Shown: piece by piece, positions 1 to 64,000 of the stretch
Numbering within the stretch: the stretch's first letter is position 1
How the letters are laid out: each line of letters begins with the position of its first letter
Assembly: GCA_029781975.1 (NCBI GenBank)
Contig: JAKOVQ010000017.1
Coordinates: 380,074-444,073, forward strand
Direction of reading: 5' to 3'
Length of the DNA: 64,000 bases
From: Acidobacteriota bacterium
GTDB taxonomy: Bacteria; Acidobacteriota; Thermoanaerobaculia; UBA5066
The notes under the pieces: model-generated
Database searches by the model: none
Seen by the model: only the letters and a program-made list of their open reading frames with translations
Told to the model about the DNA's origin: nothing
Program-made: the position numbers and the translations under genes

Positions 1-1
1 C

Positions 2-925
2 CGGGCCGGCAGCTACAGGTTCGAGGTCGCGGCGATTCCCGCGCCAGGGACCCCTCCCGGTCCGCCCGCGGTCTTCTCGTTCACCGTCGAGCCCCTCCTC
101 CTCGAGAGCTGGTGGACCCGAGGGCTCCTCCTCCTCCTCGCCGGTACCGGCGCCGTCCTCCTCTTCCGGGCGCGGACCCGCGCCGTGGCCGCCGAGCGCG
201 ACGCGCTGAGAGCCGCCCTCGAGCGGAAGGAGGCCGAGCTCGTCCAGGCGGGACGCCGGCTGGAGGAGGCGGCCATCACCGACGCCCTCACCGGCATCAG
301 GACCCGCCACTTCCTCTCCGCCGCCATCCAGCCCGAGGTGGAGCGGGCCCTTCGCGCCCACGCGACGTTCGCGACGGCGGGCGAGCGCTCCGGGGGCGGC
401 CTCCTCTTCGTCCGGATCGACCTCGACGGCCTCGACGCCCTCGACGCCCGGCTGGGCGACCCTGCGGGCGACGCCGTCCTCGTCGAGACCGCCCGGCGGC
501 TGAAGGCCGTCGTCCGCGCCTCCGACTTCCTGGTGAGGTGGGACCGCGCGGGCTTCCTCGTCGTGACCCGCCTCACCGACCGGTCCGGAGGGAGCGTCGT
601 CGCACGGAAGCTCCTCGGCGCCGTCCGTGGGGAGCCGGTGCCGCTCCCGGAGGGCGGTCCTCACCGGCAGACGGCGTCGATCGGATGGACCCCCTTCCCG
701 TGGTTCGTGGACGCCCCCTCGGCCATCCCGTTCGAGACTCTCCTCGCCGCGGCGGGGCTGGCGTCCGCCAAGGCGAAGACCCGAGGGGGGGACCGGGCGA
801 TCGGCCTCGTCCCCGGCGGGGTCTCCGGGGCGGGTGCCCCCGAAGCGCGCGAGGCCCTTTCGGCTCCCTTCTCCGCTCCCGGCGCCGGGGCGGTCGAGGT
901 CGTCGAGACCGGGCCGGCCGGGTGA
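2..925 (+). CDS. Membrane sensor: Y_Y_Y domain, TM helix, degenerate GGDEF (5' truncated)
   Basis: The gene enters from the left edge, and 307 codons are visible before the stop. The first ~35 residues resemble the end of a Y_Y_Y domain (GSYRFEVAAI). A transmembrane helix at about residues 40-58 and a short coiled coil (AAERDALRAALERKEAEL) come next, then a GGDEF-type domain opening with DALTGIRTRHFL. In this family Y_Y_Y normally follows a Reg_prop beta-propeller, so the missing N-terminus is probably a periplasmic propeller. The GG[DE]EF signature is not conserved: the equivalent stretch reads RWDRAGF. Diguanylate cyclase activity is therefore unlikely, and the domain may instead bind nucleotide or act as a partner. 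A ~50-residue Ala/Gly/Pro-rich tail follows. Confidence 0.8.
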   Translation, partial: RAGSYRFEVAAIPAPGTPPGPPAVFSFTVEPLLLESWWTRGLLLLLAGTGAVLLFRARTRAVAAERDALRAALERKEAELVQAGRRLEEAAITDALTGIRTRHFLSAAIQPEVERALRAHATFATAGERSGGGLLFVRIDLDGLDALDARLGDPAGDAVLVETARRLKAVVRASDFLVRWDRAGFLVVTRLTDRSGGSVVARKLLGAVRGEPVPLPEGGPHRQTASIGWTPFPWFVDAPSAIPFETLLAAAGLASAKAKTRGGDRAIGLVPGGVSGAGAPEAREALSAPFSAPGAGAVEVVETGPAG

Positions 926-1110
926 GGAGGAGTCACACCATTTCGTGTACCAAGCAACCCAGGTGGTCTATTCCCTCCCCGGCCCGGCCCGCCCCGGCGT
1001 CGGAGGAGCGCCGCGAGCGCCCCTTCCGGCGGACGGAGGACCTGGCACCCTTCTTGAGTAGACTTTGCCGGTCCCGCACCGGGACCTGAGAGAGAAGGGG
1101 GAAGTTCCAG

Positions 1111-1368
1111 ATGAAGAAGACCACCGCCGCGGTCGCCGCCGTTCTCGCCACCCTCGCCTTCGGCAGCAGCTCCCTCGCCACGATGGAGTACTACAAGGAG
1201 TACAAGGCCAAGGACGCCAAGGCCACCTGCCAGTCGTGCCACGTCGAGAAGATGCCGAAGAAGGAGGCCCACGAGCTGAACGACTTCGGCAAGAAGGTCC
1301 AGGCCGCCAAGGGGAAGGACAACAAGATCGACTGGGCGAAGGTCCCCGCCGCCGAGAAGAAGGGCTGA
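1111..1368 (+). CDS. Small periplasmic monohaem c-type cytochrome
   Basis: 85 residues. The Lys-Lys N-terminus and hydrophobic core (residues 4-22) form a Sec signal peptide. The mature part is Lys-rich and carries one haem c motif, CQSCH, near residues 40-44. The start has a good ribosome site (AGGGGGAAG about 8 bases upstream). The small size, single haem and high charge suggest a soluble periplasmic electron carrier, but no specific partner is shown. It lies between the degenerate GGDEF sensor and a strong terminator, so it is probably transcribed alone. Which cytochrome family it belongs to is not clear. Confidence 0.8.
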   Translation: MKKTTAAVAAVLATLAFGSSSLATMEYYKEYKAKDAKATCQSCHVEKMPKKEAHELNDFGKKVQAAKGKDNKIDWAKVPAAEKKG

Positions 1369-1385
1369 GCCTCTCTCACCCCTGA

Positions 1386-1446
1386 CGCCGGGCTCCCCCG
1401 GCGCTCCGCGCCCCCGGGGCCTCCCCCCGGGGGCGCTTCGTCTTTC
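1386..1446 (+). terminator. Double-hairpin intrinsic terminator
   Basis: Two perfect hairpins follow the small cytochrome gene. The first is a 7-bp stem at 1386-1403 with loop CTCC. The second is a 12-bp stem at 1408-1436 (GCGCCCCCGGGG against its complement) followed by the T-rich tract TTCGTCTTTC. The T tract is on the + strand, so this ends the cytochrome transcript. The same stem may also limit read-through from the convergent oxidoreductase gene. Confidence 0.8.
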
Positions 1447-1455
1447 GGGGGCGCG

Positions 1456-2613
1456 TCAGAGGACCATCGTCTCGTGGATGAGGTCCCCCCGGGCGAAGCG
1501 ATCGAGGGAGAGGGGCGAGACGTCGACGCTCGTGGCCCGGCCCTCGAGGACGAGCTCCGCGAGACAGCGGCCGGTCGCGGGAGCGTGCATGACGCCGTGC
1601 CCCGAGAAGCCGTTCGCGAGGTAGACGCCGGGAAGGCCCGGCGCCGCCCCGACGATCGCGTGGTGGTCCGGCGTCACCTCGTAGAGCCCCGACCAGCTCC
1701 TCCTGGTGTCGATTCCGGCCTCGGCGATCCCGGGGAAGCGCGCCTGGAGCGGATCGGCGAACCGCTCGACGAAGGCGGGGTCGAAGGCCGTGTTGTAGCC
1801 GGCCGGCTCGTCGGGGTTCGAGTACGCGACGAGGACCCGCTCCCCTTCGCGCCGGACGAGGACCCCGGAGTCGGCGTCGATCGTCATCGGGATCACCGGC
1901 GGGAGGCCGGCGACGGGCCCCGTCAGGAAGAGGTGCCGCCGCACCGGAGAGACCGGCAGGTCGAGCCCGAGGAGGGCCGCCACGGGGGCCGCCCAGGCAC
2001 CGGCGGCGTTCACGAGGACGGGCGCGGTGAACGTGGCTCCGGCCGCCGACCGGACGGCCCAGGTTCCGTCCGCGCGCCGGTCGATCCCGACGACGTCCTG
2101 CCCGAACTGGAACGACGCTCCTCCGCGGCTCGCCCCGGAGAGGTAGAAGGTGCAGAGACGTCCCGGGTCGATGAAGCCGTCGCGCGCCCCGAACGTCCCG
2201 CCCGCGATCTCCCCCGCCGCGTACGGCGCGCGACGCCTCACCTGGGCCGCGTCGAGCACCTCCACGCTGACGCCGAGCCGCCGCTGGAACTCCGCCGCCT
2301 TCTTCATCGCCTCGAGCCTCTCGGGGCTGCCGGTCAGGAACAGGTAACCCGCCTTCCTGTAGGCGGGGGGCGCGCCGATCTCCTCCTCGAGGGAATCGAG
2401 GACCTCCATCGACAGGAGCGACATCCGGAGGTTGATCTCGGTCGTGAACTGGGCCCGGATGCCGCCGTTCGCCCTCGACGTCGAGCCGGCGCCCGGGAGC
2501 GGCTCCCGCTCGAGGACGACGACGCCGCGGGCTCCCTTGCGCGTCAGCTCGAACGCGACGGCGCAGCCGACGACCCCCGCTCCCACGATCAGGACGGACG
2601 CTCGCTCTTCCAT
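1456..2613 (-). CDS. FAD-dependent amine/amino-acid oxidoreductase (DAO family)
   Basis: 385 residues. An N-terminal Rossmann motif VLIVGAGVVGCAVAFEL (about residues 7-23) binds FAD, and an Arg/Glu stretch follows (VVVLEREP). The C-terminal LANGFSGHGVMHAPATG motif is typical of sarcosine oxidase, glycine oxidase and hydrogen-cyanide-synthase-C-like enzymes. These proteins oxidise secondary or primary amines of small amino acids. The exact substrate cannot be read from the sequence. The ATG has a GGAGGGG ribosome site, but that site lies in the 3' arm of a hairpin (2618-2633). The gene sits downstream of fdhE on the same strand with only 55 bases between, so it may be co-transcribed with the formate dehydrogenase operon. 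Confidence 0.85.
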   Translation of the reverse strand: MEERASVLIVGAGVVGCAVAFELTRKGARGVVVLEREPLPGAGSTSRANGGIRAQFTTEINLRMSLLSMEVLDSLEEEIGAPPAYRKAGYLFLTGSPERLEAMKKAAEFQRRLGVSVEVLDAAQVRRRAPYAAGEIAGGTFGARDGFIDPGRLCTFYLSGASRGGASFQFGQDVVGIDRRADGTWAVRSAAGATFTAPVLVNAAGAWAAPVAALLGLDLPVSPVRRHLFLTGPVAGLPPVIPMTIDADSGVLVRREGERVLVAYSNPDEPAGYNTAFDPAFVERFADPLQARFPGIAEAGIDTRRSWSGLYEVTPDHHAIVGAAPGLPGVYLANGFSGHGVMHAPATGRCLAELVLEGRATSVDVSPLSLDRFARGDLIHETMVL

Positions 2614-2617
2614 CGGC

Positions 2618-2633
2618 CCCTCCGCTCGGAGGG
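2618..2633 (-). promoter_or_regulatory. Hairpin covering the ribosome site of the DAO-family gene
   Basis: On the minus strand CCCTCC-GAGC-GGAGGG forms a 6-bp stem whose 3' arm is the Shine-Dalgarno sequence of the oxidoreductase starting at 2613. Folding would hide the ribosome site. It may restrict translation after read-through from fdhE. Function is inferred from the fold only. Confidence 0.4.
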
Positions 2634-2668
2634 AGGAGCTTAGACCATCGGCGGCTGCGGGGGCTGGC

Positions 2669-3457
2669 TCATACCCCGGCGATCCCCGGCTCGAGCCGCT
2701 CCCACCCCTCTTCCTGCGCCCAGAGGTCGAGGGCGACGGAGAGGAGGTCGTCGACCTCGGGGAGGGGACGCGCATCGACGCCGAGGTCGATCGCCTTCAC
2801 GTACCGGCGGCAGGCTTCGCACGCCTCGAGCCTCACGCCGGGATGGCGCTCGGAGCGGAACACCGGGAGCTTCGCCGGGTCGGTCTCCCCGCAGCCCGGG
2901 CAGCGGATCCGCTCGAGGGCCCGTTCCCCGCCGCAGAAGGAGCAGACGAGATGGCGCCCCGCCCCGTGCGTCTCGGCTTCCACCCGCAGGAACCCGACTC
3001 CCGGAGGGCCCCCGCAGAACGGACACCCCGTATCGGACGGGGGACGGTCCGGCCGGTGGCCCGCCGCCCGGAGCGTCTCGAGGCAGGGGCGGAGGAACGC
3101 TCGGGAGAGGAAGTCGCTCGCGCCCGAGGCCTCGGCCGACCAGGACGCCAGGAGGCGCCTGCGCCCTTCCTCGTCCCCTCCCTCCAGCAGGCGTCCCGCT
3201 TCCTCCGCGACCTCCGGGGCCGAGCTGCGACGGAGGAGCTCCAGGAAGGCCCGCTGCAGGGGGAGGAGCCTCGGGAGGTCCGCGGCGATCGAGCCGGACA
3301 GGGGGGGCGGCCCGCCCGCCGCGAGGGCGGAGGCCACGCGCCCCTGAGCCCGCAGCAGCTCCCCGGCGAACCGGAGGAGCGGCACGGCCGCTCCTCCCTC
3401 CGCCGCCAGCGCGTCGGCCCGGGCGGCCCGCCGCCCGAACTCCTCCGCGACCGTCAC
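2669..3457 (-). CDS. fdhE: Formate dehydrogenase accessory protein FdhE
   Basis: 262 residues from a GTG start that overlaps the gamma-subunit stop by four bases (GTGA). The C-terminal half has two CxxC-type rubredoxin-like knuckles: CPFCGG then CSFCGG, and CPGCGE then CEACRR. These bind iron in the FdhE family. FdhE is a cytoplasmic assembly factor needed for active respiratory formate dehydrogenases and interacts with the catalytic subunit. The fourfold overlap and last position in the operon fit this role. No other start with better signals is visible. Confidence 0.9.
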   Translation of the reverse strand: MTVAEEFGRRAARADALAAEGGAAVPLLRFAGELLRAQGRVASALAAGGPPPLSGSIAADLPRLLPLQRAFLELLRRSSAPEVAEEAGRLLEGGDEEGRRRLLASWSAEASGASDFLSRAFLRPCLETLRAAGHRPDRPPSDTGCPFCGGPPGVGFLRVEAETHGAGRHLVCSFCGGERALERIRCPGCGETDPAKLPVFRSERHPGVRLEACEACRRYVKAIDLGVDARPLPEVDDLLSVALDLWAQEEGWERLEPGIAGV

Positions 3458-4146
3458 CTCTTCCCGTTCCCCAGGAGCTCCCGGTACCACTTCGGGTGGT
3501 GGATCCGCGCCCATGCCTTCGAGACCGTGCCGCGCGTCATCGCGTTGAAGGTCCCCGGCTCCGCCGTCGTCGCCAGGTAGATGTGGAAGACGATGGAGAC
3601 GAGGAAGAGGACGAACGTCACGTCGTGGACGATGATGGCCGCGATGCGCACCCCCTGCGGGAACGAAAGCGGGAACCACCCCACGATCCCGGAGGCCAGG
3701 AGACCGAGCGACGCGAGGAACGACGTGTAGAAGAAGACCTTCTGCCCGCCGTTGTACTTCCCGATCTTCTCGTGGTTCTCGGCGTCGCGCAGGTAGGCCA
3801 GGAGGCGCGGGCCCACCCAGCCCCGCTCCTCGCGCGTCATCTTCATCTCGCGCGACCAGTGGACGAACATCGTGAGCGACGCCAGGAAGAACGCGACCCC
3901 GAAGTAGGGGTGGAGGATGCGGCAGACCGAGAGCCCGCCGAAGAGGTTCCCCAGCCAGCCGAACACCGGCGTCCAGATGGGGAGGCCGGTGAGGAGGCAG
4001 AGGAAGAAGGTGTTCGCGACCGTCCAGTGGATGACGCGGGAGGAGAGGCGGTGGCGGACGATCTCGCCGCCCACGACGACGTTCTCGGCCGTCCGGGCGT
4101 CGAAGGCCGCTTCGTCGAACCCGATCTGGCGCTTGACGCTGCTCAT
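3454..4146 (-). CDS. fdnI: Formate dehydrogenase gamma subunit, membrane cytochrome b
   Basis: 230 residues. After a ~30-residue cytoplasmic lead the protein has about four transmembrane helices. Histidines are placed for haem b: HRLSSRVIHW near residues 31-40, HPYFGVAFF in helix 2, and IVHDVTFVLF with FHIYLATT in the last helices. This subunit takes electrons from the Fe-S beta subunit and passes them to quinone in the inner membrane. It starts 11 bases after the beta-subunit stop with a GGGGGA ribosome site. The symbol follows the E. coli FdnI/FdoI family; which paralogue is closest was not tested. Confidence 0.92.
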   Translation of the reverse strand: MSSVKRQIGFDEAAFDARTAENVVVGGEIVRHRLSSRVIHWTVANTFFLCLLTGLPIWTPVFGWLGNLFGGLSVCRILHPYFGVAFFLASLTMFVHWSREMKMTREERGWVGPRLLAYLRDAENHEKIGKYNGGQKVFFYTSFLASLGLLASGIVGWFPLSFPQGVRIAAIIVHDVTFVLFLVSIVFHIYLATTAEPGTFNAMTRGTVSKAWARIHHPKWYRELLGNGKR

Positions 4147-4157
4147 CGGCTCCCCCT

Positions 4158-5048
4158 TCACGCCGCCGTTCCGGTCTCGTCGGGGTCCCGTGGACCGGGG
4201 TCGACGTGGCCCTTGTTGCCGTGGTAGAGGTGGTGGCCGAACGCGCCGACCACCGCCCCCAGGACCGCCAGGAAGCCGAGCGGCCGGAGGAAACCCTTCC
4301 AGAGCTTGACGCCCAGCGGGACCTGCGGGTCCTTCGGCAGGCCGTACCACTCGGGGTGGTCGCCGTGGGCGAGGACGGTGACGACGGCCGTCCCGCCGAC
4401 GCCCGGCGGGTCGTAGACCGCGGCCTGGGCGAATCCCGTCGCCTTCAGCTGGGCCACGCGCCCCTTCGCCAGCGAGAGCATGTCGTCCTTCGTGCCGAAA
4501 TGGAGGCACCCTGTCGGACAGCTCTTGACGCACGCCGGCTCCAGCCCCACGCGCGACCGGTCGACGCAGAGCGTGCACTTCTGCATCTTGCCGGTCTTCT
4601 CGGCGAACTTGGGGACGTTGAACGGGCAGCCCGAGGCGCAGTAGGCGCAGCCGATGCACTTGTCGGGGTTGACGTCGACGATGCCGTTGGCGTACTGGAC
4701 GATGGCGCCGGGCGCCGGGCAGGCCTCGAGGCAGCCGGGGTCCTCGCAGTGCATGCACTGGTCCTTGCGCATCAGCCAGACCAGGGTGTCGCCGTGCTCC
4801 ATCTCGTTGAAGCGGATCAGGTTCCAGTAGCCCGCGTGGAGGTCGGGGAGGGTCTGGTAGGAGCCGGCCTGGACGGTCGCCACCTCCGGCAGGTCGTTCC
4901 ACTCCTGGCAGGCGATCTCGCAGGCCTTGCATCCGATGCAGGTGGAGGTGTCGATGTACTTCGAGACGGTCGGCAGCTTCCGGGCCCCGCCGAGGAAGCC
5001 CAGGACCGAGGCGGAGGAGCGGCGGACCTCGAGCTCGTTGACGGCCAT
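4158..5048 (-). CDS. fdnH: Formate dehydrogenase beta subunit, four [4Fe-4S] ferredoxin-type protein
   Basis: 296 residues. Cysteine clusters in order are CIGCKACEIACQEW, CMHCEDPGCLEACP, CIGCAYCASGCPFNVP and CTLC...CVKSCPTGC, enough for four [4Fe-4S] clusters. A single transmembrane helix near residues 250-270 (PLGFLAVLGAVVGAFGHH) anchors the protein, as in FdnH. It wires the alpha-subunit molybdenum/tungsten site to the gamma-subunit haems. It lies between the alpha and gamma genes with short gaps (13 and 11 bases), so the three are translated from one mRNA. Confidence 0.95.
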   Translation of the reverse strand: MAVNELEVRRSSASVLGFLGGARKLPTVSKYIDTSTCIGCKACEIACQEWNDLPEVATVQAGSYQTLPDLHAGYWNLIRFNEMEHGDTLVWLMRKDQCMHCEDPGCLEACPAPGAIVQYANGIVDVNPDKCIGCAYCASGCPFNVPKFAEKTGKMQKCTLCVDRSRVGLEPACVKSCPTGCLHFGTKDDMLSLAKGRVAQLKATGFAQAAVYDPPGVGGTAVVTVLAHGDHPEWYGLPKDPQVPLGVKLWKGFLRPLGFLAVLGAVVGAFGHHLYHGNKGHVDPGPRDPDETGTAA

Positions 5049-5061
5049 GGCGCGCCTCCCC

Positions 5062-8000
5062 TCAGACCTTCTCGACCTTCACGAGGAAGGTCTTGAACTC
5101 GGGGGTGAAGGTGTTGGGGTCGACGACGGACGCCGTGAGGAAGTTCGCCAGCGGACCGGCATGGGGCCCTTCGACCGCGAATCCCCAGTGGATCGGGAAG
5201 CCGATCTGCCAGAGCTGCTTCCCGTCCACCTTCAGCGGCCGGAGGCGCTTGGTGACGAGCGCCATCCCCTCGATGCGCCCGCGGGCGCTCGAGACGGCGA
5301 TCTTCTGGCCGTTCGCGATCCCCTTCTCCTTCGCGAGCTCCTCGGGCACCTCGAAGAAGAAGCCGGGCTGGACCTGGTTCAGCCGCTTGTTGTGCTTCGT
5401 CCAGTAATGGAAGTGCTCGGTGAGGCGGTACGTCGTGCAGACGACCGGGAACTCCTCCTTCTTCCCCAGCTTGTCCTTGTCGCTCTTGAAGACCTTCGCG
5501 ACGGGGCTGGAGGTCACCTTCGCGTGGAGGGCGTTGTCGACGGGCGCCTCCTCCGCCTCGTAGTGCTCGGGGAACGGCCCGTCCGCGAGGACCGCCGCGA
5601 AGAGGCGGCCCACCCCCTCCGGCAGCATGATGAAGGCGCCGAACTCGCCCGGCCTGGCGTCCGGCTTCATGTCCGGGACGTCGCCCACCCACTTCTCGCC
5701 GTTCCACCTGATCCCGACGCGCGTGGCGTCCCAGGGGTTGCCGTCCTTGTCCGCGGACGCGCGGTTGTAGAGGACCCGCCGGTTCGCAGGCCACGAGAAG
5801 CCCCAGTTGTGGAACATCCCGAGGCCGCCCGGGTCGGCGGCGACGCGCCGGGCGGTGTTGTTTCCGGCCTCGGTGAAGCAGCCGGAGTAGATCCAGTTGC
5901 CGCACATCGTCGAGCCGTCGGCGGCCAGCTGGACGAAGCCGTCGAGCTGCTGGCCGGCGGCCTTCAGGACCTTGGTCTTGTCCTTCGGGTCCGGCAGGTC
6001 CGCGAGCGCCTTGCCGTTGATCTCCTTCAGGACGTCCGAGAGGTCGGGGCTCGCCGGGTTCCCGTACGCCCACGAGACGTTCAGGACCGCCTCGGGGAGC
6101 TTGCCCCCCTCCTTCTTGTAGAGGTCGCGGACGGCCAGGAAGAGGCGCGCCAGGATCTCGTGGTCGAGCTTCGCCTGGCCGGGGGGCTCCACCGCCTTCC
6201 ACTTCCACTGCGCCCATCGGGCAGAGTTCGTGAAGCTGCCGTCCTTCTCGGCGAAGAGGGTCGCCGGGAGGAGGAACACCTCCGTCTGGATCTTCGAGAC
6301 GTCCGGCGTACCGTACTCCTTCGGCGCCTTCCAGAACGCCGGCGTCTCCGTCTCGGAGTTCTCCACGACGACGAGCCACTTGAGCTTCGCGAGGGCCGCG
6401 ATCATCTTGCCGCTGTTCGGCCCGGTCGCGACCGGGTTCATCCCGAACGAGATCAGCCCCTCCGGCCCCGGCTCGTCCGCTCCCGCACGCTTGGACGACC
6501 CCCGGTACATGTCGTCGAACATGTGGGCCCAGGAGTAGGGGCCGTCCATCTTCGGGAGCCACTGGTAGCCGAACTCGTTCTGCGCGGTCGCCGTCCCCCC
6601 CCAGACGGCCTTCAGGAGCGACACCATGAACTTCGGCGTGTTCTGCCAGTAGTTCATGGTGGGCCACGGCTGGCCGTTGAGGGTCTTGGGAGTCGTCGCG
6701 TCGAGGTATTCGGCCAGCGTCGTCTGCGCGGCGAGCGGCGTCCTGAGATAGCCGGGGAGGATCTCGGCGTTCCCCCCCATGTCCGTCGCCCCCTGGATGT
6801 TCGAATGCCCCCGCAGCGCGTTCACGCCGCCTCCCGGCCGGCCGACGTTTCCCAGGAGGAGCTGGAGGATCGCGGCGGAGCGGATGATCTGGACGCCGAT
6901 GGAGTGCTGAGTCCACCCCAGCGCGTACATGATCGTCCCGACGCGGGCCGCCGTCCCCGTCGAGGTGACGACGTCGGCGACCTTGAGGAACTGCTCCTTC
7001 GGGGTGCCGCAGATCCGCTCGACCATCTCCGGGGTGTAGCGGTCCACGTGCTTCCTCAGGAGCTGGAAGACGCAGCGCGGGTTCTCGAGCGTCTCGTCCA
7101 GGGCGTACGCCTTCGTCTTCGGGTCGGCCTCGTAGGCCCAGGAGGACTTGTCGTACTCGCGCTTCTCCGCGTCGAGCCCCGTGAAGACGCCGTCGTCGAA
7201 CCCGAACTTCTCGCTCACGACGAACGGGGCGTTCGTGTGGAGCTTGACGTAGTCCTCGTGGTAGCGCTTGTTCTCGATGGCGTAGCGGCAGAGGCCCAGG
7301 AGGAACGCGACGTCGGTGCCGGACCGGAGGGGCGCGTAGAGGTCGGCGACGGCCGCCGTCCGCGTGAACCGCGGGTCCACCGCCACGAGCTTGGCTCCGC
7401 GCGTCTTCTTGGCCTCGATCGCCCACTTGAAGCCGCAGGGGTGGTTCTCGGCCGGGTTCCCTCCCATGCAGAGGACGACGTCGGCGTTCTTGATGTCGAC
7501 CCAGCCGTTGGTCATCGCCCCGCGCCCGAACGTGGCGGCCAGACTGGCCACCGTGGGCCCGTGTCAAACCCGTGCCTGGGTGTCCCTGTAGGTCACTCCG
7601 AAGGCGACGGACGCCTTCCACTGGAGGAAGTTGAACTCGTTCGTGTCGGTGCAGCCGCCGATCATCCCCATGCCGGGGTTGCGGTTGACGACCTGCCCCT
7701 TGGCGTTCTTCTCCACGAAGCAGCGGTCCCGGGTGTCCTTCACGTGCCGGGCGATCCGCGCGATCGCGTCGTCCCAGGAGATCTCCTCCCACGTGTCGGA
7801 GCCGGGCTTCCTCACGCGCGGCGCCGTGAGCCGGCCCGGATGGGAGATGTCCTCCTTGATGGCCATCCCCTTCGGGCAGAGGGTGCCGCGGTTGATGGGG
7901 TGGTCCGGGTCCCCCTCGACGTGAACGACCGAGCCGGTCACGTTCTTCGCCCGGTCCCCGAGCGTGTGGAGGATCACGCCGCAGGAGACCGCGCAGTAGG

Positions 8001-8139
8001 GGCACGTCGATCGCGTCTCCGTCGTGCGGGCGATCTTCAGGTCCCGCATCTCGGCCCGTGCCTCGGAGACGTCGAGGCCGAGGGCAATGCTCCCGCCCAC
8101 GGTCCCGGCCTTCAGGAAAGCCCGCCTCGACAGGTCCAT
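5062..8139 (-). CDS. fdnG: Formate dehydrogenase alpha subunit, selenocysteine-containing molybdopterin enzyme
   Basis: The gene reads through an in-frame TGA at 7564-7566, giving 1025 residues with selenocysteine at residue 192. The flanking residues, RV-U-HGPTVASLA, match the active site of FdnG/FdoG-type enzymes. The N-terminus has a twin-arginine signal (SRRAFLK) for folded export. A [4Fe-4S] motif (CPYCAVSCGV...CPKG) follows at about residues 44-90, then the bis-MGD-binding domains. It oxidises formate to CO2 and delivers electrons to the beta subunit. The start has a GGAGG site 8 bases upstream. Length and Sec position are close to E. coli FdnG (1015 residues, Sec196). An annotation that stops at the TGA would split it into two false genes. 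Confidence 0.95.
7534..7566 (-). promoter_or_regulatory. Sec codon and bacterial SECIS-like hairpin
   Basis: Directly after the TGA (7564-7566) the mRNA can form a 7-bp stem, GGUGGCC/GGCCGCC, with apical loop AGUCU at 7534-7552. One pair is G-U. Bacterial SECIS elements bind SelB just downstream of the UGA, and in enteric fdnG the loop is similar. The stem is 11 bases after the UGA, as expected. The selenocysteine machinery (selA, selB, selC) is not in this window. Confidence 0.85.
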
Positions 8140-8166
8140 CGCCTACCTCCGATGTGTTGTGGGCGA

Positions 8167-8172
8167 AGGGTA
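8167..8172 (-). promoter_or_regulatory. Candidate -10 box for the formate dehydrogenase genes
   Basis: GC-TACCCT on the minus strand lies 27 bases upstream of the fdnG start and matches the (G)CTAnnnT pattern seen before many genes here. No convincing -35 was found. Transcription could also enter from fdhD. Confidence 0.3.
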
Positions 8173-8206
8173 GCACCGGCGGCAAGGGGGGGCGTAACTT
8201 TCCCGA

Positions 8207-8222
8207 GGCGCGTAAACGCGCC
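8207..8222. repeat. 16-bp inverted repeat between fdhD and fdnG
   Basis: GGCGCGT-AA-ACGCGCC is a perfect dyad in the 89-base gap between the two genes. It has no T tract, so it is more likely an operator or an mRNA processing hairpin than a terminator. No regulator can be assigned. Confidence 0.45.
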
Positions 8223-8228
8223 CCGTCC

Positions 8229-9113
8229 TCAGCCCCGGTCGAGCTCGGCGATCCGCTCCGGGTGGCTGTAGACGTTGAAGCCCCCGTCGCGCAGGAACCC
8301 GACCAGCGTGAGCCCCGTGGCCTCGGCCAGCTCGACCGCGAGGCTGGTCGGGGCGGAGATCGCCGCCAGGACGGCGACGCCGAAGCGGGCCGCCTTCTGC
8401 GCGATCTCGAACCCGATCCGCCCGGAGACGAGGAGGACCGGGGGGACCCCGAGGCCCGACCGGAGGACCGAGCCGATCACCTTGTCCGTGGCGTTGTGCC
8501 GCCCCACGTCCTCGCGGACGACAACGGGGACCCCGTCCTCCCCGAAGAGGCCCGCGGCGTGGAGCCCCCCCGTGGCGAGGAAGACCTCCTGCTCCTGCCG
8601 CAGCCGTCCCGGGAGCCCGGCGAAGACGCCCGCCGGGACGCGCCGGTGGCCGTTCCCCCCGTCGGGGCCCGCCGACCTCTCACCCAGGCCCCGGACGCTC
8701 TCGATGGAGCGCCTGCCGCAGACCCCGCACGCCGAGCTCGCCACGCCATGCCGGTCGGGGACCTCCCGCGCTCCTCCCGCCCGGAGCGCGAGCGAGACGA
8801 GGAGGACGTTCCGTTCGACGTCGGGGTCGATCCGCGACTCCGGAGGGCGCTCGAGGGAGAGGACCTCGTCCATCGACTCGATGAGCCCCTCCGCGTAGAG
8901 CGCCCCGACGGCGAGGTCCTCGTCGTGTCCCGGAGTCCGCATCGTGACCAGGAGCCGCCTCGCGGGGCCCTCCCCTTCCCGGATCCTGATCTCGAGCGGC
9001 TCCTCGGTGGCGAGGGCGTCGTCCACCCGAACGGCTCCCTTCCCGTTCCGGCGGAGAACCCGCACCTGCGACACCGCCTCGCGCGCTGGGAAGCTCACCG
9101 GCGGATTCTGCAC
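8229..9113 (-). CDS. fdhD: Sulfur carrier protein FdhD
   Basis: 294 residues. FdhD receives sulfur from IscS and passes it to the molybdenum cofactor of formate dehydrogenase, an essential activation step. The key motif SSACGVCG, with the two functional cysteines, is present near residues 131-138. The central substrate-binding region is conserved (RTPGHDEDLAVGALYAEGLI; VVREDVGRHNATDKVIG). The GTG start has no clear ribosome site. It lies 89 bases upstream of fdnG on the same strand and is very likely functionally coupled. Confidence 0.92.
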   Translation of the reverse strand: MQNPPVSFPAREAVSQVRVLRRNGKGAVRVDDALATEEPLEIRIREGEGPARRLLVTMRTPGHDEDLAVGALYAEGLIESMDEVLSLERPPESRIDPDVERNVLLVSLALRAGGAREVPDRHGVASSACGVCGRRSIESVRGLGERSAGPDGGNGHRRVPAGVFAGLPGRLRQEQEVFLATGGLHAAGLFGEDGVPVVVREDVGRHNATDKVIGSVLRSGLGVPPVLLVSGRIGFEIAQKAARFGVAVLAAISAPTSLAVELAEATGLTLVGFLRDGGFNVYSHPERIAELDRG

Positions 9114-9180
9114 CCGGGGCCGGCGGCGTCCCAGCCGCCGCGCGCTCCGGGGCGTCCCTCTCCCCCGATCCGGGCGGCCG

Positions 9181-10911
9181 CTATCTCGGGCGGCGAGGGG
9201 GAGCCGGGCGCCGGTCGTCGCGCTCCCTCCTGACGATCACGCGGTGTCCGCGGAGCGTCGACTTCCGGAGCGCGGTCACCACCGCCTCCGCGTCGCCTTC
9301 CGGGACCTCGACGAGGGAGAAGCCGTCGGCGATCTCGATGGCTCCGACGGCGCGCGCCGGAAGCTTCGCCTCGTTCGTGATGGCGCCGACGAGGTCCGCC
9401 GGCCGGACGCCCGCGCGTCGCCCCGCCCCGACGTAGAGCGTCGCGACCCCCTCCGCCGGCCCGCGCCCCCGGGCGGACCTGGCGAACGTCGGGGCCGGGC
9501 CGCGCGGCGCCGTCCGGGAAGGGCGCTCGGGCGCGAGCGGCACGGCGGGGATCTCGTCCTCCTCGCCCGGCGCCCCGGAGGCCTCGTGGAGGAGCTTCAC
9601 CCCCGCGGCCGCGATGTCGAGGAGGTCGAACTCGTCGGAGAGCGACTCCACGGCAACCCGGAAGCTGTCGAGCTCGCCCCCGACGATCGCCTCGCGCAGC
9701 TGCGCCCGCGTCAGCTCGAGCCGCCGCGCCCTGAGGTCGGCCACCGTCGGGACCTGGCTGATCCCGATCTTCCGTCCGGTCCGCCGCTCGATGTTCTTCA
9801 GGAGCCAGAGCTCGCGCGGCTCGAAGAGGGTGATGGCGGTCCCCTCGCGCCCCGCGCGCCCGGTCCGGCCGATCCGGTGGACGTAGGCCGCTGGGTCGGT
9901 GGGGACGTCGTAGTTCACGACGTGAGAGATCTGCTCGATGTCGAGTCCTCGCGCCGCGACGTCGGTCGCCACCAGCAGGTCCGCCGCCCCGGAGCGGAAG
10001 CGTTTCATCACCCGGTCGCGCTGCTCCTGCGAGTAGCCGCCGTGGAGCGCCTCGGCCCGGTGGCCGCTGGAGTTGAGCCGCTCGGTGATCTCGTCCACCT
10101 CCGTCCGCGTCCGGCAGAAGACGACGGTCGCCGCCGGGTCCTCCACGTCCAGGACGCGGGCGAGCGCGGCCGGCTTGTGGGCGCGGGAGACGACGAAGGC
10201 CGTCTGCCTCACCCGCGCCGTCTCTCCCGCCTTCTCGTCCGGCTCCGCCGCCTCGACGCGGATCGAGACCGGGTCCGTCAGGTGACGCTTCGCGAGGCCG
10301 GCGATCCTCGTCGGGAGGGTCGCCGAGAAGAGGCCGAGCGGGCGGCCCGGCGGCGTCGCCCCGAGGAGAGCCTCGAGGTCCTCCTGGAACCCCATGTCGA
10401 GCATCTCGTCCGCCTCGTCGAGGACCAGCGACCGGACCTCGGCCAGCGAGAGGCTCCCGCGGTTCACGTGGTCGAGCGCCCGGCCCGGCGTGGCGACGAC
10501 GACGTCGACTCCCCGCTCGAGCGACCGGAGCTGGAGCCCCATCGGCGACCCGCCGTAGACGGCGAGGACGCGGACGCCCAGCTCCTTGCCGTAGCGGTGG
10601 ACCGCCTCCGCCACCTGCATGGCGAGCTCGCGGGTCGGGACGAGGACGAGGCCGAACGGGGCCGTCCGCTCGCCCCCCCGATCCCTCTCCGACGCGAGCC
10701 GGTGGAGCATCGGGAGGGCGAACGCCGCGGTCTTTCCCGTCCCGGTCGCGGCCTGCGCGAGGACGTCCCGCGCCGAAAGGAGCGGCGGGATCGCCCGCCG
10801 CTGGATGGGCGTCGGCTCCTCGTAGCCGAGGGCCGAGAGCGTGGCGAGGAGCCTGGGATCGAGGCCGAGGGAGGAGAAGCCGGCGTCCGGCGCGGGTGTC
10901 TGGTCGCTCAC
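9181..10911 (-). CDS. DEAD-box ATP-dependent RNA helicase with DbpA-type C-terminal domain
   Basis: 576 residues. The motifs appear in order: Q motif (PTPIQRRAIP), motif I ATGTGKT, PTRELA, TPGR, DEAD (DEADEMLD), SAT and HRIGRTGRAGREG. An acidic linker leads to a DbpA-like RNA-binding fold near residues 475-555 (TLYVGAGRRAGVRPADLVGAI). This arrangement is that of DeaD/CsdA-type helicases, which remodel RNA in ribosome assembly and cold growth. The GTG start lacks a Shine-Dalgarno site. A TAGCAT box lies only 6 bases upstream, suggesting a leaderless message. Confidence 0.92.
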   Translation of the reverse strand: MSDQTPAPDAGFSSLGLDPRLLATLSALGYEEPTPIQRRAIPPLLSARDVLAQAATGTGKTAAFALPMLHRLASERDRGGERTAPFGLVLVPTRELAMQVAEAVHRYGKELGVRVLAVYGGSPMGLQLRSLERGVDVVVATPGRALDHVNRGSLSLAEVRSLVLDEADEMLDMGFQEDLEALLGATPPGRPLGLFSATLPTRIAGLAKRHLTDPVSIRVEAAEPDEKAGETARVRQTAFVVSRAHKPAALARVLDVEDPAATVVFCRTRTEVDEITERLNSSGHRAEALHGGYSQEQRDRVMKRFRSGAADLLVATDVAARGLDIEQISHVVNYDVPTDPAAYVHRIGRTGRAGREGTAITLFEPRELWLLKNIERRTGRKIGISQVPTVADLRARRLELTRAQLREAIVGGELDSFRVAVESLSDEFDLLDIAAAGVKLLHEASGAPGEEDEIPAVPLAPERPSRTAPRGPAPTFARSARGRGPAEGVATLYVGAGRRAGVRPADLVGAITNEAKLPARAVGAIEIADGFSLVEVPEGDAEAVVTALRKSTLRGHRVIVRRERDDRRPAPPRRPR

Positions 10912-10917
10912 GGAGCG

Positions 10918-10923
10918 ATGCTA
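10918..10923 (-). promoter_or_regulatory. -10 box abutting the helicase start (leaderless candidate)
   Basis: TAGCAT is followed by CGCTCC and then the GTG start, so transcription would begin at or next to the initiation codon. GGGACG at -35 spacing (17 bases) shares only GAC with the consensus. Confidence 0.45.
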
Positions 10924-10987
10924 CGCCCCGCCGCCGGGGGCGTCCCGCGCGCCCGGCCCCATCCGGCCGCGGCCGGGATCGCGCGCC

Positions 10988-12466
10988 TCAGGAGCCGTGC
11001 GCCCGGCCGAAGTCGACGTAGCCGCGCTCCACGTCCGTCTCGAGGAGCCGGACCCGGACCCGGTCGCCGACGTCGAGGCCGGCAGAGCCCCGGACCACCC
11101 TCCCTTCGACGGGCGGGTGGAGGACCCGGACCCAGGTCCCCTTCTCGCTCGCGCCGGTGACGACCCCCTCGAACGTCTCGCCGACGCGCGAGGAGAGGAG
11201 GAGCGCCGCCGCAGACTTCTTCATCCGCCGCTCCACCTTGTTGGCGTCGTCCTCCCGCTTCGTGCAGTGGACGGCCAGCCCCTCGAGGTCGGCGACGGTG
11301 TAGGGCGAGGGCCCCCCTCCCAGCGCCGCCTTCAGGAGGCGCTGCGTGATCAGGTCGGGGTAGCGGCGATTGGGGGCCGTGGAGTGCGTGTAGTCCTTCA
11401 CCGCGAGGCCGAAGTGCCCGGGCGCGTCCTCGCCGGGCCGCTCCACCGCGTACTCGCCGGGGCCGAGGAGCTTGACCACCGCCAGCGACAGGTCGGGGAA
11501 GCGGAGCGGGTCGGCCGCCCGCCGGCGCTCCAGGAAGGCCGAAAGGGCCCGGCTGTCGGGCCGGTCGGGGAGCGCGTCTCCGTGCTGCGCGGCCAGCTCG
11601 ACGATCCGCCCCCACCGGGCGGGCTCCTTGACGACGCGCCGGAGCGACGGCCACCCCTTCGCCTCGAGGAAGCGGGCGGTCGCGCCGTTCGCGGCGACCA
11701 TCAGGTTCTCCACCAGCTCCTTGGCGCGGTTCGGCCTCTCGGGGGCCAGGTCGACGAGCGTGCCGCCGTCGAAGACCGGCCGCGCCTCGATCGACTGGAG
11801 CGTCAGCGCGCCCTGCTCGTGCCGGACCCCCTTGAGCCGCCGCGCCACCTCGTCCTGGAGCCGGACCTGCTCCTCGACCCCCGGGGCCCGCCCGATCGCC
11901 TCGGGAGGGGGCGCCTCGCCGGAGAGCCACGCGGCGACGGCGTCGTAGGCGAGGCGCGCGCGGTTCCTCACGCGGGCGCGGAAGACGGTGGAGGAGGTCA
12001 CCTCCCCTTCCGGCGAGACCACGAGCTCGACCACCATCGAGAGCCGGTCCTCCCCTTCGTTCAGCGAGGTCAGGTCGAACGAGAGCCGCTCCGGGAGCAT
12101 CGTGAAGACGCCTCCTGCGGTGTAGACGGAGGTGGTGTTCTCCCGCGCGTGGCCGTCCGTCGCGCTCCCGAGACCGGCGAGGACGTCGACGTCGGCGATG
12201 CCGACGAGGACCCGGACGGCTCCCCCGTCGAGGCGCTCGGCGACCGTGATCTGGTCGAGGTCGCGCGAGTCGTCGTTGTCGACCGAGAACCAGGGGAGGC
12301 CGGTCAGGTCCGGGAGGTGCCCGTCCCCCTCCGGGATGGCGCTCCGGAAGGCCGCCACCTCGGCGAGGACGGCCGGGGAGAAGTCCGGCAGGAGGCCCCG
12401 CTCCCGCATGGCCCGGCGGGCGAGGGCGGCGAGGTCGGCGCGGTGGTTCGGGGCGGGGCGGCTCAT
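10988..12466 (-). CDS. RNB-domain 3'-5' exoribonuclease (RNase II/R family)
   Basis: 492 residues. The RNB catalytic core is clear: DNDDSRDLDQITV near residues 63-75 contains the acidic Mg-binding cluster. Later motifs include the conserved LTSLNEGEDRLSMVVE and STAPNRRYPDLITQRLL. A C-terminal S1-like beta barrel (GVVTGASEKGTWVRVLHPPVEGRV) follows. N-terminal cold-shock domains are missing, so the protein is shorter than classical RNase R (~800) and RNase II (~640). It degrades RNA processively. The gene follows a small helical protein gene by 26 bases. No Shine-Dalgarno site is visible. Confidence 0.9.
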   Translation of the reverse strand: MSRPAPNHRADLAALARRAMRERGLLPDFSPAVLAEVAAFRSAIPEGDGHLPDLTGLPWFSVDNDDSRDLDQITVAERLDGGAVRVLVGIADVDVLAGLGSATDGHARENTTSVYTAGGVFTMLPERLSFDLTSLNEGEDRLSMVVELVVSPEGEVTSSTVFRARVRNRARLAYDAVAAWLSGEAPPPEAIGRAPGVEEQVRLQDEVARRLKGVRHEQGALTLQSIEARPVFDGGTLVDLAPERPNRAKELVENLMVAANGATARFLEAKGWPSLRRVVKEPARWGRIVELAAQHGDALPDRPDSRALSAFLERRRAADPLRFPDLSLAVVKLLGPGEYAVERPGEDAPGHFGLAVKDYTHSTAPNRRYPDLITQRLLKAALGGGPSPYTVADLEGLAVHCTKREDDANKVERRMKKSAAALLLSSRVGETFEGVVTGASEKGTWVRVLHPPVEGRVVRGSAGLDVGDRVRVRLLETDVERGYVDFGRAHGS

Positions 12467-12472
12467 GGGGAG

Positions 12473-12478
12473 AGTATG
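12473..12478 (-). promoter_or_regulatory. Possible -10 box abutting the RNB gene start
   Basis: CATACT, then CTCCCC, then ATG. It matches four of six consensus -10 bases and has the same 6-base spacing as at the helicase gene. Co-transcription from the upstream small gene is an alternative. Confidence 0.3.
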
Positions 12479-12492
12479 GGCGAGAACGCGCC

Positions 12493-12942
12493 TCACACCA
12501 TCCGGAGGAGGGAGTCCCGCTTCCTTTCGTAGGGCGCGCCGAGCCCCAGGTCGAGGGCGAGGGCGCAGAGGCGGAGCCCCTCGGCGTACTCCCCCCTTCC
12601 GGATCGGAGGGCGATCCCCCGCTCGAGGAAGCGGAGGGCGGGGAGCTCGCGGGCGAGCGGACGAGGAAGGTCGCGCCGCGCCGCCTCGAGGTGCTCCTCC
12701 GCCCGGGCGAGGGCGTCGAGCGCGTCGTCCTCCTCGGGCGCCTCGGCCGCCAGGAGGGCGAAGGCGAAGAACTTCACCGCGTTGGGCATCGAGTCGGAGG
12801 AGCCGATCGCCCGGGAGAGGTATCGCGCCCCCTCGTTCCGGTCCGCCGCCTCGCGGTATCCCGAGAGGAGGTCCTCCAGCCGCTCCGCGGGGCTCTTCCG
12901 GCAGGGGTCGACTCGTTTCGCCACGGCGCGAGCGTACGACAC
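12493..12942 (-). CDS. Small alpha-helical protein of unknown function
   Basis: 149 residues from a GTG start preceded by GGGGGGAA about 9 bases upstream. The protein is rich in Ala, Leu, Arg and Glu and appears all-helical. Repeating helices (AVKFFAFALLAAEAPEEDDALDAL, then ALRFLERGIALRSG) resemble tetratricopeptide-like pairs. No signal peptide or catalytic motif is visible. It precedes the RNB exonuclease by 26 bases, so the two may be co-expressed. I do not recognise the family. Confidence 0.6.
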   Translation of the reverse strand: MSYARAVAKRVDPCRKSPAERLEDLLSGYREAADRNEGARYLSRAIGSSDSMPNAVKFFAFALLAAEAPEEDDALDALARAEEHLEAARRDLPRPLARELPALRFLERGIALRSGRGEYAEGLRLCALALDLGLGAPYERKRDSLLRMV

Positions 12943-13031
12943 CGGGTGGTTCCCCCCGGCGGGGTCTCGTCCCGGGGCGCGCGGAGGTCCGTTCCGGCCG
13001 CCCGAAACCGCTTCCAGAGCGCTTTCTCGCC

Positions 13032-13060
13032 TTTCGCTCGGGACGGCGGACGGCTAGAAT
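13032..13060 (+). promoter_or_regulatory. Promoter for the permease-peptidase-racemase operon
   Basis: TTTCGC, a 17-base spacer, and TAGAAT (13055-13060). The -10 is five of six consensus; the -35 is weak. The leader to the ATG at 13145 would be about 77 bases and ends with a GGGAGG ribosome site. Confidence 0.5.
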
Positions 13061-13144
13061 TCCGAGGGTCTTCTCGGCTCCCGGCCCCCGTCGCGCTGGC
13101 GAGTCCGGAATCGGACCGACACCCCTTCGGGAGGCACGGGCTCG

Positions 13145-14581
13145 ATGACCGACGCCAACGACGCGACAGGCACGGAATCCGCAACCCGGCGGACGATCCG
13201 GATGCCCCACACCCTCGTCATCGTGGGGTCGCTGGTCCTCCTCGTCCTCGTCCTCTCCTGGCTCGTCCCGTCCGGCGCCTACCGGACGGTCGACGCGGGG
13301 GGCCGAATCGTCACCGTCCCGGGGACCTACCAGCCCGTCCCGAAGGTCTACCTCGGCCCGCAGTGGCTGATGATCGCGCCGATCAAGGGGTTCCTCGACG
13401 GAGCGCTGATCATCGCGTTCCTCCTCCTGATCGGGGGCGCCTTCGCCGTCATCCAGGCGACGGGGACGATCGAGTTCGCCATCCGGAAGATCACGGCGGC
13501 CCTCGCGGCGCGCCCCGCCCTGGAGAAGCTCCTGATCCCGGTCCTGATGGTCATCTTCTCGCTGGCCGGGTCGGTCTTCGGGATGAGCGAGGAGGTGATT
13601 CCCTTCATCCTGATCCTCGTCCCGCTGATGCTCTCCCTGGGGTACGACTCGATCGTCGGCGTCGCCGTCCCCTTCCTCGGGGCGGCCGCCGGCTTCGCCG
13701 CCGCGTTCTTCAACCCCTTCACCGTCGGGATCGCGCAGGGGCTCGTCGGGCTCCCCCTCTACTCGGGGCTCGGATACCGCGTCGCGACCTGGTTCGTCGG
13801 GACGGCCGTGGTGGTCGCGTGGGTCATGGCCTACGCCGCTCGCGTGAAGCGCCGTCCCGAGTCGAGCCCGGTCTACGACCTCGACCGGTCGCGGGACCTG
13901 AGCTCCGTCGTCTCCGGCGCGCCCGAGGAGCCGTGGACGGCGCGCCGCGTCGCCGTCCTCGGCCTGTTCCTCGCCAGCATGGTCGCCCTCGTCTTCGGCA
14001 TCCTGAAGGCCCAGTGGTTCATCGAGGAGATCGGCGCCCTCTTCCTCGCCATGGGGCTCGTGATGGGGGCCGTCGCGGGCCTGAGGCCGAGCCAGATCGC
14101 CACCAGCTTCGTCGCCGGCGCGAGGGACATGGTCAACGTCACGCTCATCATCGCCTGCGGCCGGGCGCTCCTGATCATCGCCCGCGAGGCGAAGGTCCTC
14201 GACACGATCCTCTTCTTCAGCTCGGACCTGATCTCGGGGCTGCCGCGGGTCGTCGCCGCCCAGGTGATGTTCGTCGTCCAGTCGGTCATCAACTTCTTCA
14301 TCCACTCGGGGACGGCGCAGGCCGCGCTGACGATGCCGATCATGGCCCCGCTCGCCGACCTCCTCGGCCTGACCCGGCAGACGATGGTCTACGCCTACCA
14401 GCTCTGCGAGTTCATCAACCCGATCCTCCCCACCTCCGCCGTGACGATGGGGGTCCTCGGCATGGCGAAGATCCCGTGGGAGCGATGGGCGCGCTGGTTC
14501 CTGCCGCTGATGCTCGTCCTCGTCGCCCTCTCCTTCCTCCTGCTCATTCCTCCGGTCCTGATGCATTGGGGGCCCTTCTGA
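13145..14581 (+). CDS. YfcC-family (DcuC superfamily) permease, probable amino-acid/peptide transporter
   Basis: 478 residues with about 12 hydrophobic helices. The N-terminal PHTLVIVGSLVLLVLVLSW...VPSGAY, the SVFGMSEEVIPF loop and the C-terminal NPILPTSAVTMGVLGMAKIPWERW are characteristic of YfcC and arginine/ornithine-antiporter-like proteins. Members move amino acids or C4-dicarboxylates across the inner membrane. The next gene starts two bases after the stop and encodes a peptidase, so a substrate derived from peptides is likely. Direction and substrate cannot be read from the sequence. Confidence 0.88.
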   Translation: MTDANDATGTESATRRTIRMPHTLVIVGSLVLLVLVLSWLVPSGAYRTVDAGGRIVTVPGTYQPVPKVYLGPQWLMIAPIKGFLDGALIIAFLLLIGGAFAVIQATGTIEFAIRKITAALAARPALEKLLIPVLMVIFSLAGSVFGMSEEVIPFILILVPLMLSLGYDSIVGVAVPFLGAAAGFAAAFFNPFTVGIAQGLVGLPLYSGLGYRVATWFVGTAVVVAWVMAYAARVKRRPESSPVYDLDRSRDLSSVVSGAPEEPWTARRVAVLGLFLASMVALVFGILKAQWFIEEIGALFLAMGLVMGAVAGLRPSQIATSFVAGARDMVNVTLIIACGRALLIIAREAKVLDTILFFSSDLISGLPRVVAAQVMFVVQSVINFFIHSGTAQAALTMPIMAPLADLLGLTRQTMVYAYQLCEFINPILPTSAVTMGVLGMAKIPWERWARWFLPLMLVLVALSFLLLIPPVLMHWGPF

Positions 14582-14583
14582 CC

Positions 14584-16086
14584 ATGCGACCCGCCGCCTT
14601 TCTCGCCGCCGCCGCCCTGCTCTGCCTCCCGGCCCGCGCGGAGCTTCCCGAGGACCACCGGACGCTCCGGAGGACGACGTCCTACGACGAGATGAAGCGG
14701 TTCCTCGAAGGCGTCGACGGGAAGGGACCGGTCTCGGTCTCCGTCGAGGGGACGAGCACGAAGGGGCGGTCCCTCTACCTCGTCCGCCTCTCGCACGGCG
14801 GGACGCCGGCCTGGAAGCTCTTCCTCTACGCGCAGCAGCACGGCGACGAGCTCTCGGGGAAGGACGCCCTCCTCTACCTGATCCGCGACGTCGCGCGCGA
14901 CCCCGCGCTCCTCCCCCGGGACGTCGAGGTCTGGGCGATGCCGATGGTCAACCCGGACGGCGCCGAGGCCGGGACCCGGGAGAACGGCGCCGGCGCGGAC
15001 CTGAACAGGGACCACATGACCCTCGACCAGCCGGAGACGCAGGCCGTCCACCGCGTGGCGCGCCGCGTCCGCCCGGACGTCGCCGTCGACTGCCACGAGT
15101 TCTCGCGCGACTCGGATTCGTGGAAGCGCCGCGGCTGGGAGAAGTGGCCGGACATCACGATGGACGGCCTCGACACCCCGCTCTTCGACCCCGGCCTCGT
15201 CGCCGCGGCCCGGCGCTGGGTGGACGAGTCCGCCGCCGTCGAGGAGGCCGCCGGGCACCGGTTCCTCCGCTACTGGGTCGGCGGCGCCCCACCGGACGAC
15301 GAGCAGCGGCCCTCGGCCCCCGACGTCGACGGGGGGCTCAACGCGATCGGAGCGTACGGCGGCCTCTCCTTCATCATCGAGGCGGCCGTCCGGCACGGAT
15401 CGCAGGATCCCTCCGCCGACCTCGGGAACCGCGTCGACGCCTACCTCGCCCTCCTCCGCCGCTTCGTCGCCGGTGGGAGCCGTCGCGCGGACGACCTCGC
15501 CGCCATCGCGGCCGCGCGGAAACGCCCCCTCCCCCCCTTCCTCCCGACCAACTACCTCTGGGTCAATCCCGGCCCGCAGGTGACCGGCTTCCCGGTGATC
15601 GAGGTGGCGACGGGCCGGACGCTGACGATCCCCACGCCGAACCTCATGACGACGATGGCGGTCAAGAGGTCGGTCCCGACGCCTCTCGGCTACTCCGTCG
15701 CCCCTCCCGCCGCGCCGGTCTTCGCGGCGCTCCTGACGCGCCACGGCATCCCGTTCGAGACGGTCACCGCCCCTCGTCCCGCCCGCGTCGAGAGCGTGAA
15801 GCTCCTGCGCGTCGAGGAGGAGTTCGACGACCTCTACGAGCGCTACGGAGGCCGGGCGGTGACGAGCCGGGGGGAGCCGGTGGGCGGGGATCTCCCCGCG
15901 GGGAGCCTCTGGGTGCCGCTCCGGGGGGAGACGGCGCTCCGGGCGTCGCTCCTCCTCGAGCCCCTCTCCCTCTACGGCCTCTACCGTTACCCGCGCTACC
16001 GGGCGCTCGTCGGGGCGGACGGCGTCCTCCCCGTCCGCCGGGTCGTCGCCCTTCCGGGCGCGGCCCCGCCGGGACGCCCGCGATGA
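14584..16086 (+). CDS. Secreted M14-family zinc carboxypeptidase
   Basis: 500 residues. A signal peptide (MRPAAFLAAAALLCLPARA) directs it to the periplasm or outside. Zinc ligands of the M14 fold are visible: HGDE (His and Glu at about residues 84-87) and CHEF (His near residue 165). The catalytic Glu is probably in FIIEAA. N-P-D-G-A and LNRDHM are the substrate-binding loop and Arg site of the family. It removes C-terminal residues from peptides. The ATG overlaps the preceding operon context (2-base gap) and the stop overlaps the next start (ATGA). Confidence 0.88.
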   Translation: MRPAAFLAAAALLCLPARAELPEDHRTLRRTTSYDEMKRFLEGVDGKGPVSVSVEGTSTKGRSLYLVRLSHGGTPAWKLFLYAQQHGDELSGKDALLYLIRDVARDPALLPRDVEVWAMPMVNPDGAEAGTRENGAGADLNRDHMTLDQPETQAVHRVARRVRPDVAVDCHEFSRDSDSWKRRGWEKWPDITMDGLDTPLFDPGLVAAARRWVDESAAVEEAAGHRFLRYWVGGAPPDDEQRPSAPDVDGGLNAIGAYGGLSFIIEAAVRHGSQDPSADLGNRVDAYLALLRRFVAGGSRRADDLAAIAAARKRPLPPFLPTNYLWVNPGPQVTGFPVIEVATGRTLTIPTPNLMTTMAVKRSVPTPLGYSVAPPAAPVFAALLTRHGIPFETVTAPRPARVESVKLLRVEEEFDDLYERYGGRAVTSRGEPVGGDLPAGSLWVPLRGETALRASLLLEPLSLYGLYRYPRYRALVGADGVLPVRRVVALPGAAPPGRPR

Positions 16087-17240
16087 GCGGGCCCACGCGC
16101 ACGCCGCCCGTCGGCTTCCCGCTCGAGGACGAGGCGGTCCCGGCGATCGACCACGCCGACCTCCTCCTCGTCCGGCTCCCGTTCGTCCAGCCCTTCTCGA
16201 TCAGCTCGGCGACCTGGACGTGCAAGGAGGCGCTCCTCCTCAGGCTCGAGGGGAGCGGCGTGACGGCCTGGGGCGAGTGCGTCGCGGACCCCGACCCCTT
16301 CTACGCCCCCGAGACGACCACCTCGGCGCGGCATCTGATCACCGAGTTCCTCCTTCCCCTCGTGGAGCCGGGGGTCACGCTGGGCGAGATCGACCGCCGG
16401 TTCGGCCGGGTCCGCGGGAACCGGATGGCGAAGGCGACCGTGGAGAACGCCCTGGTCGACCTCGTGGCGAAGGCCCGGGGGGTGCCGCTCCACGCCCTCC
16501 TCGGGGGGACGCTCCGGAAGGTCCCCTCCGGCATCAGCATCGGCCTGCAGGAGACGCCGGCCGACCTCGTCCGAGAGGTCGCGGCGGCGGTCGGGAAGCG
16601 CTACCACCGGGTGAAGGTGAAGGTGAAGAAGGGGAAGGACGTCGACTTCGTGGCCGCGGTCCGCGACCGCTTCCCCGACCTCCCGTTGATGGCCGACGCC
16701 AACGGGGACTACACCCTCGAGGACGCGCCCCACCTCGCCCGTCTCGATGCGTACGGCCTGACGATGATCGAGCAGCCCCTCTCGTACGCGGACATCCACC
16801 AGCACGCGATCCTCGCGAGGGAGCTGAAGACCCCCCTCTGCCTCGACGAGTCGATCCACGACCTCGCCGACTTCGAGGCCGCCCTCGCCCTCGGCGCCTG
16901 CCGGGTCCTGAACCTGAAGCAGGGGCGCGTCGGCGGGCTCCTCGAGTCGCTCCGGATCCTCCGTCACGCGGCGGAGCGCGGCGTCCCCGTCTGGTCCGGA
17001 GGGATGGACGAGACCGGCATCGGCCGCGCCGTGAACATCCACCTCCAGACGGTCGACGGCTTCACCCTCCCCGGCGACACGTCGGAGACGGCGCGATACT
17101 TCCACGAGGACCTCGTCGACCCTCCCGTCGTCCTCGACGAGGAAGGCACCGTCGACGTCCCGCCGGGCGCGGGCTTCGGGGCGGTGGTCGTGCCGGAGCG
17201 GCTGGAGCGGCTCACCCTCCGGGTCGAGCGGCTGCGCTGA
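16083..17240 (+). CDS. Enolase-superfamily N-acylamino acid racemase / o-succinylbenzoate synthase-like enzyme
   Basis: 385 residues. The muconate-lactonizing-type barrel has all key residues: KVKVK (acid/base lysine of the KxK motif), DAN (Asp), MIEQP (Glu) and CLDES (Asp) as metal ligands, and NLKQGRVGG (second lysine). The late motif GGMDETGIGRA fits the NAAAR/OSBS group rather than dipeptide epimerases, except that Asp replaces the usual Leu. Because it is translationally coupled (4-base overlap) to an M14 peptidase and a permease, racemisation of N-acylated or peptide-derived amino acids is more likely than menaquinone synthesis. No other men gene is nearby. Confidence 0.85.
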   Translation: MSGPTRTPPVGFPLEDEAVPAIDHADLLLVRLPFVQPFSISSATWTCKEALLLRLEGSGVTAWGECVADPDPFYAPETTTSARHLITEFLLPLVEPGVTLGEIDRRFGRVRGNRMAKATVENALVDLVAKARGVPLHALLGGTLRKVPSGISIGLQETPADLVREVAAAVGKRYHRVKVKVKKGKDVDFVAAVRDRFPDLPLMADANGDYTLEDAPHLARLDAYGLTMIEQPLSYADIHQHAILARELKTPLCLDESIHDLADFEAALALGACRVLNLKQGRVGGLLESLRILRHAAERGVPVWSGGMDETGIGRAVNIHLQTVDGFTLPGDTSETARYFHEDLVDPPVVLDEEGTVDVPPGAGFGAVVVPERLERLTLRVERLR

Positions 17241-17259
17241 AGGAGGGGCTTCCCCTCCT
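17241..17259. terminator. Terminator-like hairpin between convergent genes
   Basis: AGGAGGGG-CTT-CCCCTCCT is a perfect 8-bp stem starting at the base after the racemase stop. It has no clear T run on either side. It could act for both converging transcripts. Confidence 0.45.
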
Positions 17260-17280
17260 CCGCGAGGCGGCCCCGGGCCG

Positions 17281-17442
17281 TCAGCTCGGGCGGCGCGAGA
17301 AGAGGCGGTGGAAGATCGACTCCGGGGGCGGGCAGGTACAGCGCCGGTCCTTCGGGACGTTGGCGAGGGCGGCGTCGACGTGCCGGCCGCAGCCGGCCCA
17401 CGTCGCCTTTCCGCAGCGGGTACAGGTCACCTGGTGGCACAT
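17281..17442 (-). CDS. Small cysteine-rich zinc-knuckle-like protein
   Basis: 53 residues from the ATG at 17442. The N-terminus MCHQVTCTRCGKATWAGCGRHV has paired cysteines (CxxC, later CxC) and matches a widespread small protein family with the MCxxVxCxxCGKxTWxGCGxHV signature. These are assumed to bind zinc; the role is unknown. A TTG 27 bases upstream would add nine residues, but the conserved family start favours the ATG. No Shine-Dalgarno site precedes it, and a GATACT box lies 8 bases upstream. Confidence 0.7.
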   Translation of the reverse strand: MCHQVTCTRCGKATWAGCGRHVDAALANVPKDRRCTCPPPESIFHRLFSRRPS

Positions 17443-17450
17443 GGGGGGGG

Positions 17451-17456
17451 AGTATC
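17451..17456 (-). promoter_or_regulatory. -10 box close to the small cysteine-rich gene (leaderless candidate)
   Basis: GATACT is followed by eight C residues and the ATG. The position is right for a transcript starting at or within a base or two of the start codon. Confidence 0.4.
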
Positions 17457-17530
17457 GCACGACCGTCAAGAGGACCGGACCGGCGCCTGCTCCCCGGGTG
17501 CCGGGAGAGCGGGGCGGCCTTTCCGGAGGG

Positions 17531-18910
17531 CTATTTCGCTGCCGCCGCCGGACCGCCCGGGAGCTCGACCTCCCCGTACCACCCTTTCCAGGCGATCCTG
17601 GTCCCGTAGGGGGCCGAGAGCCGGGCCAGGAGGTCGACGATCTCCTTCGCGCGCTTCGTCGACGCCAGGCGAGGGACGCCGTACAGCGGCCCCTCGTCGT
17701 CGATCGTGACGGGGATCAGCTCCAGCTTCCGGAGGGTGCCGTCGCGGTAGGTCATCCGCGCGACGACGCTCTCCATCACCTCGCGCGAGTCGCGCCGGTC
17801 CCAGACGGAGACGTTCGGGGGGCGCGCCATCTCCTGGTCCCGCTGATGGGGCAGGTCGGTCGGGATGACCTTCGGCGTCCGGTACTGGTAGACGAAGTTC
17901 CCGAGGCTGTAGAGGATCGGCTTGCCGTTCCTCAGCTCGACGCCGCGGAGGACGTGCGGACCGCTGCCCAGGACGGCGTCGGCCCCCCCGTCGATCGCCC
18001 GCCGGAACGGGATCTCCTCGTTCGGGGGCGTCCTGTCCTGGACGCCGAAGACGCGCGCGTGGCTCACGTCGTGGACGTGAAGCGAGACGAAGACCGGGCC
18101 GTACCGCCGCTTCGCCAGGAGGACGTCGTCCTCCATGGTCTTCACGTCGCGCTCCTGGGGCCCTTCGACCGCCTCGACCTTTCCGTCGTCGCGTGCGACG
18201 AGGACCGTCGCCGGGTCGATCGTCGAAAGGCACGGCCCGGCCGGGTCCGCGCATCGGTCGCGGTCGGTCCAGTAGCGCATGTACGAGAGGAGGGCGAGGC
18301 GCTCCTTCTGTCCCGGCGGCCGGAGCGTCCCCGGCTGGTGCGCCTCGGCGAGCGTCCTTCCGGCGCCCGCGTGGGCGATCCCCGCCAGGTCGAGCGTGCG
18401 CAGGCACTCCTTCAGCCCCTCGGCGCCGAAGTCGAGCGCGTGGTTGTTCGCCATCGCGACGAGGTTGATGCCGGTGGCCACGACCTCCCACGCGAACTCG
18501 CGCCCGGCGCGGAAGTCGTAGAACGGCTTCTGGAGGTCGGGGCGGTCGTTCAGCGAGAACTCGAGGTTCCCGATCGCGACGTCCGCCTCCTGGAGGATCC
18601 GGAGGAGGTTCCGCCTCTCCGGCTCCCTCAGGTGGCTGATCCGCTCGTTGAAGATCATGTCGCCGACGGCCGCCACGACGAGGTCCCCCGGCTCCTCCCG
18701 GAGGAGCTCCCGGACGCGCGCGTCCCAGTCGACCTTCTCCGGCTCCTCCGGAGGGTGGACCCGCCGCTCGTAGACCGATCGGCCCTGGTCCCACCCGGGC
18801 CCGGGCGTCGGCTGCGGCGAGGGCGCGGGAGGGGCGCTGAAGGCGAGCCCCGGCGACAGGAGCAGCGACGCGGCGATCGCGCCCGCCGCGAGCGGGCGGC
18901 GGGTCGTCAC
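17531..18910 (-). CDS. CapA-family protein (poly-gamma-glutamate capsule synthesis-like metallophosphatase fold)
   Basis: 459 residues. The GTG start overlaps the upstream peptidase stop by four bases (GTGA). A signal peptide (AAGAIAASLLLSPGLAFSA) precedes the domain. Motifs of the CapA/PgsA fold appear in order: AVGDMIFNERI, IGNLEFSLNDRP, MANNHALDFG, and late GSGPHVLRGVEL and YSLGNFV. The family is linked to poly-gamma-glutamate capsule assembly but has many secreted members with unproven activity. Pairing with a cyanophycinase-like peptidase suggests a role with amino-acid polymers. Confidence 0.88.
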   Translation of the reverse strand: MTTRRPLAAGAIAASLLLSPGLAFSAPPAPSPQPTPGPGWDQGRSVYERRVHPPEEPEKVDWDARVRELLREEPGDLVVAAVGDMIFNERISHLREPERRNLLRILQEADVAIGNLEFSLNDRPDLQKPFYDFRAGREFAWEVVATGINLVAMANNHALDFGAEGLKECLRTLDLAGIAHAGAGRTLAEAHQPGTLRPPGQKERLALLSYMRYWTDRDRCADPAGPCLSTIDPATVLVARDDGKVEAVEGPQERDVKTMEDDVLLAKRRYGPVFVSLHVHDVSHARVFGVQDRTPPNEEIPFRRAIDGGADAVLGSGPHVLRGVELRNGKPILYSLGNFVYQYRTPKVIPTDLPHQRDQEMARPPNVSVWDRRDSREVMESVVARMTYRDGTLRKLELIPVTIDDEGPLYGVPRLASTKRAKEIVDLLARLSAPYGTRIAWKGWYGEVELPGGPAAAAK

Positions 18911-19815
18911 CGCGGGGCTCCGACGGTCCGCGAGACGAGGTCGTAGGTCTCCCCGGGGAGGAGGACGTCGACCCGCAGCCCGTGGACGCCGAGGGCGTCC
19001 TGCCCCGTGTCGCGCGCCTGCCGGCTCACGGAGGCGCCCTTCGCGTCGAGGACCATCACGCAGCTGTTCCCGAGGACCTGGAACGTCCCGTCCGGCCGCA
19101 CCCAGATCGCCGCCTCCTCGTCCACCCCGACCCCGAGGAGGTCGGGGTGCTCCAGGACCAGAGACAGGAGCCGGTTCTCCCGCTGGCGCCTGACGAAGTG
19201 CTGGTCGACCACGACGTCGGGCGGGAGGAAACCGAGCCCGCGCCACGTCTCGACGCTCTTCGCCCGGATGACGGTGAAGTCCCCTTCGCCGGTGATCATC
19301 ACCTCGCTCTGGCAGGCCGTCCCGGCCGACGTGCCGCCGACGACGGCGCCCCGCCGGAAGGCCTCGGCGATCGCGTCGCCGACAGGAGTGCCGAGGAGCG
19401 CCCCGGTGATCCGGATCTGGTCTCCCCCGCCGAAGAAGATCCCTCCCGCCTTCCGGGCCAGCGCGGCGTAGTCGGGCCTCGACGCGTCGGCCCGGCTCCG
19501 GATCCGGAGGGAGACCGCGTTCGTGCAGCCGTACTCCTCCCGGAAGAGCTTCTCGTAGTACTCGGGAGCGTCCGCCTCGGACGACGCGGTCGGGATCGCG
19601 ACGATCGGCGCGTCCTTTCCCCCCGCCAGCTCGACGAACTTCCGCATCGCGTCGGCAGGCTTCTCCCCGCCGCCGATCAGGACGAGGGGACCACGCCCTG
19701 CGGGGGCCGCCGCGGTCCGGCCGGCCTCTGCCGCGCCGAGGGCGAAGGCGAGGGGAAGGGCGAGGACGATCGGGACGAGGACGACGGCGGGGCGGCGGCG
19801 GCGGGCGTGCTTCAG
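18907..19815 (-). CDS. Cyanophycinase-like S51 family serine peptidase, secreted
   Basis: 302 residues if the start is the CTG at 19813-19815. Catalytic Ser lies in GGTSAGT; GGGDQ and IPTASSE are other S51 motifs. A hydrophobic stretch (VVLVPIVLALPLAFALG) serves as signal peptide. No ATG, GTG or TTG occurs in frame before or within this signal peptide, whereas the CTG has a GGAGG site five bases upstream, so a CTG start is proposed. Cyanophycinases cut beta-Asp-Arg dipeptides from cyanophycin. The substrate here could be another isopeptide. Translationally coupled to the CapA-like gene. Confidence 0.85.
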   Translation of the reverse strand: MKHARRRRPAVVLVPIVLALPLAFALGAAEAGRTAAAPAGRGPLVLIGGGEKPADAMRKFVELAGGKDAPIVAIPTASSEADAPEYYEKLFREEYGCTNAVSLRIRSRADASRPDYAALARKAGGIFFGGGDQIRITGALLGTPVGDAIAEAFRRGAVVGGTSAGTACQSEVMITGEGDFTVIRAKSVETWRGLGFLPPDVVVDQHFVRRQRENRLLSLVLEHPDLLGVGVDEEAAIWVRPDGTFQVLGNSCVMVLDAKGASVSRQARDTGQDALGVHGLRVDVLLPGETYDLVSRTVGAPR

Positions 19816-19835
19816 GCGGGCCTCCGGAGACGGAG

Positions 19836-19874
19836 AAAGGGGGCGGGGAGGCCGCGTCCGGCCGCCCCGCCCCC
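19836..19874 (-). terminator. Intrinsic terminator after the TonB receptor gene
   Basis: On the minus strand a 16-bp stem with one mismatch (arms 19859-19874 and 19839-19854), loop GACG, is followed by TTTCTCC. It ends the receptor transcript 16 bases past the stop. The next gene must rely on read-through or its own promoter. Confidence 0.8.
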
Positions 19875-19889
19875 GGGCGGAGAGCAGGT

Positions 19890-22628
19890 TCAGAAGATGA
19901 GCCGGAGGCCGGCGCGGATCTCGCGCGGCCTCTCGATGGCCAGCGGGGTCCCGTAGGTCGACTGGAGCCGCCAGCTGCCGCTCCGGTAGCGGGCGTAGTA
20001 CGCGTCGACGTCGAGGACCCTGGCGGTGTTCAGGGCGTTGAAGCACTCGAGGGAGAGCTCGAGGCGCAGGGAGTCGACGAGCTTCGTCCCCCACGCGAGG
20101 CGCAGGTCGACGATGTTGCGCGAGGGGAGCTTCTCGGCGCCGCGCTCGGTGAGGTTCACGTAGCGGCCGCTCGTGGCGTTGTAGTCGAGGAAGTAGTCGA
20201 CCCTCGCGTACGGCGTGTAGTACTGGCCGGAGAGGAACGTGTACTGGCCGCTCGCCAGGATCCCGAACGGCAGGTCCACGGCCCCGTTGAGCTTGTACTC
20301 CCACTCGTTGTAGGAGAGGTCCATCCGGCCGTACGCGTTCACGAGGCCGTTCCTGTCCCGGAGCTCGTCGGCATAGCCGTTGTTCTTCAGGACGTTCCCC
20401 TTCAGGTCGGTCCAGACGAGCGACGAGCGGAGCTGCCATCCCTTCGCGTAGCGCTTCTCGAACCTCAGGACGAAGGAGTCGAAGTTCCGGTAGCCGGGGT
20501 TGTCGGTGGTCAGGACGTAGGTCGGCGGCGACTCGAGGTTCCAGATCTCGAGCGCCCCCCCCGTGTACGGGTTCGTCGTGACGACCCGCGCGTAGTCCTC
20601 GTTGGTGTTGACGAGCCCCATGATGCTCCGGAAGCGCCGGTCGATGAAGTCGAGGCCGAGCCCCAGGTCGTTGCCGAGCTGGTGCTCGACCGTCACGAGC
20701 GCCTCGTCGACGTAGGGGTGCGAGAGGCTCCCGATCGGCGCCTCGAGCGGCGTGTTCTCGCTCCAGGGCCCCCACGTCTGGGTGTCGGGGTCCCACTCGC
20801 TGTCCGAGTCCGGGATCGTGGCGTGGCCCGACACCTCGCGGTCGTACAGGTAGGTGTACATCGACGAGTGGTAGCGGCCCCAGTGCGCCTTCACGGCCCA
20901 GCGGCCGTTGCCGGCCACGTCCCAGACGAAGCCGATCCGCGGGTCGACGAAGTCCACGCTGTAGACGTCCGAGTTGCCGTAGCCCGGACGCCAGCCGGCC
21001 CGGTACCCGGTGTACCGCAGGCCCGCGTTGACGGTGACGCGGTCGAGGCGCACGGAGTCCTGCGCGTAGAAGGTGAAGCCCTTGTGCTGTCCGTGGACCT
21101 CGTACTCGCCGTACCCCCTCGATCGCTCGGTCCGGCCGCACGTCGGGTCCTTGAAGTAGGCCTCGGTGGAGTCGCAGAGGGTCGAGTCGTCGTAGTAGGT
21201 GAAGCCCCCGTTGCGGCGCCACGAGTCGGTCGTCGAGGCCTCCTCGTACAGGCCTCCGAGCTTGAAGGAGTGCGAGTCGCCCTTGCCGAAGAGGCCGTCG
21301 GCGAAGAGGCTCCAGGACGCGTCGGCCGTCACGTTGTGGCGGTGCGAGAGGTCCTGGCGGGGCGCGTTGTACCAGGTGATCCCGGTGTCCCCGTAGTAGT
21401 CGATGTGCCCCGGGACGCTCGTCCCGCTGTACGGGAGGTAGTCGTCGTTGCCGTCGTAGCCCGTCACCTTGACGTTCAGGAAGTTCGACGCGCTCAGGAG
21501 CGACTCCCAGTTCGCGGCGAACGTGACGCCGGGTCCGTCCTGCTTGCTCGTGCCGCTCGGGAGGGTGAGCGCGTCGATGCCGCGCCTCTCGTTGGTCACC
21601 GCGTCGTACTCGCCCATCAGGTAGAAGCGGTTCTTCTCGTTCGCCTGGAAGGTCACCTTCCCGAGGAAGCGCGGGATCTCGCGGTCGGAGGTGTCGACGG
21701 CGCCGACGGGGGTGGAGACCTGGTGCCAGTACTCGGCGCTCGCGAAGAACCAGACCCTGTCCTTGACGATCGGGCCGCCGAGGCTCGCGGCGTAGTTCTC
21801 GAACTTGAAGGTCTCCTGGACCCCGGTCGGGTCGTTGCTGGCGACCCACGACTCGGGCTCGTAGTACGCCTCGAGGGCGCCGTGGAACTCGTTCCCGCCG
21901 GACTTCGTGACGCCGTTGACGATCCCGCCCGTGTAGCCGCCGTACTCGGCGTTGGCGCCGAGGCCGGTGATCTGGATCTCCTCCATCCACTGGATGCTCG
22001 GGAGGACCCAGTGCTGGCCCGAGCCGGTGTCGGCCACGTTGACGCCGTCGAGGGTGTAGGCGTTCTGGCTCTCGGTCGTCCCGCCGTACGCGAGGATCGC
22101 GCTCCCGCTAGTCGAGGTCGAGTCCGCGTTGACGCCCGGGGCCGACGTCAGGATCGAGTAGTAGTTCCGCTGGATCGCCTGCTTCTCGATGAAGTCCTTG
22201 CCGAAGTTGGTCGAGACGGTGTTCGCGACGACGCTGATGATCGGCGCCTCGCCCGTCACGAGCACCTCGGCCTTGACGGACTCGAGGGGCATCGTCAGGT
22301 CGACGGCCAGCGAAGCCCCGAGGCGGATGCGCACGCCGGCCTGCTGCGCGCTCTTGAAGCCGGTCAGCCGGGCCGAGATGTCGTAGGTCCCCGGAGGGAG
22401 GGAGGGGAAGCGGTAGCCCCCGTTGCGGTCGGTGACGGTCGTCATCTGGCCCTTGACCAGGGCCGACGACGTGGCGGTCACCGTGACGCCCGGGAGCGCG
22501 GCCCCCGAGGCGTCCTTGACCGTTCCCTGAACGGTTCCGGTGACCGTCCCCTGGGCGACGACCGTCCCCGGGAGAGCGAGCAGGAGCAGCAGGGCGAGGG
22601 CGATGGGGATCGGGAGCTTGCGCGACAT
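19890..22628 (-). CDS. TonB-dependent receptor with carboxypeptidase-regulatory-like N-terminal domain (Oar type)
   Basis: 912 residues. A signal peptide (residues 1-25, ending VVAQ) is followed by a CarboxypepD_reg-like beta sandwich (GTVKDASGAALPGVTVTAT...GGYRFPSLPPGTYDI) at about residues 30-115. The plug domain comes next (TLDGVNVAD; GGYTGGIVNGVTKSGGNEFHG). The rest is a ~22-strand beta barrel ending in LRLIF, with the terminal aromatic needed for BAM recognition. It imports an unknown ligand across the outer membrane. A GGAGGAGG site precedes the ATG. The GntR gene directly upstream may control it. Confidence 0.92.
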   Translation of the reverse strand: MSRKLPIPIALALLLLLALPGTVVAQGTVTGTVQGTVKDASGAALPGVTVTATSSALVKGQMTTVTDRNGGYRFPSLPPGTYDISARLTGFKSAQQAGVRIRLGASLAVDLTMPLESVKAEVLVTGEAPIISVVANTVSTNFGKDFIEKQAIQRNYYSILTSAPGVNADSTSTSGSAILAYGGTTESQNAYTLDGVNVADTGSGQHWVLPSIQWMEEIQITGLGANAEYGGYTGGIVNGVTKSGGNEFHGALEAYYEPESWVASNDPTGVQETFKFENYAASLGGPIVKDRVWFFASAEYWHQVSTPVGAVDTSDREIPRFLGKVTFQANEKNRFYLMGEYDAVTNERRGIDALTLPSGTSKQDGPGVTFAANWESLLSASNFLNVKVTGYDGNDDYLPYSGTSVPGHIDYYGDTGITWYNAPRQDLSHRHNVTADASWSLFADGLFGKGDSHSFKLGGLYEEASTTDSWRRNGGFTYYDDSTLCDSTEAYFKDPTCGRTERSRGYGEYEVHGQHKGFTFYAQDSVRLDRVTVNAGLRYTGYRAGWRPGYGNSDVYSVDFVDPRIGFVWDVAGNGRWAVKAHWGRYHSSMYTYLYDREVSGHATIPDSDSEWDPDTQTWGPWSENTPLEAPIGSLSHPYVDEALVTVEHQLGNDLGLGLDFIDRRFRSIMGLVNTNEDYARVVTTNPYTGGALEIWNLESPPTYVLTTDNPGYRNFDSFVLRFEKRYAKGWQLRSSLVWTDLKGNVLKNNGYADELRDRNGLVNAYGRMDLSYNEWEYKLNGAVDLPFGILASGQYTFLSGQYYTPYARVDYFLDYNATSGRYVNLTERGAEKLPSRNIVDLRLAWGTKLVDSLRLELSLECFNALNTARVLDVDAYYARYRSGSWRLQSTYGTPLAIERPREIRAGLRLIF

Positions 22629-22783
22629 CTCTCTTCCTCCTCCGGGCCGGGGGGACGCCGCCGCGGCCTCCCCCCTGACCTCCGTTCTTCCATGGGTCAC
22701 CAGAACGCCGCGGGGACGGCCTCCGCGCCCCCCTGCCGGGCAGGCGGCTCGGCCCTCCCGATGCGACCGGCGGTCGACGGCGC

Positions 22784-23476
22784 TCACTCCAGGCACCTCA
22801 TCGCTTCGGCGAGCGTGCGTCCGGCCGCCTCCACGTGCCGGCGGACGGCTCGCTCGGCGCGGCCCGGGTCGTGCGCCGAGAGCGCCGCGACGATCTCGGC
22901 GTGCTCCTCGGCATCGGGCGCCTCGCGCTCGGGAAGGGAGCTCTGGGCGATGTGCGGGACGTTGCTCCAGAGCATCGTCGGGAAGGCGGACCAGAGGTTG
23001 CCGAGCGTCCGGGTCAGGAACGACCGGCGGGACGCCGCGATGATCGCCTCGTGGAACCGGCGGTTCAGGTCCCTGTATTCCCTCAGCCGCGCCGGGACCT
23101 CGCACTCGACCATCCGGACGTGGAGGGCCGCGAGCTCCTGCAGCTCGCCGTCCGTGATCGCCTCGGCCGCGAACCGGGCGGCGCGGGGCTCGAGCTCGGC
23201 GCGGCTGGCGTAGAGGTCCTCGACGTCCTCCACGGAGAACCGGACGACCCGGATTCCGCGGTACGGGACGTGCTCGAGGAGCCCTTCGGCGACGAGCTGC
23301 TTGAGCGCCTCCCGGACCGGAGTCTGGCTGACGTCCTGCTCGCGCGCGACGTGCTCCTGCCGGAGCCACTCCCCGGGGTGCTTCCTCCCCTCGAGGATGT
23401 CCGCGCGGAGCCGGTCGGCGACCCACTGCCTCAGCTGGCGGTGACGAGGTGATCCGGCAGCTACTTGAAGAGCCAT
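22784..23476 (-). CDS. GntR-family regulator with FCD ligand-binding domain
   Basis: 230 residues. The N-terminal winged helix (LRADILEGRKHPGEWLRQEHVAREQDVSQTPVREALKQL) is typical of GntR. The C-terminal all-helical FCD domain contains the metal-binding residues expected for FadR-like proteins (DLNRRFHEAI; EHAEIVAAL; HVEAAGRT). Such proteins usually sense organic or amino acids and repress neighbouring uptake genes. The TonB receptor gene follows 155 bases downstream on the same strand. The ATG is 7 bases from a perfect TATAAT and lacks a strong ribosome site. Confidence 0.92.
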   Translation of the reverse strand: MALQVAAGSPRHRQLRQWVADRLRADILEGRKHPGEWLRQEHVAREQDVSQTPVREALKQLVAEGLLEHVPYRGIRVVRFSVEDVEDLYASRAELEPRAARFAAEAITDGELQELAALHVRMVECEVPARLREYRDLNRRFHEAIIAASRRSFLTRTLGNLWSAFPTMLWSNVPHIAQSSLPEREAPDAEEHAEIVAALSAHDPGRAERAVRRHVEAAGRTLAEAMRCLE

Positions 23477-23483
23477 TCTCTAC

Positions 23484-23489
23484 ATTATA
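23484..23489 (-). promoter_or_regulatory. Consensus -10 TATAAT before the GntR gene, in an AT-rich island
   Basis: TATAAT, seven bases, then ATG: a leaderless or near-leaderless start. The surrounding 23480-23520 is the most AT-rich stretch of the window. TTGACT lies upstream but at 22-base spacing, so the -35 is uncertain. Confidence 0.6.
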
Positions 23490-23600
23490 TATTTCATATT
23501 CGGCACAATCGAGTCAAGGATTTCCTGAAGAGTCCAGACGCCCTTCAATATCAGGCCCCTGTCTCTCTTGCGAACGCTTCTCAGGAAAGGGCGGGGCAAC

Positions 23601-24566
23601 TCAGGCGTAGGGATGGCCAGCCAGGAGGCTTCCGGGCAGGTCGGACACCGCTTTCATCCCCGAGGTGGCGTGAATCCTGTCGTCGTCCGAGATGAGAGCC
23701 CCATCGATCCCGGGCGCCCCTTCCAGGAGGGCGAGCCCGCCGAACAGCCCCAGGAGAAAGGCCGCGGTCGCGAACTTCCCCGCCCGGAACGCCGACCCGG
23801 CAATCACGGTGACCGACGAGACCCCCCTGGCGGGCCACCCCGTCCGGGCGTCGAGGATGTGGTGGTACCGGACGCCCTCCTTCACGAAGCCCCGCTCGTA
23901 GTCGCCGGAGGTGGCGATCCCGGCGTCGCCCAGAGGCCGCACCGAGAACCGGCAACGCCTCCGGTCGCGCGGGTCGACCACCCCCACCTTCCACGGCCGT
24001 CCGTCCCCGCGGACGCCGAGCGTCCTCACGTCCCCGGCGAAGCTCACGACCGCCGAGCGGATTCCTTCCGTGCGGAGGACCTCCACGGCGCGGTCCACGG
24101 CGTATTCCTTCCCCAACCCGCCGAGGTCGATCTCCATCCCGGCGCGCCGGAGGAAGACGGTGCCGTCCCGGCAGGTGACGGCCCCCCTGTCGACGAGGGG
24201 GAGGAGGGCCGCCACCTCCTCGTCCGTGGGGACGCGGGCGCTCCTGAAATCCCACGCCCGCCGGAGGACTCCGACCGTCGGGTCGAACCGCCCGTCCGTC
24301 AGCTCGCCGAGGTCCAGCGCAGCGCGGACCAGCATCTCGGTCTCCCCGTCGACCGCCACGGGCGTCCGGCCGGCGTTCCGGTTGATCTCGGAGACGACGC
24401 TCGTCTCGCGGAACCGGGAGAACTTGACCTCGATCCGGCGAGCCTCGTCCTCCACGGCGCGGGCGGTCTCCTCGGCCCGGCGGCGTCCGCGGTCGTCGAC
24501 GAACTCCACCAGCGCCCCGCCCCCCATCAGGGGGAAGCGCTTCGAGTAGAGGACCGGGCCCTCCAC
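23601..24566 (-). CDS. apbE: FAD:protein FMN transferase (ApbE family)
   Basis: 321 residues from a GTG five bases after the DUF3570 stop. The family start motif (here LMGGGALVEF instead of the usual MGT) is near residue 13. Core motifs are DLGGLGKEYAVDRAVEVL, SFAGDVRTLG, TSGDYERGF and HHILDARTGWPA. ApbE attaches FMN to Ser/Thr of extracytoplasmic redox proteins. The usual AD-x-x-ATA magnesium motif reads RAGKFATAA, so its Asp is replaced by Gly. No signal peptide is evident from this start. The partner genes upstream suggest it works with the DUF3570/DUF4266 group. Confidence 0.9.
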   Translation of the reverse strand: MEGPVLYSKRFPLMGGGALVEFVDDRGRRRAEETARAVEDEARRIEVKFSRFRETSVVSEINRNAGRTPVAVDGETEMLVRAALDLGELTDGRFDPTVGVLRRAWDFRSARVPTDEEVAALLPLVDRGAVTCRDGTVFLRRAGMEIDLGGLGKEYAVDRAVEVLRTEGIRSAVVSFAGDVRTLGVRGDGRPWKVGVVDPRDRRRCRFSVRPLGDAGIATSGDYERGFVKEGVRYHHILDARTGWPARGVSSVTVIAGSAFRAGKFATAAFLLGLFGGLALLEGAPGIDGALISDDDRIHATSGMKAVSDLPGSLLAGHPYA

Positions 24567-24571
24567 GGACG

Positions 24572-25792
24572 TCAGTAGCGGTAGGTGAGGCCGGCGGAGA
24601 GGGTGAAGACGTTCAGGTCGGCCGCCGAGACCGACGAGGCCCCGCCGGCTCCGGGCGAGGTCGCGACCGGCGTCACGCGGTCCCTCCCCAGCTGCGACTG
24701 GATCGTCGCCCCGAGGTTCACGCTGAGCCTCTCGTCGATCTTCCGGGTGACGGAGACGCCGCCGAGGACGCTGTAGAAGGAGGAGAGGCGGTAGTCGGCG
24801 GAGCGGAACTCCTGCGGCGCGGCGAGGAGGCTCGTGTAGAACGAGGCCGCCGACTGCGTGTAGATCCTCACCCGCGGGCTGAGGATCCAGTCGGAGCCCG
24901 CGTGCTGGTCGTAGACCGCGTCGAGCGTGTGCGCCCGGGCCGACCAGTCGTCCCGGTAGTAGCGATAGGTCAGCTTCAGGGCGCCGTCCCAGGGATAGGC
25001 GTGGCCGTACTTCACGAAGAACGCGAGCCGGGCCCGCGAGCCGGGACGGTGATCCGGCACGGTCGTCCCCGCCCCCGGGTCGCCGATCGGCACCACCTTG
25101 TAGGGGTCGTCGAGGTACCCCTTCAGCCTCATGTACGACGCGGAGACGTCGAGGAGGTCGCGGGGACCCAGGATCCACGTCCAGCCCAGGGCGTAGCCGT
25201 CGGTGTCTTTCGCGAGCCTCAGGTCGTTCGTCACCGGCGCCACGACGTCCCTCGAGAACGACGCCCCGAAGTGGAGCGTCCCCCGTCCCCCCGCCATCGT
25301 CCAGGAATCGGACAGCCCGAAGCTCTTCGCGGTGTAGTCGTTCTCCTTCGCGTACGAGAGGTCGACCGAGGGGAGGTGGGCGCCGAACCGCCGTCCGTAG
25401 GAGAGGGCGACGGACGACCGGTGGTCGTTGTACGCGACGAGCGGGACGTTCCCGTTGCTCGACGTCTGCCCCGAGGCCGACGTCGTCACGTCGGCCGTCG
25501 GATAGCCGCCGCTCGGGGAGGCGCCCGAGATGGCGTCGTACCCGAGGACGAGACCGAGGTGCCCCCACGTCGGCCCGAGGTCCTGGTCGACCAGGACGAT
25601 CGGGTCGAGGACCTGCGTCCTCCCGCCCGACTCCTTGTAGTAGAGGAACCGGGCGTCGATCGTCGACTGGGCGCGCGCCTGCCTCGCGGCCAGGGCGCCG
25701 ATCCCGGCGGCGATCCACGGCAGCTCCCGGAACGTCGTGCGGCTGCATTTACGCGCCTTGCGACGCCTCCCCTTCCGCTCAGTTGCAGCCAC
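24572..25792 (-). CDS. DUF3570 outer-membrane beta-barrel protein
   Basis: 406 residues from a GTG that overlaps the upstream gene by 14 bases. An N-terminal signal-like segment (LPWIAAGIGALAARQARAQ) is followed by alternating aromatic/polar strands ending in TYRY, a pattern of an outer-membrane barrel with C-terminal aromatic. Family features include STIDARFLYYKE and YDAISGASPSGGYP near the start. DUF3570 members usually occur with DUF4266 and ApbE, as here. No molecular function is established. No alternative ATG/GTG/TTG start lies downstream before the mature domain. Confidence 0.82.
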   Translation of the reverse strand: MAATERKGRRRKARKCSRTTFRELPWIAAGIGALAARQARAQSTIDARFLYYKESGGRTQVLDPIVLVDQDLGPTWGHLGLVLGYDAISGASPSGGYPTADVTTSASGQTSSNGNVPLVAYNDHRSSVALSYGRRFGAHLPSVDLSYAKENDYTAKSFGLSDSWTMAGGRGTLHFGASFSRDVVAPVTNDLRLAKDTDGYALGWTWILGPRDLLDVSASYMRLKGYLDDPYKVVPIGDPGAGTTVPDHRPGSRARLAFFVKYGHAYPWDGALKLTYRYYRDDWSARAHTLDAVYDQHAGSDWILSPRVRIYTQSAASFYTSLLAAPQEFRSADYRLSSFYSVLGGVSVTRKIDERLSVNLGATIQSQLGRDRVTPVATSPGAGGASSVSAADLNVFTLSAGLTYRY

Positions 25793-26474
25793 AGCCGCCT
25801 CCCGCCGCGCCGCCGTCGCCCGCGGCCGCCTCCTTGCTGGCGTGGACGTGCTCCCGGAGGATCCGCGTCAGCGGGTCGCCGTCGAGGTCCATGATCGGGT
25901 CCGCGAGGTATCCGCGCTGCCACGCCTTGACGGCGCCTCTCGCCTGCAAGCCCGGGGCGACGCGGACGTCGGTCCCCGCGGGGACCGGCTCTCCCGCCAG
26001 GAGCTTCGCGGCGGCCGCCTCGATCCTCGCGTGGACCTCCTTCCCGCCCCCCTCGAACCGGGCGACGACCCGTCCCTGCCGGTCGAGGAGGAACGTGGTG
26101 GGCATCGCCACCACCCCGAAGGCGTCCCCCGCCCGGCCCGACGGGTCCCGCACCACGGGGAAGCGGACCGGGACGTCGTCGAGGAAAGCGAAGACCGCCT
26201 CCGGGTCGTCCTCGAGCGTCAGGCCGACGACCTTCAGCCCTTTCTCCCCGTACCGTTCCTGCAGGGAGTCGAGGTACGGGAAGCTCGTCCGGCAGGGGAC
26301 GCACCAGGGCGCCCAGAAGTCGAGGACGACGACGCTTCCCTTCAGCGACTCGAGCGAGAACGGGCTCCCGTCCATCGCCGTCATCCGCAGGCCGGCCGGA
26401 AGGCCGCCTCCCCGGACGGGAGGCGCGAACGCAAGAGGAAGGAGGTAGAGCGCCGCCAGGAGCCGTCTTGTCAT
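25779..26474 (-). CDS. Thioredoxin-like (TlpA/ResA type) protein fused to a DUF4266 domain
   Basis: 231 residues. A signal peptide (LLAALYLLPLAFAPPVRGG) leads to a thioredoxin fold with active site WAPWCVPC near residues 51-58 and cis-Pro in VVAMPTTFLLD. From about residue 180 the sequence becomes a DUF4266 domain: VKAWQRGYLADPIMDLDGDPL, SKEAAAGDGG and the terminal GGGCGCN. DUF4266 is normally a separate small lipoprotein, so this is a fusion. It probably reduces a disulfide outside the cytoplasm for the neighbouring barrel or ApbE substrate. The terminal CGC could be a redox or metal site. Confidence 0.85.
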   Translation of the reverse strand: MTRRLLAALYLLPLAFAPPVRGGGLPAGLRMTAMDGSPFSLESLKGSVVVLDFWAPWCVPCRTSFPYLDSLQERYGEKGLKVVGLTLEDDPEAVFAFLDDVPVRFPVVRDPSGRAGDAFGVVAMPTTFLLDRQGRVVARFEGGGKEVHARIEAAAAKLLAGEPVPAGTDVRVAPGLQARGAVKAWQRGYLADPIMDLDGDPLTRILREHVHASKEAAAGDGGAAGGGCGCN

Positions 26475-26554
26475 GCACCGCCCTCGGGCGGAGCGAGATG
26501 CAACCGCGGTGCCGATCGGACTCCGTCGCAGAAAGGGGTCGACGGCCGGCCGTC

Positions 26555-27088
26555 TCAGCGGGACGTTGGAGCCGAAACCTTCACGTCGCCGTCGAGCGTG
26601 ATCCGCGCCGGGGGGTAGCACTGCTGGTCGTTGCACGCCTGGTACGAGACGACCCCGCGGACCGCGATCGCCCCGGTGGCGCCCGCCGGCACGGAGAGCT
26701 CCGCCTCGAAGCGGACCGTCCCCTCGTAGACGTCGAGGGGCTTGTCGGAGAAGGAGAAGCGGCGGGCGACCCCTTTCGGGTAGCGGACGGGCGAGAAAGA
26801 CCCCGTCGGCGCCGAGAGGGTCGCGCTCGTCGGGACGAGGTAGCTCTCGGACGGGCTGTGGCTGTTGACGTGCCACCCCGGGCCGAGCGTCAGCTCCACC
26901 GCCACCGCCGCGCTCGCTCCCGGGGCGACGGCCGACGGAAGGAGGAGGCGCGCCCTCACGTCGGGGCCTTCCGCCCGGAGGGGAGCGGCGACGAGCGCCG
27001 CGCACGCGAGCAGGAGGCCGGCAGCCCCGGCCCGCGGGCGCGCAGGCGGGTTGAAAGGGGAATCGGTACCGACGGCCCGGCGGGTCAT
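26555..27088 (-). CDS. Stand-alone DsbD N-terminal (alpha) domain-like periplasmic protein
   Basis: 177 residues. A signal peptide (AAGLLLACAALVAAPLRA, about residues 21-39) precedes an immunoglobulin-like fold. The conserved WHVNSHSP and the cysteine motif YQACNDQQCYPP correspond to DsbDalpha, which hands electrons to periplasmic partners. The membrane and thioredoxin domains of DsbD are absent. The thioredoxin-DUF4266 protein encoded 80 bases downstream could supply them functionally. A GGAGGA site precedes the ATG. Confidence 0.85.
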   Translation of the reverse strand: MTRRAVGTDSPFNPPARPRAGAAGLLLACAALVAAPLRAEGPDVRARLLLPSAVAPGASAAVAVELTLGPGWHVNSHSPSESYLVPTSATLSAPTGSFSPVRYPKGVARRFSFSDKPLDVYEGTVRFEAELSVPAGATGAIAVRGVVSYQACNDQQCYPPARITLDGDVKVSAPTSR

Positions 27089-27137
27089 TCGTTGGTCCTC
27101 CGCGGGGGCCGCGACGCGGCCGCCCCGCCCGGCGAGA

Positions 27138-27815
27138 CTACTCCAGCTCCTCCGCGATGAACGCCTTGAGGACCGACGTCTTCTCCTCTCCCATGTCGAG
27201 GAACTCGACCCCGAGCGCGGCCTCGGGCTCCGCCTCGGTCCCGCCGAGCCGCTCGGCGTAGGCGATCCGCCCCTCGACCTCGAGGGTGGTCCCCCGGAAC
27301 CGGATCTCCATGTCGAAGGCGGAGTCGATCTCGGGGACGAGGCGGGTCTTCACGAGCATCCCCGAGAGGCTCAGCTTCTCCACCTCGAAGTCGTAGCGCG
27401 CCGCCAGCTCGACCGGGGCGCCCGCCTGCAGCTTGAACCTCCCGATCACCCGCTTGGTGACCGAGAGGACGACGTGCTCCTTCATGAACTCGAGGAGGCG
27501 CTCCGACTTCTCCGTGAGGGTGCCGTCGAAGGCCAGGCCCGCCTGGTAGAGGTTCAGGGCGCCCCCGACGCTTCCCGGCCGGGTCCCGACGAGGTGGCAC
27601 CAGCGGACGATCCCGTCGAGGTCCACCGATTCCGGCCCGGAGCCGAACCTCATCGAGTAGACCTTCCCGAGCTTGAGCGGCCGCGTCGTCTCGACGGCGA
27701 TCCCGGCGAGGCTGAGGTTGAGCACCGTCACGTCGAAGCGGAAAAGGAGGCTCCCGTTGAGGTCGTGGACCTCGTACCGCCGATGGCGCCTCCTCCTGAC
27801 CCGTTCCTCGCTCAT
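27138..27815 (-). CDS. Double PilZ-domain protein, probable c-di-GMP receptor
   Basis: 225 residues. The first PilZ domain has the RRRRHRRYEV arginine motif and LNLSLAGIAVET, together the RxxxR...[DN]xSxxG c-di-GMP site. The second domain begins near residue 125 (RFKLQAGAPVELAARYDFEVEKLSLSGMLVKT) and keeps SLSG but not the arginine pair. It is soluble and likely links c-di-GMP to motility, secretion or envelope functions; the target is unknown. An AGGGGA site precedes the ATG. It is divergent from cstA. Confidence 0.85.
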   Translation of the reverse strand: MSEERVRRRRHRRYEVHDLNGSLLFRFDVTVLNLSLAGIAVETTRPLKLGKVYSMRFGSGPESVDLDGIVRWCHLVGTRPGSVGGALNLYQAGLAFDGTLTEKSERLLEFMKEHVVLSVTKRVIGRFKLQAGAPVELAARYDFEVEKLSLSGMLVKTRLVPEIDSAFDMEIRFRGTTLEVEGRIAYAERLGGTEAEPEAALGVEFLDMGEEKTSVLKAFIAEELE

Positions 27816-28020
27816 CACGTCCCCTGCCGACGGCACCGCCTTCCCGTCCGCAGGACCCGACCGTCGGGCCGGGGACGGAAGGAGCCGCTCCGCCCATTGT
27901 ACGTGCGGGGCGCCCGGACGGTCCCTTCCGGACCCGCCGACGCCTCCCGGCACAGGCGACGCCCCCCCGGCGTCCGGCCCCGGAGCGCGTCACCCCTCCC
28001 CCGCCCCTTGCGCTGGCGGC

Positions 28021-28026
28021 TATCAT
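28021..28026 (+). promoter_or_regulatory. -10 box for cstA
   Basis: GC-TATCAT, five of six consensus. The best nearby TTGCGC is only seven bases away, so no proper -35 is identified. An activator, for example a CRP-like protein, may compensate; no site was recognised. Confidence 0.45.
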
Positions 28027-28104
28027 TCCCGCACCTCCCACGACGACCGCCCCGCGAGGCCGTGCACCCTGTCGGGCCCGTTGCGGGAGGAGGGGGCTCG
28101 CTGC

Positions 28105-28129
28105 AACCGCTCTCGAGCGAGAGGAGGTT
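28105..28129 (+). promoter_or_regulatory. Leader hairpin enclosing the cstA ribosome site
   Basis: CTCTC-GAGC-GAGAG pairs at 28110-28123, extended by AACC (28105-28108) with GGTT (28126-28129) around a small internal bulge. The GAGGAGG ribosome site lies in the 3' half. Folding should hide it and unfolding would expose it. Confidence 0.45.
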
Positions 28130-28133
28130 CTCG

Positions 28134-30053
28134 ATGAACACCCTTTTCGTGGTCCTCATCGCGGCGATCGTCATCTACCTCGCGTACGGGTTCTACGCGA
28201 AGCGCATCGACCGCGAGGTGATCCGCTCGGACGTGAAGAGGGCGACCCCCGCACGCATGTACATGGACGGCGTCGACTTCATGCCGACGTCGAAGAACGT
28301 CCTGTACGGCTACCACTTCAAGTCGATCGCCGCGGCGGGACCGATCGTCGGGCCGATCACGGCGGCCAACATCTGGGGCTGGTTCCCCTCCCTGATCTGG
28401 CTGGTCATCGGCGTCAGCTTCATCGGGTGGGTGAGCGACTACTCGGCGATCATGGTCTCCGTCCGCAACGACGGGAACAGCCTGAGCGCCATCTCGCACC
28501 GGCTCATCGCGCCGCGCACGCGGACCATCCTCTTCGTCTTCATCTTCTTCTACCTGATGCTGCTCGCGGGCGCCTTCGTCGGGATCCTGGCGGCGATCCT
28601 CTCCGCGCGCCCCGACGTGCCGTTCGGGATCATCACCCTCGCGGTCATGGGGCTCCTGGCGGGACAGATGATGTACCGCTGGAAGATGGACCTCATCCTC
28701 GTCACAGCGGTCACGGTCACCCTGACGATCGCCGCCATGGCGCTCGGACCGTGGGGCCAGCACAAGGACGAGGCCGGCAAGCTCGTCCAGGGACCGGTCG
28801 GCCGCGCGGTCGTCGCGCTGAACGGCGCCGTCGACGACCTCTCCGGCAGGCAGCCCCTCTTCGAGGTCGGCGACCCGACGAACGCCGACCCGCGCATCCC
28901 GATCCCGGGCAAGGACGGCGTCAGGCCCTCGACGCCCGCCTACGACGCCGCGACCGGGCTCGTGAAGACGCTCCCCAACTACCTCCTCTGGATGGTCTTC
29001 CTCTTCGTCTTCTCCTACCTCGGGGCGAACATGCCGATCTGGCGCTTCGCCCAGCCGGTCAACTACATCGGGTTCTGGGTCATGCTCATCACGATCGTCC
29101 TGAGCGCCATCGGGGCGATCCTCGCGCCCCTCACCGGCGCGGTGGACTCCGCGGGGAACGCCATCGGGGCCTTCGCGCTGGCGGCCGTCAAGGACCTCGG
29201 CTTCGGCATGCCCACCAAGCCGTTCACGGCGTGGCAGCCGCTCTGGCCGATGATGTTCGTGACCATCGCCTGCGGCGCCATCTCGGGCTGGCACGCGCTC
29301 GTCGGGTCGGTCGGCACCGCCCGGCAGCTCGAGTACGAGACCGACGGCCTCCCCGTCGGCGCCGGGTCGATGTTCGGCGAGTACACCCTCGCGCTCCTCT
29401 CGCTCGTCGCCGTCTCGATCGCGGGCGTCGGAGGAGGAGGCGGCCGCTTCGCGGCGGGGGTCGGCAAGCTGATCCACGCCGGGACCTTCGGCTTCGTCCC
29501 GGAGGTCTTCGGAACGGCGCTGGGGTTCGGGTCCTTCGTCCTGATCGTCCTCACCGTCACGCAGCTCGTCTTCCGCGTCATGCGCGTGACGCTGAGCGAG
29601 TGGGTCGGGGAGACGATCCCCCTCGTCCGCAACATGCACGTGTCGAGCCTCATCTCGATGGGGCTGACGCTCGCGCTCGTCCTGACCGGCACGTGGGTCT
29701 ACCTCTGGCAGATGTTCGGCGCCTCGAACCAGCTGATGGCGGCGCTGAGCCTCCTCGTGGTCACGGTCTGGCTCAAGTCCGAGAAGCGGAACCCGAGCTA
29801 CGCGCTCTACCCGATGCTCTTCATGTACTTCACGACCCTCTTCGCCACCGCCGTGACGGCGCGCAACCTCTACGTCACGATCGCCGCGAACCCCAAGATG
29901 AGCGGGCTCCCGGTCGCAGGAGCCTGGGCGATGATCGTCCTCGCCGGGCTCCTCATCGTGGCCGCGCTCTTCATCGGCTGGGACGGCCTGAAGGCCTACC
30001 AGCGGTACGCGGCGACTCCCACGGCTCCCAAGCCCGCGCCGGCGAGCGTCTGA
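28134..30053 (+). CDS. cstA: CstA-family carbon starvation / peptide-pyruvate transporter
   Basis: 639 residues with about 16 transmembrane segments. Signature stretches include the N-terminal FYAKRIDREVI and FKSIAAAGPIVGPITAA, and later GAISGWHALVGSVGTARQLEYE and SMFGEYTLALLSLVA. CstA and BtsT import peptides or pyruvate when carbon is scarce. The first ~260 residues contain both a PF02554-like half and a periplasmic insert at residues 210-280. The ATG has GAGGAGG upstream, partly hidden in a hairpin. A perfect terminator follows the stop. Confidence 0.93.
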   Translation: MNTLFVVLIAAIVIYLAYGFYAKRIDREVIRSDVKRATPARMYMDGVDFMPTSKNVLYGYHFKSIAAAGPIVGPITAANIWGWFPSLIWLVIGVSFIGWVSDYSAIMVSVRNDGNSLSAISHRLIAPRTRTILFVFIFFYLMLLAGAFVGILAAILSARPDVPFGIITLAVMGLLAGQMMYRWKMDLILVTAVTVTLTIAAMALGPWGQHKDEAGKLVQGPVGRAVVALNGAVDDLSGRQPLFEVGDPTNADPRIPIPGKDGVRPSTPAYDAATGLVKTLPNYLLWMVFLFVFSYLGANMPIWRFAQPVNYIGFWVMLITIVLSAIGAILAPLTGAVDSAGNAIGAFALAAVKDLGFGMPTKPFTAWQPLWPMMFVTIACGAISGWHALVGSVGTARQLEYETDGLPVGAGSMFGEYTLALLSLVAVSIAGVGGGGGRFAAGVGKLIHAGTFGFVPEVFGTALGFGSFVLIVLTVTQLVFRVMRVTLSEWVGETIPLVRNMHVSSLISMGLTLALVLTGTWVYLWQMFGASNQLMAALSLLVVTVWLKSEKRNPSYALYPMLFMYFTTLFATAVTARNLYVTIAANPKMSGLPVAGAWAMIVLAGLLIVAALFIGWDGLKAYQRYAATPTAPKPAPASV

Positions 30054-30062
30054 CGGACCTTC

Positions 30063-30092
30063 CCGGGGGGGCCCCGCACCGGGCCCCCCCGG
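30063..30092 (+). terminator. Intrinsic terminator of cstA
   Basis: A perfect 12-bp stem (CCGGGGGGGCCC and complement) with loop CGCACC begins ten bases after the stop. Only TT follows, then a C/T-rich tract to 30128. The stem is very stable, so the short T run may suffice. Confidence 0.7.
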
Positions 30093-30160
30093 TTCCCCGC
30101 TTCCCCGCCTCCCCGTCTCCCCGTCTCCGCCCGCGCGCGGGCCCTCCCCGCGCCGCGTCC

Positions 30161-30796
30161 TTAGGCCCGCGCCGTCTCGCCGAGCGCCCGGACCGCCTCG
30201 AAGAACTCCGCGGCGGAGGCCGACGGGCCGGGCAGGTCCACGTGGAGCTGCAGGTGGGGCTCCCGACGGCGGAGCGAGAGGCGCCGGACGCCTATCCCCG
30301 CCTGCCGCGCCCGGGAGAGGAGGGCGTCCCCCAGGGGAAGGGCGGCGTCCACCTTGAAGTACGCCGCCAGGTCGCCGCTGACCGAGGGCTCCCGCTTCGA
30401 CCACGCCTCGGAGAGGAGCTGCGGGAGGGCCTCCCGTCCCGACCAGCTGGCCGGGTCGAGCAGCTCGACGTCGAGGGCGGGGGGCTTGCGGAGCCGGGCG
30501 CGGAGGATGAGCGTGTCGCGCCGTCCCCTCAGCCGGCACGGACCCCAGATCCACGGCACGTCGCGCGGCTCGAGGAAGAGGACGACGGCGGCATCCTCGA
30601 AAGGAGACCGGGCCTTCGCGATCTTCATCTCCACCGCGGTGGTGCCGAGCCACCGCACGGTGGACCGGTCGCCGACCTGCTTCAGCCCGCCCCGGAGCCA
30701 GCGGAGGGCCGCGTTCCCCTTCCGGACGTTCCAGACGCTCCCGACCGCGAACCAGCCGACGACGAGCGCCACGAGCACCATCAGTCCCTGGTTCAT
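30161..30796 (-). CDS. Membrane-anchored protein of unknown function
   Basis: 211 residues. One N-terminal transmembrane helix (LMVLVALVVGWFAVGSVW, residues 5-22) is followed by a basic soluble domain. The ATG at 30794-30796 has GGGAGG upstream and gives a clean membrane anchor; a longer start at 30862 lacks one. The soluble part has alternating hydrophobic strands (TTAVEMKIAKA; AAVVLFLEPRDVPWIWGPC; DTLILRARLRKPP). I do not recognise the family. It is divergent from the small PPYY gene pair, with 120 bases between. Confidence 0.65.
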   Translation of the reverse strand: MNQGLMVLVALVVGWFAVGSVWNVRKGNAALRWLRGGLKQVGDRSTVRWLGTTAVEMKIAKARSPFEDAAVVLFLEPRDVPWIWGPCRLRGRRDTLILRARLRKPPALDVELLDPASWSGREALPQLLSEAWSKREPSVSGDLAAYFKVDAALPLGDALLSRARQAGIGVRRLSLRRREPHLQLHVDLPGPSASAAEFFEAVRALGETARA

Positions 30797-30916
30797 CTCC
30801 GGCCTCCCGGGCGGCCCGCCGAGCCGCCCCTCCGCGACCGATCCTCGGGTCGCGGGGACCATAGCAGAGCGGCGCGAGCGTGATAGCGTGACGGCCGCCG
30901 GAGGCGGGCGCGAGAC

Positions 30917-31195
30917 GTGCTAACGCGGGCGGAGTTCCTGAAGGCGGCGCGGGAGTTCCTCTGGGGGATGTTCGGGTACGAGCACGCGCAGCAGGCGCTC
31001 GAGATCCGGGCCTCGATGGAGAGCCTTTTCCTCCTCGTGATCTTCGGCGATATGATCGGCCTGCCGCTGATGCCGCCGTACTACGGCCTCCGCCTCCTCC
31101 CTCACGTCATCGGCGTCGTGCCGGGGTGGAAGCGCCGCTTGCTTCGCGAGCGCGGGCTGGGCGACGACCACGAGCATCACCTTCACGGCGTGTAG
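30917..31195 (+). CDS. Small hydrophobic PPYY protein 1, paralogue of the next gene
   Basis: 92 residues from a GTG. The core is RASMESLFLLVIFGDMIG, then LPLMPPYYGLRLLPHV, then WKRRLLRER. The hydrophobic run of ~17 residues could insert in a membrane as a hairpin or single helix; the basic WKRRLLRER would stay cytoplasmic. The tail is His-rich (DDHEHHLHG) and might bind metal. About 30 of 49 core residues are identical to the next protein. GGAGG lies 12 bases upstream, rather far. The family is not recognised, and position suggests service with the two downstream ATPases. Confidence 0.7.
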   Translation: MLTRAEFLKAAREFLWGMFGYEHAQQALEIRASMESLFLLVIFGDMIGLPLMPPYYGLRLLPHVIGVVPGWKRRLLRERGLGDDHEHHLHGV

Positions 31196-31257
31196 GACCG
31201 GGGGGAGAGCGGGCGCGGGGGCGCCGGCACCCCACGGTCGGGGGAAGGAGGCCACGG

Positions 31258-31542
31258 ATGCCCGAGAACGACGAGAAGAAGCCGGGTGGGCTGAAGGGGC
31301 TCTGGCGCGGGTTCCGGGAGACGATCTACGGGATGTCGGCCCACGACATGAGCCGTGCGGCCCTCCGGACGCGCGCCTCCATGGAGCACCTCTTCATCCT
31401 GATCACGATGGGGGACATGCTCGGGATCCCGATCCTCCCTCCGTACTACAGCCTCCGGCTCCTCCCCTACGTGGTCCCGCAGATCGCGACCTGGAAGCGC
31501 CGGATGCTGAGGGAGAAGGACGTCTCGGACGCGATGTTCTGA
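31258..31542 (+). CDS. Small hydrophobic PPYY protein 2
   Basis: 94 residues with an excellent GGAAGGAGG ribosome site. A charged N-terminus (PENDEKKPGG) is followed by an amphipathic segment and the same core as protein 1: RASMEHLFILITMGDMLG, IPILPPYYSLRLLPYV and WKRRMLREK. The His-rich tail of protein 1 is absent. It probably arose by duplication and was then kept distinct. It stands 61 bases before the first ATPase gene. Membrane attachment is inferred from hydrophobicity only. Confidence 0.75.
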   Translation: MPENDEKKPGGLKGLWRGFRETIYGMSAHDMSRAALRTRASMEHLFILITMGDMLGIPILPPYYSLRLLPYVVPQIATWKRRMLREKDVSDAMF

Positions 31543-31603
31543 AGCGAGGTCCTGACGCCACGACAGGCCTCCGGCAGCCGCCGGACGAGGGAGGGCCGCC
31601 GCC

Positions 31604-32587
31604 ATGGGGATGAAAGAGGTCTTCGAGAAGAACCCGGACCGCCGCTACATCATGTTCGGCGGCAAGGGAGGGCTCGGCAAGACGACGTTCTCGGCCGCCA
31701 CCGCGTACTGGCTGGCCTCGCAGGGCAAGAAGGTCCTGGTCTTCTCCGTCGACCCCCAGGCCTCCCTCACGGACATCTTCCAGAAGGACATCTTCGGGAA
31801 GGGCCCCGTGAAGATCATGGAGAACCTCTGGGCGCAGGAGATCGACGCGGACAGCCACATCAAGGCGTACCAGGAGGAGATCCGGCAGAAGATCCGCGAC
31901 ATGTACGGCCTGCCGGAGGTCCCGGAGGAGATCGAGCACTACATCCAGGCGGCGAGCTCCGAGCCCGCGATGGAGGAGAGCGCGATCTTCGACGCCGTGG
32001 TCGACGTGGTCGTTCAGGGGGACTACGACTACTACATCTACGACCTCGTCCCCCTGGGCCACGCGCTCTACTACCTGAGCATGGCCAAGGTCTACGACGA
32101 GTGGATCAACAAGGTGACCAAGCTCCGGGAGGACATGCGCGAGTACGAGGAGATGGTCAGCCGGCTCAAGCGGGAGAAGGAGACCGAGCAGGACCAGATC
32201 CTGAACGAGCTCGTCTACATCAAGGGGCGCATCAACGCGTCGTCCTCGATCCTCACCGACAAGACGAAGACCGCGTTCTTCTTCGTCGTCGTCCCCGAGG
32301 ACATGATCATCACCGACACGGAGAAGGCCGCGAAGCTCTTCTCCCAGTTCGACGTCCCGATCGGGGGCTACGTCGTCAACCGCGTCATCCCGCACCAGCT
32401 CCTGACCCAATCGATCCCGGAGTACCTGCGCAACCGGATCACGATGCAGGACAAGTACCTCGACACCATCCGGTCGACGTTCGGCCAGGACGTCCTCGCC
32501 TACGTCCCCGAGCTCGAGCGCGACGTGACGGGCCTCCCGATGATCGAGAAGCTCGCCGGCATCATGTACGGCGAGAAGGCCGGCTGA
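31604..32587 (+). CDS. ArsA/Get3-family ATPase 1 (catalytic Asp kept, switch II altered)
   Basis: 327 residues. The deviant Walker A is GGKGGLGKTT (residues 19-28), with signature Lys21 and P-loop Lys26. Switch I SVDPQASLTDIF keeps the catalytic Asp (Asp50). Switch II reads YDLVPLGHALYYL, where family members have DTAPTGHTLR. A charged helical insert at about 165-200 and the late VVNRV and GLPMIEKL motifs are family-like. It has no cysteine at all, so neither arsenite binding (ArsA) nor the Get3 zinc clasp is possible. Cytoplasmic. GGAGGG site upstream. Likely partner: the next ATPase. Confidence 0.88.
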   Translation: MGMKEVFEKNPDRRYIMFGGKGGLGKTTFSAATAYWLASQGKKVLVFSVDPQASLTDIFQKDIFGKGPVKIMENLWAQEIDADSHIKAYQEEIRQKIRDMYGLPEVPEEIEHYIQAASSEPAMEESAIFDAVVDVVVQGDYDYYIYDLVPLGHALYYLSMAKVYDEWINKVTKLREDMREYEEMVSRLKREKETEQDQILNELVYIKGRINASSSILTDKTKTAFFFVVVPEDMIITDTEKAAKLFSQFDVPIGGYVVNRVIPHQLLTQSIPEYLRNRITMQDKYLDTIRSTFGQDVLAYVPELERDVTGLPMIEKLAGIMYGEKAG

Positions 32588-32613
32588 GAGCCCGGGACGC
32601 GGAGGGAGCGACC

Positions 32614-33594
32614 ATGCCCGAGATCCAGACGTCCATGCGGGACTACCTCAAGGACCACGCCAGCCTCAAGTACGTCTTCTTCGGGGGGAAGGGGGGGGTC
32701 GGCAAGACCGTCTTCGCCGCCGCCACCGCCATCTGGCACGCGCGCCAGGGGCGCCGGACGATGCTCGCCTCCACCAACCCGGTCCACAGCCTGACGACGC
32801 TCCTCGGCCAGAACGTCCTCGGGAAGCACACCCCCGTCGACGGGGTCCCGAACCTCTGGGCCTACGAGATCGAGACGAAGGAGACGATCGAGCGGTCGAA
32901 GACCGAGATCCGCGAGAAGATCAAGTGGTTCCTCAAGTTCGCCGACATCTCGACGAAGGCCGAGGACTTCGTCGAGTCGGCCACGATGAACCCGGCGTTC
33001 GAGGAGTCGGCGATGTTCGAGAACATGATCGACCTCATGTTCAAGGACGAGTACGACGTCTACGTCTTCGACACCGCCCCCACGGCCAACGCGCGGCGCC
33101 TCCTCGGGATGTCGAAGGTCTACTCGCTCTGGGTCAACAAGATGCTCAAGAGCCGCGAGGAGGCCCGGACGCTCCGCGAGATGCTCTCCTTCACGAAGAA
33201 GAAGGAGCAGGACCCGCTCATGGCCTACCTCATCTCCTTCCGCGACCGGATGGAGCACGGCCGGGTCCTCCTGACCGACCCGGCGAAGACGTCCTTCTTC
33301 TTCGTGGCGCTGCCGGAGGCGCTGCCGATCGCCGTCATCACCCGCTTCATCCAGTGGTTCCACGACTTCGGGATCCCCGTGGGCGGCGTCCTCGTCAACA
33401 TGCTCATCGACAAGGCCGCGGTCGGCCCCGATTCCGCGGACTTCGTGAAGAACCGCGTCGCCATGCAGGACGAGCACATGCGGACCATCTGGCAGAAGTT
33501 CGACGGGAGCGTCCGCGCCGTCGTGCCGCTCTTCGAGGGGGAGATCCGCGGCCTGCCGATGCTGCAGCGGCTCGCCGACTCGATGTTCGTCTGA
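32614..33594 (+). CDS. ArsA/Get3-family ATPase 2 (Asn at the catalytic Asp position)
   Basis: 326 residues. Walker A is GGKGGVGKTV (residues 24-33) with Lys26 and Lys31. Switch I reads STNPVHSLTT, so Asn55 stands where Get3 has the catalytic Asp; in Get3 the same Asp-to-Asn change abolishes hydrolysis but not nucleotide binding. Switch II is DTAPTANARRLL, losing the GH of DTAPTGHT. FEGEIRGLPML near the end is well conserved. No cysteines are present. The start has GGAGGGAG upstream, 26 bases after ATPase 1. It is probably a non-hydrolysing half of a heterodimer. Confidence 0.88.
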   Translation: MPEIQTSMRDYLKDHASLKYVFFGGKGGVGKTVFAAATAIWHARQGRRTMLASTNPVHSLTTLLGQNVLGKHTPVDGVPNLWAYEIETKETIERSKTEIREKIKWFLKFADISTKAEDFVESATMNPAFEESAMFENMIDLMFKDEYDVYVFDTAPTANARRLLGMSKVYSLWVNKMLKSREEARTLREMLSFTKKKEQDPLMAYLISFRDRMEHGRVLLTDPAKTSFFFVALPEALPIAVITRFIQWFHDFGIPVGGVLVNMLIDKAAVGPDSADFVKNRVAMQDEHMRTIWQKFDGSVRAVVPLFEGEIRGLPMLQRLADSMFV

Positions 33595-33609
33595 GGGTTG
33601 GCAGTTGGT

Positions 33610-33748
33610 GTTCCCGGGGGTTTCTCGATCCCCCCGGACCCCCCGACCGGAGCTCAAGTTCCCGGGGGGTTCTCGATCCCCCCGGACCCCCCGACCGGAG
33701 CTCAAGTTCCCGGGGGTTTCTCCATCCCCCCGGAACCCCCCGACCGGC
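33610..33748. repeat. 48-bp tandem repeat, 2.9 copies, each with a hairpin
   Basis: Units begin at 33610, 33658 and 33706. Copies 1 and 2 differ at a single base; copy 3 has a substitution and an extra A and then diverges. Each contains CCGGGGG facing CCCCCGG around an AT-richer loop, so three stem-loops stack between convergent genes. They probably stop transcription from the ATPase operon and from panE. The array is a multiple of three in length, but nothing supports translation. Confidence 0.85.
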
Positions 33749-33752
33749 GGGG

Positions 33753-34682
33753 CTACGCCGGGCGGGAGGACGCCCGCGCGGCCGCGAGAGCGGCGGTCGC
33801 CGTGTCGTGAGCCGGGGTCTCGACCCCTGCCTCCCGCCCCAGGCGCGAGACCGCGCCCGAGAGGTCGTCCAGCTCGTTCGGCCCGCCCGCCTCGAGGTCG
33901 AGGAGGAAGCTCGGCTTCATCCCGTCCCCCAGCGAGGCGATGAAGCGGAGGGTCCTTTCCTCCTCGTCCGGGGCGAGCGCCACCCCCCGCGCCCGCGCGA
34001 CGGCGCAGACCTCCCCGACCAGGCGCCGGAGGAGGACGTCCCCGAGCGGGGCGCCGCGGACCGGCCCGATGGCCGCGCGCGCCAGGCCGCAGGCCGCCGC
34101 CATCGAGGCGATGAAGGCGAGCTTGCGCCAGAGGTCGGCCACGACGTCGGCCGATGCGCTCGCCTCCGCCCCCGCCTCGCGGAACGCAGCCGCGACCGAT
34201 TCGGCGCGCGCCGAGAGGCCTCCGCCCAGCTCTCCCACCGTCACCCGCTGGAAAGGGCTCCGGCGCTCGACGACCCCGGGGCCCACGCGCGCCGCGCTGA
34301 CCTGGGTCAGCCCGCCGAGGAGGCTCTGCCGCGGGACGCCGGCGGCCGCCAGGCGGTCCGCCGCCCCGACCCCGTTGAGGAGCGGGAGGACGGTCGCCCC
34401 CGCCCCGGCCAGGAGCCGCCCCGCGCCCGCCACCTCGTCGAGCGAGAAGGTCTTGACGGCCACGATCGCCAGGTCCGCCGGCGCGAGGGCCGCCGGGTCG
34501 TCCGTCGCGAGGACCGGCGCGACGAAGGAGCCGTCCGGCGTGAGGACCTCGATCCCTCCTCGCGCCCGGAGCGCCGCCAGGTGCTCGCCCCGCGCGAGCA
34601 TCCCCACCGGATGCCCCGCCCGCGCGAGGATGCCGCCGTAGAGCCCGCCGACGCCGCCGGCGCCCAGGATCGCGATCCGCAT
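33753..34682 (-). CDS. panE: 2-dehydropantoate 2-reductase (ketopantoate reductase)
   Basis: 309 residues. The N-terminal ILGAGGVGGLYGGILARAG binds NADPH. The ApbA/PanE motifs VKTF, LPLLNGVGAADRL and LWRKLAFIASM follow; the latter contains the catalytic Lys. It reduces ketopantoate to pantoate for coenzyme A synthesis. Family members outside biosynthetic operons can reduce other 2-keto acids, so the substrate is not certain. The ATG has a GGAGGG ribosome site. It is divergent from the Sco gene. Confidence 0.88.
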   Translation of the reverse strand: MRIAILGAGGVGGLYGGILARAGHPVGMLARGEHLAALRARGGIEVLTPDGSFVAPVLATDDPAALAPADLAIVAVKTFSLDEVAGAGRLLAGAGATVLPLLNGVGAADRLAAAGVPRQSLLGGLTQVSAARVGPGVVERRSPFQRVTVGELGGGLSARAESVAAAFREAGAEASASADVVADLWRKLAFIASMAAACGLARAAIGPVRGAPLGDVLLRRLVGEVCAVARARGVALAPDEEERTLRFIASLGDGMKPSFLLDLEAGGPNELDDLSGAVSRLGREAGVETPAHDTATAALAAARASSRPA

Positions 34683-34828
34683 CGGGTCCCTCCGTTCCGG
34701 GGCGGCGCGGCGCACGCGCGGCGCGTGCCGGTCCGCTCCGCTTCCCCCGGGGAAGGATGCTCCGCCCGGCAGCGCCCTCACAAGCCCGCGGGTCCGGCAC
34801 GGGGTCGCGGCCGCGCCGCGCGGCTGCC

Positions 34829-34834
34829 TACAAT
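34829..34834 (+). promoter_or_regulatory. -10 box 6 bases from the Sco gene start
   Basis: TACAAT, then CGGAGG, then ATG. GGAGG abuts the start codon with no spacer, too close to act as a Shine-Dalgarno site, so a leaderless mRNA is likely. Confidence 0.5.
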
Positions 34835-34840
34835 CGGAGG

Positions 34841-35893
34841 ATGAGGACCGGCTCCCCCTTCCCGCCTCTCCGCCGCCGTTCCCTGCGGCCGGCGACCGCT
34901 GGCGGCGCGCCGCCGCGCCTCCTCCCGCTCGCCAGCCTCGCGAACCTCGCGAACCTCGCGAACCTCACGAACCTCACCAACCTCACCAACCTCACGAACC
35001 TCGCGTTCCTTGCGCTCGTTGCGCTCCTCGTCCTCCCAGCGTGCCGTCCCCGCGAGGAGGCCGCCTCGCGCCCCGCGGCCGCGGAGCAGCGCTACCCGCT
35101 CACCGGCGTCGTCATGAGCCGGGACCTCGTCGAAGGGGAGGCGCGGGTGGCCCACGACGCGATCCCGGGCTTCATGGAGGCGATGACGATGTCGTTCGCC
35201 GTCCGCCCGCGCGAGGCGCTGAACGACGTCGAGCCGGGCGACCGGATCCGGGCGACCCTGGTCGTCGCTGGCGCGCGCTCCTGGCTCGAGGGGATCGCGG
35301 TGACGGAGAAGGTGAAGCCGGGCGAGGCGCCGAAGCCGGAGCCGGGGTCCCGCTTGAAGCCTCCGGCGCAGCCGGGCGACGAGGTCCCCCCGTTCTCTCT
35401 CGTCGACCAGTCCGGGCGCCCCGTCACCCGCGAGACGTTCCGCGGGAAGGTCGTCGTCACGACGTTCTTCTTCACCCGCTGCCCGCTCCCCGACTACTGC
35501 CCGCGGATGAACGGGAACCTCGGCCGGATCGAGAAGGCGGTCGTGGCCGACCCCTCCCTCGCGCGAAAGGTCCGGCTCCTCTCGGTCAGCTTCGACCCCG
35601 GGCGCGACACGCCCGAGGTCCTCAAGGAATACGGCCTGAGGTACCACGACGCGGCGAGCGGCCCCCCGTTCGCGATCTGGACGTTCGCCTCCGGGAGCGC
35701 CGAGGAGGTCCGGAAGCTGACCGACTTCTTCGGCGTCTGGGTCGAGAAGAAGGGGGAGAGCTTCGACCACGGGCTCGTGACGTCGGTGATCGACGGGGAG
35801 GGACGGGTCGTGAGGTCGTTCTTCGGGAACTCGTGGCAGCCGGAGGAGGTCCTCGCCGAGGCGAGGAAGGCGGCCGGGCGGACGACCGGCTGA
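34841..35893 (+). CDS. Sco1/SenC-type lipoprotein with an N-terminal copper-binding domain
   Basis: 350 residues. An unusual long signal segment holds a repeated L-A/T-N motif and ends in the lipobox LPAC (Cys68). A CusF/YHS-like copper domain follows (FMEAMTMSFAVRP, with Met ligands), then a Sco thioredoxin fold with RCPLPDYCPRM (CX5C copper pair) and a conserved His in FDHGLVT. Sco proteins deliver copper to cytochrome oxidase CuA and act as thiol reductases. Fusion of both metal domains suggests copper handover within one protein. The next gene starts three bases after its stop. Confidence 0.88.
   Translation: MRTGSPFPPLRRRSLRPATAGGAPPRLLPLASLANLANLANLTNLTNLTNLTNLAFLALVALLVLPACRPREEAASRPAAAEQRYPLTGVVMSRDLVEGEARVAHDAIPGFMEAMTMSFAVRPREALNDVEPGDRIRATLVVAGARSWLEGIAVTEKVKPGEAPKPEPGSRLKPPAQPGDEVPPFSLVDQSGRPVTRETFRGKVVVTTFFFTRCPLPDYCPRMNGNLGRIEKAVVADPSLARKVRLLSVSFDPGRDTPEVLKEYGLRYHDAASGPPFAIWTFASGSAEEVRKLTDFFGVWVEKKGESFDHGLVTSVIDGEGRVVRSFFGNSWQPEEVLAEARKAAGRTTG
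34937..34999 (+). repeat. Seven 9-bp tandem units inside the Sco signal sequence
   Basis: Units of the form CTC(G/A)C(G/C)AAC encode L-A-N or L-T-N seven times, and an eighth unit ends LAF. Slippage would change the hydrophobic core by three residues without a frameshift. Confidence 0.85.
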
Positions 35894-35896
35894 GGC

Positions 35897-38755
35897 GTGA
35901 CCGCCGCCGGTCTCCTCGCCCTGGCCGCCGGCGGCGCGGGGCTCGCCGCGGCGAGCCTCCTCGGCGCAGCCGCCCTCCGCCCCACGGGTCTCCCCTCGCG
36001 CCTCCTCGCCCTCTGGCTCCTCGCCTACGGGCAGGTCGTCCTCCTCGCCGAGGTGCTCTCCGAGCTCCGCCTCCTGGGGCGCGGAGGATTCCTCGCCGGG
36101 CAGGCCGTCTTCGTCGGCCTCGCGGCGTACGCCTGGAGCCGCGCGGGCCGGCCCCGGCCGCTCGCCTTCGCCGGGGAGGCGGCGCGCGCGGCCCTCTCCG
36201 GCGCGCGGCGCCACCGGGCGCTCGCGCTCTTCGCGCTCGGCGTCGGCGTTCTCGCCCTCGCGAACCTCGGGTTCCCCTTCCTCTACCCGCCGCTGAACGG
36301 AGACGCGAACGCCTACCACCTCCCGCGGGCGTTCTACTGGCTCGAGCTCGGGACGGCGCGCCACTTCCCGACGTCCGACTTCCGGATGACCCAGATGCCG
36401 CCCGACCCGTCGTTCGTCCTCGCCTGGGTCCTCGCCCTCTCGGGAGCGTTCCAGGGGCTAAACGTCCCCCAGTGGCTCGCCGCGCTCGCCCTCGCCTGCG
36501 CCGTCGCCGGGCTATCCCGCCTGGCGGGGTTCGCGCGTTCGGCCTCCCTCTTCCCGGCGCTCGTCGTCCTCTGCCTCCCGGCGGTGGTGGTCCAGACCGG
36601 CTCGGCCCAGACCGAGCTCGTCACGGCGGCGGTGGCCTCGGCCGCCGTCCTCTTCGGGTTCCGCGCGATCCTCTCCGAACGTCCGGCGCGCGCCGACCTC
36701 TTCCTCTTCGGGACCGCCTCAGGCCTCGCGCTCGGGACCAAGCTGACGGTCCTCTTCCTGGTGCCGGGGCTGGCGCTGGCGATGGCCGCGCTCGCCGCGG
36801 CGCGACCACGGGGCGAAAGGCTCGCGCCGGTCCGGGCCCTTCTCCTCTCGGGAGCGGTCGGGTTCCTCGCCCTGGGGGCCTACAACGCGGTCCTCAACCT
36901 CCTCGACTTCGGCAACCCCGTCGCGTCGCGCCAGGCCGTCGCGCTCACCTCCGCGGAGCTTCCCCCCTGGAGGTTCGACCAGGGGACCAACGTCGTCCGC
37001 TACCTCTACCAGGCGCTCGACTGGCCGGGCCTCTCCCGGTCGGAGGACTCTCCCCTCCCGCGCGCCGGGCGCGCCGCGTTCGAGGCCGTCGCGCACGCCA
37101 TCGGCCTCGACCTGCGCCTCGACACCGACGCCGCCGTCCTCGCCTCGAGCCGATCCGTTCCCGACGAGGACCGCTCGGGCTTCGGGCCGATCGGCTTCCT
37201 CGTCCTCGTCGCGGCCCCGTTCGCCGCGGTCGCGGCCCTCCTCCGGCTCCGGCGGGAGAGGACGCGCATCTCCCTCGCCCGGGCGGCGCTCCTCGTGGCC
37301 TCGCTCGCGTGGCTCCCCTGCTTCCTCGCCGTCGACCAGCCCTGGTCGGCGCAGAGGGTCCGGTACTTCCTCGTGTTCCTGCCGATCGTGGCCGCGGCGA
37401 CCGTCCCCGCGGTCGCGGGCGGGAGCCGCCTCCGGCGCGCGCTCGCCGCCGGGACCGGCGCGCTGTCGCTCGTCGTGGCCACCGGCGTGACGCTCGCGGG
37501 CCCGGGGGGAATCCGCGGCGGCGCGTACCGGGAGCCCGGCTTCGAGGCCCGCCTGAGGGAGGAGGTGGTGACGGCGCTCGCCCGCGACCTCCCGGCGTGG
37601 TTCCCGGGCGGCTCCGTCTTCGGGGTCGTCTCGGAGCACAACGACACCCTCTTCCACCTCTTCCGGGCGCTGCCGCAGTTCCGCTTCCGGCCGGTGAGCG
37701 AGGAGGAGATCGGCCCCCTCCTCGCGAAGGGCGAGATCGCCGCCGCCCTCGTCGGGCAGTTCCGCCGCGAGAGCGGCCAGGGGATCACCCGCCCGGCCGT
37801 CCCCCTCCCGAGGAACGCCGTCCTGACCGCGGACCCGGCCCGTTTCTACCGCGAGCACCCGCGCCAGTACCGGCTCGTGGTGAGGGAAGGCGACGCAGGC
37901 CTCGCGGCCTTCCTCCCCCTCTCGCGACCCCTCTCGTGGACCGCCACGGGGCCCCTCGAGCTCCGCCTGCCGGCCGGGCTCGTCGCGGCGGCAGGACCCC
38001 ATCCGGCGCTCCTCCTCCCGGTCGATCCGCCACCGGCGCCGGGTGAAGCCTTCGCGGCCTCGGTCGACGGCGCTCCCGCGATCGCGCTGAGGATCGGAGC
38101 CGACCTGGGCGTCGACCTCTCCCGAGAGGCCGCAGCCGCCGGAGCCGGCTCTTCATTCGTCACGCTCGCGCTGACTCGCAGGCTAGCGGGCGGCGCAGAG
38201 GTCCGCGCCGTCCCTGAGGACGCTTCGGACGGCCTCGCCCCCCTCACGCGGGACGGCGCCTGGCTCCTCCCTCGCGTCCCCGTCGCCGGGTCGATCCCGG
38301 GCGACCTGATCGAGGGCCTCTGGAGGAACGGGGAGCTCCCGATCCTCGGGGAGCCCCTTCCGTTCGTCCGCGTCGAGGGGTTCCACGGCGTCGAGGGCGA
38401 CGCCTCCGCGCCGTTCCGCTGGACGGACGGGAAGGGGGTCCTCGAGGTCCCCGTCTCCGTCGCCGACCCGCCGCGCGCGGTCCGTCTCGTCTTCGTCGGC
38501 TGGAGGGACGACGCGCGCTTCCGCCTCGAGGCGAACGGCACGTCCCTCCTCGAGGCGACCCTCCCGAGCGGCGCCCTCGCGCGCGACGTCGAGCTGCCGC
38601 CGGGGCTGGGGCCGGTGCTCCGGCTGACCCTTTCGAGCGACCTCTTCCGGCCCCCGGGCGACGCGAGGGCTCTCGGCGTCTGCGTCCGCTCGGTGACTCT
38701 CCTGCGCGACCGGCGGCCGCCGGGTCGCGGAAGCGGCGCCCTCCGCACCCGCTAG
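35897..38755 (+). CDS. Large polytopic membrane protein, PMT/ArnT-like glycosyltransferase fold
   Basis: 952 residues from a GTG three bases after the Sco stop. The first ~540 residues have roughly 12 transmembrane helices with a PMT-like acidic loop (PLNGDANAYHLPRAFYWLE, with catalytic-type Asp) and GTKLTVLFLVPGLAL. The last ~400 residues are a soluble, periplasmic, beta-rich part of unknown fold (RFDLR... ending LRDRRPPGRG). GT39/GT83 enzymes use polyprenyl-phosphate sugars outside the membrane. The acceptor is unknown. Its TAG stop overlaps the next gene's stop (CTAG). Confidence 0.75.
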   Translation: MTAAGLLALAAGGAGLAAASLLGAAALRPTGLPSRLLALWLLAYGQVVLLAEVLSELRLLGRGGFLAGQAVFVGLAAYAWSRAGRPRPLAFAGEAARAALSGARRHRALALFALGVGVLALANLGFPFLYPPLNGDANAYHLPRAFYWLELGTARHFPTSDFRMTQMPPDPSFVLAWVLALSGAFQGLNVPQWLAALALACAVAGLSRLAGFARSASLFPALVVLCLPAVVVQTGSAQTELVTAAVASAAVLFGFRAILSERPARADLFLFGTASGLALGTKLTVLFLVPGLALAMAALAAARPRGERLAPVRALLLSGAVGFLALGAYNAVLNLLDFGNPVASRQAVALTSAELPPWRFDQGTNVVRYLYQALDWPGLSRSEDSPLPRAGRAAFEAVAHAIGLDLRLDTDAAVLASSRSVPDEDRSGFGPIGFLVLVAAPFAAVAALLRLRRERTRISLARAALLVASLAWLPCFLAVDQPWSAQRVRYFLVFLPIVAAATVPAVAGGSRLRRALAAGTGALSLVVATGVTLAGPGGIRGGAYREPGFEARLREEVVTALARDLPAWFPGGSVFGVVSEHNDTLFHLFRALPQFRFRPVSEEEIGPLLAKGEIAAALVGQFRRESGQGITRPAVPLPRNAVLTADPARFYREHPRQYRLVVREGDAGLAAFLPLSRPLSWTATGPLELRLPAGLVAAAGPHPALLLPVDPPPAPGEAFAASVDGAPAIALRIGADLGVDLSREAAAAGAGSSFVTLALTRRLAGGAEVRAVPEDASDGLAPLTRDGAWLLPRVPVAGSIPGDLIEGLWRNGELPILGEPLPFVRVEGFHGVEGDASAPFRWTDGKGVLEVPVSVADPPRAVRLVFVGWRDDARFRLEANGTSLLEATLPSGALARDVELPPGLGPVLRLTLSSDLFRPPGDARALGVCVRSVTLLRDRRPPGRGSGALRTR

Positions 38756-39795
38756 CGGAGCTCCTCCCGGATGGCCGCCAGGTCCCCGTCCGCCGCGGCC
38801 TGGGCCGCGAGCCCGGGGTTGAGCGCCAGCGCCCTCCTCGCGGCCGCCACGGCGCCCGGACGGTCCCCGTTCGCGAGCCGGATGACGGCGAGGTCGTAGA
38901 GGACCTCGGGAAGCATCCCGGGCTGCGCCTCGGCGCGCTTCGCCGCCTCTTCCTGCCACTTCAGCGCCTCCGGGAACCTCCTCTCGGTGAAGCCGGTCCA
39001 CCCGCGGTTCCAGAGGTCGTTCACGAGCGCCATCCCGACGAGCCGCGTCAGCTGGCCGAACGGATCGGGGTCGTCGTCGACGCGGACGTCGACGGCCCGG
39101 TCGCTGAAGCCGTTGTAGCCCCCCTTCGCGCGGCAGACGAGGAGGGCCGCGGACTGCCGGCCCCGGCTGTCGCCCCCCGCCGCGTCCCCCGCCTTCAGCG
39201 CCACGAGGAGCCGCTCGGCGAGCGGCTTTCCCGCGCTGGCGAGGAACGCCTTCTCGACCTCGGTCACGACCGCCTCGCCGACGAGGATGTTCCCCTGGAT
39301 CGCGTAGCCCGGCCCCTTGCGCCCTCCCGCCCAGGACTTGCAGTCCCGGCCGGTCGAGGTGGCCGAGTCCCCCGAGGCGGTCACGATGCCGACCTGCCGC
39401 CCGTCCCGCCCCTCGTCCCCCCGGAGGAGGACCTTCAGCGCCTCCTCGGCCGTGAGCCCTCCCGCGAGGAGGTCGAGGCCGCGGGGCCCGAAGCTCGTGT
39501 TGGCCGACGCCTGCGTCGCGACGGCGCCGACTCCGGCCTTCGCGAACGGGACCACCGTCCCGACGGCGAAGAAGCGGCTCGCCACCGCCACGCCGACCTC
39601 TCCTGCCGCCGGGTCCGCGGCGACGATGGAGAAGGTGGCGGGGCCGGGAGGAGCAGCCGTCGCGCCGGGCCCGATCCCGGCAGCCGCGACGAGAACCCCG
39701 AGGACGGCGGCGACGGCGCGGAGCGGAAGGACGGAGACCGGACCGCGGACCAGGGCGTTCCGGCCGGCGGAAAGGGGGGCGTTCGTCGATCTCAT
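38752..39795 (-). CDS. DUF1028 family protein (Ntn-hydrolase-like fold), secreted
   Basis: 347 residues. A signal segment (AAVLGVLVAAAGIGPGATAA) precedes the DUF1028 domain, which starts ATFSIVAADPAAGEVGVAVASRFFAVG and includes GVGAVATQASANTSFGPRGLDLL and NILVGEAVV. The family adopts an Ntn-hydrolase-like fold of unknown substrate. The C-terminal ~90 residues form a tetratricopeptide-like pair (EVLYDLAVIRLANGDRPGAVAAARRALALNPG). A GGAGGT site precedes the ATG. It is convergent with the membrane protein gene. Confidence 0.88.
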   Translation of the reverse strand: MRSTNAPLSAGRNALVRGPVSVLPLRAVAAVLGVLVAAAGIGPGATAAPPGPATFSIVAADPAAGEVGVAVASRFFAVGTVVPFAKAGVGAVATQASANTSFGPRGLDLLAGGLTAEEALKVLLRGDEGRDGRQVGIVTASGDSATSTGRDCKSWAGGRKGPGYAIQGNILVGEAVVTEVEKAFLASAGKPLAERLLVALKAGDAAGGDSRGRQSAALLVCRAKGGYNGFSDRAVDVRVDDDPDPFGQLTRLVGMALVNDLWNRGWTGFTERRFPEALKWQEEAAKRAEAQPGMLPEVLYDLAVIRLANGDRPGAVAAARRALALNPGLAAQAAADGDLAAIREELR

Positions 39796-39896
39796 GGGAC
39801 CTCCGGACGGCGAGTCTAGGAGGGGGCTCCGGCGCGGACAACGCGGGGGCGCCCCTCGCGGGCCGCGTCCCGCACCTCCGGCCGGCGGCCGGGACC

Positions 39897-40541
39897 TCAG
39901 ATCAGCCCGGCTCTCAGGGCCCGGTGGACCGCCGCCGACTTGGAGCTGACGTGGAGCTTGTCGTAGATCGACCGGACGTAGTTCCTCACGGTGTTGATGC
40001 TGACGCCCATCCGGTCGGCCGCGCCCTGGTAGCTCGCCCCATCGGCCAGGAACGCGAGGAGGCGCTTCTCCTGGGGCGAGAGAGCCGTTCCCGAAGGCTC
40101 CGGAGGCGCGAACCTCTGGAAGAGGCGGAGCGCCTTGCGGGCGATCTCGGGCGAGAGGGGGGCTCCCCCGTCGTGCGCCTCGCGGACCGCGGCGACGAGC
40201 CGGTCGGGCGGCGTCCGCTTCAGGAGGTACCCCGAGGCGCCGCGGCAGAGAGACTCGAAGATCCGGTCCTCGTCCTCGTAGACCGTCAGCATCAGGATCG
40301 CGGCGCCGCCCAGCTTCTCCTTCAGCTCTCCGACCGCTTCCGACCCGCTCCGTCCCGGCAGGTTGATGTCGAGGAGGAGGACGTCCGGCCGGGCGCCGGG
40401 GGCGAGGCGGAGGGCCTCCTCCACCGAGCCCCAGCAGCCGGCGCAGCGGAATCCTCCCGGCCCGTCGAAGAGGAGGCGGACCGCCTCCCGGAATCCCGGG
40501 TCGTCCTCGACGATGCCGACGCTGATCGCGGGGGAGGTCAT
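39897..40541 (-). CDS. NarL/FixJ-type response regulator
   Basis: 214 residues. The receiver domain has the acidic pocket Glu12-Asp13-Asp14, phosphoacceptor Asp58 (LLLDINLPG), Thr near 85 and Lys in GYLLKRTPP. A LuxR-type helix-turn-helix ends the protein (LSPQEKRLLAFLADGASYQGAADRMGVSINTVRNYVRSIYDKL). It should bind DNA as a phosphorylated dimer. It follows the propeller histidine kinase by 58 bases on the same strand and is its obvious partner. Confidence 0.95.
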   Translation of the reverse strand: MTSPAISVGIVEDDPGFREAVRLLFDGPGGFRCAGCWGSVEEALRLAPGARPDVLLLDINLPGRSGSEAVGELKEKLGGAAILMLTVYEDEDRIFESLCRGASGYLLKRTPPDRLVAAVREAHDGGAPLSPEIARKALRLFQRFAPPEPSGTALSPQEKRLLAFLADGASYQGAADRMGVSINTVRNYVRSIYDKLHVSSKSAAVHRALRAGLI

Positions 40542-40599
40542 CGGACGTGGCCTCTCGCGGGGAGTATCCGGCGGTCCGCTCCGCCCGGGAAGCGCACGT

Positions 40600-43500
40600 T
40601 CATGCGCTCCCGGGAAGCGGAATGTCGAATCGGAGGATCGTCCCGGACGCCGGGCCGGGCAGGACCTCGAGCTCCCCGCCGAGGGCCTCCGCGCGCGCCC
40701 GCATCCCCGGCAGGCCCCGTCCCGAGCCGGCGGCGGGGGTTTCCGGTGAAGGCAGCCCCTTTCCGTCGTCCGACACCATGACGACCAGCCGGCCCCTCTC
40801 GCGGTGGAACCGGACCTCGACGCTCCGGGCGTCCGCGTGCCGGGCCACGTTGTTGAGGGCCTCCTGGAGCGCCAGGAGGAGGTGGCGGCGGACCTCCGGA
40901 GGGACGACGAGCCCGGCGAGGTCGGGAGGGAGCTCGAGGCGCCACGCGACGCCCCGCCCCTCGAAGAGGTCGACGGCGAACGTCGAGACGCGGTCGGCCA
41001 CGCTCCTGAGGTCGTCGTGCCTCGGGTCGATCGACCAGATGTTGTCCGAGAGGGCCCCCCCCATCCGCCTCGCCGCGGCGCCGATGTCGACGGCCAGGCG
41101 CTGCGCCGTCGGCCGGCCCTCCGCCTCGCGCCGCACCACCTCGGCGAGGAGGGAGATCCGGGAGAGGCTGGCTCCGAGGTCGTCGTGCAGGTCCGTCGCG
41201 ATCCTCGTCCGGACGCGCTCCACCGCCACGAGGCGGCCGACCCGGACGCGATGCGCGAGGAGCGCGAGGGCGGCGAGCCCGGCCGCCGCGAGGACGAGCG
41301 CCCAGGGCCGCCGCCAGAGGGGGACCGCGATCACCAGGTCGAACCCGGCCGCCGGCCCCGCCCGGCCGTCCGCCTGGACGGCTCGCACCTCGAAGCGGGT
41401 TCGGCCGGGAGCGAGGCCCGCGACGAGGACCCGTCGGTCGGGCGAGGGCGGCCCGAAGTCCCCTTCGCCGGAGGAGAGCCGCGTGGAGAAGAGGGCGGGC
41501 GCGTCCGGTGCGAGCGACGGCGCGGCGAACTCGACCGACAGCCTCCGGGCGCTCGGCGGCAGGAGGAGCGGGGGAAGGCTCCGGCTCCCGAGCAGGGACG
41601 AGAAGCGCGGGACGCCGTCGACCGAGACCGAGGTCAGGACGGCAGCCGGGGGCCTCTCGCGAGGGTCCTGCCTCGGCTCGATCCGCGCCAGGCCGTCGAG
41701 CGTCCCGAACCAGAGGGCTCCGTCGCGGTCGCGCGCGGCGCAGGCGACGACCCCGTTGGGGAGGCCCTGGGGGGAGCCGAACGTCCGCACCCGGCCGGTC
41801 GCCGGGTCGAAGCGCTCCACGCCCCGCGTCGTCCCGAGCCAGATCCGGCCGGAGCCGTCCTCGACGAGGGCGCGGACGACGTCGCTCTGGAAGGGCTGCC
41901 GTGGCACGACCCGCTCGAACGTCGGTGTCGCCGCCGCCGGATCGGCCACCCGCCAGAGCCCGTCCCGCCCGGTCCCGATCCAGAGCGCCCCGTCGTGCGC
42001 GACGAGGAGGGCGTGGACGAAGCTGACCGGCGCCCCCGCGGCGGCCCCGTAGCTCTCGAACCGCCCGCCGCGCCTGCGGACCAGCCCCTCGCCGTAGAGG
42101 CCGATCCAGAGGTCCCCCGCCCCGTCCTCTGCGAACGCCGTCGGGGCCTGAGGCGCGAACGAGCCCTTCGGGAACCGCTCGAACCGGCCGGTCCGGCCGT
42201 CGCGACGCGTCAGGAGGACGTCGCCGAAGGTCGAGATCCAGAGGTCGCCCCGCGAGTCCTCGAAGAGGCGGAAGACGTCGTCGCCCCCGAGCCCGTCGGC
42301 GGTGGTGTAGCGCCGGACGGGCTGCTCGCCCTCCAGGGCCTCGGGGCGCATCGCCCGGCCGTAGCGAAGGAGGCCGCTCCCCGTCGGCACCCACCACTCC
42401 CCCGCCCGGTCCCTCAGCGTCACCTGGCCCCACCCCCAGCTCGCCCGCGACACCCCGGGCGGGATCCGGGGCGTCACGGCGTGGAAGACGCCGCCCCGGT
42501 CGACCGCGATCGTCCAGGGCGTCTGCCCGACCGCGACCAGCGGCCCCTCCGGAAGGACGAGGAGGGCGCCGACGCGCGCCTCCGGGAGGCCGTCCGCGCG
42601 GCCGAAGGCGCTGACGCCGTCCTCCCGGAGCCGGACGAGGCCGTGGGCCTCGGCCCCCACCCAGACGTTCCCCTCCCCGTCCGTCTCCAGCGCGGAGATC
42701 CCGTCGTCCGGAAGGCCGCTGTCGCGGTCCACCGTCCTCAGCCCCCTCGGTCCCACGTGGATCAGGGCCTTGACGGCGCCGACCCAGGCCCCATCCGCGT
42801 CGAGCCGTATCTGCCGGATCGGGCGGCCGTCGAGGTGCAGCCACCGGACCTCGCCCGGTGCCGTCGGGAGCTCGATGCTCCCGTCCGGCGAGACGAGCGG
42901 CCGCGCCGCCGCCACGAGCGCGCCCGGGGCCGGCTCCCGTCCCGCCGCCGCCGGAAGGAGGACGAAGAGCCCCTGCTCGTGGCCGACCCAGAGGCGCCCC
43001 CCCTCGTCGACGGCGAGCGAGCCGACGTCGTCGGAGCCCCCGGCAGGGTCCACGAGGACCCGCTCGGGCGGACGCCCCGGCGCGAGCCTCGCGAGCCCCC
43101 CGCGGGTCCCGGCCCAGACGGTTCCGTCGGGCCCGCACGCCAGGGCCTGGACGTAGGCCCCCGGCCCCGAGCCGAGCTCCACCCGTCGCGCGTCGCCGCC
43201 GGGGCCGAAGACGGCGAGGCCGTCGGCCCCTCCCGCCCAGAGCCGGTCCTGCCGGTCCGCGGCGAGGGCCTCGAACGCGCCGACCGTCCCCGGGGGCCCC
43301 GGAACCGGGACGAACGGGCGGTGTCCCGTGTGCTCGGCGTCGAGGACGGCGAGGCCCCGGCCGGTCGCGACGAAGAGCCTTCCGCCGGCCAGGGCCACCT
43401 CGAGGATGCGCGGTCCGGGCAGCCCCGCCTCGGTCCCGAACGCGACGAAGCGCTCCCCGTCGTATCGCGACAGGCCGTCCGTCGTCCCGATCCAGAGCGA

Positions 43501-43659
43501 GCCCCGTCCGTCGGCCCGCAGCGCCGTCACGGAGTCCGACGCGAGCCCGGGGACCGAGCGAAAGGTCTGCGAGCCGATCCTCTCGGCGGCCAGGGGCCGG
43601 GACGCCAGGAGGAGGAGCGCCGTCGCCGCGAAGGCGTGATGTCGTCGCCGGGAGAGCAT
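40600..43659 (-). CDS. Propeller-sensor histidine kinase (Reg_prop, Y_Y_Y, HisKA_3, HATPase)
   Basis: 1019 residues. A signal peptide (ATALLLLASRPLAA) leads to a long periplasmic beta-propeller with many Reg_prop repeats (WIGTTDGLSRYDG, WVGHEQGLFVL, WIGLYGEGLVRR, WLGTTRGVERFD, WFGTLDGLARIE). A Y_Y_Y domain and a TM helix (WALVLAAAGLAALALLAH, near 780) follow. The kinase core has HisKA_3 (IATDLHDDLGASLSRISLL, phospho-His) and HATPase motifs EALNNVARHA, DDGKGLP and GRGLPGM. It senses an extracellular signal, often a polysaccharide or nutrient in this class. The ATG lacks a ribosome site. Confidence 0.95.
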   Translation of the reverse strand: MLSRRRHHAFAATALLLLASRPLAAERIGSQTFRSVPGLASDSVTALRADGRGSLWIGTTDGLSRYDGERFVAFGTEAGLPGPRILEVALAGGRLFVATGRGLAVLDAEHTGHRPFVPVPGPPGTVGAFEALAADRQDRLWAGGADGLAVFGPGGDARRVELGSGPGAYVQALACGPDGTVWAGTRGGLARLAPGRPPERVLVDPAGGSDDVGSLAVDEGGRLWVGHEQGLFVLLPAAAGREPAPGALVAAARPLVSPDGSIELPTAPGEVRWLHLDGRPIRQIRLDADGAWVGAVKALIHVGPRGLRTVDRDSGLPDDGISALETDGEGNVWVGAEAHGLVRLREDGVSAFGRADGLPEARVGALLVLPEGPLVAVGQTPWTIAVDRGGVFHAVTPRIPPGVSRASWGWGQVTLRDRAGEWWVPTGSGLLRYGRAMRPEALEGEQPVRRYTTADGLGGDDVFRLFEDSRGDLWISTFGDVLLTRRDGRTGRFERFPKGSFAPQAPTAFAEDGAGDLWIGLYGEGLVRRRGGRFESYGAAAGAPVSFVHALLVAHDGALWIGTGRDGLWRVADPAAATPTFERVVPRQPFQSDVVRALVEDGSGRIWLGTTRGVERFDPATGRVRTFGSPQGLPNGVVACAARDRDGALWFGTLDGLARIEPRQDPRERPPAAVLTSVSVDGVPRFSSLLGSRSLPPLLLPPSARRLSVEFAAPSLAPDAPALFSTRLSSGEGDFGPPSPDRRVLVAGLAPGRTRFEVRAVQADGRAGPAAGFDLVIAVPLWRRPWALVLAAAGLAALALLAHRVRVGRLVAVERVRTRIATDLHDDLGASLSRISLLAEVVRREAEGRPTAQRLAVDIGAAARRMGGALSDNIWSIDPRHDDLRSVADRVSTFAVDLFEGRGVAWRLELPPDLAGLVVPPEVRRHLLLALQEALNNVARHADARSVEVRFHRERGRLVVMVSDDGKGLPSPETPAAGSGRGLPGMRARAEALGGELEVLPGPASGTILRFDIPLPGSA

Positions 43660-43820
43660 GGCGGGCTCGCGAGAGGATACCGATGCCGGGGCGGGGAGGC
43701 CGGGCTCGCCGGTCTCCGGGCCCGCGAGAACATCGAAGGGCTCCCGTACGTAGTGAGGGACCAGACGCACCTCCGGCATCGGACGGTCCCCGCAGGTGCT
43801 CGGGAAGGCGGAAGCGGAAG

Positions 43821-44747
43821 ATGAGCGGCTCCAACGGAAAAGGCCGGACCCTGGTCGCGGCCCTCTGCGCCCTTGCGGCCATCCAGCCGATGGCCTCCGG
43901 GCCGACCCTCGCGGCCCCGTCCGGACCGGCGCCCGCGACTCTCGCCGGCGGGCCTCCCGGGGCCCCTCCCGCACGGTTCGACCGGCTGATGGCCGCCTCG
44001 CCTCGCGACGGCGCCGCGCTCTACGACGTGGCCGTCGACCTCCTCCGGGCCGGCGAGTACGACCGCGCGGGCCGCGCGTTCGAGGCGGCGGCGGCGGCGG
44101 GGAGGCGCGAGGGGACCGCCCTGTACAACGCCGCGTGCGCCCGCGCCCTCGGCGGCCGGAAGGAGGAGGCCCTCGCGCTCCTCCGCCGCGCCCTCGACGC
44201 CGGCTTCGACGACCCGTCGCTGATGAAGGAGGACGACGACCTCGCCTCCCTCCGATCGGACCCGCGCTTCCCGGCGCTCGTCCGGGACGCCGAGCTGCTG
44301 ACGATGAAGGGGACCTGGACGGTCTCGGGCTGGGCGCTCCGCTCGAAGCGCGTCGCCGACTCGGAGGAGGCCGCCGCGCGGTTCCGGGCGTACCTGAAGG
44401 ACCACCCCGAGAGCGGGCGCGCGTGGTACGGCCTCGGCTACGTCCAGCTGCAGGGGGACCGCGAACGGGAATCCGTCGACTCCTTCCGGCGCGCCCTCGA
44501 CCTCGGCTACCGCCGCCCGGCGACGGCGTACAACCTGGCCTGCGCGCACGCGCGGCTCGGCGAGAAGGACCGCGCGTTCGAGTGGCTGGACCGCGCCATC
44601 GAGGCGGGCTTCACCTCGGCGAGCCAGCTCCGCGACGACGACGACCTCGACTCCCTCCGCGGCGACCCGCGCTTCCGGAGGGCCGTGGAGAACGCGAGGG
44701 CCAGGGCGAGCGAGAAGGCGGCGGGCGCGCGGAGCGAGGAGGACTGA
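43821..44747 (+). CDS. Secreted tetratricopeptide-repeat protein
   Basis: 308 residues. A signal segment (TLVAALCALAAIQPMASGPTLA) precedes helical repeats. Two similar blocks are visible: ALYNAACARALGGRKEEALALLRRALDAGFDDPSLMKEDDDLASLRSDPRF, and the same order again near the end (ATAYNLACAHARLGEKDRAFEWLDRAIEAGF...DDDLDSLRGDPRF). These are TPR-like scaffolds that bind other proteins in the periplasm. No catalytic motif is seen. GGAAG precedes the ATG. It is divergent from the histidine kinase. Confidence 0.8.
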   Translation: MSGSNGKGRTLVAALCALAAIQPMASGPTLAAPSGPAPATLAGGPPGAPPARFDRLMAASPRDGAALYDVAVDLLRAGEYDRAGRAFEAAAAAGRREGTALYNAACARALGGRKEEALALLRRALDAGFDDPSLMKEDDDLASLRSDPRFPALVRDAELLTMKGTWTVSGWALRSKRVADSEEAAARFRAYLKDHPESGRAWYGLGYVQLQGDRERESVDSFRRALDLGYRRPATAYNLACAHARLGEKDRAFEWLDRAIEAGFTSASQLRDDDDLDSLRGDPRFRRAVENARARASEKAAGARSEED

Positions 44748-44758
44748 CAGCCGGCCCG

Positions 44759-44787
44759 TTGCGCCCCGCCCTGCCAGCCCCTATCCT
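44759..44787 (+). promoter_or_regulatory. Promoter of the O-antigen ligase-like gene
   Basis: TTGCGC, 17-base spacer, TATCCT. It is one of the best -35/-10 pairs in the window. A leader of about 54 bases runs to the GTG at 44848. Confidence 0.55.
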
Positions 44788-44847
44788 CGCCGCGCCCCTC
44801 GCGGGCCGGGCGGGCCCGGACCGTCTCGCAGGCGGCAGAAAGCGCGC

Positions 44848-46131
44848 GTGCCCTCGATACAGTCCGCTCCCGACGTCCCGAAAGGTCTGAAGGACGCCTT
44901 CCGCGGGGACCCGGTCGGCTCGCTGATGGCCCTCGCCCTGGTCTCATGGGCGCTGTTCCAGCCCGTGGCCCCGGGCCCGGCCGTCGGGGCAGCGCTCACC
45001 CTCCTGGGGCTCTACCTCGTGAACCTCGCCAGGCGGCGGGCGCCGTTCGGGACGCCCGGACGGCTCGTGGCGGCCCTGGCCGCGGCTCTCGCCCTGGCCA
45101 CCGCTTTCGCCCCGGAGCCCTCGCGGGCCGCCGGGTTCGCGCTGAAGTACTGGCACTTCGCGCTCGTCCCGGCGGTCGCGGCGATCCCCCCGGCCGCCTT
45201 CCGGAGGTTCCGCAAGGCGCTCCTTTCGTGCGGGGCGCTCTCCCTGGCCCTGGCGCTCCTGGCGGGGCTCGGGGACCTCCTCTTCCGCTGGAACCTCAAG
45301 TGGGACGTCCTCTCCCGGCACGGAATCGACCGGGACCGCGAGATGGTGTACGGGTTCTTCAGCCACCACATGACCTTCGCGGGGTTCGTCGCGGTCGTCG
45401 CGTTCTCGTTCGCCGGAGTCGCCTTCTTCGACCGCGACGCGCGCGCCCGCAGGAACGCGGGGCTCGCGAGCGCGGCTGCGGGGCTCCTCCTCCTGGCCGC
45501 CCGCAAGCGCGCGTACTGGATCGGGGGAGGGGTCGGGCTCCTCCTCCTCGCCGCCCGCCTCCGGACGCGCCGGGCCGTCGCGCTCGTGGTCGCGGTGGCC
45601 TTCCTTTTCGTGGCCGCCTACGCCGGCTCGGCCGACGTGAGGAACCGCGTCGAGCGCGCCTTCCAGACGGAGGACAACCAGCAGCGCGTCGGCTTCTGGA
45701 TCGTCGGCTGGCAGATGGCGAGGGACCGGCCCCTCCTCGGATGGGGGCCGGGCGGGTACAGGCTGCACGGCGAGCCCTACCTGAGCCGCGTCTTCGCGAC
45801 CCGCGGGGGAGCCGAGGGATACCGCGACAACTTCACGCACGTCCACGACGTCTACCTCCAGCTCCTCGTCGAGGGGGGCGTCGTCCTCCTGGCGGCGTAC
45901 CTCGCCCTCCTCGGCTGGATCCTCGCGAGGACGGGCCGGGACTGGTGGGCGCGCGGCTCCCCGGGCAGCGCCGAGGCGTGGGGCGCCGGAGTCTTCACGA
46001 TGCTCGCGACCCTCTCGATCGCGGGCGTCTTCGAGTGGAACGTCATGGACAAGGAGGTCGGGATCCCGATGATGGTGTCGATGGGGATCTACCTCCTCCT
46101 GAAGGGCCAGCCGGCGCCGGCGACGTCCTGA
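44848..46131 (+). CDS. O-antigen ligase/polymerase-like membrane protein (Wzy_C)
   Basis: 427 residues with about 11 transmembrane helices. A large extracytoplasmic loop with RVGFWIVGWQMARDRPLLGWGPGGYR and FTHVHDVYLQLLVEGG contains the conserved Arg, Gly-Pro-Gly and His of the Wzy_C domain. Such proteins join polymer chains from undecaprenyl carriers to lipid A-core or another acceptor. The GTG start has no clear ribosome site, so the N-terminus is uncertain by a few residues. No other polysaccharide genes adjoin. Confidence 0.85.
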   Translation: MPSIQSAPDVPKGLKDAFRGDPVGSLMALALVSWALFQPVAPGPAVGAALTLLGLYLVNLARRRAPFGTPGRLVAALAAALALATAFAPEPSRAAGFALKYWHFALVPAVAAIPPAAFRRFRKALLSCGALSLALALLAGLGDLLFRWNLKWDVLSRHGIDRDREMVYGFFSHHMTFAGFVAVVAFSFAGVAFFDRDARARRNAGLASAAAGLLLLAARKRAYWIGGGVGLLLLAARLRTRRAVALVVAVAFLFVAAYAGSADVRNRVERAFQTEDNQQRVGFWIVGWQMARDRPLLGWGPGGYRLHGEPYLSRVFATRGGAEGYRDNFTHVHDVYLQLLVEGGVVLLAAYLALLGWILARTGRDWWARGSPGSAEAWGAGVFTMLATLSIAGVFEWNVMDKEVGIPMMVSMGIYLLLKGQPAPATS

Positions 46132-46179
46132 CGCGCTCCCCAAGGCGCCGCGCCGCGACCTTCCGCCTCCCTCCCGTGC

Positions 46180-46185
46180 TACAAG
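46180..46185 (+). promoter_or_regulatory. -10 box 6 bases from the DUF1684 gene start
   Basis: GC-TACAAG, GGGCCC, ATG. Five of the six spacing/sequence criteria match the leaderless set; no Shine-Dalgarno site lies between. Confidence 0.4.
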
Positions 46186-46191
46186 GGGCCC

Positions 46192-47106
46192 ATGCGCCGC
46201 GCCGCACGTCCCGTGACCGCTCTCCCCCTCCTCCTCGGCCTCGCGGCCTGCAGCCGGCCCCCCGCCCCCGACCCGGCCTATCGCGCCGAGATCGAGAAGG
46301 CGCGCGCCGAGCGCGTGAAGCGGCTCACGGCCGAGAACGGCTGGCTGACCCTCACCGGCCTCTTCTGGCTGAAGCCGGGCGGGAACGCCTTCGGGAGCGA
46401 CAAGGCCGACCCCGTCTTCCTCGACGCCCCCGGCATCCCGCCCCGGGCCGGGTCGTTCGACCTGAGGCCCGACGGGACGGTGGTCCTGGCCGTCGAGCCG
46501 GGGGCTCCCGTCACCGTGAACGGGGCGGCTCCCACGACGGCGCCGCTCGCGAGCGACCAGACGGGCAAGCCGGATGCGATCGTGGTCGGCCGCCTTCGGC
46601 TGACCCTCATCCGGCGCGGCGACGCCCTCGCGATCCGCTCGCGCGACCCCGAGAGCCCGAGGAGGAAGGAGTTCCAGGGGATCCCGTACTTCCCCATCGA
46701 CCCGCGGCTCCGGGTGGAGGGGACCTTCGAGCCGTACCCCGTCCCGCGCGAGGTCGAGGTCCCCTCGGCGCAGGGACCCGCGCAGAAGGTGACCGCCCCG
46801 GGCGTCGTCCGGTTCACGCTCTTCGGGAAGGCGCTTTCGCTCGAGCCGTCGGTCGAGGCGCCCGACGACGACACCTTCTTCTTCGTCTTTCGCGACGCGA
46901 CGGCCGGCGACGAGACGTACGGCGCCGGACGTTTCCTCTACGCCGCCTCGCCGAAGAAGGGCGACGCCCGGGTCGTCCTCGACTTCAACCGGGCCGTCAA
47001 CCCGCCCTGCGCCTTCACGCCGTACGCGACCTGCCCGCTGCCGCTCCCCCAGAACGTCCTGCCGGTCCGGATCGAAGCCGGAGAGCGGACCCCGGCCGGG
47101 CACTGA
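46192..47106 (+). CDS. DUF1684 lipoprotein
   Basis: 304 residues. The signal peptide ends in a lipobox (LAAC, Cys20). The DUF1684 family pattern is complete: NGWLTLTGLFWLKPGGNAFG, the middle KEFQGIPYFPIDPRLRVEG, and the C-terminal FFFVFRDATAGDETYGAGRFLY with DFNRAVNPPCAFTPYATCPLP. The fold and activity are uncharacterised. It is common in soil and host-associated bacteria. The last ~90 bases are overlapped, antisense, by the sortase gene. Confidence 0.88.
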   Translation: MRRAARPVTALPLLLGLAACSRPPAPDPAYRAEIEKARAERVKRLTAENGWLTLTGLFWLKPGGNAFGSDKADPVFLDAPGIPPRAGSFDLRPDGTVVLAVEPGAPVTVNGAAPTTAPLASDQTGKPDAIVVGRLRLTLIRRGDALAIRSRDPESPRRKEFQGIPYFPIDPRLRVEGTFEPYPVPREVEVPSAQGPAQKVTAPGVVRFTLFGKALSLEPSVEAPDDDTFFFVFRDATAGDETYGAGRFLYAASPKKGDARVVLDFNRAVNPPCAFTPYATCPLPLPQNVLPVRIEAGERTPAGH

Positions 47107-47746
47107 CGGCACGGCGCCGCCCCGGCGCCGTGCCTCGGGAGCCTGCGGCCCCGGCCACCTCCTGCGCGGTCACGACGAAGCGGAGCGGCGCGGGGCCGAT
47201 GAAGGTGAACGGGTAGCAGGTGACGAGAGTCAGCCGGTCCGTCCGGCTTGCCGCCAGGACGCGCGTGTCGTCGGGCGGGACCACGGCGGTCGACGAGACG
47301 CGGTAGACGCTCTCGGAGCCGGGGGCGACGAGCTCGACGAGGTCCCCTTTCCTCACCCGTGCCAGGGACCGGAAGAAGGTGTCGCGATGGGCGGCGAGGC
47401 AGACGTTGCCCCGCTGGCCCGGGAGGGCCGTGCCCGGGACGTGCCCCACCGCCCTCCGCAGGACCGACGCGTCGTCCCCTTCCCTGACGATGGCCCGCAG
47501 GCCCAGCCTGCGGACCTCGATCCGGCCGACGAGGTCACCGGGCTCGAGGGCGCTCGCCGGCCGGGGAGGCCGGCCTTCCGCAGGCGGTCGGTCCCCGGCC
47601 GCGTCGAGGAGCCTCTCGCCCTCCGCCTGGCTCCGCCAGGAGTCGAGGAACACGAGGAGGCAGCCCCCCAGGAGGACCGCGCCGGCTCCCCAGAGGAGGC
47701 GCTCGGCCCCCAGGAGAAACGTCGCCCGGGACGGCTTCCGTCGCAT
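47015..47746 (-). CDS. Class D-like sortase
   Basis: 243 residues. One N-terminal TM helix (WGAGAVLLGGCLLVFLDSW) precedes the sortase barrel. Catalytic residues are visible: His120 (LAAHRDTFF), Cys177 (TLVTCYPF) and Arg189 (PLRFVV). The spacing fits the class D/E group that acts near the membrane. The last ~45 residues (AGSRGTAPGRRR...) are low-complexity and are encoded antisense to the DUF1684 3' end and its terminator, so the real domain ends near residue 195. The upstream gene encodes an LPXTG protein, the likely substrate. The stop may have moved by mutation. Confidence 0.88.
   Translation of the reverse strand: MRRKPSRATFLLGAERLLWGAGAVLLGGCLLVFLDSWRSQAEGERLLDAAGDRPPAEGRPPRPASALEPGDLVGRIEVRRLGLRAIVREGDDASVLRRAVGHVPGTALPGQRGNVCLAAHRDTFFRSLARVRKGDLVELVAPGSESVYRVSSTAVVPPDDTRVLAASRTDRLTLVTCYPFTFIGPAPLRFVVTAQEVAGAAGSRGTAPGRRRAVSARPGSALRLRSGPAGRSGGAAAGRSRTA
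47108..47134 (+). terminator. Hairpin terminator of the DUF1684 gene
   Basis: A perfect 11-bp stem (GGCACGGCGCC) with loop GCCCC begins two bases after the stop. It has no T tract. It also lies inside the 3' end of the sortase gene on the other strand. Confidence 0.55.
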
Positions 47747-47804
47747 CGCGGATCTCCCTCCTTCCGCGCGCAGGTCGCGGCGGTCGGCCGTCCCGGGCTC
47801 CGCC

Positions 47805-48497
47805 TCAGGCGCTCGCCCGGCGCCGGGCGAGGTGCAGGGCCCCCGCGGCCATCACGGCCATCAGGCCGGAGACCGCCGCGAACGGGACGTCGCTCGCGGT
47901 CTTCGGGAGGCGGCTCTCGGCGACCCGGGCGGCCGGGGCGGGGGTCGAGGCCGCGGGCTTCGGCGCCTGGGCCGTCCGCTCGGCCGGCGCCGGCGGCGCC
48001 ACGGTCTCGATCGGCGCGGCCTTCAGCTGCTCGCGGGTCGCCACGGCCGGGACGGCGTGGGCCTTCACCGGCAGGCCGGTCGCGCGCGCCAGCTCGACCG
48101 CGCGCTCGTGCGGGTAGACGAAGTCGTGGCCGAACCGGCTGTCGGCGCGCCACCACGAGCGAAGGACCTCCGGCCCGCTCCCGGCGGGGTTCCCGTAGAA
48201 GACGAACTCCGACTGGTCCTTCGCCTTCCGCTCCTCGTCGGGAACGGTCAGGGCCACGTCGAGGACCTTGGTCTGATCCGCGTTCAGGATCTCCACGACG
48301 TTCCGGTCGCTCCGGGTGTCGGCGACCCTCAGGACGTAGGTCCCCGGCTGGAGCACCATGCCGGGCACCTCGAGCGGCTTCGTGACGGTCAGGGTGGACG
48401 TGTGCGCGAACGTCGACTGCGCGTCGGCACGTCGTCCGGTACAGACGAGCGCGGTCCCTGCAGACAGAGCGACCAGGGCGACCGTGAGCTTTCTCAT
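47805..48497 (-). CDS. Secreted LPXTG-anchored protein, probable sortase substrate
   Basis: 230 residues. A signal peptide (LTVALVALSAGTALVC...ADA, residues 1-26) starts the chain. The middle domain has a beta-rich pattern (TVTKPLEVPGMVLQPGTYVLRVAD, then VVEILNADQTKVL and WWRADSRFGHDFVYP) shared with many acidobacterial proteins. An Ala/Pro linker leads to LPKTA (197-201), a hydrophobic helix (AAVSGLMAVMAAGALHLA) and the RRR tail: a complete cell-wall sorting signal. The sortase gene follows 58 bases downstream. AAAGGGGAT precedes the ATG. Confidence 0.85.
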   Translation of the reverse strand: MRKLTVALVALSAGTALVCTGRRADAQSTFAHTSTLTVTKPLEVPGMVLQPGTYVLRVADTRSDRNVVEILNADQTKVLDVALTVPDEERKAKDQSEFVFYGNPAGSGPEVLRSWWRADSRFGHDFVYPHERAVELARATGLPVKAHAVPAVATREQLKAAPIETVAPPAPAERTAQAPKPAASTPAPAARVAESRLPKTASDVPFAAVSGLMAVMAAGALHLARRRASA

Positions 48498-48645
48498 GTC
48501 CGTGATCCCCTTTCGCGGGTCTCGTGAGGGCGCGCCGTTCCGGCGACGCCCGATCCTGTGACCTGCAACGATCGCGCCACGCCAGGACGGCGCGGGGCGT
48601 CCCGGCTCGACCGGGCGCCGCGGAGGCAGGGGCGGGGACCGGTCC

Positions 48646-51633
48646 CTACGGCTTGTAGCCCGTCCTCCGGTCCACCTGGCGGATCTTCAGGGCCAGGAGG
48701 ACGGCGAAGACGAGGATCAGCGCGGTGGCCAGGAGGAGCCCGCGGCGGCGGTAGCGGTACTCGGCCCAGAGCCCGTCGATGGTCGTCCGGAGCCCTCCGA
48801 CCTCCTTCGTCGTCGCGTCGAGGCTCTGCGTGAAGTCGCTCCGGTCGAACGAGTGGATGGCCAGGCGGGTCTTGCGCAGGCTCTCCCTCACGGAGCCCTC
48901 CTGGAACCGCAGCTCGTCGAGGTCGAACCCGCGCTCGCCGAGGCGGCCGATCTGGCCGTCGAGGGCCGCCGCCTCGTCGCGGACGCGGACGATGGACGAG
49001 CGGAAGAACTCGGCGGTCTGGTCGCAGACCGGCTTGCCGTACCTCGCGTGGCAGGACGAGCAGAGGCTCCGGGACCCTTTCCCGAGCATCTCGTCGTCGG
49101 GCTGGACGATGTCGTGGGTGCCGTGGCAGGTGGCGCATTCGGGCCACCCGTGGGCCTCGAACGCCTTCTTGTGCGGGCTCCCGTCGAAGAGGGTCGCGTT
49201 GTTCTGGTGACAGTTCCGGCAGACCTGCGCGACCGCGGCCGTCTTCGGGGGGAGCGCGGCGTGGTTGCCGTGGCAGCCGTTGCAGGCGGGGGCGCCGGCG
49301 TCGTGCTTCTCGAGCAGGGCGCGGCCGTGGACGCTCCTGCGGTAGAGCGCGAGCTGGTTCGTCGGGATCGGGGTCTTCCCGTCGTCGAGCGTGTACCCGG
49401 CCATGTACGCGGCGTCGGCGTGGCAGGCTCCGCACGTCGACGGGACGTTCGCGGGGTTCACCTTCGAGAGGGGGCTGTCGGGCCCGCGGATCCCGTGGAC
49501 GCCGTGGCAGCTGACGCACTGGGCGGCCTTCGGGTCCTTCTTCACCAGGAGGAGCTGCCCGTGCTTGCTCGTCCGGTACTTCTCGAGCTGGTCCACGGGC
49601 AGGGCCGGGTTGAACTGCCGCATGAAGTCGCTCGAGCCGTGGCACCGGGCGCAGAACTCCGGGATCCAGGAGCGGTCCCTCTTCCGGCTCTCCGAGTCGG
49701 GCCAGCGCTTGCCGATCTCCTCGGACATCTCGGTGTCGGCGGGGCTCCCGCCGTGGCACCCGGAGCACATCAGGCCGCGGCGGAAGTGGACGTCGGCGAC
49801 GACCTCCCTGATGTCGAGGTGGGCGTACGGGTCCGACCGCTCCCGTGGCCGGAAGAGGAGCTCGTCCGGGAGGTCGGGGTTCGTGTGGCAGAGGACGCAG
49901 TTGTCGCCGGCGACGAGCTCGATCTTCTTGTCGTCCACGTCGAGCGCGAGGAGAGCGGCGAGGTGCGCCCCCGAGCCGAGGACCTGGCTCCTGGCGGCCG
50001 AGAAGAAGAGCTCCTGCGCGTGTCCCGGGAGGCTCCGGAACCGCTCCTTGAGCTTCTCGGGCACGGCCGGCTGGCCCTTGTCCCGGGAATCGAAGAGGGT
50101 CCTGAAGTCCTTCGGCCACGAGGCCTCGGGGACGTGCCCCGCGGCGTCCATCGGAAGCGTCTGCGCGCGCGCCGCGCGCCCGGCCAGGAGCGGCACGAGG
50201 GAGGCGAGGGCGAGACCGGCGGCCGCCGCGGCGCCGGGCCTTCCCCGCCTCGACGAGACAGCCAGCCACGCGGCGCAGAGGACCGCTCCGGCGGCGCCCG
50301 CCGCGAGCCAGCCGACGCCCGCGAACCCGTGGAGGGCCGCCTGGAGGAGGACCGCGCCCGTGAACGGGTAGACCGAGGCCTTCGAGCGCCAGCGGCGGAA
50401 GAGCGCGATCGCGATCCCGAGGGCGAGCGTGACCGCGGCGGCCGTCCGCGCGATGACCGCCGCCAGGGCCGGGTCGGCGGCGGGGTCGGTCCCCTTCGGG
50501 ACCGAGACGCCGACGTCCCACGCCTTGAGGGTCAGGAAGCCGACGAAGAGGAGGCCCCCGACCGCGAGGTCCGTGACGTGGGGGCTCGGCTCGCCGCGGG
50601 CGGCCCTCCGGTCGATCACGGGGAGGAAGAAGGCGACGAGCGCGAGGACGTTGATGACGAGGAGGCAGACCTGCGGTCCCTCGAGGCCGAGAAGGTGCGG
50701 CGGGAACTCCTTCAGCATCTGGTAGATCCAGAGGAAGTACCACTCCGGCTTGATCCCCGGGTAGGCGGGCATCAGCGGGTTGGCCTTCTTCCCGAGCTCC
50801 CATTCCATCCCCGGGATCCCGGGCCCGTACGGGAGGACCACGGCGAGGATGGCCAGGGCGTTCAGGCAGATCACCCAGAGAAGCAGGTCGCGCAGCGCGA
50901 AGTTCGGGAAGAACGGCATCGGCCGCTGGCCGGAGTCCGGCTCCTTCTCGAGCGGCTCCGCCATCCCCTGCCGCTGGACGAGGAGGAGGTGGAGGCCGAT
51001 GAGCCCGGCGATGACGAGCGGGAGGATGCAGACGTGGAGCGCGAAGAAGCGGTAGAGCGTCCGCGCCGAGACCTCCTCGCCGCCTCGCATGACGTGGAGG
51101 AGCCACGGCCCGACGAGGGGGACCGACTTGACGGAGTCGGTCCCGACGGCCGTCGCGAAGTAGCTCAGCTCGTTCCACGGCAGGAGGTAGCCGGAGAAGC
51201 CGAAGGCCAGGACGAGGCCGAGGAGCGCGAACCCGCTGTACCACGTCATCTCGCGGGGCTTCCGGTAGGCCTTCGTGAAGAGGACGCTGAGGAGGTGGAC
51301 GACGACGGAGAGGCTCATCAGGTGCGCCGACCAGCAGTGGATCGACCTCACGAGCCAGCCGAAGGGCACCTTCCCGACGAGCTCCTTCATGCTCTCGTAG
51401 GAGGTCGCCTCCCCCACCTGGTAGTACATCAGGAGGAGGATCCCGGTGACGATCTGGACCGAGAAGAAGAAGAGGGCGACGCCGCCGAAGTAGTACCAGA
51501 TGCGGGAGTGCGAGGTCGCCGGGATCTCCTTGTGGCGGAGGAAGTCGACCAGCGCCCCGAGGCGATAGCGCTCGTCGAGGGCGCCCCAGATCCTGCCGCC
51601 GAGCCCCTCCCGGGCGGGCCGGACCGCGCTCAC
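48646..51633 (-). CDS. Cytochrome b6-type protein fused to a nonahaem c-type cytochrome
   Basis: 995 residues in one frame. Residues 1-340 are a cytochrome b: haem ligands His99/His113 and His200/His215 (15-residue second spacing as in b6), and the quinol-site motif PEWY (296-299). Four further helices reach ~460. After a signal-like segment (AGRAARAQ, ~490) comes a periplasmic part with nine CXXCH motifs (CVLCH at 579, then CSGCH, CARCH, CVSCH, CGACH, CNGCH, CRNCH, CATCH, CSSCH) and a C-terminal TM helix. It would oxidise quinol and pass electrons along the c haems. GTG overlaps the Rieske stop. Confidence 0.9.
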   Translation of the reverse strand: MSAVRPAREGLGGRIWGALDERYRLGALVDFLRHKEIPATSHSRIWYYFGGVALFFFSVQIVTGILLLMYYQVGEATSYESMKELVGKVPFGWLVRSIHCWSAHLMSLSVVVHLLSVLFTKAYRKPREMTWYSGFALLGLVLAFGFSGYLLPWNELSYFATAVGTDSVKSVPLVGPWLLHVMRGGEEVSARTLYRFFALHVCILPLVIAGLIGLHLLLVQRQGMAEPLEKEPDSGQRPMPFFPNFALRDLLLWVICLNALAILAVVLPYGPGIPGMEWELGKKANPLMPAYPGIKPEWYFLWIYQMLKEFPPHLLGLEGPQVCLLVINVLALVAFFLPVIDRRAARGEPSPHVTDLAVGGLLFVGFLTLKAWDVGVSVPKGTDPAADPALAAVIARTAAAVTLALGIAIALFRRWRSKASVYPFTGAVLLQAALHGFAGVGWLAAGAAGAVLCAAWLAVSSRRGRPGAAAAAGLALASLVPLLAGRAARAQTLPMDAAGHVPEASWPKDFRTLFDSRDKGQPAVPEKLKERFRSLPGHAQELFFSAARSQVLGSGAHLAALLALDVDDKKIELVAGDNCVLCHTNPDLPDELLFRPRERSDPYAHLDIREVVADVHFRRGLMCSGCHGGSPADTEMSEEIGKRWPDSESRKRDRSWIPEFCARCHGSSDFMRQFNPALPVDQLEKYRTSKHGQLLLVKKDPKAAQCVSCHGVHGIRGPDSPLSKVNPANVPSTCGACHADAAYMAGYTLDDGKTPIPTNQLALYRRSVHGRALLEKHDAGAPACNGCHGNHAALPPKTAAVAQVCRNCHQNNATLFDGSPHKKAFEAHGWPECATCHGTHDIVQPDDEMLGKGSRSLCSSCHARYGKPVCDQTAEFFRSSIVRVRDEAAALDGQIGRLGERGFDLDELRFQEGSVRESLRKTRLAIHSFDRSDFTQSLDATTKEVGGLRTTIDGLWAEYRYRRRGLLLATALILVFAVLLALKIRQVDRRTGYKP

Positions 51634-52106
51634 GCGGCACCTCCGCCGCGCGAGACGGTGATCGCGTCCCCCTCCGTGGAGACGGCGAAGGCGACGAGGG
51701 GGCGGGGCGGCGGTCCGGAGATGACCCTCCCGTCGGGGTTGAACTTGCCGTTGTGGCAGGCGCACCAGACGAGCGCCTCGGTCGGCACGTACTGGACCGT
51801 GCACCCCTCGTGCGTGCAGCGGGCGGAGAGGGCGTGGACCTTCTGGTCCTGGCCCCGGAAGACGAGGACCCGGTCCGTTCCGAGCCTCACGACGAGGAAC
51901 CCCTTCGCGGTCAGCTCGCCTTTCTGCTCCGCGGTCAGCGAGACCTTGTTCGCACCGCCGGCGTCCTTCGGCGGCGTCAGGTACCTCAGGACCGGGTAGA
52001 CGACCGCCGCGAGCCAGGCCAGGGCGCTCGATCCGAGGAGGACGTCGAGGAGGGTCCGTCGAGTTACCGGAGCTTCCCTGGTCACGGAACCGCCGGGAGC
52101 GTCCAT
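51630..52106 (-). CDS. Rieske iron-sulfur protein of a cytochrome bc-type complex
   Basis: 158 residues. A twin-arginine-like lead (TRRTLLDVLLG) and membrane anchor (ALAWLAAVVYPVLRYL) place the Rieske domain outside. Cluster-binding motifs are CTHEGC (about 97-102) and CACHNGKF (about 114-121). It takes electrons from quinol at the bc complex and passes them to the c-haem part. The start has GGAGGAGG upstream. Translational coupling (GTGA) to the cytochrome fusion shows they form one complex. Confidence 0.93.
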   Translation of the reverse strand: MDAPGGSVTREAPVTRRTLLDVLLGSSALAWLAAVVYPVLRYLTPPKDAGGANKVSLTAEQKGELTAKGFLVVRLGTDRVLVFRGQDQKVHALSARCTHEGCTVQYVPTEALVWCACHNGKFNPDGRVISGPPPRPLVAFAVSTEGDAITVSRGGGAA

Positions 52107-52267
52107 GCTGGTCCTCCTCCGCCCCTGGAATTGTCCGAGGAAGAATACGCCTGCCTCCCTCCCGCACCGTGGAGCGCGATTCCGGTTCAGGCCCCGTGGC
52201 GCGAGCGGGAGGCCACCCCGCGGTCGAAGGCGCGGGAGAGACCTCTCCGGACGCCGGGCTCGGGCGC

Positions 52268-52273
52268 TAGAAT
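52268..52273 (+). promoter_or_regulatory. -10 box of the unknown gene at 52306
   Basis: GC-TAGAAT, five of six consensus, 32 bases before the ATG. The leader holds an AAAGGAG ribosome site. No -35 was recognised. Confidence 0.45.
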
Positions 52274-52305
52274 CGTGCTCCTGGCGGCAGAGAAAGGAGC
52301 GAGAT

Positions 52306-52827
52306 ATGCCGTTCCGAATCTTCGCCGCCGGGACCGGGAACTTCCACTTCTCCAGGACAAACCTCGACTTCGGAGACGTCTACGACACCGCGAGCGCGAT
52401 GTCCCAGATGCAGGACCTCGCCACGGGCGGGGTCGGCGGCTGGGCGCAGGGGCGAGGAACCGACCAGGTCACGCCCAATCCGCAGCAGAGTGCGCTGGAT
52501 GCGATGGGTCGCATCATCGGCACCCACCTGCTGCGCGACAGCGTCACCCTGATGGTGGCGCAGATGGGCAGCGTGGAGGTCTCCGTTTACGCGCGCCAGA
52601 CCCGCACCCTCTGGGTGGACAACACCCAGTTCGCCCGGGTCTTCCTGGCCACCGACGACGACGTGCCGGCCGGGACGTTCTTCCGCCGGGTGAACCCCGT
52701 CCTGACCGAGACCGAGATGAACACGTTCGGCGTCCTGGCTGCCATGGCCCACGCGATCACCCAGTTCACCATCGACGGGAGGGCGTCGAACGGGGTGACG
52801 ATGCTCAACATCCAGCTGTTCCGCTAG
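52306..52827 (+). CDS. Unknown 173-residue protein
   Basis: A good ribosome site (AAAGGAG) and -10 box support the gene. There is no signal peptide or TM helix. The sequence alternates short strands and helices, with MSQMQDLATGGVGGW, VTLMVAQMGSVEVSVYARQTRTLWVDN and a helix-rich end (LAAMAHAITQFTIDGRASN). I do not recognise the family. It stands between divergent and convergent genes, so it is monocistronic. Confidence 0.65.
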   Translation: MPFRIFAAGTGNFHFSRTNLDFGDVYDTASAMSQMQDLATGGVGGWAQGRGTDQVTPNPQQSALDAMGRIIGTHLLRDSVTLMVAQMGSVEVSVYARQTRTLWVDNTQFARVFLATDDDVPAGTFFRRVNPVLTETEMNTFGVLAAMAHAITQFTIDGRASNGVTMLNIQLFR

Positions 52828-52918
52828 CCGGGGCCGGGCTCGAAGGCCACCGGCTCGTCCGGACCCCGGGTCGGCCCCTCGCGCGGGCGGCGCGGACCCG
52901 ATCGGTCGCGGACCGGGG

Positions 52919-53836
52919 TCAGCCCGCGTGCTTCAGGACGAAGTAGATGATGGCGTGGACCCCTCCGGACCAGACGAGCGAGAAGGCCAGGAGCCCCCAC
53001 GGCCGCTTCTGGGAGTAGGCCACCATCGCGGCGCCGCCGCCGGGCGCCAGCGTCACCGGCGTCGTGGTGCCGCGGTGCTTCGGGACGAGCCCCCCCTGCG
53101 AGGCGTCCCAGACCCCCACCGCGGTCACCATGTCGCCCGGGGCGATGACCTTCTCCTCCAGGTCGCAGCCCGCGAGGCTCACCGATCCGGGCTTTCCCAG
53201 CCGCCAGTCCTGCCGGACGGAGCCGTCCGCGTCGGACATCACCTCGTTCAGCTGCGACAGCATCGTCCCGATCTTCGCGAGCCCCATCTCCGTGAACGGG
53301 GCCTCGCGGAGATAGCCCTCCGCGCGGGCGAGGGCGTCCGGGTCGCCGGACAGGTGGCTGGCCGGGAACTTCTCGAGGAGGCTGAAGCCGAGGAGGCGGA
53401 CGTCGCCCCGGTCGGATCGGATGACCGAAGGCGCGAGGGCGAGCCCCGAGATGGCCGAGCCCGACGGGCGGGAGTCCCCGTCCGAGTCGGTCGCCGACGG
53501 CTTCTTGGCGTCGTACTCGTACGCGACGCACTCCCTCCCGCTGAACGGAGCGGTCAGCGTCTCGCCCAGCGGGAAGATCGGTCCCCAGACCGCCTCCTTC
53601 CGCCCGTCCTCCAGCGGAAGGCCCTGCTCCGCCCTCTTCAGGGCGTCGGAGTCGCCGGTGCCGAACGCGACCTGCTTCACCGCCGAGACGAGCATCAGGA
53701 GGCCGATCGCCCCGAAGGCGGAGAGGATGAGATCCGCCGGGGACTCCACGCGGCCGCGGAGGAGGGCGTAGTAGCCCCCGAAGACAGCGACGAGGAGGAC
53801 GAAGGCGATCGTGCATCCCTTCTTGATCATCGGCAT
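52919..53836 (-). CDS. GIDE-domain-like membrane protein
   Basis: 305 residues. TM helices lie at the N-terminus (about 8-24 and 34-54) and C-terminus (LLAFSLVWSGGVHAIIYFVL). The central soluble domain has GETLTAPFSGRECVAYEYDAKK, the hallmark of the GIDE domain of eukaryotic MULAN ubiquitin ligases and their bacterial relatives. Bacterial members lack the RING finger and have no established function; they may sense membrane lipids. No partner gene is adjacent. Confidence 0.7.
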   Translation of the reverse strand: MPMIKKGCTIAFVLLVAVFGGYYALLRGRVESPADLILSAFGAIGLLMLVSAVKQVAFGTGDSDALKRAEQGLPLEDGRKEAVWGPIFPLGETLTAPFSGRECVAYEYDAKKPSATDSDGDSRPSGSAISGLALAPSVIRSDRGDVRLLGFSLLEKFPASHLSGDPDALARAEGYLREAPFTEMGLAKIGTMLSQLNEVMSDADGSVRQDWRLGKPGSVSLAGCDLEEKVIAPGDMVTAVGVWDASQGGLVPKHRGTTTPVTLAPGGGAAMVAYSQKRPWGLLAFSLVWSGGVHAIIYFVLKHAG

Positions 53837-53909
53837 GCTCCTGCGGGCGAGGTTCGCGCGAGTCTACCGTCTCCCCGCCGACCCTGGGGAGCCGCCCTGC
53901 CGCCGGTGC

Positions 53910-53915
53910 TAGCAT
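53910..53915 (+). promoter_or_regulatory. -10 box of the GGDEF-EAL gene
   Basis: GC-TAGCAT, 12 bases before the GTG. The leader would be about five bases and contains no ribosome site. Confidence 0.45.
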
Positions 53916-53927
53916 CCCCGGGCGATC

Positions 53928-56384
53928 GTGCCCGAGCCTCCACAGCCCTCGAGCGCCGCGCGCGGCTCCTCCCCCGCCGAGGCGACCGCCGAGCGGGCCC
54001 AGGCGCGGGCGCTCCGCGTCCTCCTCCGGACCTTCCTCCTCCTCATCGCCGGGATCACCGCGCTCGGAGCCCTCTCGGGAAGCTGGGACCGCGCCGCCGC
54101 CGCGGCCCTCGGGGGAGCCGTGTACGGCCTCCTGCTCCTCGGGCTCGACCGCCTCGGCACGAGGCGGGCGGCCGCGCTCTCCGTCGTCTGGACCTTCGTC
54201 GTCGCGGCGGCGTCCATGGCGCTGGGCCGGGGCATCTACGACGTGACGATGGTCCTCTTCCCGGCCGGCCTCCTCCTCGGCGCGCTCTTCCTGCGGCGGG
54301 AGCAGCTGACCGCCCTGACGGCCGCCACCGTCGTCGTCGTCGCGGCCGTGGGGGCCTGGGAGCTGCTCCGAGGGGTCGCGGCCGCGCCGGCGGATCCGAG
54401 CGCCGTGGACGTCGTCGTCGCCTCGCTCCTCCTCCTCGTCTCCGGCGTCGTCGCCCGCCTCGTCGTCCAGGCTCTCCAGGAGACGGTCGCGGAGACCCGC
54501 CGCGCCGAGGACGCCCTCGCGGCGGCGAACCGGAAGCTGGCCCTGAGGAACGAGGCGCTCCAGCTCGTGAACGACCTCTCGCGCCGGCTCCAGCGCGGCC
54601 TCGACCTCGACGCCATCGCGGGAGAGGCGATCGACGTCCTCGTCCGGCACAGCCGGCCGCCGCTCGTCGCGCTCTACCTCCTCGAGGAGGACGGCGAGAG
54701 CCTCCGCCTCGTCGCCGACTGCGGCTTCACCGCCGAGGAGAGGCGGCGCGCCGCCGTCCTTCCGGTGGACGGGAGCATCAGCGGCCTGGCGGTCCGCGAG
54801 CAGCGCCCGATCTCGTCGGTCGACGTCGGGAGCGACCCGCGCGTCTCCCCGGAGGTCGGGCCCGCCCTCGCCGAGCGGGGCCTCGTCTCGGCCCTGGCGA
54901 TCCCGCTCGCCTTCGGCACCGGCTCGCTCGGGACGGTGAACCTCGTCTTCACCGAGCGGCGGGACTTCACCCCGCTCGACCTCGACACCTACCAGTCGAT
55001 CGGCCAGGCGGTGGCGATGGCGATCACCAACTCCCGCCACGTCGCCGGGCTCGAGTTCCAGGCGTTCCACGACCCGCTGACGGCCCTCCCCAACCGCGAC
55101 GGCCTCCACAGGCGGCTCCGCACGGTCCTCTCGCAGCGGCGCCGCGCGTCCGACCGGGTGGCGCTCGTCCTCGTCGACGTCAACCGGTTCCGGGAGATCA
55201 ACGAGGCCCTCGGCCACCACGTCGGCGACGAGCTCCTCGTCCAGGTCGCCGCGCGGCTGGAGCGCCACCACCACGTCCCGAAGGCCGAGGTCTTCCGCCT
55301 GGGAGGGGACGAGTTCGCCGTCCTCCTCGAGGATCCCCGGAGCACCCCGGACGCGGAGGCGCAGGCGCGCGGGATCCTGGCCTCGCTGGGAGACCCGTTC
55401 GAGGCGGGAGGGCTCGCCCTCGAGGTCGCCGCCACCGCGGGCCTCGCGCTCGCCCCCGACCACGGGACCGACAGCCACGAGCTCCTCCGGTGCGCCGACG
55501 TGGCCCTCGCCCGCGCCAAGAGCCTGGGGGGCGGCGTCGTCTCCTACGCCCGCGAGATCGACGAGAGGACGCCGGACCGCCTCGCCCTCATGTCCGAGCT
55601 GGGGCGTGCGATCCGCGAGGGGAGCCTCGTCCTCCACTTCCAGCCCCAGGTCTCGCTCCGGGACGGGTGGATCTCGGGCTGCGAGGCGCTCGCCCGCTGG
55701 CCGCACCCGAAGATGGGGCTCCTCGACGCGGGGGGGTTCGTCCCGGAGGCCGAGGCGAGCGACGTCATGAACCCGCTCACCTACTGGGTCGTCGAGGCCG
55801 CCCTCGGCCAGCTCGCGCGCTGGACCCCGATCCTGCCGCGCCTCACGATGGCGATGAACCTTTCCGTCCGGAACCTCCTCGACCGGAACTGCCCCCAGCG
55901 GCTCGAGGAGATCGTCCGCCGGGTCGGCGTCGACCCGGGCCGGGTGGAGCTCGAGGTGACCGAGACGGCCCTGATGACCGACCCCGAGGCGGCCGTGCGG
56001 GCCCTCGGCCGGATCACCGAGATCGGCGTCCGGCTCGCGATCGACGACTTCGGGACCGGCTATTCGTCGCTGTCGTACCTCAAGCGGTTCCCCGTCCAGG
56101 TCCTGAAGATCGACCGCTCCTTCGTCTCGGAGATGGTCTCCCGGGAGAAGAGCCGCGCCATCGTCCGGTCGACCGTGCAGCTGGCCCACAGCATCGGCCT
56201 CGTCGTCGTGGCCGAGGGGATCGAGGACCTCGCGACGGCCGAGGCGCTCCGCGAGATCGACTGCGACCTGGCGCAGGGGTACTTCTTCTCGCGCCCGGAG
56301 CCCGCCGACGTCATCGAGCGACGGATGCGGCGGGGCGAGAGGCTTCCCGGCTTCCCTTCCGGGTCGTTCTCGCTCCCCGCCTGA
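53928..56384 (+). CDS. Membrane GAF-GGDEF-EAL c-di-GMP enzyme
   Basis: 818 residues. About five N-terminal TM helices (residues 28-185) form a membrane sensor, followed by a coiled coil and a GAF domain (ALQLVNDLSRRLQRGLDLDAIAGEAI..., ~210-360). GGDEF is intact (RLGGDEFAVLL). EAL has all catalytic motifs: CEALARW, MNLSVRNL, ETAL, IDDFGTGYSSLSYLKRFP and DRSFV, with GIED. It may make or degrade c-di-GMP; both sites look active. The nearby PilZ protein is a possible target. Confidence 0.95.
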   Translation: MPEPPQPSSAARGSSPAEATAERAQARALRVLLRTFLLLIAGITALGALSGSWDRAAAAALGGAVYGLLLLGLDRLGTRRAAALSVVWTFVVAAASMALGRGIYDVTMVLFPAGLLLGALFLRREQLTALTAATVVVVAAVGAWELLRGVAAAPADPSAVDVVVASLLLLVSGVVARLVVQALQETVAETRRAEDALAAANRKLALRNEALQLVNDLSRRLQRGLDLDAIAGEAIDVLVRHSRPPLVALYLLEEDGESLRLVADCGFTAEERRRAAVLPVDGSISGLAVREQRPISSVDVGSDPRVSPEVGPALAERGLVSALAIPLAFGTGSLGTVNLVFTERRDFTPLDLDTYQSIGQAVAMAITNSRHVAGLEFQAFHDPLTALPNRDGLHRRLRTVLSQRRRASDRVALVLVDVNRFREINEALGHHVGDELLVQVAARLERHHHVPKAEVFRLGGDEFAVLLEDPRSTPDAEAQARGILASLGDPFEAGGLALEVAATAGLALAPDHGTDSHELLRCADVALARAKSLGGGVVSYAREIDERTPDRLALMSELGRAIREGSLVLHFQPQVSLRDGWISGCEALARWPHPKMGLLDAGGFVPEAEASDVMNPLTYWVVEAALGQLARWTPILPRLTMAMNLSVRNLLDRNCPQRLEEIVRRVGVDPGRVELEVTETALMTDPEAAVRALGRITEIGVRLAIDDFGTGYSSLSYLKRFPVQVLKIDRSFVSEMVSREKSRAIVRSTVQLAHSIGLVVVAEGIEDLATAEALREIDCDLAQGYFFSRPEPADVIERRMRRGERLPGFPSGSFSLPA

Positions 56385-56386
56385 CC

Positions 56387-56416
56387 GGCCCGGGCCCCCC
56401 GGGGCCGCCCGGGGCC
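56387..56416. terminator. Hairpin between convergent GGDEF-EAL and ppk1 genes
   Basis: GGCCCGGGC pairs with GCCCGGGGCC (one bulged G) around an 11-base G/C loop. No T tract. It fills the 32-base gap and may stop both transcripts. Confidence 0.4.
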
Positions 56417-58549
56417 TCAGCTCTCCCGGGGGCGGCCCCGTCTCCGGACGGCGGGCGCTCCGCGCCGGCCTTCCTCCGCCGCGAGCCGGATCAGCTCGGC
56501 CTGGGCCGCGACCGGCTCGGCCCCCTCGGGGACCGACCTCCGGCAGTAGGTCCCGTCCGGCCGGCAGTCCCACACCGACGAGTTGTCCCGTTCGTAGACC
56601 CTCAGGATCGCCTGGAGGCCGCGCTTCACCTCCGGGTCCTTCACCGGGACGATCATCTCCACGCGGCCGTCGAGGTTGCGCTTCATCCAGTCGGCCGACC
56701 CGATGAAGAGCTCGGGGGCGCCGCCGTTCTCGAAGCGGTAGATCCGGCTGTGCTCCAGGAACCGGTCCACGACTCCGAAGACCGAGATCGTCTCCGAGAG
56801 GCCGGGCACCCCGGGCCTCAGGCAGCAGAGGCCGCGGACGTTGAGCCGGATCGGGACCCCGGCCTGGCTCGCCAGGTAGAGCTCGCGGATCATCTCGCGG
56901 TCCTGCAGCTGGTTCATCTTCGCGTCGATGCCGCTCGGCCGGCCTGCGTTCCCGTGGTCCGCCTCGCGCCGGATCAGCTCGACGAAGCGCTCGCGCATGA
57001 AGCGGGGGGCGACGAGGATCGAGCGGTACGCGCCGCGCGGGGTGGCGCCGGTCAGCTCGTCGAAGAGCGCCGCGGCCTCCCCGCAGATCTCGGGGTCGCA
57101 CGTCAGGATGCCGAGGTCCTCGTAGAGGCGCGCCGTCCCCGTGTGGTAGTTCCCCGAGCCGACGTGCGCGTAGCGGCGCAGGCGCTGCCCCTCCTCGCGG
57201 ACGACCAGGGCCGTCTTGACGTGCGTCTTGAGCCGCTCGACGCCGTAGGCGACGTGGACCCCCTCGTTCTCCAGGAGGCGTCCCCAGGCGATGTTCGGAG
57301 CCTCGTCGAACCGCGCGGTGACCTCGACCAGGACGGCCACCTGCTTGCCCCGCCGGGCCGCCTCGACGAGGGCCTTCACGATCGGCGAGTCGGAGCTGGT
57401 CCGGTAGATCGTGAGCTTGATGGAGAGGACGGCCGGGTCCTCCGCCGCCGAGGCGAGGAACCTGAGGACCGAGGTGTCGAAGCTGTCGTACGGGTGGTGG
57501 ATCAGGACGTCGCCCCGGGCGATCTCCTCGAAGATCGCCCCCGCCCGCGGCGCCAGGGCGCGCAGGCGCGGGTGCGTGGCGGGCTCGTGGGGCGGGAACC
57601 TCAGCTCCGGCCGGCCGGAGACGGGGAGCCTCATCAGGTCCGCCACCCCGATGACGCTCGTCGTCCGGTAGAGGTCCTCCTCGACGATCTCGAGCCGCCT
57701 GCAGAGCCACCCGGCGAGCCGGTCCGGCATGTCGGGCGACACCTCGAGCCGGACGACGCCGGCGAACCGGCGCGCCTTGAGCTCGTCGGCGACGATCCGG
57801 AGGATGCGCCCGGGCTCCTCGACCTCGCCCGCGTCGGTGGCCTGCTCGATCGGATCCGCCTCCCCCTCCGCGCCCCGGGTCACCCGGAAGGTGTGGACCT
57901 CGGCCGGAGTCGAGGTCGGGAAGAGGAGGTCGAGGTTCGCGGCGATGACCTGCTCGACGGGGACGAACCCGATCCCCCCGGGGAGCGCCACCCACCGCGG
58001 CCGGTTGTCCGGCACCTTGATCCTCACGAACCGCGGCTTGCCCCTCTCGCCGACGGGGACGAGGACGCCGAGGTTCAGCGTCCCGCTCGAGATGAACGGG
58101 AACGGGTGCTCGGCGTCCACCGCGAGGGGCGTGAGGATCGGGAGGACGTTCTCCACGAAGTGCTGGCGGAGGGCCGCGGAGACCTCGGGAGGGAGCTCCG
58201 CGTGGTCGAGGAGGGGAAGGCCGGCGCGCTTCAGCCCCGGACGGAGCTCCTCCCGGACGAGCCGGTCGAGGGCCCCCGCCTGGCTCACGAGCTCGGCCCG
58301 GCAGGCCACGAGCTCCTGCTCGGGCGTCAGCCCGCCGAGCGAGAGCTTCCTCGACCCCTTCTTCACCTGGCGCTTCAGGCCGCTGACGCGCTTCATGAAG
58401 AACTCGTCGTGGAGCATCCCCATGATGCCGGCGAACTTGACCCGTTCGAGGAGCGGCACCTCCGGCCTCTGGGCCAGCGAGAGGACCCGGCGCGCGAACC
58501 CGAGCCAGCTCAGCTCCCGGTTGAAGAACGAGTCGTCGTCGACTCTCAT
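56417..58549 (-). CDS. ppk1: Polyphosphate kinase 1
   Basis: 710 residues from the ATG at 58549 with a GAGGGGGG site. The N domain (FFNRELSWLGFARRVL), the middle H domain and both C-terminal phospholipase-D-like domains are present. The phospho-His motif is LKTHVKTAL, and YAHVGSGNYHTGTARLYEDLG holds the second conserved His. It makes polyphosphate from ATP, reversibly. The adjacent pst genes are part of the same phosphate theme, though not in one operon. Confidence 0.96.
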   Translation of the reverse strand: MRVDDDSFFNRELSWLGFARRVLSLAQRPEVPLLERVKFAGIMGMLHDEFFMKRVSGLKRQVKKGSRKLSLGGLTPEQELVACRAELVSQAGALDRLVREELRPGLKRAGLPLLDHAELPPEVSAALRQHFVENVLPILTPLAVDAEHPFPFISSGTLNLGVLVPVGERGKPRFVRIKVPDNRPRWVALPGGIGFVPVEQVIAANLDLLFPTSTPAEVHTFRVTRGAEGEADPIEQATDAGEVEEPGRILRIVADELKARRFAGVVRLEVSPDMPDRLAGWLCRRLEIVEEDLYRTTSVIGVADLMRLPVSGRPELRFPPHEPATHPRLRALAPRAGAIFEEIARGDVLIHHPYDSFDTSVLRFLASAAEDPAVLSIKLTIYRTSSDSPIVKALVEAARRGKQVAVLVEVTARFDEAPNIAWGRLLENEGVHVAYGVERLKTHVKTALVVREEGQRLRRYAHVGSGNYHTGTARLYEDLGILTCDPEICGEAAALFDELTGATPRGAYRSILVAPRFMRERFVELIRREADHGNAGRPSGIDAKMNQLQDREMIRELYLASQAGVPIRLNVRGLCCLRPGVPGLSETISVFGVVDRFLEHSRIYRFENGGAPELFIGSADWMKRNLDGRVEMIVPVKDPEVKRGLQAILRVYERDNSSVWDCRPDGTYCRRSVPEGAEPVAAQAELIRLAAEEGRRGAPAVRRRGRPRES

Positions 58550-58635
58550 CGGTCCCCCCTCGGCTCCAGCCCGGGGCCCGTCGAGGACCATCCGAGCCCG
58601 CGACGACCCCGATCGGGAAGGATAGGTCGGATCCC

Positions 58636-58665
58636 TTGCGACGGGCAGGCGAAGGCCCCTATCCT
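58636..58665 (+). promoter_or_regulatory. Promoter of the ygfK-like gene
   Basis: TTGCGA, 18-base spacer, TATCCT. A leader of about 40 bases contains the GAGGAG ribosome site before the ATG at 58711. Confidence 0.55.
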
Positions 58666-58710
58666 GCTCCCCGGCGGCGGCCCGGTCCCGTCCCCGAGGA
58701 GAGCAGCACC

Positions 58711-61700
58711 ATGGGAGCGCCCTTCCGTCCCCTCCCGCTCGCCGCGCTCGCGCGCTGGCTCTTCGACGGGATCGAGTCCGGCGAGACGGTCCTCGGGATC
58801 CCCCTCGCGAACCTCGAGGTCCCTGGCCCGCGCCTCGCCGCCAGCGCCTTCGGCCGGCCGCTCGCCGCGCCGCTCGGCCTGGCCGCCGGGCCCCACACCC
58901 AGCTGGCGCCCAACATCGTCGCGGGGTGGCTCTGCGGCGCCCGCTTCGTCGAGCTGAAGACCGTCCAGGAGCTCGACGCCATCGAGGTCAGCCGCCCCTG
59001 CATCGACGCGGCCGACGAGGCCTACAACTGCGAGTGGTCGCAGGAGCTGACGCTGACGCAGTCGTTCGGGGAGTACCTGAACGCCTGGGTGCTCGTCCAC
59101 GCCCTCGCCCACCGCCTCGGCCTGCCGGGGCCGGGGACGCACTTCGCGATGAGCGTCGGCTACACCCTCGACGGGATCCGGAGCCCGCGCGTCTCCGGCT
59201 TCGTCGAGGCGATGCGGGACGCGAGCGCCTTCCTCCCCGCCGCCGTCGACGCGGTGGCGGCGGTCTACCCCGCCGTCCGCGACGTCGAGATCCCGTCGCG
59301 TATCTCGGACCACGTCACGCTCTCGACGATGCACGGCTGCCCCCCGGCGGAGATCGAGCGGATCGCCCGCCACCTCCTCTCGGGGCTCGGCCTCCACACC
59401 TGGGTGAAGCTCAACCCGACCCTCCTCGGCCCCGATCGGCTCCGCGGCCTCCTCAACCGGGACCTCGGGTGGGGGATCGAGGTCCCCGACGAGGCCTTCG
59501 CCCACGACCCGCGCCTCCCGGAGGCGCTCGAGATGGCGCGGAGCCTCGCGTCCGCCGCGCGCGAGGCCGGGAGGAGCTTCGGGATCAAGCTCTCGAACAC
59601 GCTCGAGGTCGCGAACCGCCGCGGCGTCCTCCCCTCGCACGAGCGGACGGCCTACCTCTCCGGGCGCGCGCTCCACCCCCTGACGCTCACGCTCGCCAAG
59701 GAGCTCGGCGACGGGCTCGACGGGGCCGTCCCGATCAGCTTCTGCGGCGGCGCCGACGCCACGAGCTTCCCCGACCTCGTGGCGGACGGTCTCTCCCCGG
59801 TCACCGTCTGCACCGACCTGCTGAAGCCGGGCGGGTATGCCCGCCTCCAGCAGTACCTCGTCAACCTCGAGGACGCGATGACCCGCGCCGGGGCCGAGGA
59901 CCTCGCCTCCTTCGTCGATGCGACCTCGGGCGGGAAGGGGGCCCGGCTCAACCTCGCCCGCCACGCCGCGCGCGTCGCCGCCGACCCGCGCTACGCCGCC
60001 CCGGCGCGGCCGCCGAGGTTCAAGGGGCAGCGGCCGCTCGGGGCCTTCGACTGCATCGCGGCCCCCTGCCAGGAGGACTGCCCGGCCCACCAGAACGTCC
60101 CGGACTACCTCTGGCTCGTCGCGCAGGGAAGGCCGGGGGAAGCCCTCGACGTCGTCCTTCGGACGAATCCCCTCCCGGGGATCACCGGGAGCGTCTGCGA
60201 CCACCCGTGCACCGAGCGCTGCGTCCGGAGCTTCTACGACTCCCCCCTGGCGATCCGCGAGGTGAAGCGGTTCGCCTTCGAGCACGGGGAGAGGCCTCGC
60301 GCCCCGGGCCGTCCCGCCGCCCCGGATCGACCCGGCCCGTCGGTCGCCATCGTCGGGGCGGGGCCGGCAGGGCTGGCCGCCGCGTACCACCTCGTCCGGA
60401 TGGGGCTCTCGCCCGAGATCCTCGAGGCGCGGGGCGAGGCGGGAGGGATGGTGAGCGGCGTCATCCCCGGCTATCGCCTGAGCGGCAAGGCCCTGGGGAA
60501 CGACCTCGAGCGGCTCCGCCAGCTCGGCGTCGCGATCCGGCTCGGGACGGCCCTCGGCCGCGACGTCTCGCTCCGCCAGCTCCTCGACCGGCACGCGGCC
60601 GTCTTCCTCGCGGTCGGCGCCCAGCGAGGCCGGCGCCTCGGGGTTCCGGGAGAGGAGGCGGGGGGAGTGGTCGACGCGCTGGAGCTCCTCGCGCGCGTCC
60701 GCGCCGCACGCGCCGCCGGCCCCGGCGCGGTCGCCGGAGCTCCCGGCCCGCCGGACCTCGGGAGACGGGTCCTCGTCGTCGGCGGCGGCAACTCGGCGAT
60801 GGACGCCGCGCGGTCCGCCCGGCGCCTGGCGCCGGGCGCCGAGGTGACGCTCGTCTACAGGAGGACGCGGGCCGAGATGCCCGCCGACCCGGCCGAGGTG
60901 CGCGACGCGCTGGCGGAGGGGGTCTGCCTCCGGGAGCTCCTCGCTCCCGCGCGGGTCGTCGCCGAAGGCGGCCGCGCCGTCGCCCTCGCCTGCACCCCGA
61001 TGGTCCTCGGCGAGCCCGACCCTTCCGGGCGCCGCCGTCCGGTCCCCTCCGGCGAGCGCGAGGTCCTCCTTCCCGCCGACGCGATCGTCACCGCGGTCGG
61101 CCAGGAGGCGGTGCTCGACTTCCTCGACGGGCCCGACGGAGCCCAGGTCGCCCGGCGCCCCGACGGGACCCTCCGCGTCGACCCGGTCACCCTCGAGACG
61201 AGCGTTCCCGGGCTCTTCGCGGGAGGGGACGTCGTCCGCGGCGCCGCGTCGGTCGTGGAGGCGCTGGCCGACGGGCTGGCCGTCGCCGGGGAGATCGGCC
61301 GACGGCACGGGTTCGCCCCGGCCCCCGAGCCGCCGCTGCCGAAAGGGAGGACCCCGGCGCAGCTCCTCGCCCGCAAGGGGTGGCGGACCGTCGCCTCGAC
61401 CGTCCCCGTCCTCCCCGTTCCCCAGCGGGGCGGGTTCGCGGAGGTGGTCCAGTCCCTCGCCCCCGACGACGCCGTCGCCGAGGCGAGCCGGTGCCTCGGC
61501 TGCGACGACCTCTGCAGCCTCTGCGTCACGGTCTGCCCCAACCGGGCGAACCAGGCGTTCGAGCTGGCCCCGCTCACGCTCGACCTCCCGGTCCTCGAGT
61601 CGCGGGAGGGAGAGCTCGTCGTCCGGGGGAGCCGGCCGTTCGCGGTGACCCAGGGCGTGCAGGTCCTCAACGTCGCCGACCTCTGCAACGCCTGCGGCAG

Positions 61701-62067
61701 CTGCACGGCGTTCTGCCCGACGGCCGGACGCCCCTTCGTCGACAAGCCGCGGGTATGGCTCGACCGGGAGGGCTACGACGCCTCGAGGGAGGACGCCTTC
61801 CGCTTCGACTCCACGCCGGCCACGCGGGCCGTCGAGGCCCGCCTCGGGGGGACGACCCACCGCCTCGAGCGGTCGGGGGACGTGGCCGTCTACCGGACCG
61901 GCGCGCTCGTCGCGCGGTTCGACGCCGCCAGCTGGAGGCTCCTCGACGCCCGCACGGAGGGCGCCGCCGCGGACGGAGCCGTCTTCGACCTCGGGCCGGT
62001 CGGGACGCTCGCCGCGCTCCTCCACGCCGAGCGCTCCCTCCCCCGCCCGGCCGCCCCGGCCGGCTGA
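58711..62067 (+). CDS. ygfK: YgfK-type iron-sulfur flavoprotein (putative selenate reductase family)
   Basis: 1118 residues, slightly longer than E. coli YgfK (1032). An N-terminal DHOD/PreA-like barrel (FGRPLAAPLGLAAGPHTQLAPNIVAGWLCGARFVELKTVQ) is followed by a DPYD/GltD Fe-S domain (CIAAPCQEDCPAHQNVPDYL...CDHPCTERC). Then come an FAD/NADPH module (AIVGAGPAGLAAAYHL; VVGGGNSAMDAARSARR) and C-terminal [4Fe-4S] clusters (CLGCDDLCSLCVTVCP; CNACGSCTAFCP). In enterics the family is associated with selenate reduction and molybdenum hydroxylases such as XdhD. None of these partners adjoin here. Confidence 0.92.
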   Translation: MGAPFRPLPLAALARWLFDGIESGETVLGIPLANLEVPGPRLAASAFGRPLAAPLGLAAGPHTQLAPNIVAGWLCGARFVELKTVQELDAIEVSRPCIDAADEAYNCEWSQELTLTQSFGEYLNAWVLVHALAHRLGLPGPGTHFAMSVGYTLDGIRSPRVSGFVEAMRDASAFLPAAVDAVAAVYPAVRDVEIPSRISDHVTLSTMHGCPPAEIERIARHLLSGLGLHTWVKLNPTLLGPDRLRGLLNRDLGWGIEVPDEAFAHDPRLPEALEMARSLASAAREAGRSFGIKLSNTLEVANRRGVLPSHERTAYLSGRALHPLTLTLAKELGDGLDGAVPISFCGGADATSFPDLVADGLSPVTVCTDLLKPGGYARLQQYLVNLEDAMTRAGAEDLASFVDATSGGKGARLNLARHAARVAADPRYAAPARPPRFKGQRPLGAFDCIAAPCQEDCPAHQNVPDYLWLVAQGRPGEALDVVLRTNPLPGITGSVCDHPCTERCVRSFYDSPLAIREVKRFAFEHGERPRAPGRPAAPDRPGPSVAIVGAGPAGLAAAYHLVRMGLSPEILEARGEAGGMVSGVIPGYRLSGKALGNDLERLRQLGVAIRLGTALGRDVSLRQLLDRHAAVFLAVGAQRGRRLGVPGEEAGGVVDALELLARVRAARAAGPGAVAGAPGPPDLGRRVLVVGGGNSAMDAARSARRLAPGAEVTLVYRRTRAEMPADPAEVRDALAEGVCLRELLAPARVVAEGGRAVALACTPMVLGEPDPSGRRRPVPSGEREVLLPADAIVTAVGQEAVLDFLDGPDGAQVARRPDGTLRVDPVTLETSVPGLFAGGDVVRGAASVVEALADGLAVAGEIGRRHGFAPAPEPPLPKGRTPAQLLARKGWRTVASTVPVLPVPQRGGFAEVVQSLAPDDAVAEASRCLGCDDLCSLCVTVCPNRANQAFELAPLTLDLPVLESREGELVVRGSRPFAVTQGVQVLNVADLCNACGSCTAFCPTAGRPFVDKPRVWLDREGYDASREDAFRFDSTPATRAVEARLGGTTHRLERSGDVAVYRTGALVARFDAASWRLLDARTEGAAADGAVFDLGPVGTLAALLHAERSLPRPAAPAG

Positions 62068-62083
62068 GACGGGGGGCTCGCGC

Positions 62084-62103
62084 GCCGGGCTCCCTCGCCC
62101 GGC
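62084..62103. terminator. Hairpin between convergent ygfK and pstA genes
   Basis: GCCGGGC-TCCCTC-GCCCGGC, a 7-bp stem with 6-base loop in the 37-base gap. No T tract, so activity is uncertain. Confidence 0.4.
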
Positions 62104-62104
62104 C

Positions 62105-62962
62105 TCAGCGGCCGGCCATCCGCTCGAGCCGGCGCGTGAAGAGCCGGGCGAGGAGCGATACCGCGAGGATCAGGACGACGAGGACGAGGGCTCCGGCCCA
62201 GGCCTGGCGGTGGAGGTCGTCGTACGGCGAGATCGCGTAGCTGTAGATCTGGACCGTCAGGGACGCCGTCGGCTGGTCGATCCGGGAGGACCAGAACTGG
62301 TTGTTGAACGACGTGAAGAGGAGGGGCGCCGTCTCGCCGGCGATCCGCGCGACCGCGACGAGGACGCCCGTCAGGATCCCTGGAAGGGCGGCGGGGAGGA
62401 CGAGCGAGAAGGCCACCTGCGTCCTCGTCGCCCCGAGGGCCATTCCCCCTTCGCGGAGCATCTCGGGGACGAGGAGGACCATCTCCTCCGTCGTCCGGGC
62501 GACGAGCGGGACCATCATGATCGCGAGGGCCACGGCGCCTGCGATCGCCGAGAAGCGGTGCATCGGGAGGACGACCGTCCCGTACGCGAAGATGCCGACG
62601 ACGATCGACGGGATCCCGTTCAGGACGTCCGCGGCGAAGCGGACGGCGGACGCGAGCCGCCTTCCCCGGTACTCCGCGACGTAGAGCCCCGCCAGGACGC
62701 CGACCGGGACGGCGACGAGCGAGGCCAGGAGGATCAGCTTCGCGGAGCCGGCGATGGCGTTCGCCATCCCGCCGCCGGCCTCGCCCGTCGGCTTCGGGAG
62801 CTTCGTGAAGAAGTCCCAGTCGAGCGAGGAGAGCCCCCTGGCGACGATGAAGACGAGGATGGACGCGAGCGGGACGAGGGCGACGAGGACCGCGAGGGCG
62901 CAGGCGCCCGTCATCGCTGCCGAGACGAGCTTCCGCCGCCGCAGGTGCCATCCGGGAGTCAC
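62105..62962 (-). CDS. pstA: Phosphate ABC transporter permease PstA
   Basis: 285 residues, six TM helices. The inner-loop EAA-type motif (EEMVLLVPEMLREGGMALGATRTQVAFSLVLPAALPGI) contacts the ATPase. A GGGMANAIAGSAKLILLASLVAVP start to the permease domain is typical. GTG overlaps the pstC stop by four bases. It is the last gene of this operon in view: pstB is not downstream, since ygfK converges here. Confidence 0.93.
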   Translation of the reverse strand: MTPGWHLRRRKLVSAAMTGACALAVLVALVPLASILVFIVARGLSSLDWDFFTKLPKPTGEAGGGMANAIAGSAKLILLASLVAVPVGVLAGLYVAEYRGRRLASAVRFAADVLNGIPSIVVGIFAYGTVVLPMHRFSAIAGAVALAIMMVPLVARTTEEMVLLVPEMLREGGMALGATRTQVAFSLVLPAALPGILTGVLVAVARIAGETAPLLFTSFNNQFWSSRIDQPTASLTVQIYSYAISPYDDLHRQAWAGALVLVVLILAVSLLARLFTRRLERMAGR

Positions 62963-63933
62963 GCCGCCTCCCCCGCCCGCGCGGGCGGGATCGTCTCCGG
63001 CGCCGGGACGCCGTCCGAGACCCGCCCCGGCCCCCTCTGGACCGACCAGATGAGGAGCCGCGAGGCGGCGTTGACGAGGAGGGTGATGACGAAGAGGACG
63101 AGGCCGATCTCCGTGAGGGCGTGGAGGTAGAGGTCGCCCGTCGCCTCGGAGAACTCGTTCGCGATGACGGCCGCCATCGAGTACTGCGGGGCGAAGAGCG
63201 ACGCCGACAGCTGCGGGTTGTTCCCGATCACCATCGTCACCGCCATGGTCTCGCCGAAGGCCCGGCCGAACCCGAGGAAGACGGCGCCGAGGATCCCGGT
63301 CCGCCCGTAGTGGAGCGCCGCGCGGATCGCCTCCCACCGCGTCGCGCCGAGGGCGTAGGCCGCCTCGCGCTGGGCGACCGGGACGGCCTGGAGGACCTCC
63401 CGGGAGACCGACGAGACGTACGGGATCACCATCAGCGCGAGGATCAGGCCGGCGGAGAGCATCCCGAGGCCGTACGGGGGCCCGCTGAAGAGCGGGAGCT
63501 TCCGCAGGGGCGTCCGGGAGACGACGGTCTCGAGGCCCCGCACCACCGGGACGAGGACGAAGATCCCCCAGAGACCGTAGACGATCGACGGCACCGCCGC
63601 CAGGAGCTCGGCGAGGAACGCGAGCGGGCGCCTGAAGCGCGGGGGGACGACGTCGGTCGTGAAGACCGCGATCCCCACGCCGACGGGGGCCGCCACGAGG
63701 AGGGCGAGGAGCGAGGAGTAGAAGGTGCCCCAGATGAACGGGAGGGCCCCGAACTCGCCCGACACCGGGTCCCAGTCCCGGCCGGTCCAGAACGACCATC
63801 CGAACTTCGCGATCGACAGCCTCGAGCCGTGGAGGAGCTCGAGGCCGATCGCGGCGACGAGCGCCACGACGAGGACGGCGACGGCGGAGGTCCCGAGCTC
63901 CAGCCCTCCGTCGTCGCCGCCGCGACGGCGCAC
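62959..63933 (-). CDS. pstC: Phosphate ABC transporter permease PstC
   Basis: 324 residues with an N-terminal TM helix and the permease domain. The motif EVLQAVPVAQREAAYALGATRWEAIRAALHYGRTGILGAVFLGFGRAFGETMAV is the PstC coupling loop. A DWDPVSGEFGALPFIWGTFYSSL segment leads into the second helix. It pairs with PstA to form the channel. GTG start three bases after the pstS stop; no separate ribosome site, so translation is coupled. Confidence 0.94.
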   Translation of the reverse strand: MRRRGGDDGGLELGTSAVAVLVVALVAAIGLELLHGSRLSIAKFGWSFWTGRDWDPVSGEFGALPFIWGTFYSSLLALLVAAPVGVGIAVFTTDVVPPRFRRPLAFLAELLAAVPSIVYGLWGIFVLVPVVRGLETVVSRTPLRKLPLFSGPPYGLGMLSAGLILALMVIPYVSSVSREVLQAVPVAQREAAYALGATRWEAIRAALHYGRTGILGAVFLGFGRAFGETMAVTMVIGNNPQLSASLFAPQYSMAAVIANEFSEATGDLYLHALTEIGLVLFVITLLVNAASRLLIWSVQRGPGRVSDGVPAPETIPPARAGEAA

Positions 63934-63936
63934 GGC

Positions 63937-64000
63937 CTACTTCACCTTCGCCAGGGCCGCCTCCTCCAGAGCGACCACCTGGGCGGGGAGCGGCGCGTAG
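63937..64000 (-). CDS. pstS: Phosphate-binding protein PstS, C-terminal end (truncated by window)
   Basis: Only the last 20 codons are visible (YAPLPAQVVALEEAALAKVK), then TAG at 63937-63939. The YxPLP...V pattern is typical of PstS C-termini. Its position just before pstC confirms the identity. The rest lies outside the window. Confidence 0.85.
   Translation of the reverse strand, partial: YAPLPAQVVALEEAALAKVK

Follow-up and report, generated by a model that had tools for sequence, protein, structure and literature searches.

The window, that is, the whole 64,000-nucleotide stretch of Acidobacteriota DNA analysed here, contains four tandem + strand genes for two small proteins and two ArsA/Get3-type ATPases, an arrangement that had been described in an earlier note on this DNA and with which our gene calls agree. 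The small proteins S1 (30917-31195, 92 amino acids, GTG start) and S2 (31258-31542, 94 amino acids) are followed by the ATPases A1 (31604-32587, 327 amino acids) and A2 (32614-33594, 326 amino acids), and the gaps between these genes range from 26 to 62 nt. Two upstream genes did not figure in the earlier note: one encodes a CstA-family carrier of 639 amino acids (28134-30053, + strand), and the other, F4 (30161-30862, - strand), encodes a conserved protein of 233 amino acids that is convergent with the carrier gene, lies between it and S1 and occupies the same place in many related loci. Since this minus-strand gene splits CstA from S1, a single common transcript is unlikely in the window. 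Within the module region, no sigma-70-like promoter was found, a search of Rfam families found none, and the 1 terminator-like site is no more than was obtained from shuffled sequences. F4 has one N-terminal hydrophobic segment (hydropathy 2.16), and Pfam and NCBIfam searches returned no match for it. By analogy, its size (~230 amino acids) and single hydrophobic segment may recall the archaeal CstY protein of Castillo and Saier (2010; PMC2963123).

The carrier was assigned by PF02554 (E 1.6e-100; 337.9 bits against a gathering cut-off of 27) and is the sole CstA of its genome; comparison of its sequence with solved structures gave no convincing relative. Elsewhere, CstA is a secondary carrier, and the cstA gene of Escherichia coli has no adjoining ATPase gene. 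Pyruvate uptake by E. coli CstA requires a small partner protein, YbdD (PMC5847655). The E. coli CstA-YbdD system offers a parallel to the window locus, in that a CstA carrier depends on a small partner, and differs from it in having no ATPase gene and in the identity of that partner: YbdD belongs to PF04328, a family with no match in any of 18 genomes searched, namely that of the window and 17 more carrying the paired or single form of the module.

The similarity between S1 and S2, put at about 30 of 49 core residues in the earlier note, was exactly 30 of 49 identical residues on recounting. Both proteins matched NF041419 (cory-CC-star) at scores under its curated cut-off of 80 bits (S1, 28.0 bits, E 1.6e-6; S2, 37.8 bits, E 1.5e-9). 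A literature search for 'cory-CC-star' found nothing; we read the family name as a C-terminal Cys-Cys, and this reading is supported by relatives of the module that have a single ATPase. Such an end is present in the five best small proteins of the single form and in 0 of the paired-form small proteins listed, S1 ending in HGV and S2 in AMF. The E. coli YbdD protein (PF04328; L165 in our locus set, 3183-3380) also terminates in Cys-Cys, as do the single-form small proteins (L160-L164). By length and by their place beside CstA and ArsA, S1 and S2 meet the description of CstX, the ~90-residue protein of the CstA-CstX-ArsA clusters, and it is by size and context that we liken them to it. Their hydropathy values (1.75 and 1.51) are borderline for a membrane span. 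An AlphaFold2 model of S2, of moderate confidence (pLDDT 74), has two long predicted helices with a hinge at GIPILPPYY. A Foldseek search with this model gave no match at E < 0.001, a profile of the S family gave no convincing relative among solved structures, and a search of plasmids with S2 gave none.

Both ATPases scored over the curated cut-off of TIGR00345 (ArsA/Get3/TRC40; 135 bits), A1 with 230.5 bits (E 3.1e-68) and A2 with 212.1 bits (E 1.2e-62). The motifs are SVDPQASL and DLVPLGH in A1, and STNPVHSL and DTAPTAN in A2. Asn55 of A2 (codon AAC, 32776-32778, + strand) aligns to the STDP aspartate of an archaeal Get3 (3zq6), on which the A2 model superimposes with Z 30 and an rmsd of 3.3 over 288 residues. 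The equivalent of the Get3 catalytic Asp57 is kept in A1 as Asp50 (codon GAC, 31751-31753, + strand). In yeast Get3, the D57N form binds ATP and does not hydrolyse it (PMC12506534). Neither window ATPase contains a cysteine, as had been noted before, so that both the CxxC zinc clasp of Get3 and the metal-binding cysteines of ArsA are absent. An arsenic or metal efflux module, to which membership of the ArsA family and a metal P-type ATPase gene beside one single-ATPase cousin might point, is extremely improbable, and arsenic pumping was rejected on account of the missing cysteines and the CstA neighbour.

The same features bear on a Get3-like targeting role, in which the ATPase pair would bring CstA or the CstX-like proteins to the membrane or insert them there. 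This role would suit the Get3 fold and the borderline hydrophobic stretch of the small proteins, but the zinc clasp is absent, and E. coli CstA functions without such an adjoining gene. Moreover, the segment aligned to the cargo groove is less hydrophobic in A1 than in archaeal Get3, although this difference is weak and the A2 group lies closer to Get3. We consider targeting distinctly unlikely. The loading of a small membrane protein, one of two roles suggested in the earlier note, likewise became the weaker reading once CstA was recognised, as the small proteins resemble carrier partners and their hydrophobicity is borderline.

To see how general the asymmetry of A1 and A2 is, we may turn to their relatives. 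A scan of GTDB genomes recovered 336 A2 relatives, and the analysis continued with the best 80. In the aligned sequences, Asn at position 55 and DTAPTAN were found in 81/81 A2 proteins, and Asp at position 50 and DLVPLGH in 73/73 A1 proteins, so both the replacement of the catalytic residue in only one ATPase and the different switch II loss in each, which had been noticed in a single sequence, are fixed features of the pair. This pattern is far beyond chance. As the scan was run with A2 peptides, two further searches for pairs, one starting from the small protein and one from A1, were made to counter the bias, and all complete pairs recovered by either route show the same Asp and Asn residues; none of the A2 homologues examined has Asp55.

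In nine other Acidobacteriota loci, a single ArsA-type ATPase is accompanied by a single related small protein, which at G021 and G004 was detected by the NF041419 profile alone. The catalytic Asp is kept in 9/9 of these loci, in the form of STDP or S[LM]DP, which argues that Asn is specific to the paired form. It is very unlikely that A2 is catalytic despite Asn55 and that both sites hydrolyse ATP: A2 does retain an intact Walker A motif and, in switch II, the DTAP residues, but the same change stops hydrolysis in yeast Get3 (PMC12506534), and the related single ATPases have all kept Asp. CstA adjoins five of the nine single-ATPase loci (G208, G112, G021, G027 and G004). At a further one, G096, the unit adjoins a gene for a heavy-metal P-type ATPase, recognised by eye (L160, 6264-8600), and not CstA, which implies that the ATPase/small-protein unit is not bound to CstA alone. 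These contexts suggest that the small protein and the ATPase are linked more tightly to each other than either is to CstA. Small proteins occurring freely without the ATPases would have spoken against a functional link; in the Acidobacteriota loci examined, they always lie beside an ArsA-type ATPase.

The best 80 of the 336 relatives come from Acidobacteria, Chloroflexi, Rokubacteria and Beta-, Delta- and other Proteobacteria. Among them, S1, S2, A1 and A2 keep this order in several phyla, with few exceptions, where the flank allows it to be followed, and a third small protein follows A2 in 15 loci, all labelled Chloroflexi. Of the 50 loci with 8 kb of sequence upstream of A2, 46 have a CstA gene in the vicinity; the remaining four (L059, L063, L103 and L115) count against a coupling to CstA. 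In 396 Acidobacteriota genomes, A1 was found in 11, and A2 adjoins it in 11/11, including one genome (G008) whose A2 is split between contig ends. Distances among S1 sequences correlate most closely with those of CstA, and distances among S2 sequences with those of A1, which hints weakly that S1 may face the carrier and S2 the ATPases. Genes inherited together show correlated distances anyway, so this tracking is weak support; any such cluster would also show both the co-occurrence and the distance correlation.

A tree of 63 ATPase domains placed A1 and A2 in separate clades (SH-aLRT 100 and 99) that are sisters at 95, each with a long stem and a short crown; a fast search was used for this tree, and long branches affect some of the rows that lie outside the pair clades. 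This topology suggests that A1 and A2 stem from a single duplication, which is new here. The window sequences fall with relatives from Xanthobacteraceae and Betaproteobacteria and not with those of Acidobacteriota from other families, as would be expected of a module transferred between lineages as one unit.

The earlier note knew of no described system with this layout, which does not hold. Castillo and Saier (2010; PMC2963123) reported CstA-CstX-ArsA clusters and proposed that ArsA energises CstA via the ~90-residue CstX; in two of these, from Pyrobaculum arsenaticum and Symbiobacterium thermophilum, the ArsA genes form adjacent pairs. The CstA carrier, the ~90-residue CstX, the single-domain ArsA and, in those two cases, the paired ArsA are thus common to both descriptions. 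The same authors observed that in single-domain ArsA the Asp is replaceable solely by Asn, and drew no conclusion from it (PMC2963123). They also found that the paired ArsA proteins of Pyrobaculum and Symbiobacterium cluster crosswise, bacterial with archaeal (PMC2963123), a result that fits one old duplication. That paper does not describe that Asp and Asn are invariably split between the two ATPases, that this split is limited to pairs, or that the doubled CstX forms a fixed unit with it. Hence the general layout was already known, and what is new here is the invariant asymmetry, its confinement to pairs and the probable single duplication.

On the basis of sequence and gene context, we lean, by a modest degree, towards the interpretation that the locus is a paired-ATPase form of the CstA-CstX-ArsA module, in which CstA is driven or gated, via the CstX-like proteins, by an A1-A2 heterodimer that has a single hydrolytic site. 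A1 and A2 would pair as a Get3-like heterodimer in which both subunits bind ATP and only the A1 site hydrolyses it, with A2 keeping its ATP and serving a structural or allosteric role. S1 and S2 would couple this heterodimer to CstA, and the ATP cycle would drive or gate the import of pyruvate or a comparable small metabolite. A coupling through small proteins is in keeping with the need of E. coli CstA for YbdD and with the lack of matches to the YbdD family in the 18 genomes searched; the minus-strand gene between CstA and S1, the metal P-type ATPase neighbour of one cousin and the working of CstA elsewhere as a secondary carrier speak against it. More tentatively, and as a possibility that we would not yet call probable, the CstA secondary carrier may here have been turned ATP-dependent or ATP-gated by a Get3-type heterodimer acting as a motor in which one site is permanently silent.

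The earlier note had also proposed a heterodimer with one dead site. The loss of the catalytic Asp from A2 stands, and the idea gains from the strict co-occurrence (11/11), the sister clades and the complementary, invariant degeneration of the two proteins; the heterodimer itself is what we infer from these. Another line of evidence comes from the first Walker lysine. In Get3-type dimers, the Walker lysine serves the nucleotide site of the partner subunit. This residue is lost in three A1 proteins of proteobacterial relatives (K21G, GGGGVGKT; L057, L060 and L061) and is invariant in A2, so the cross-site lysine has been dispensed with solely in A1, as expected if the A1 site alone must hydrolyse ATP. 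On the other hand, A1 and A2 might form two separate homodimers, A1 as an active ATPase and A2 as a sensor that binds ATP without hydrolysing it, each influencing CstA at a different step. Get3 is itself a homodimer, and homodimers were proposed for the CstA-linked ArsA proteins (Castillo and Saier, 2010; PMC2963123). We nevertheless regard this arrangement as rather unlikely, considering the strict one-to-one co-occurrence and adjacency of A1 and A2, the complementary loss in switch II and the loss of the cross-site lysine in A1 only.

The combination of dissimilar Get3-like subunits has a precedent in BagA-BagB (Rv3679-Rv3680) of Mycobacterium tuberculosis, two different Get3-like ATPases that were solved together in one structure (PDB 6bs3, 'bacterial Get3-like A and B'), although their sequence similarity to A1 and A2 is distant; a literature search on Rv3679/Rv3680 found nothing useful. 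The two-domain ArsA that acts with ArsB provides another comparison, as its two ATPase halves energise a membrane carrier, much as A1 and A2 may do. In ArsA, however, the halves are fused, both keep Asp and DTAPTGH in the relatives examined, and metal-binding cysteines are present, whereas A1 and A2 have no cysteines. Get3/TRC40 shares the fold and nucleotide-binding motifs with A1 and A2, but it is a homodimer with a CxxC zinc clasp, a tail-anchored cargo and the catalytic Asp that A2 lacks. If our reading is true, the silent-site motor would parallel, in an unrelated ATPase fold, those ABC transporters in which one site is degenerate. It would mean that a carrier driven elsewhere by an ion gradient can gain an ATP-driven or ATP-gated mode, and the pairs would represent a natural experiment on a dimeric ATPase that has kept one dead site across several phyla. 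Moreover, the 2010 prediction that ArsA energises CstA becomes sharply testable, since the subunit that hydrolyses ATP can be predicted from a single conserved residue.

Several other features were observed around the module. A protein of ~130-180 amino acids with a CTHC motif and a weak DUF1525 match is encoded directly upstream of CstA in L071 (2495-3049) and 30 other loci; no such protein was found within the window. A ketopantoate-reductase-like gene, recognised by eye, lies near the module in the window (33753-34781, - strand) and in eight Chloroflexi loci (e.g. L073, 1456-2559). Directly 3' of A2, the window carries a tandem array (33610-33747) with 2.9 copies of a 48-base unit and 95% matches.
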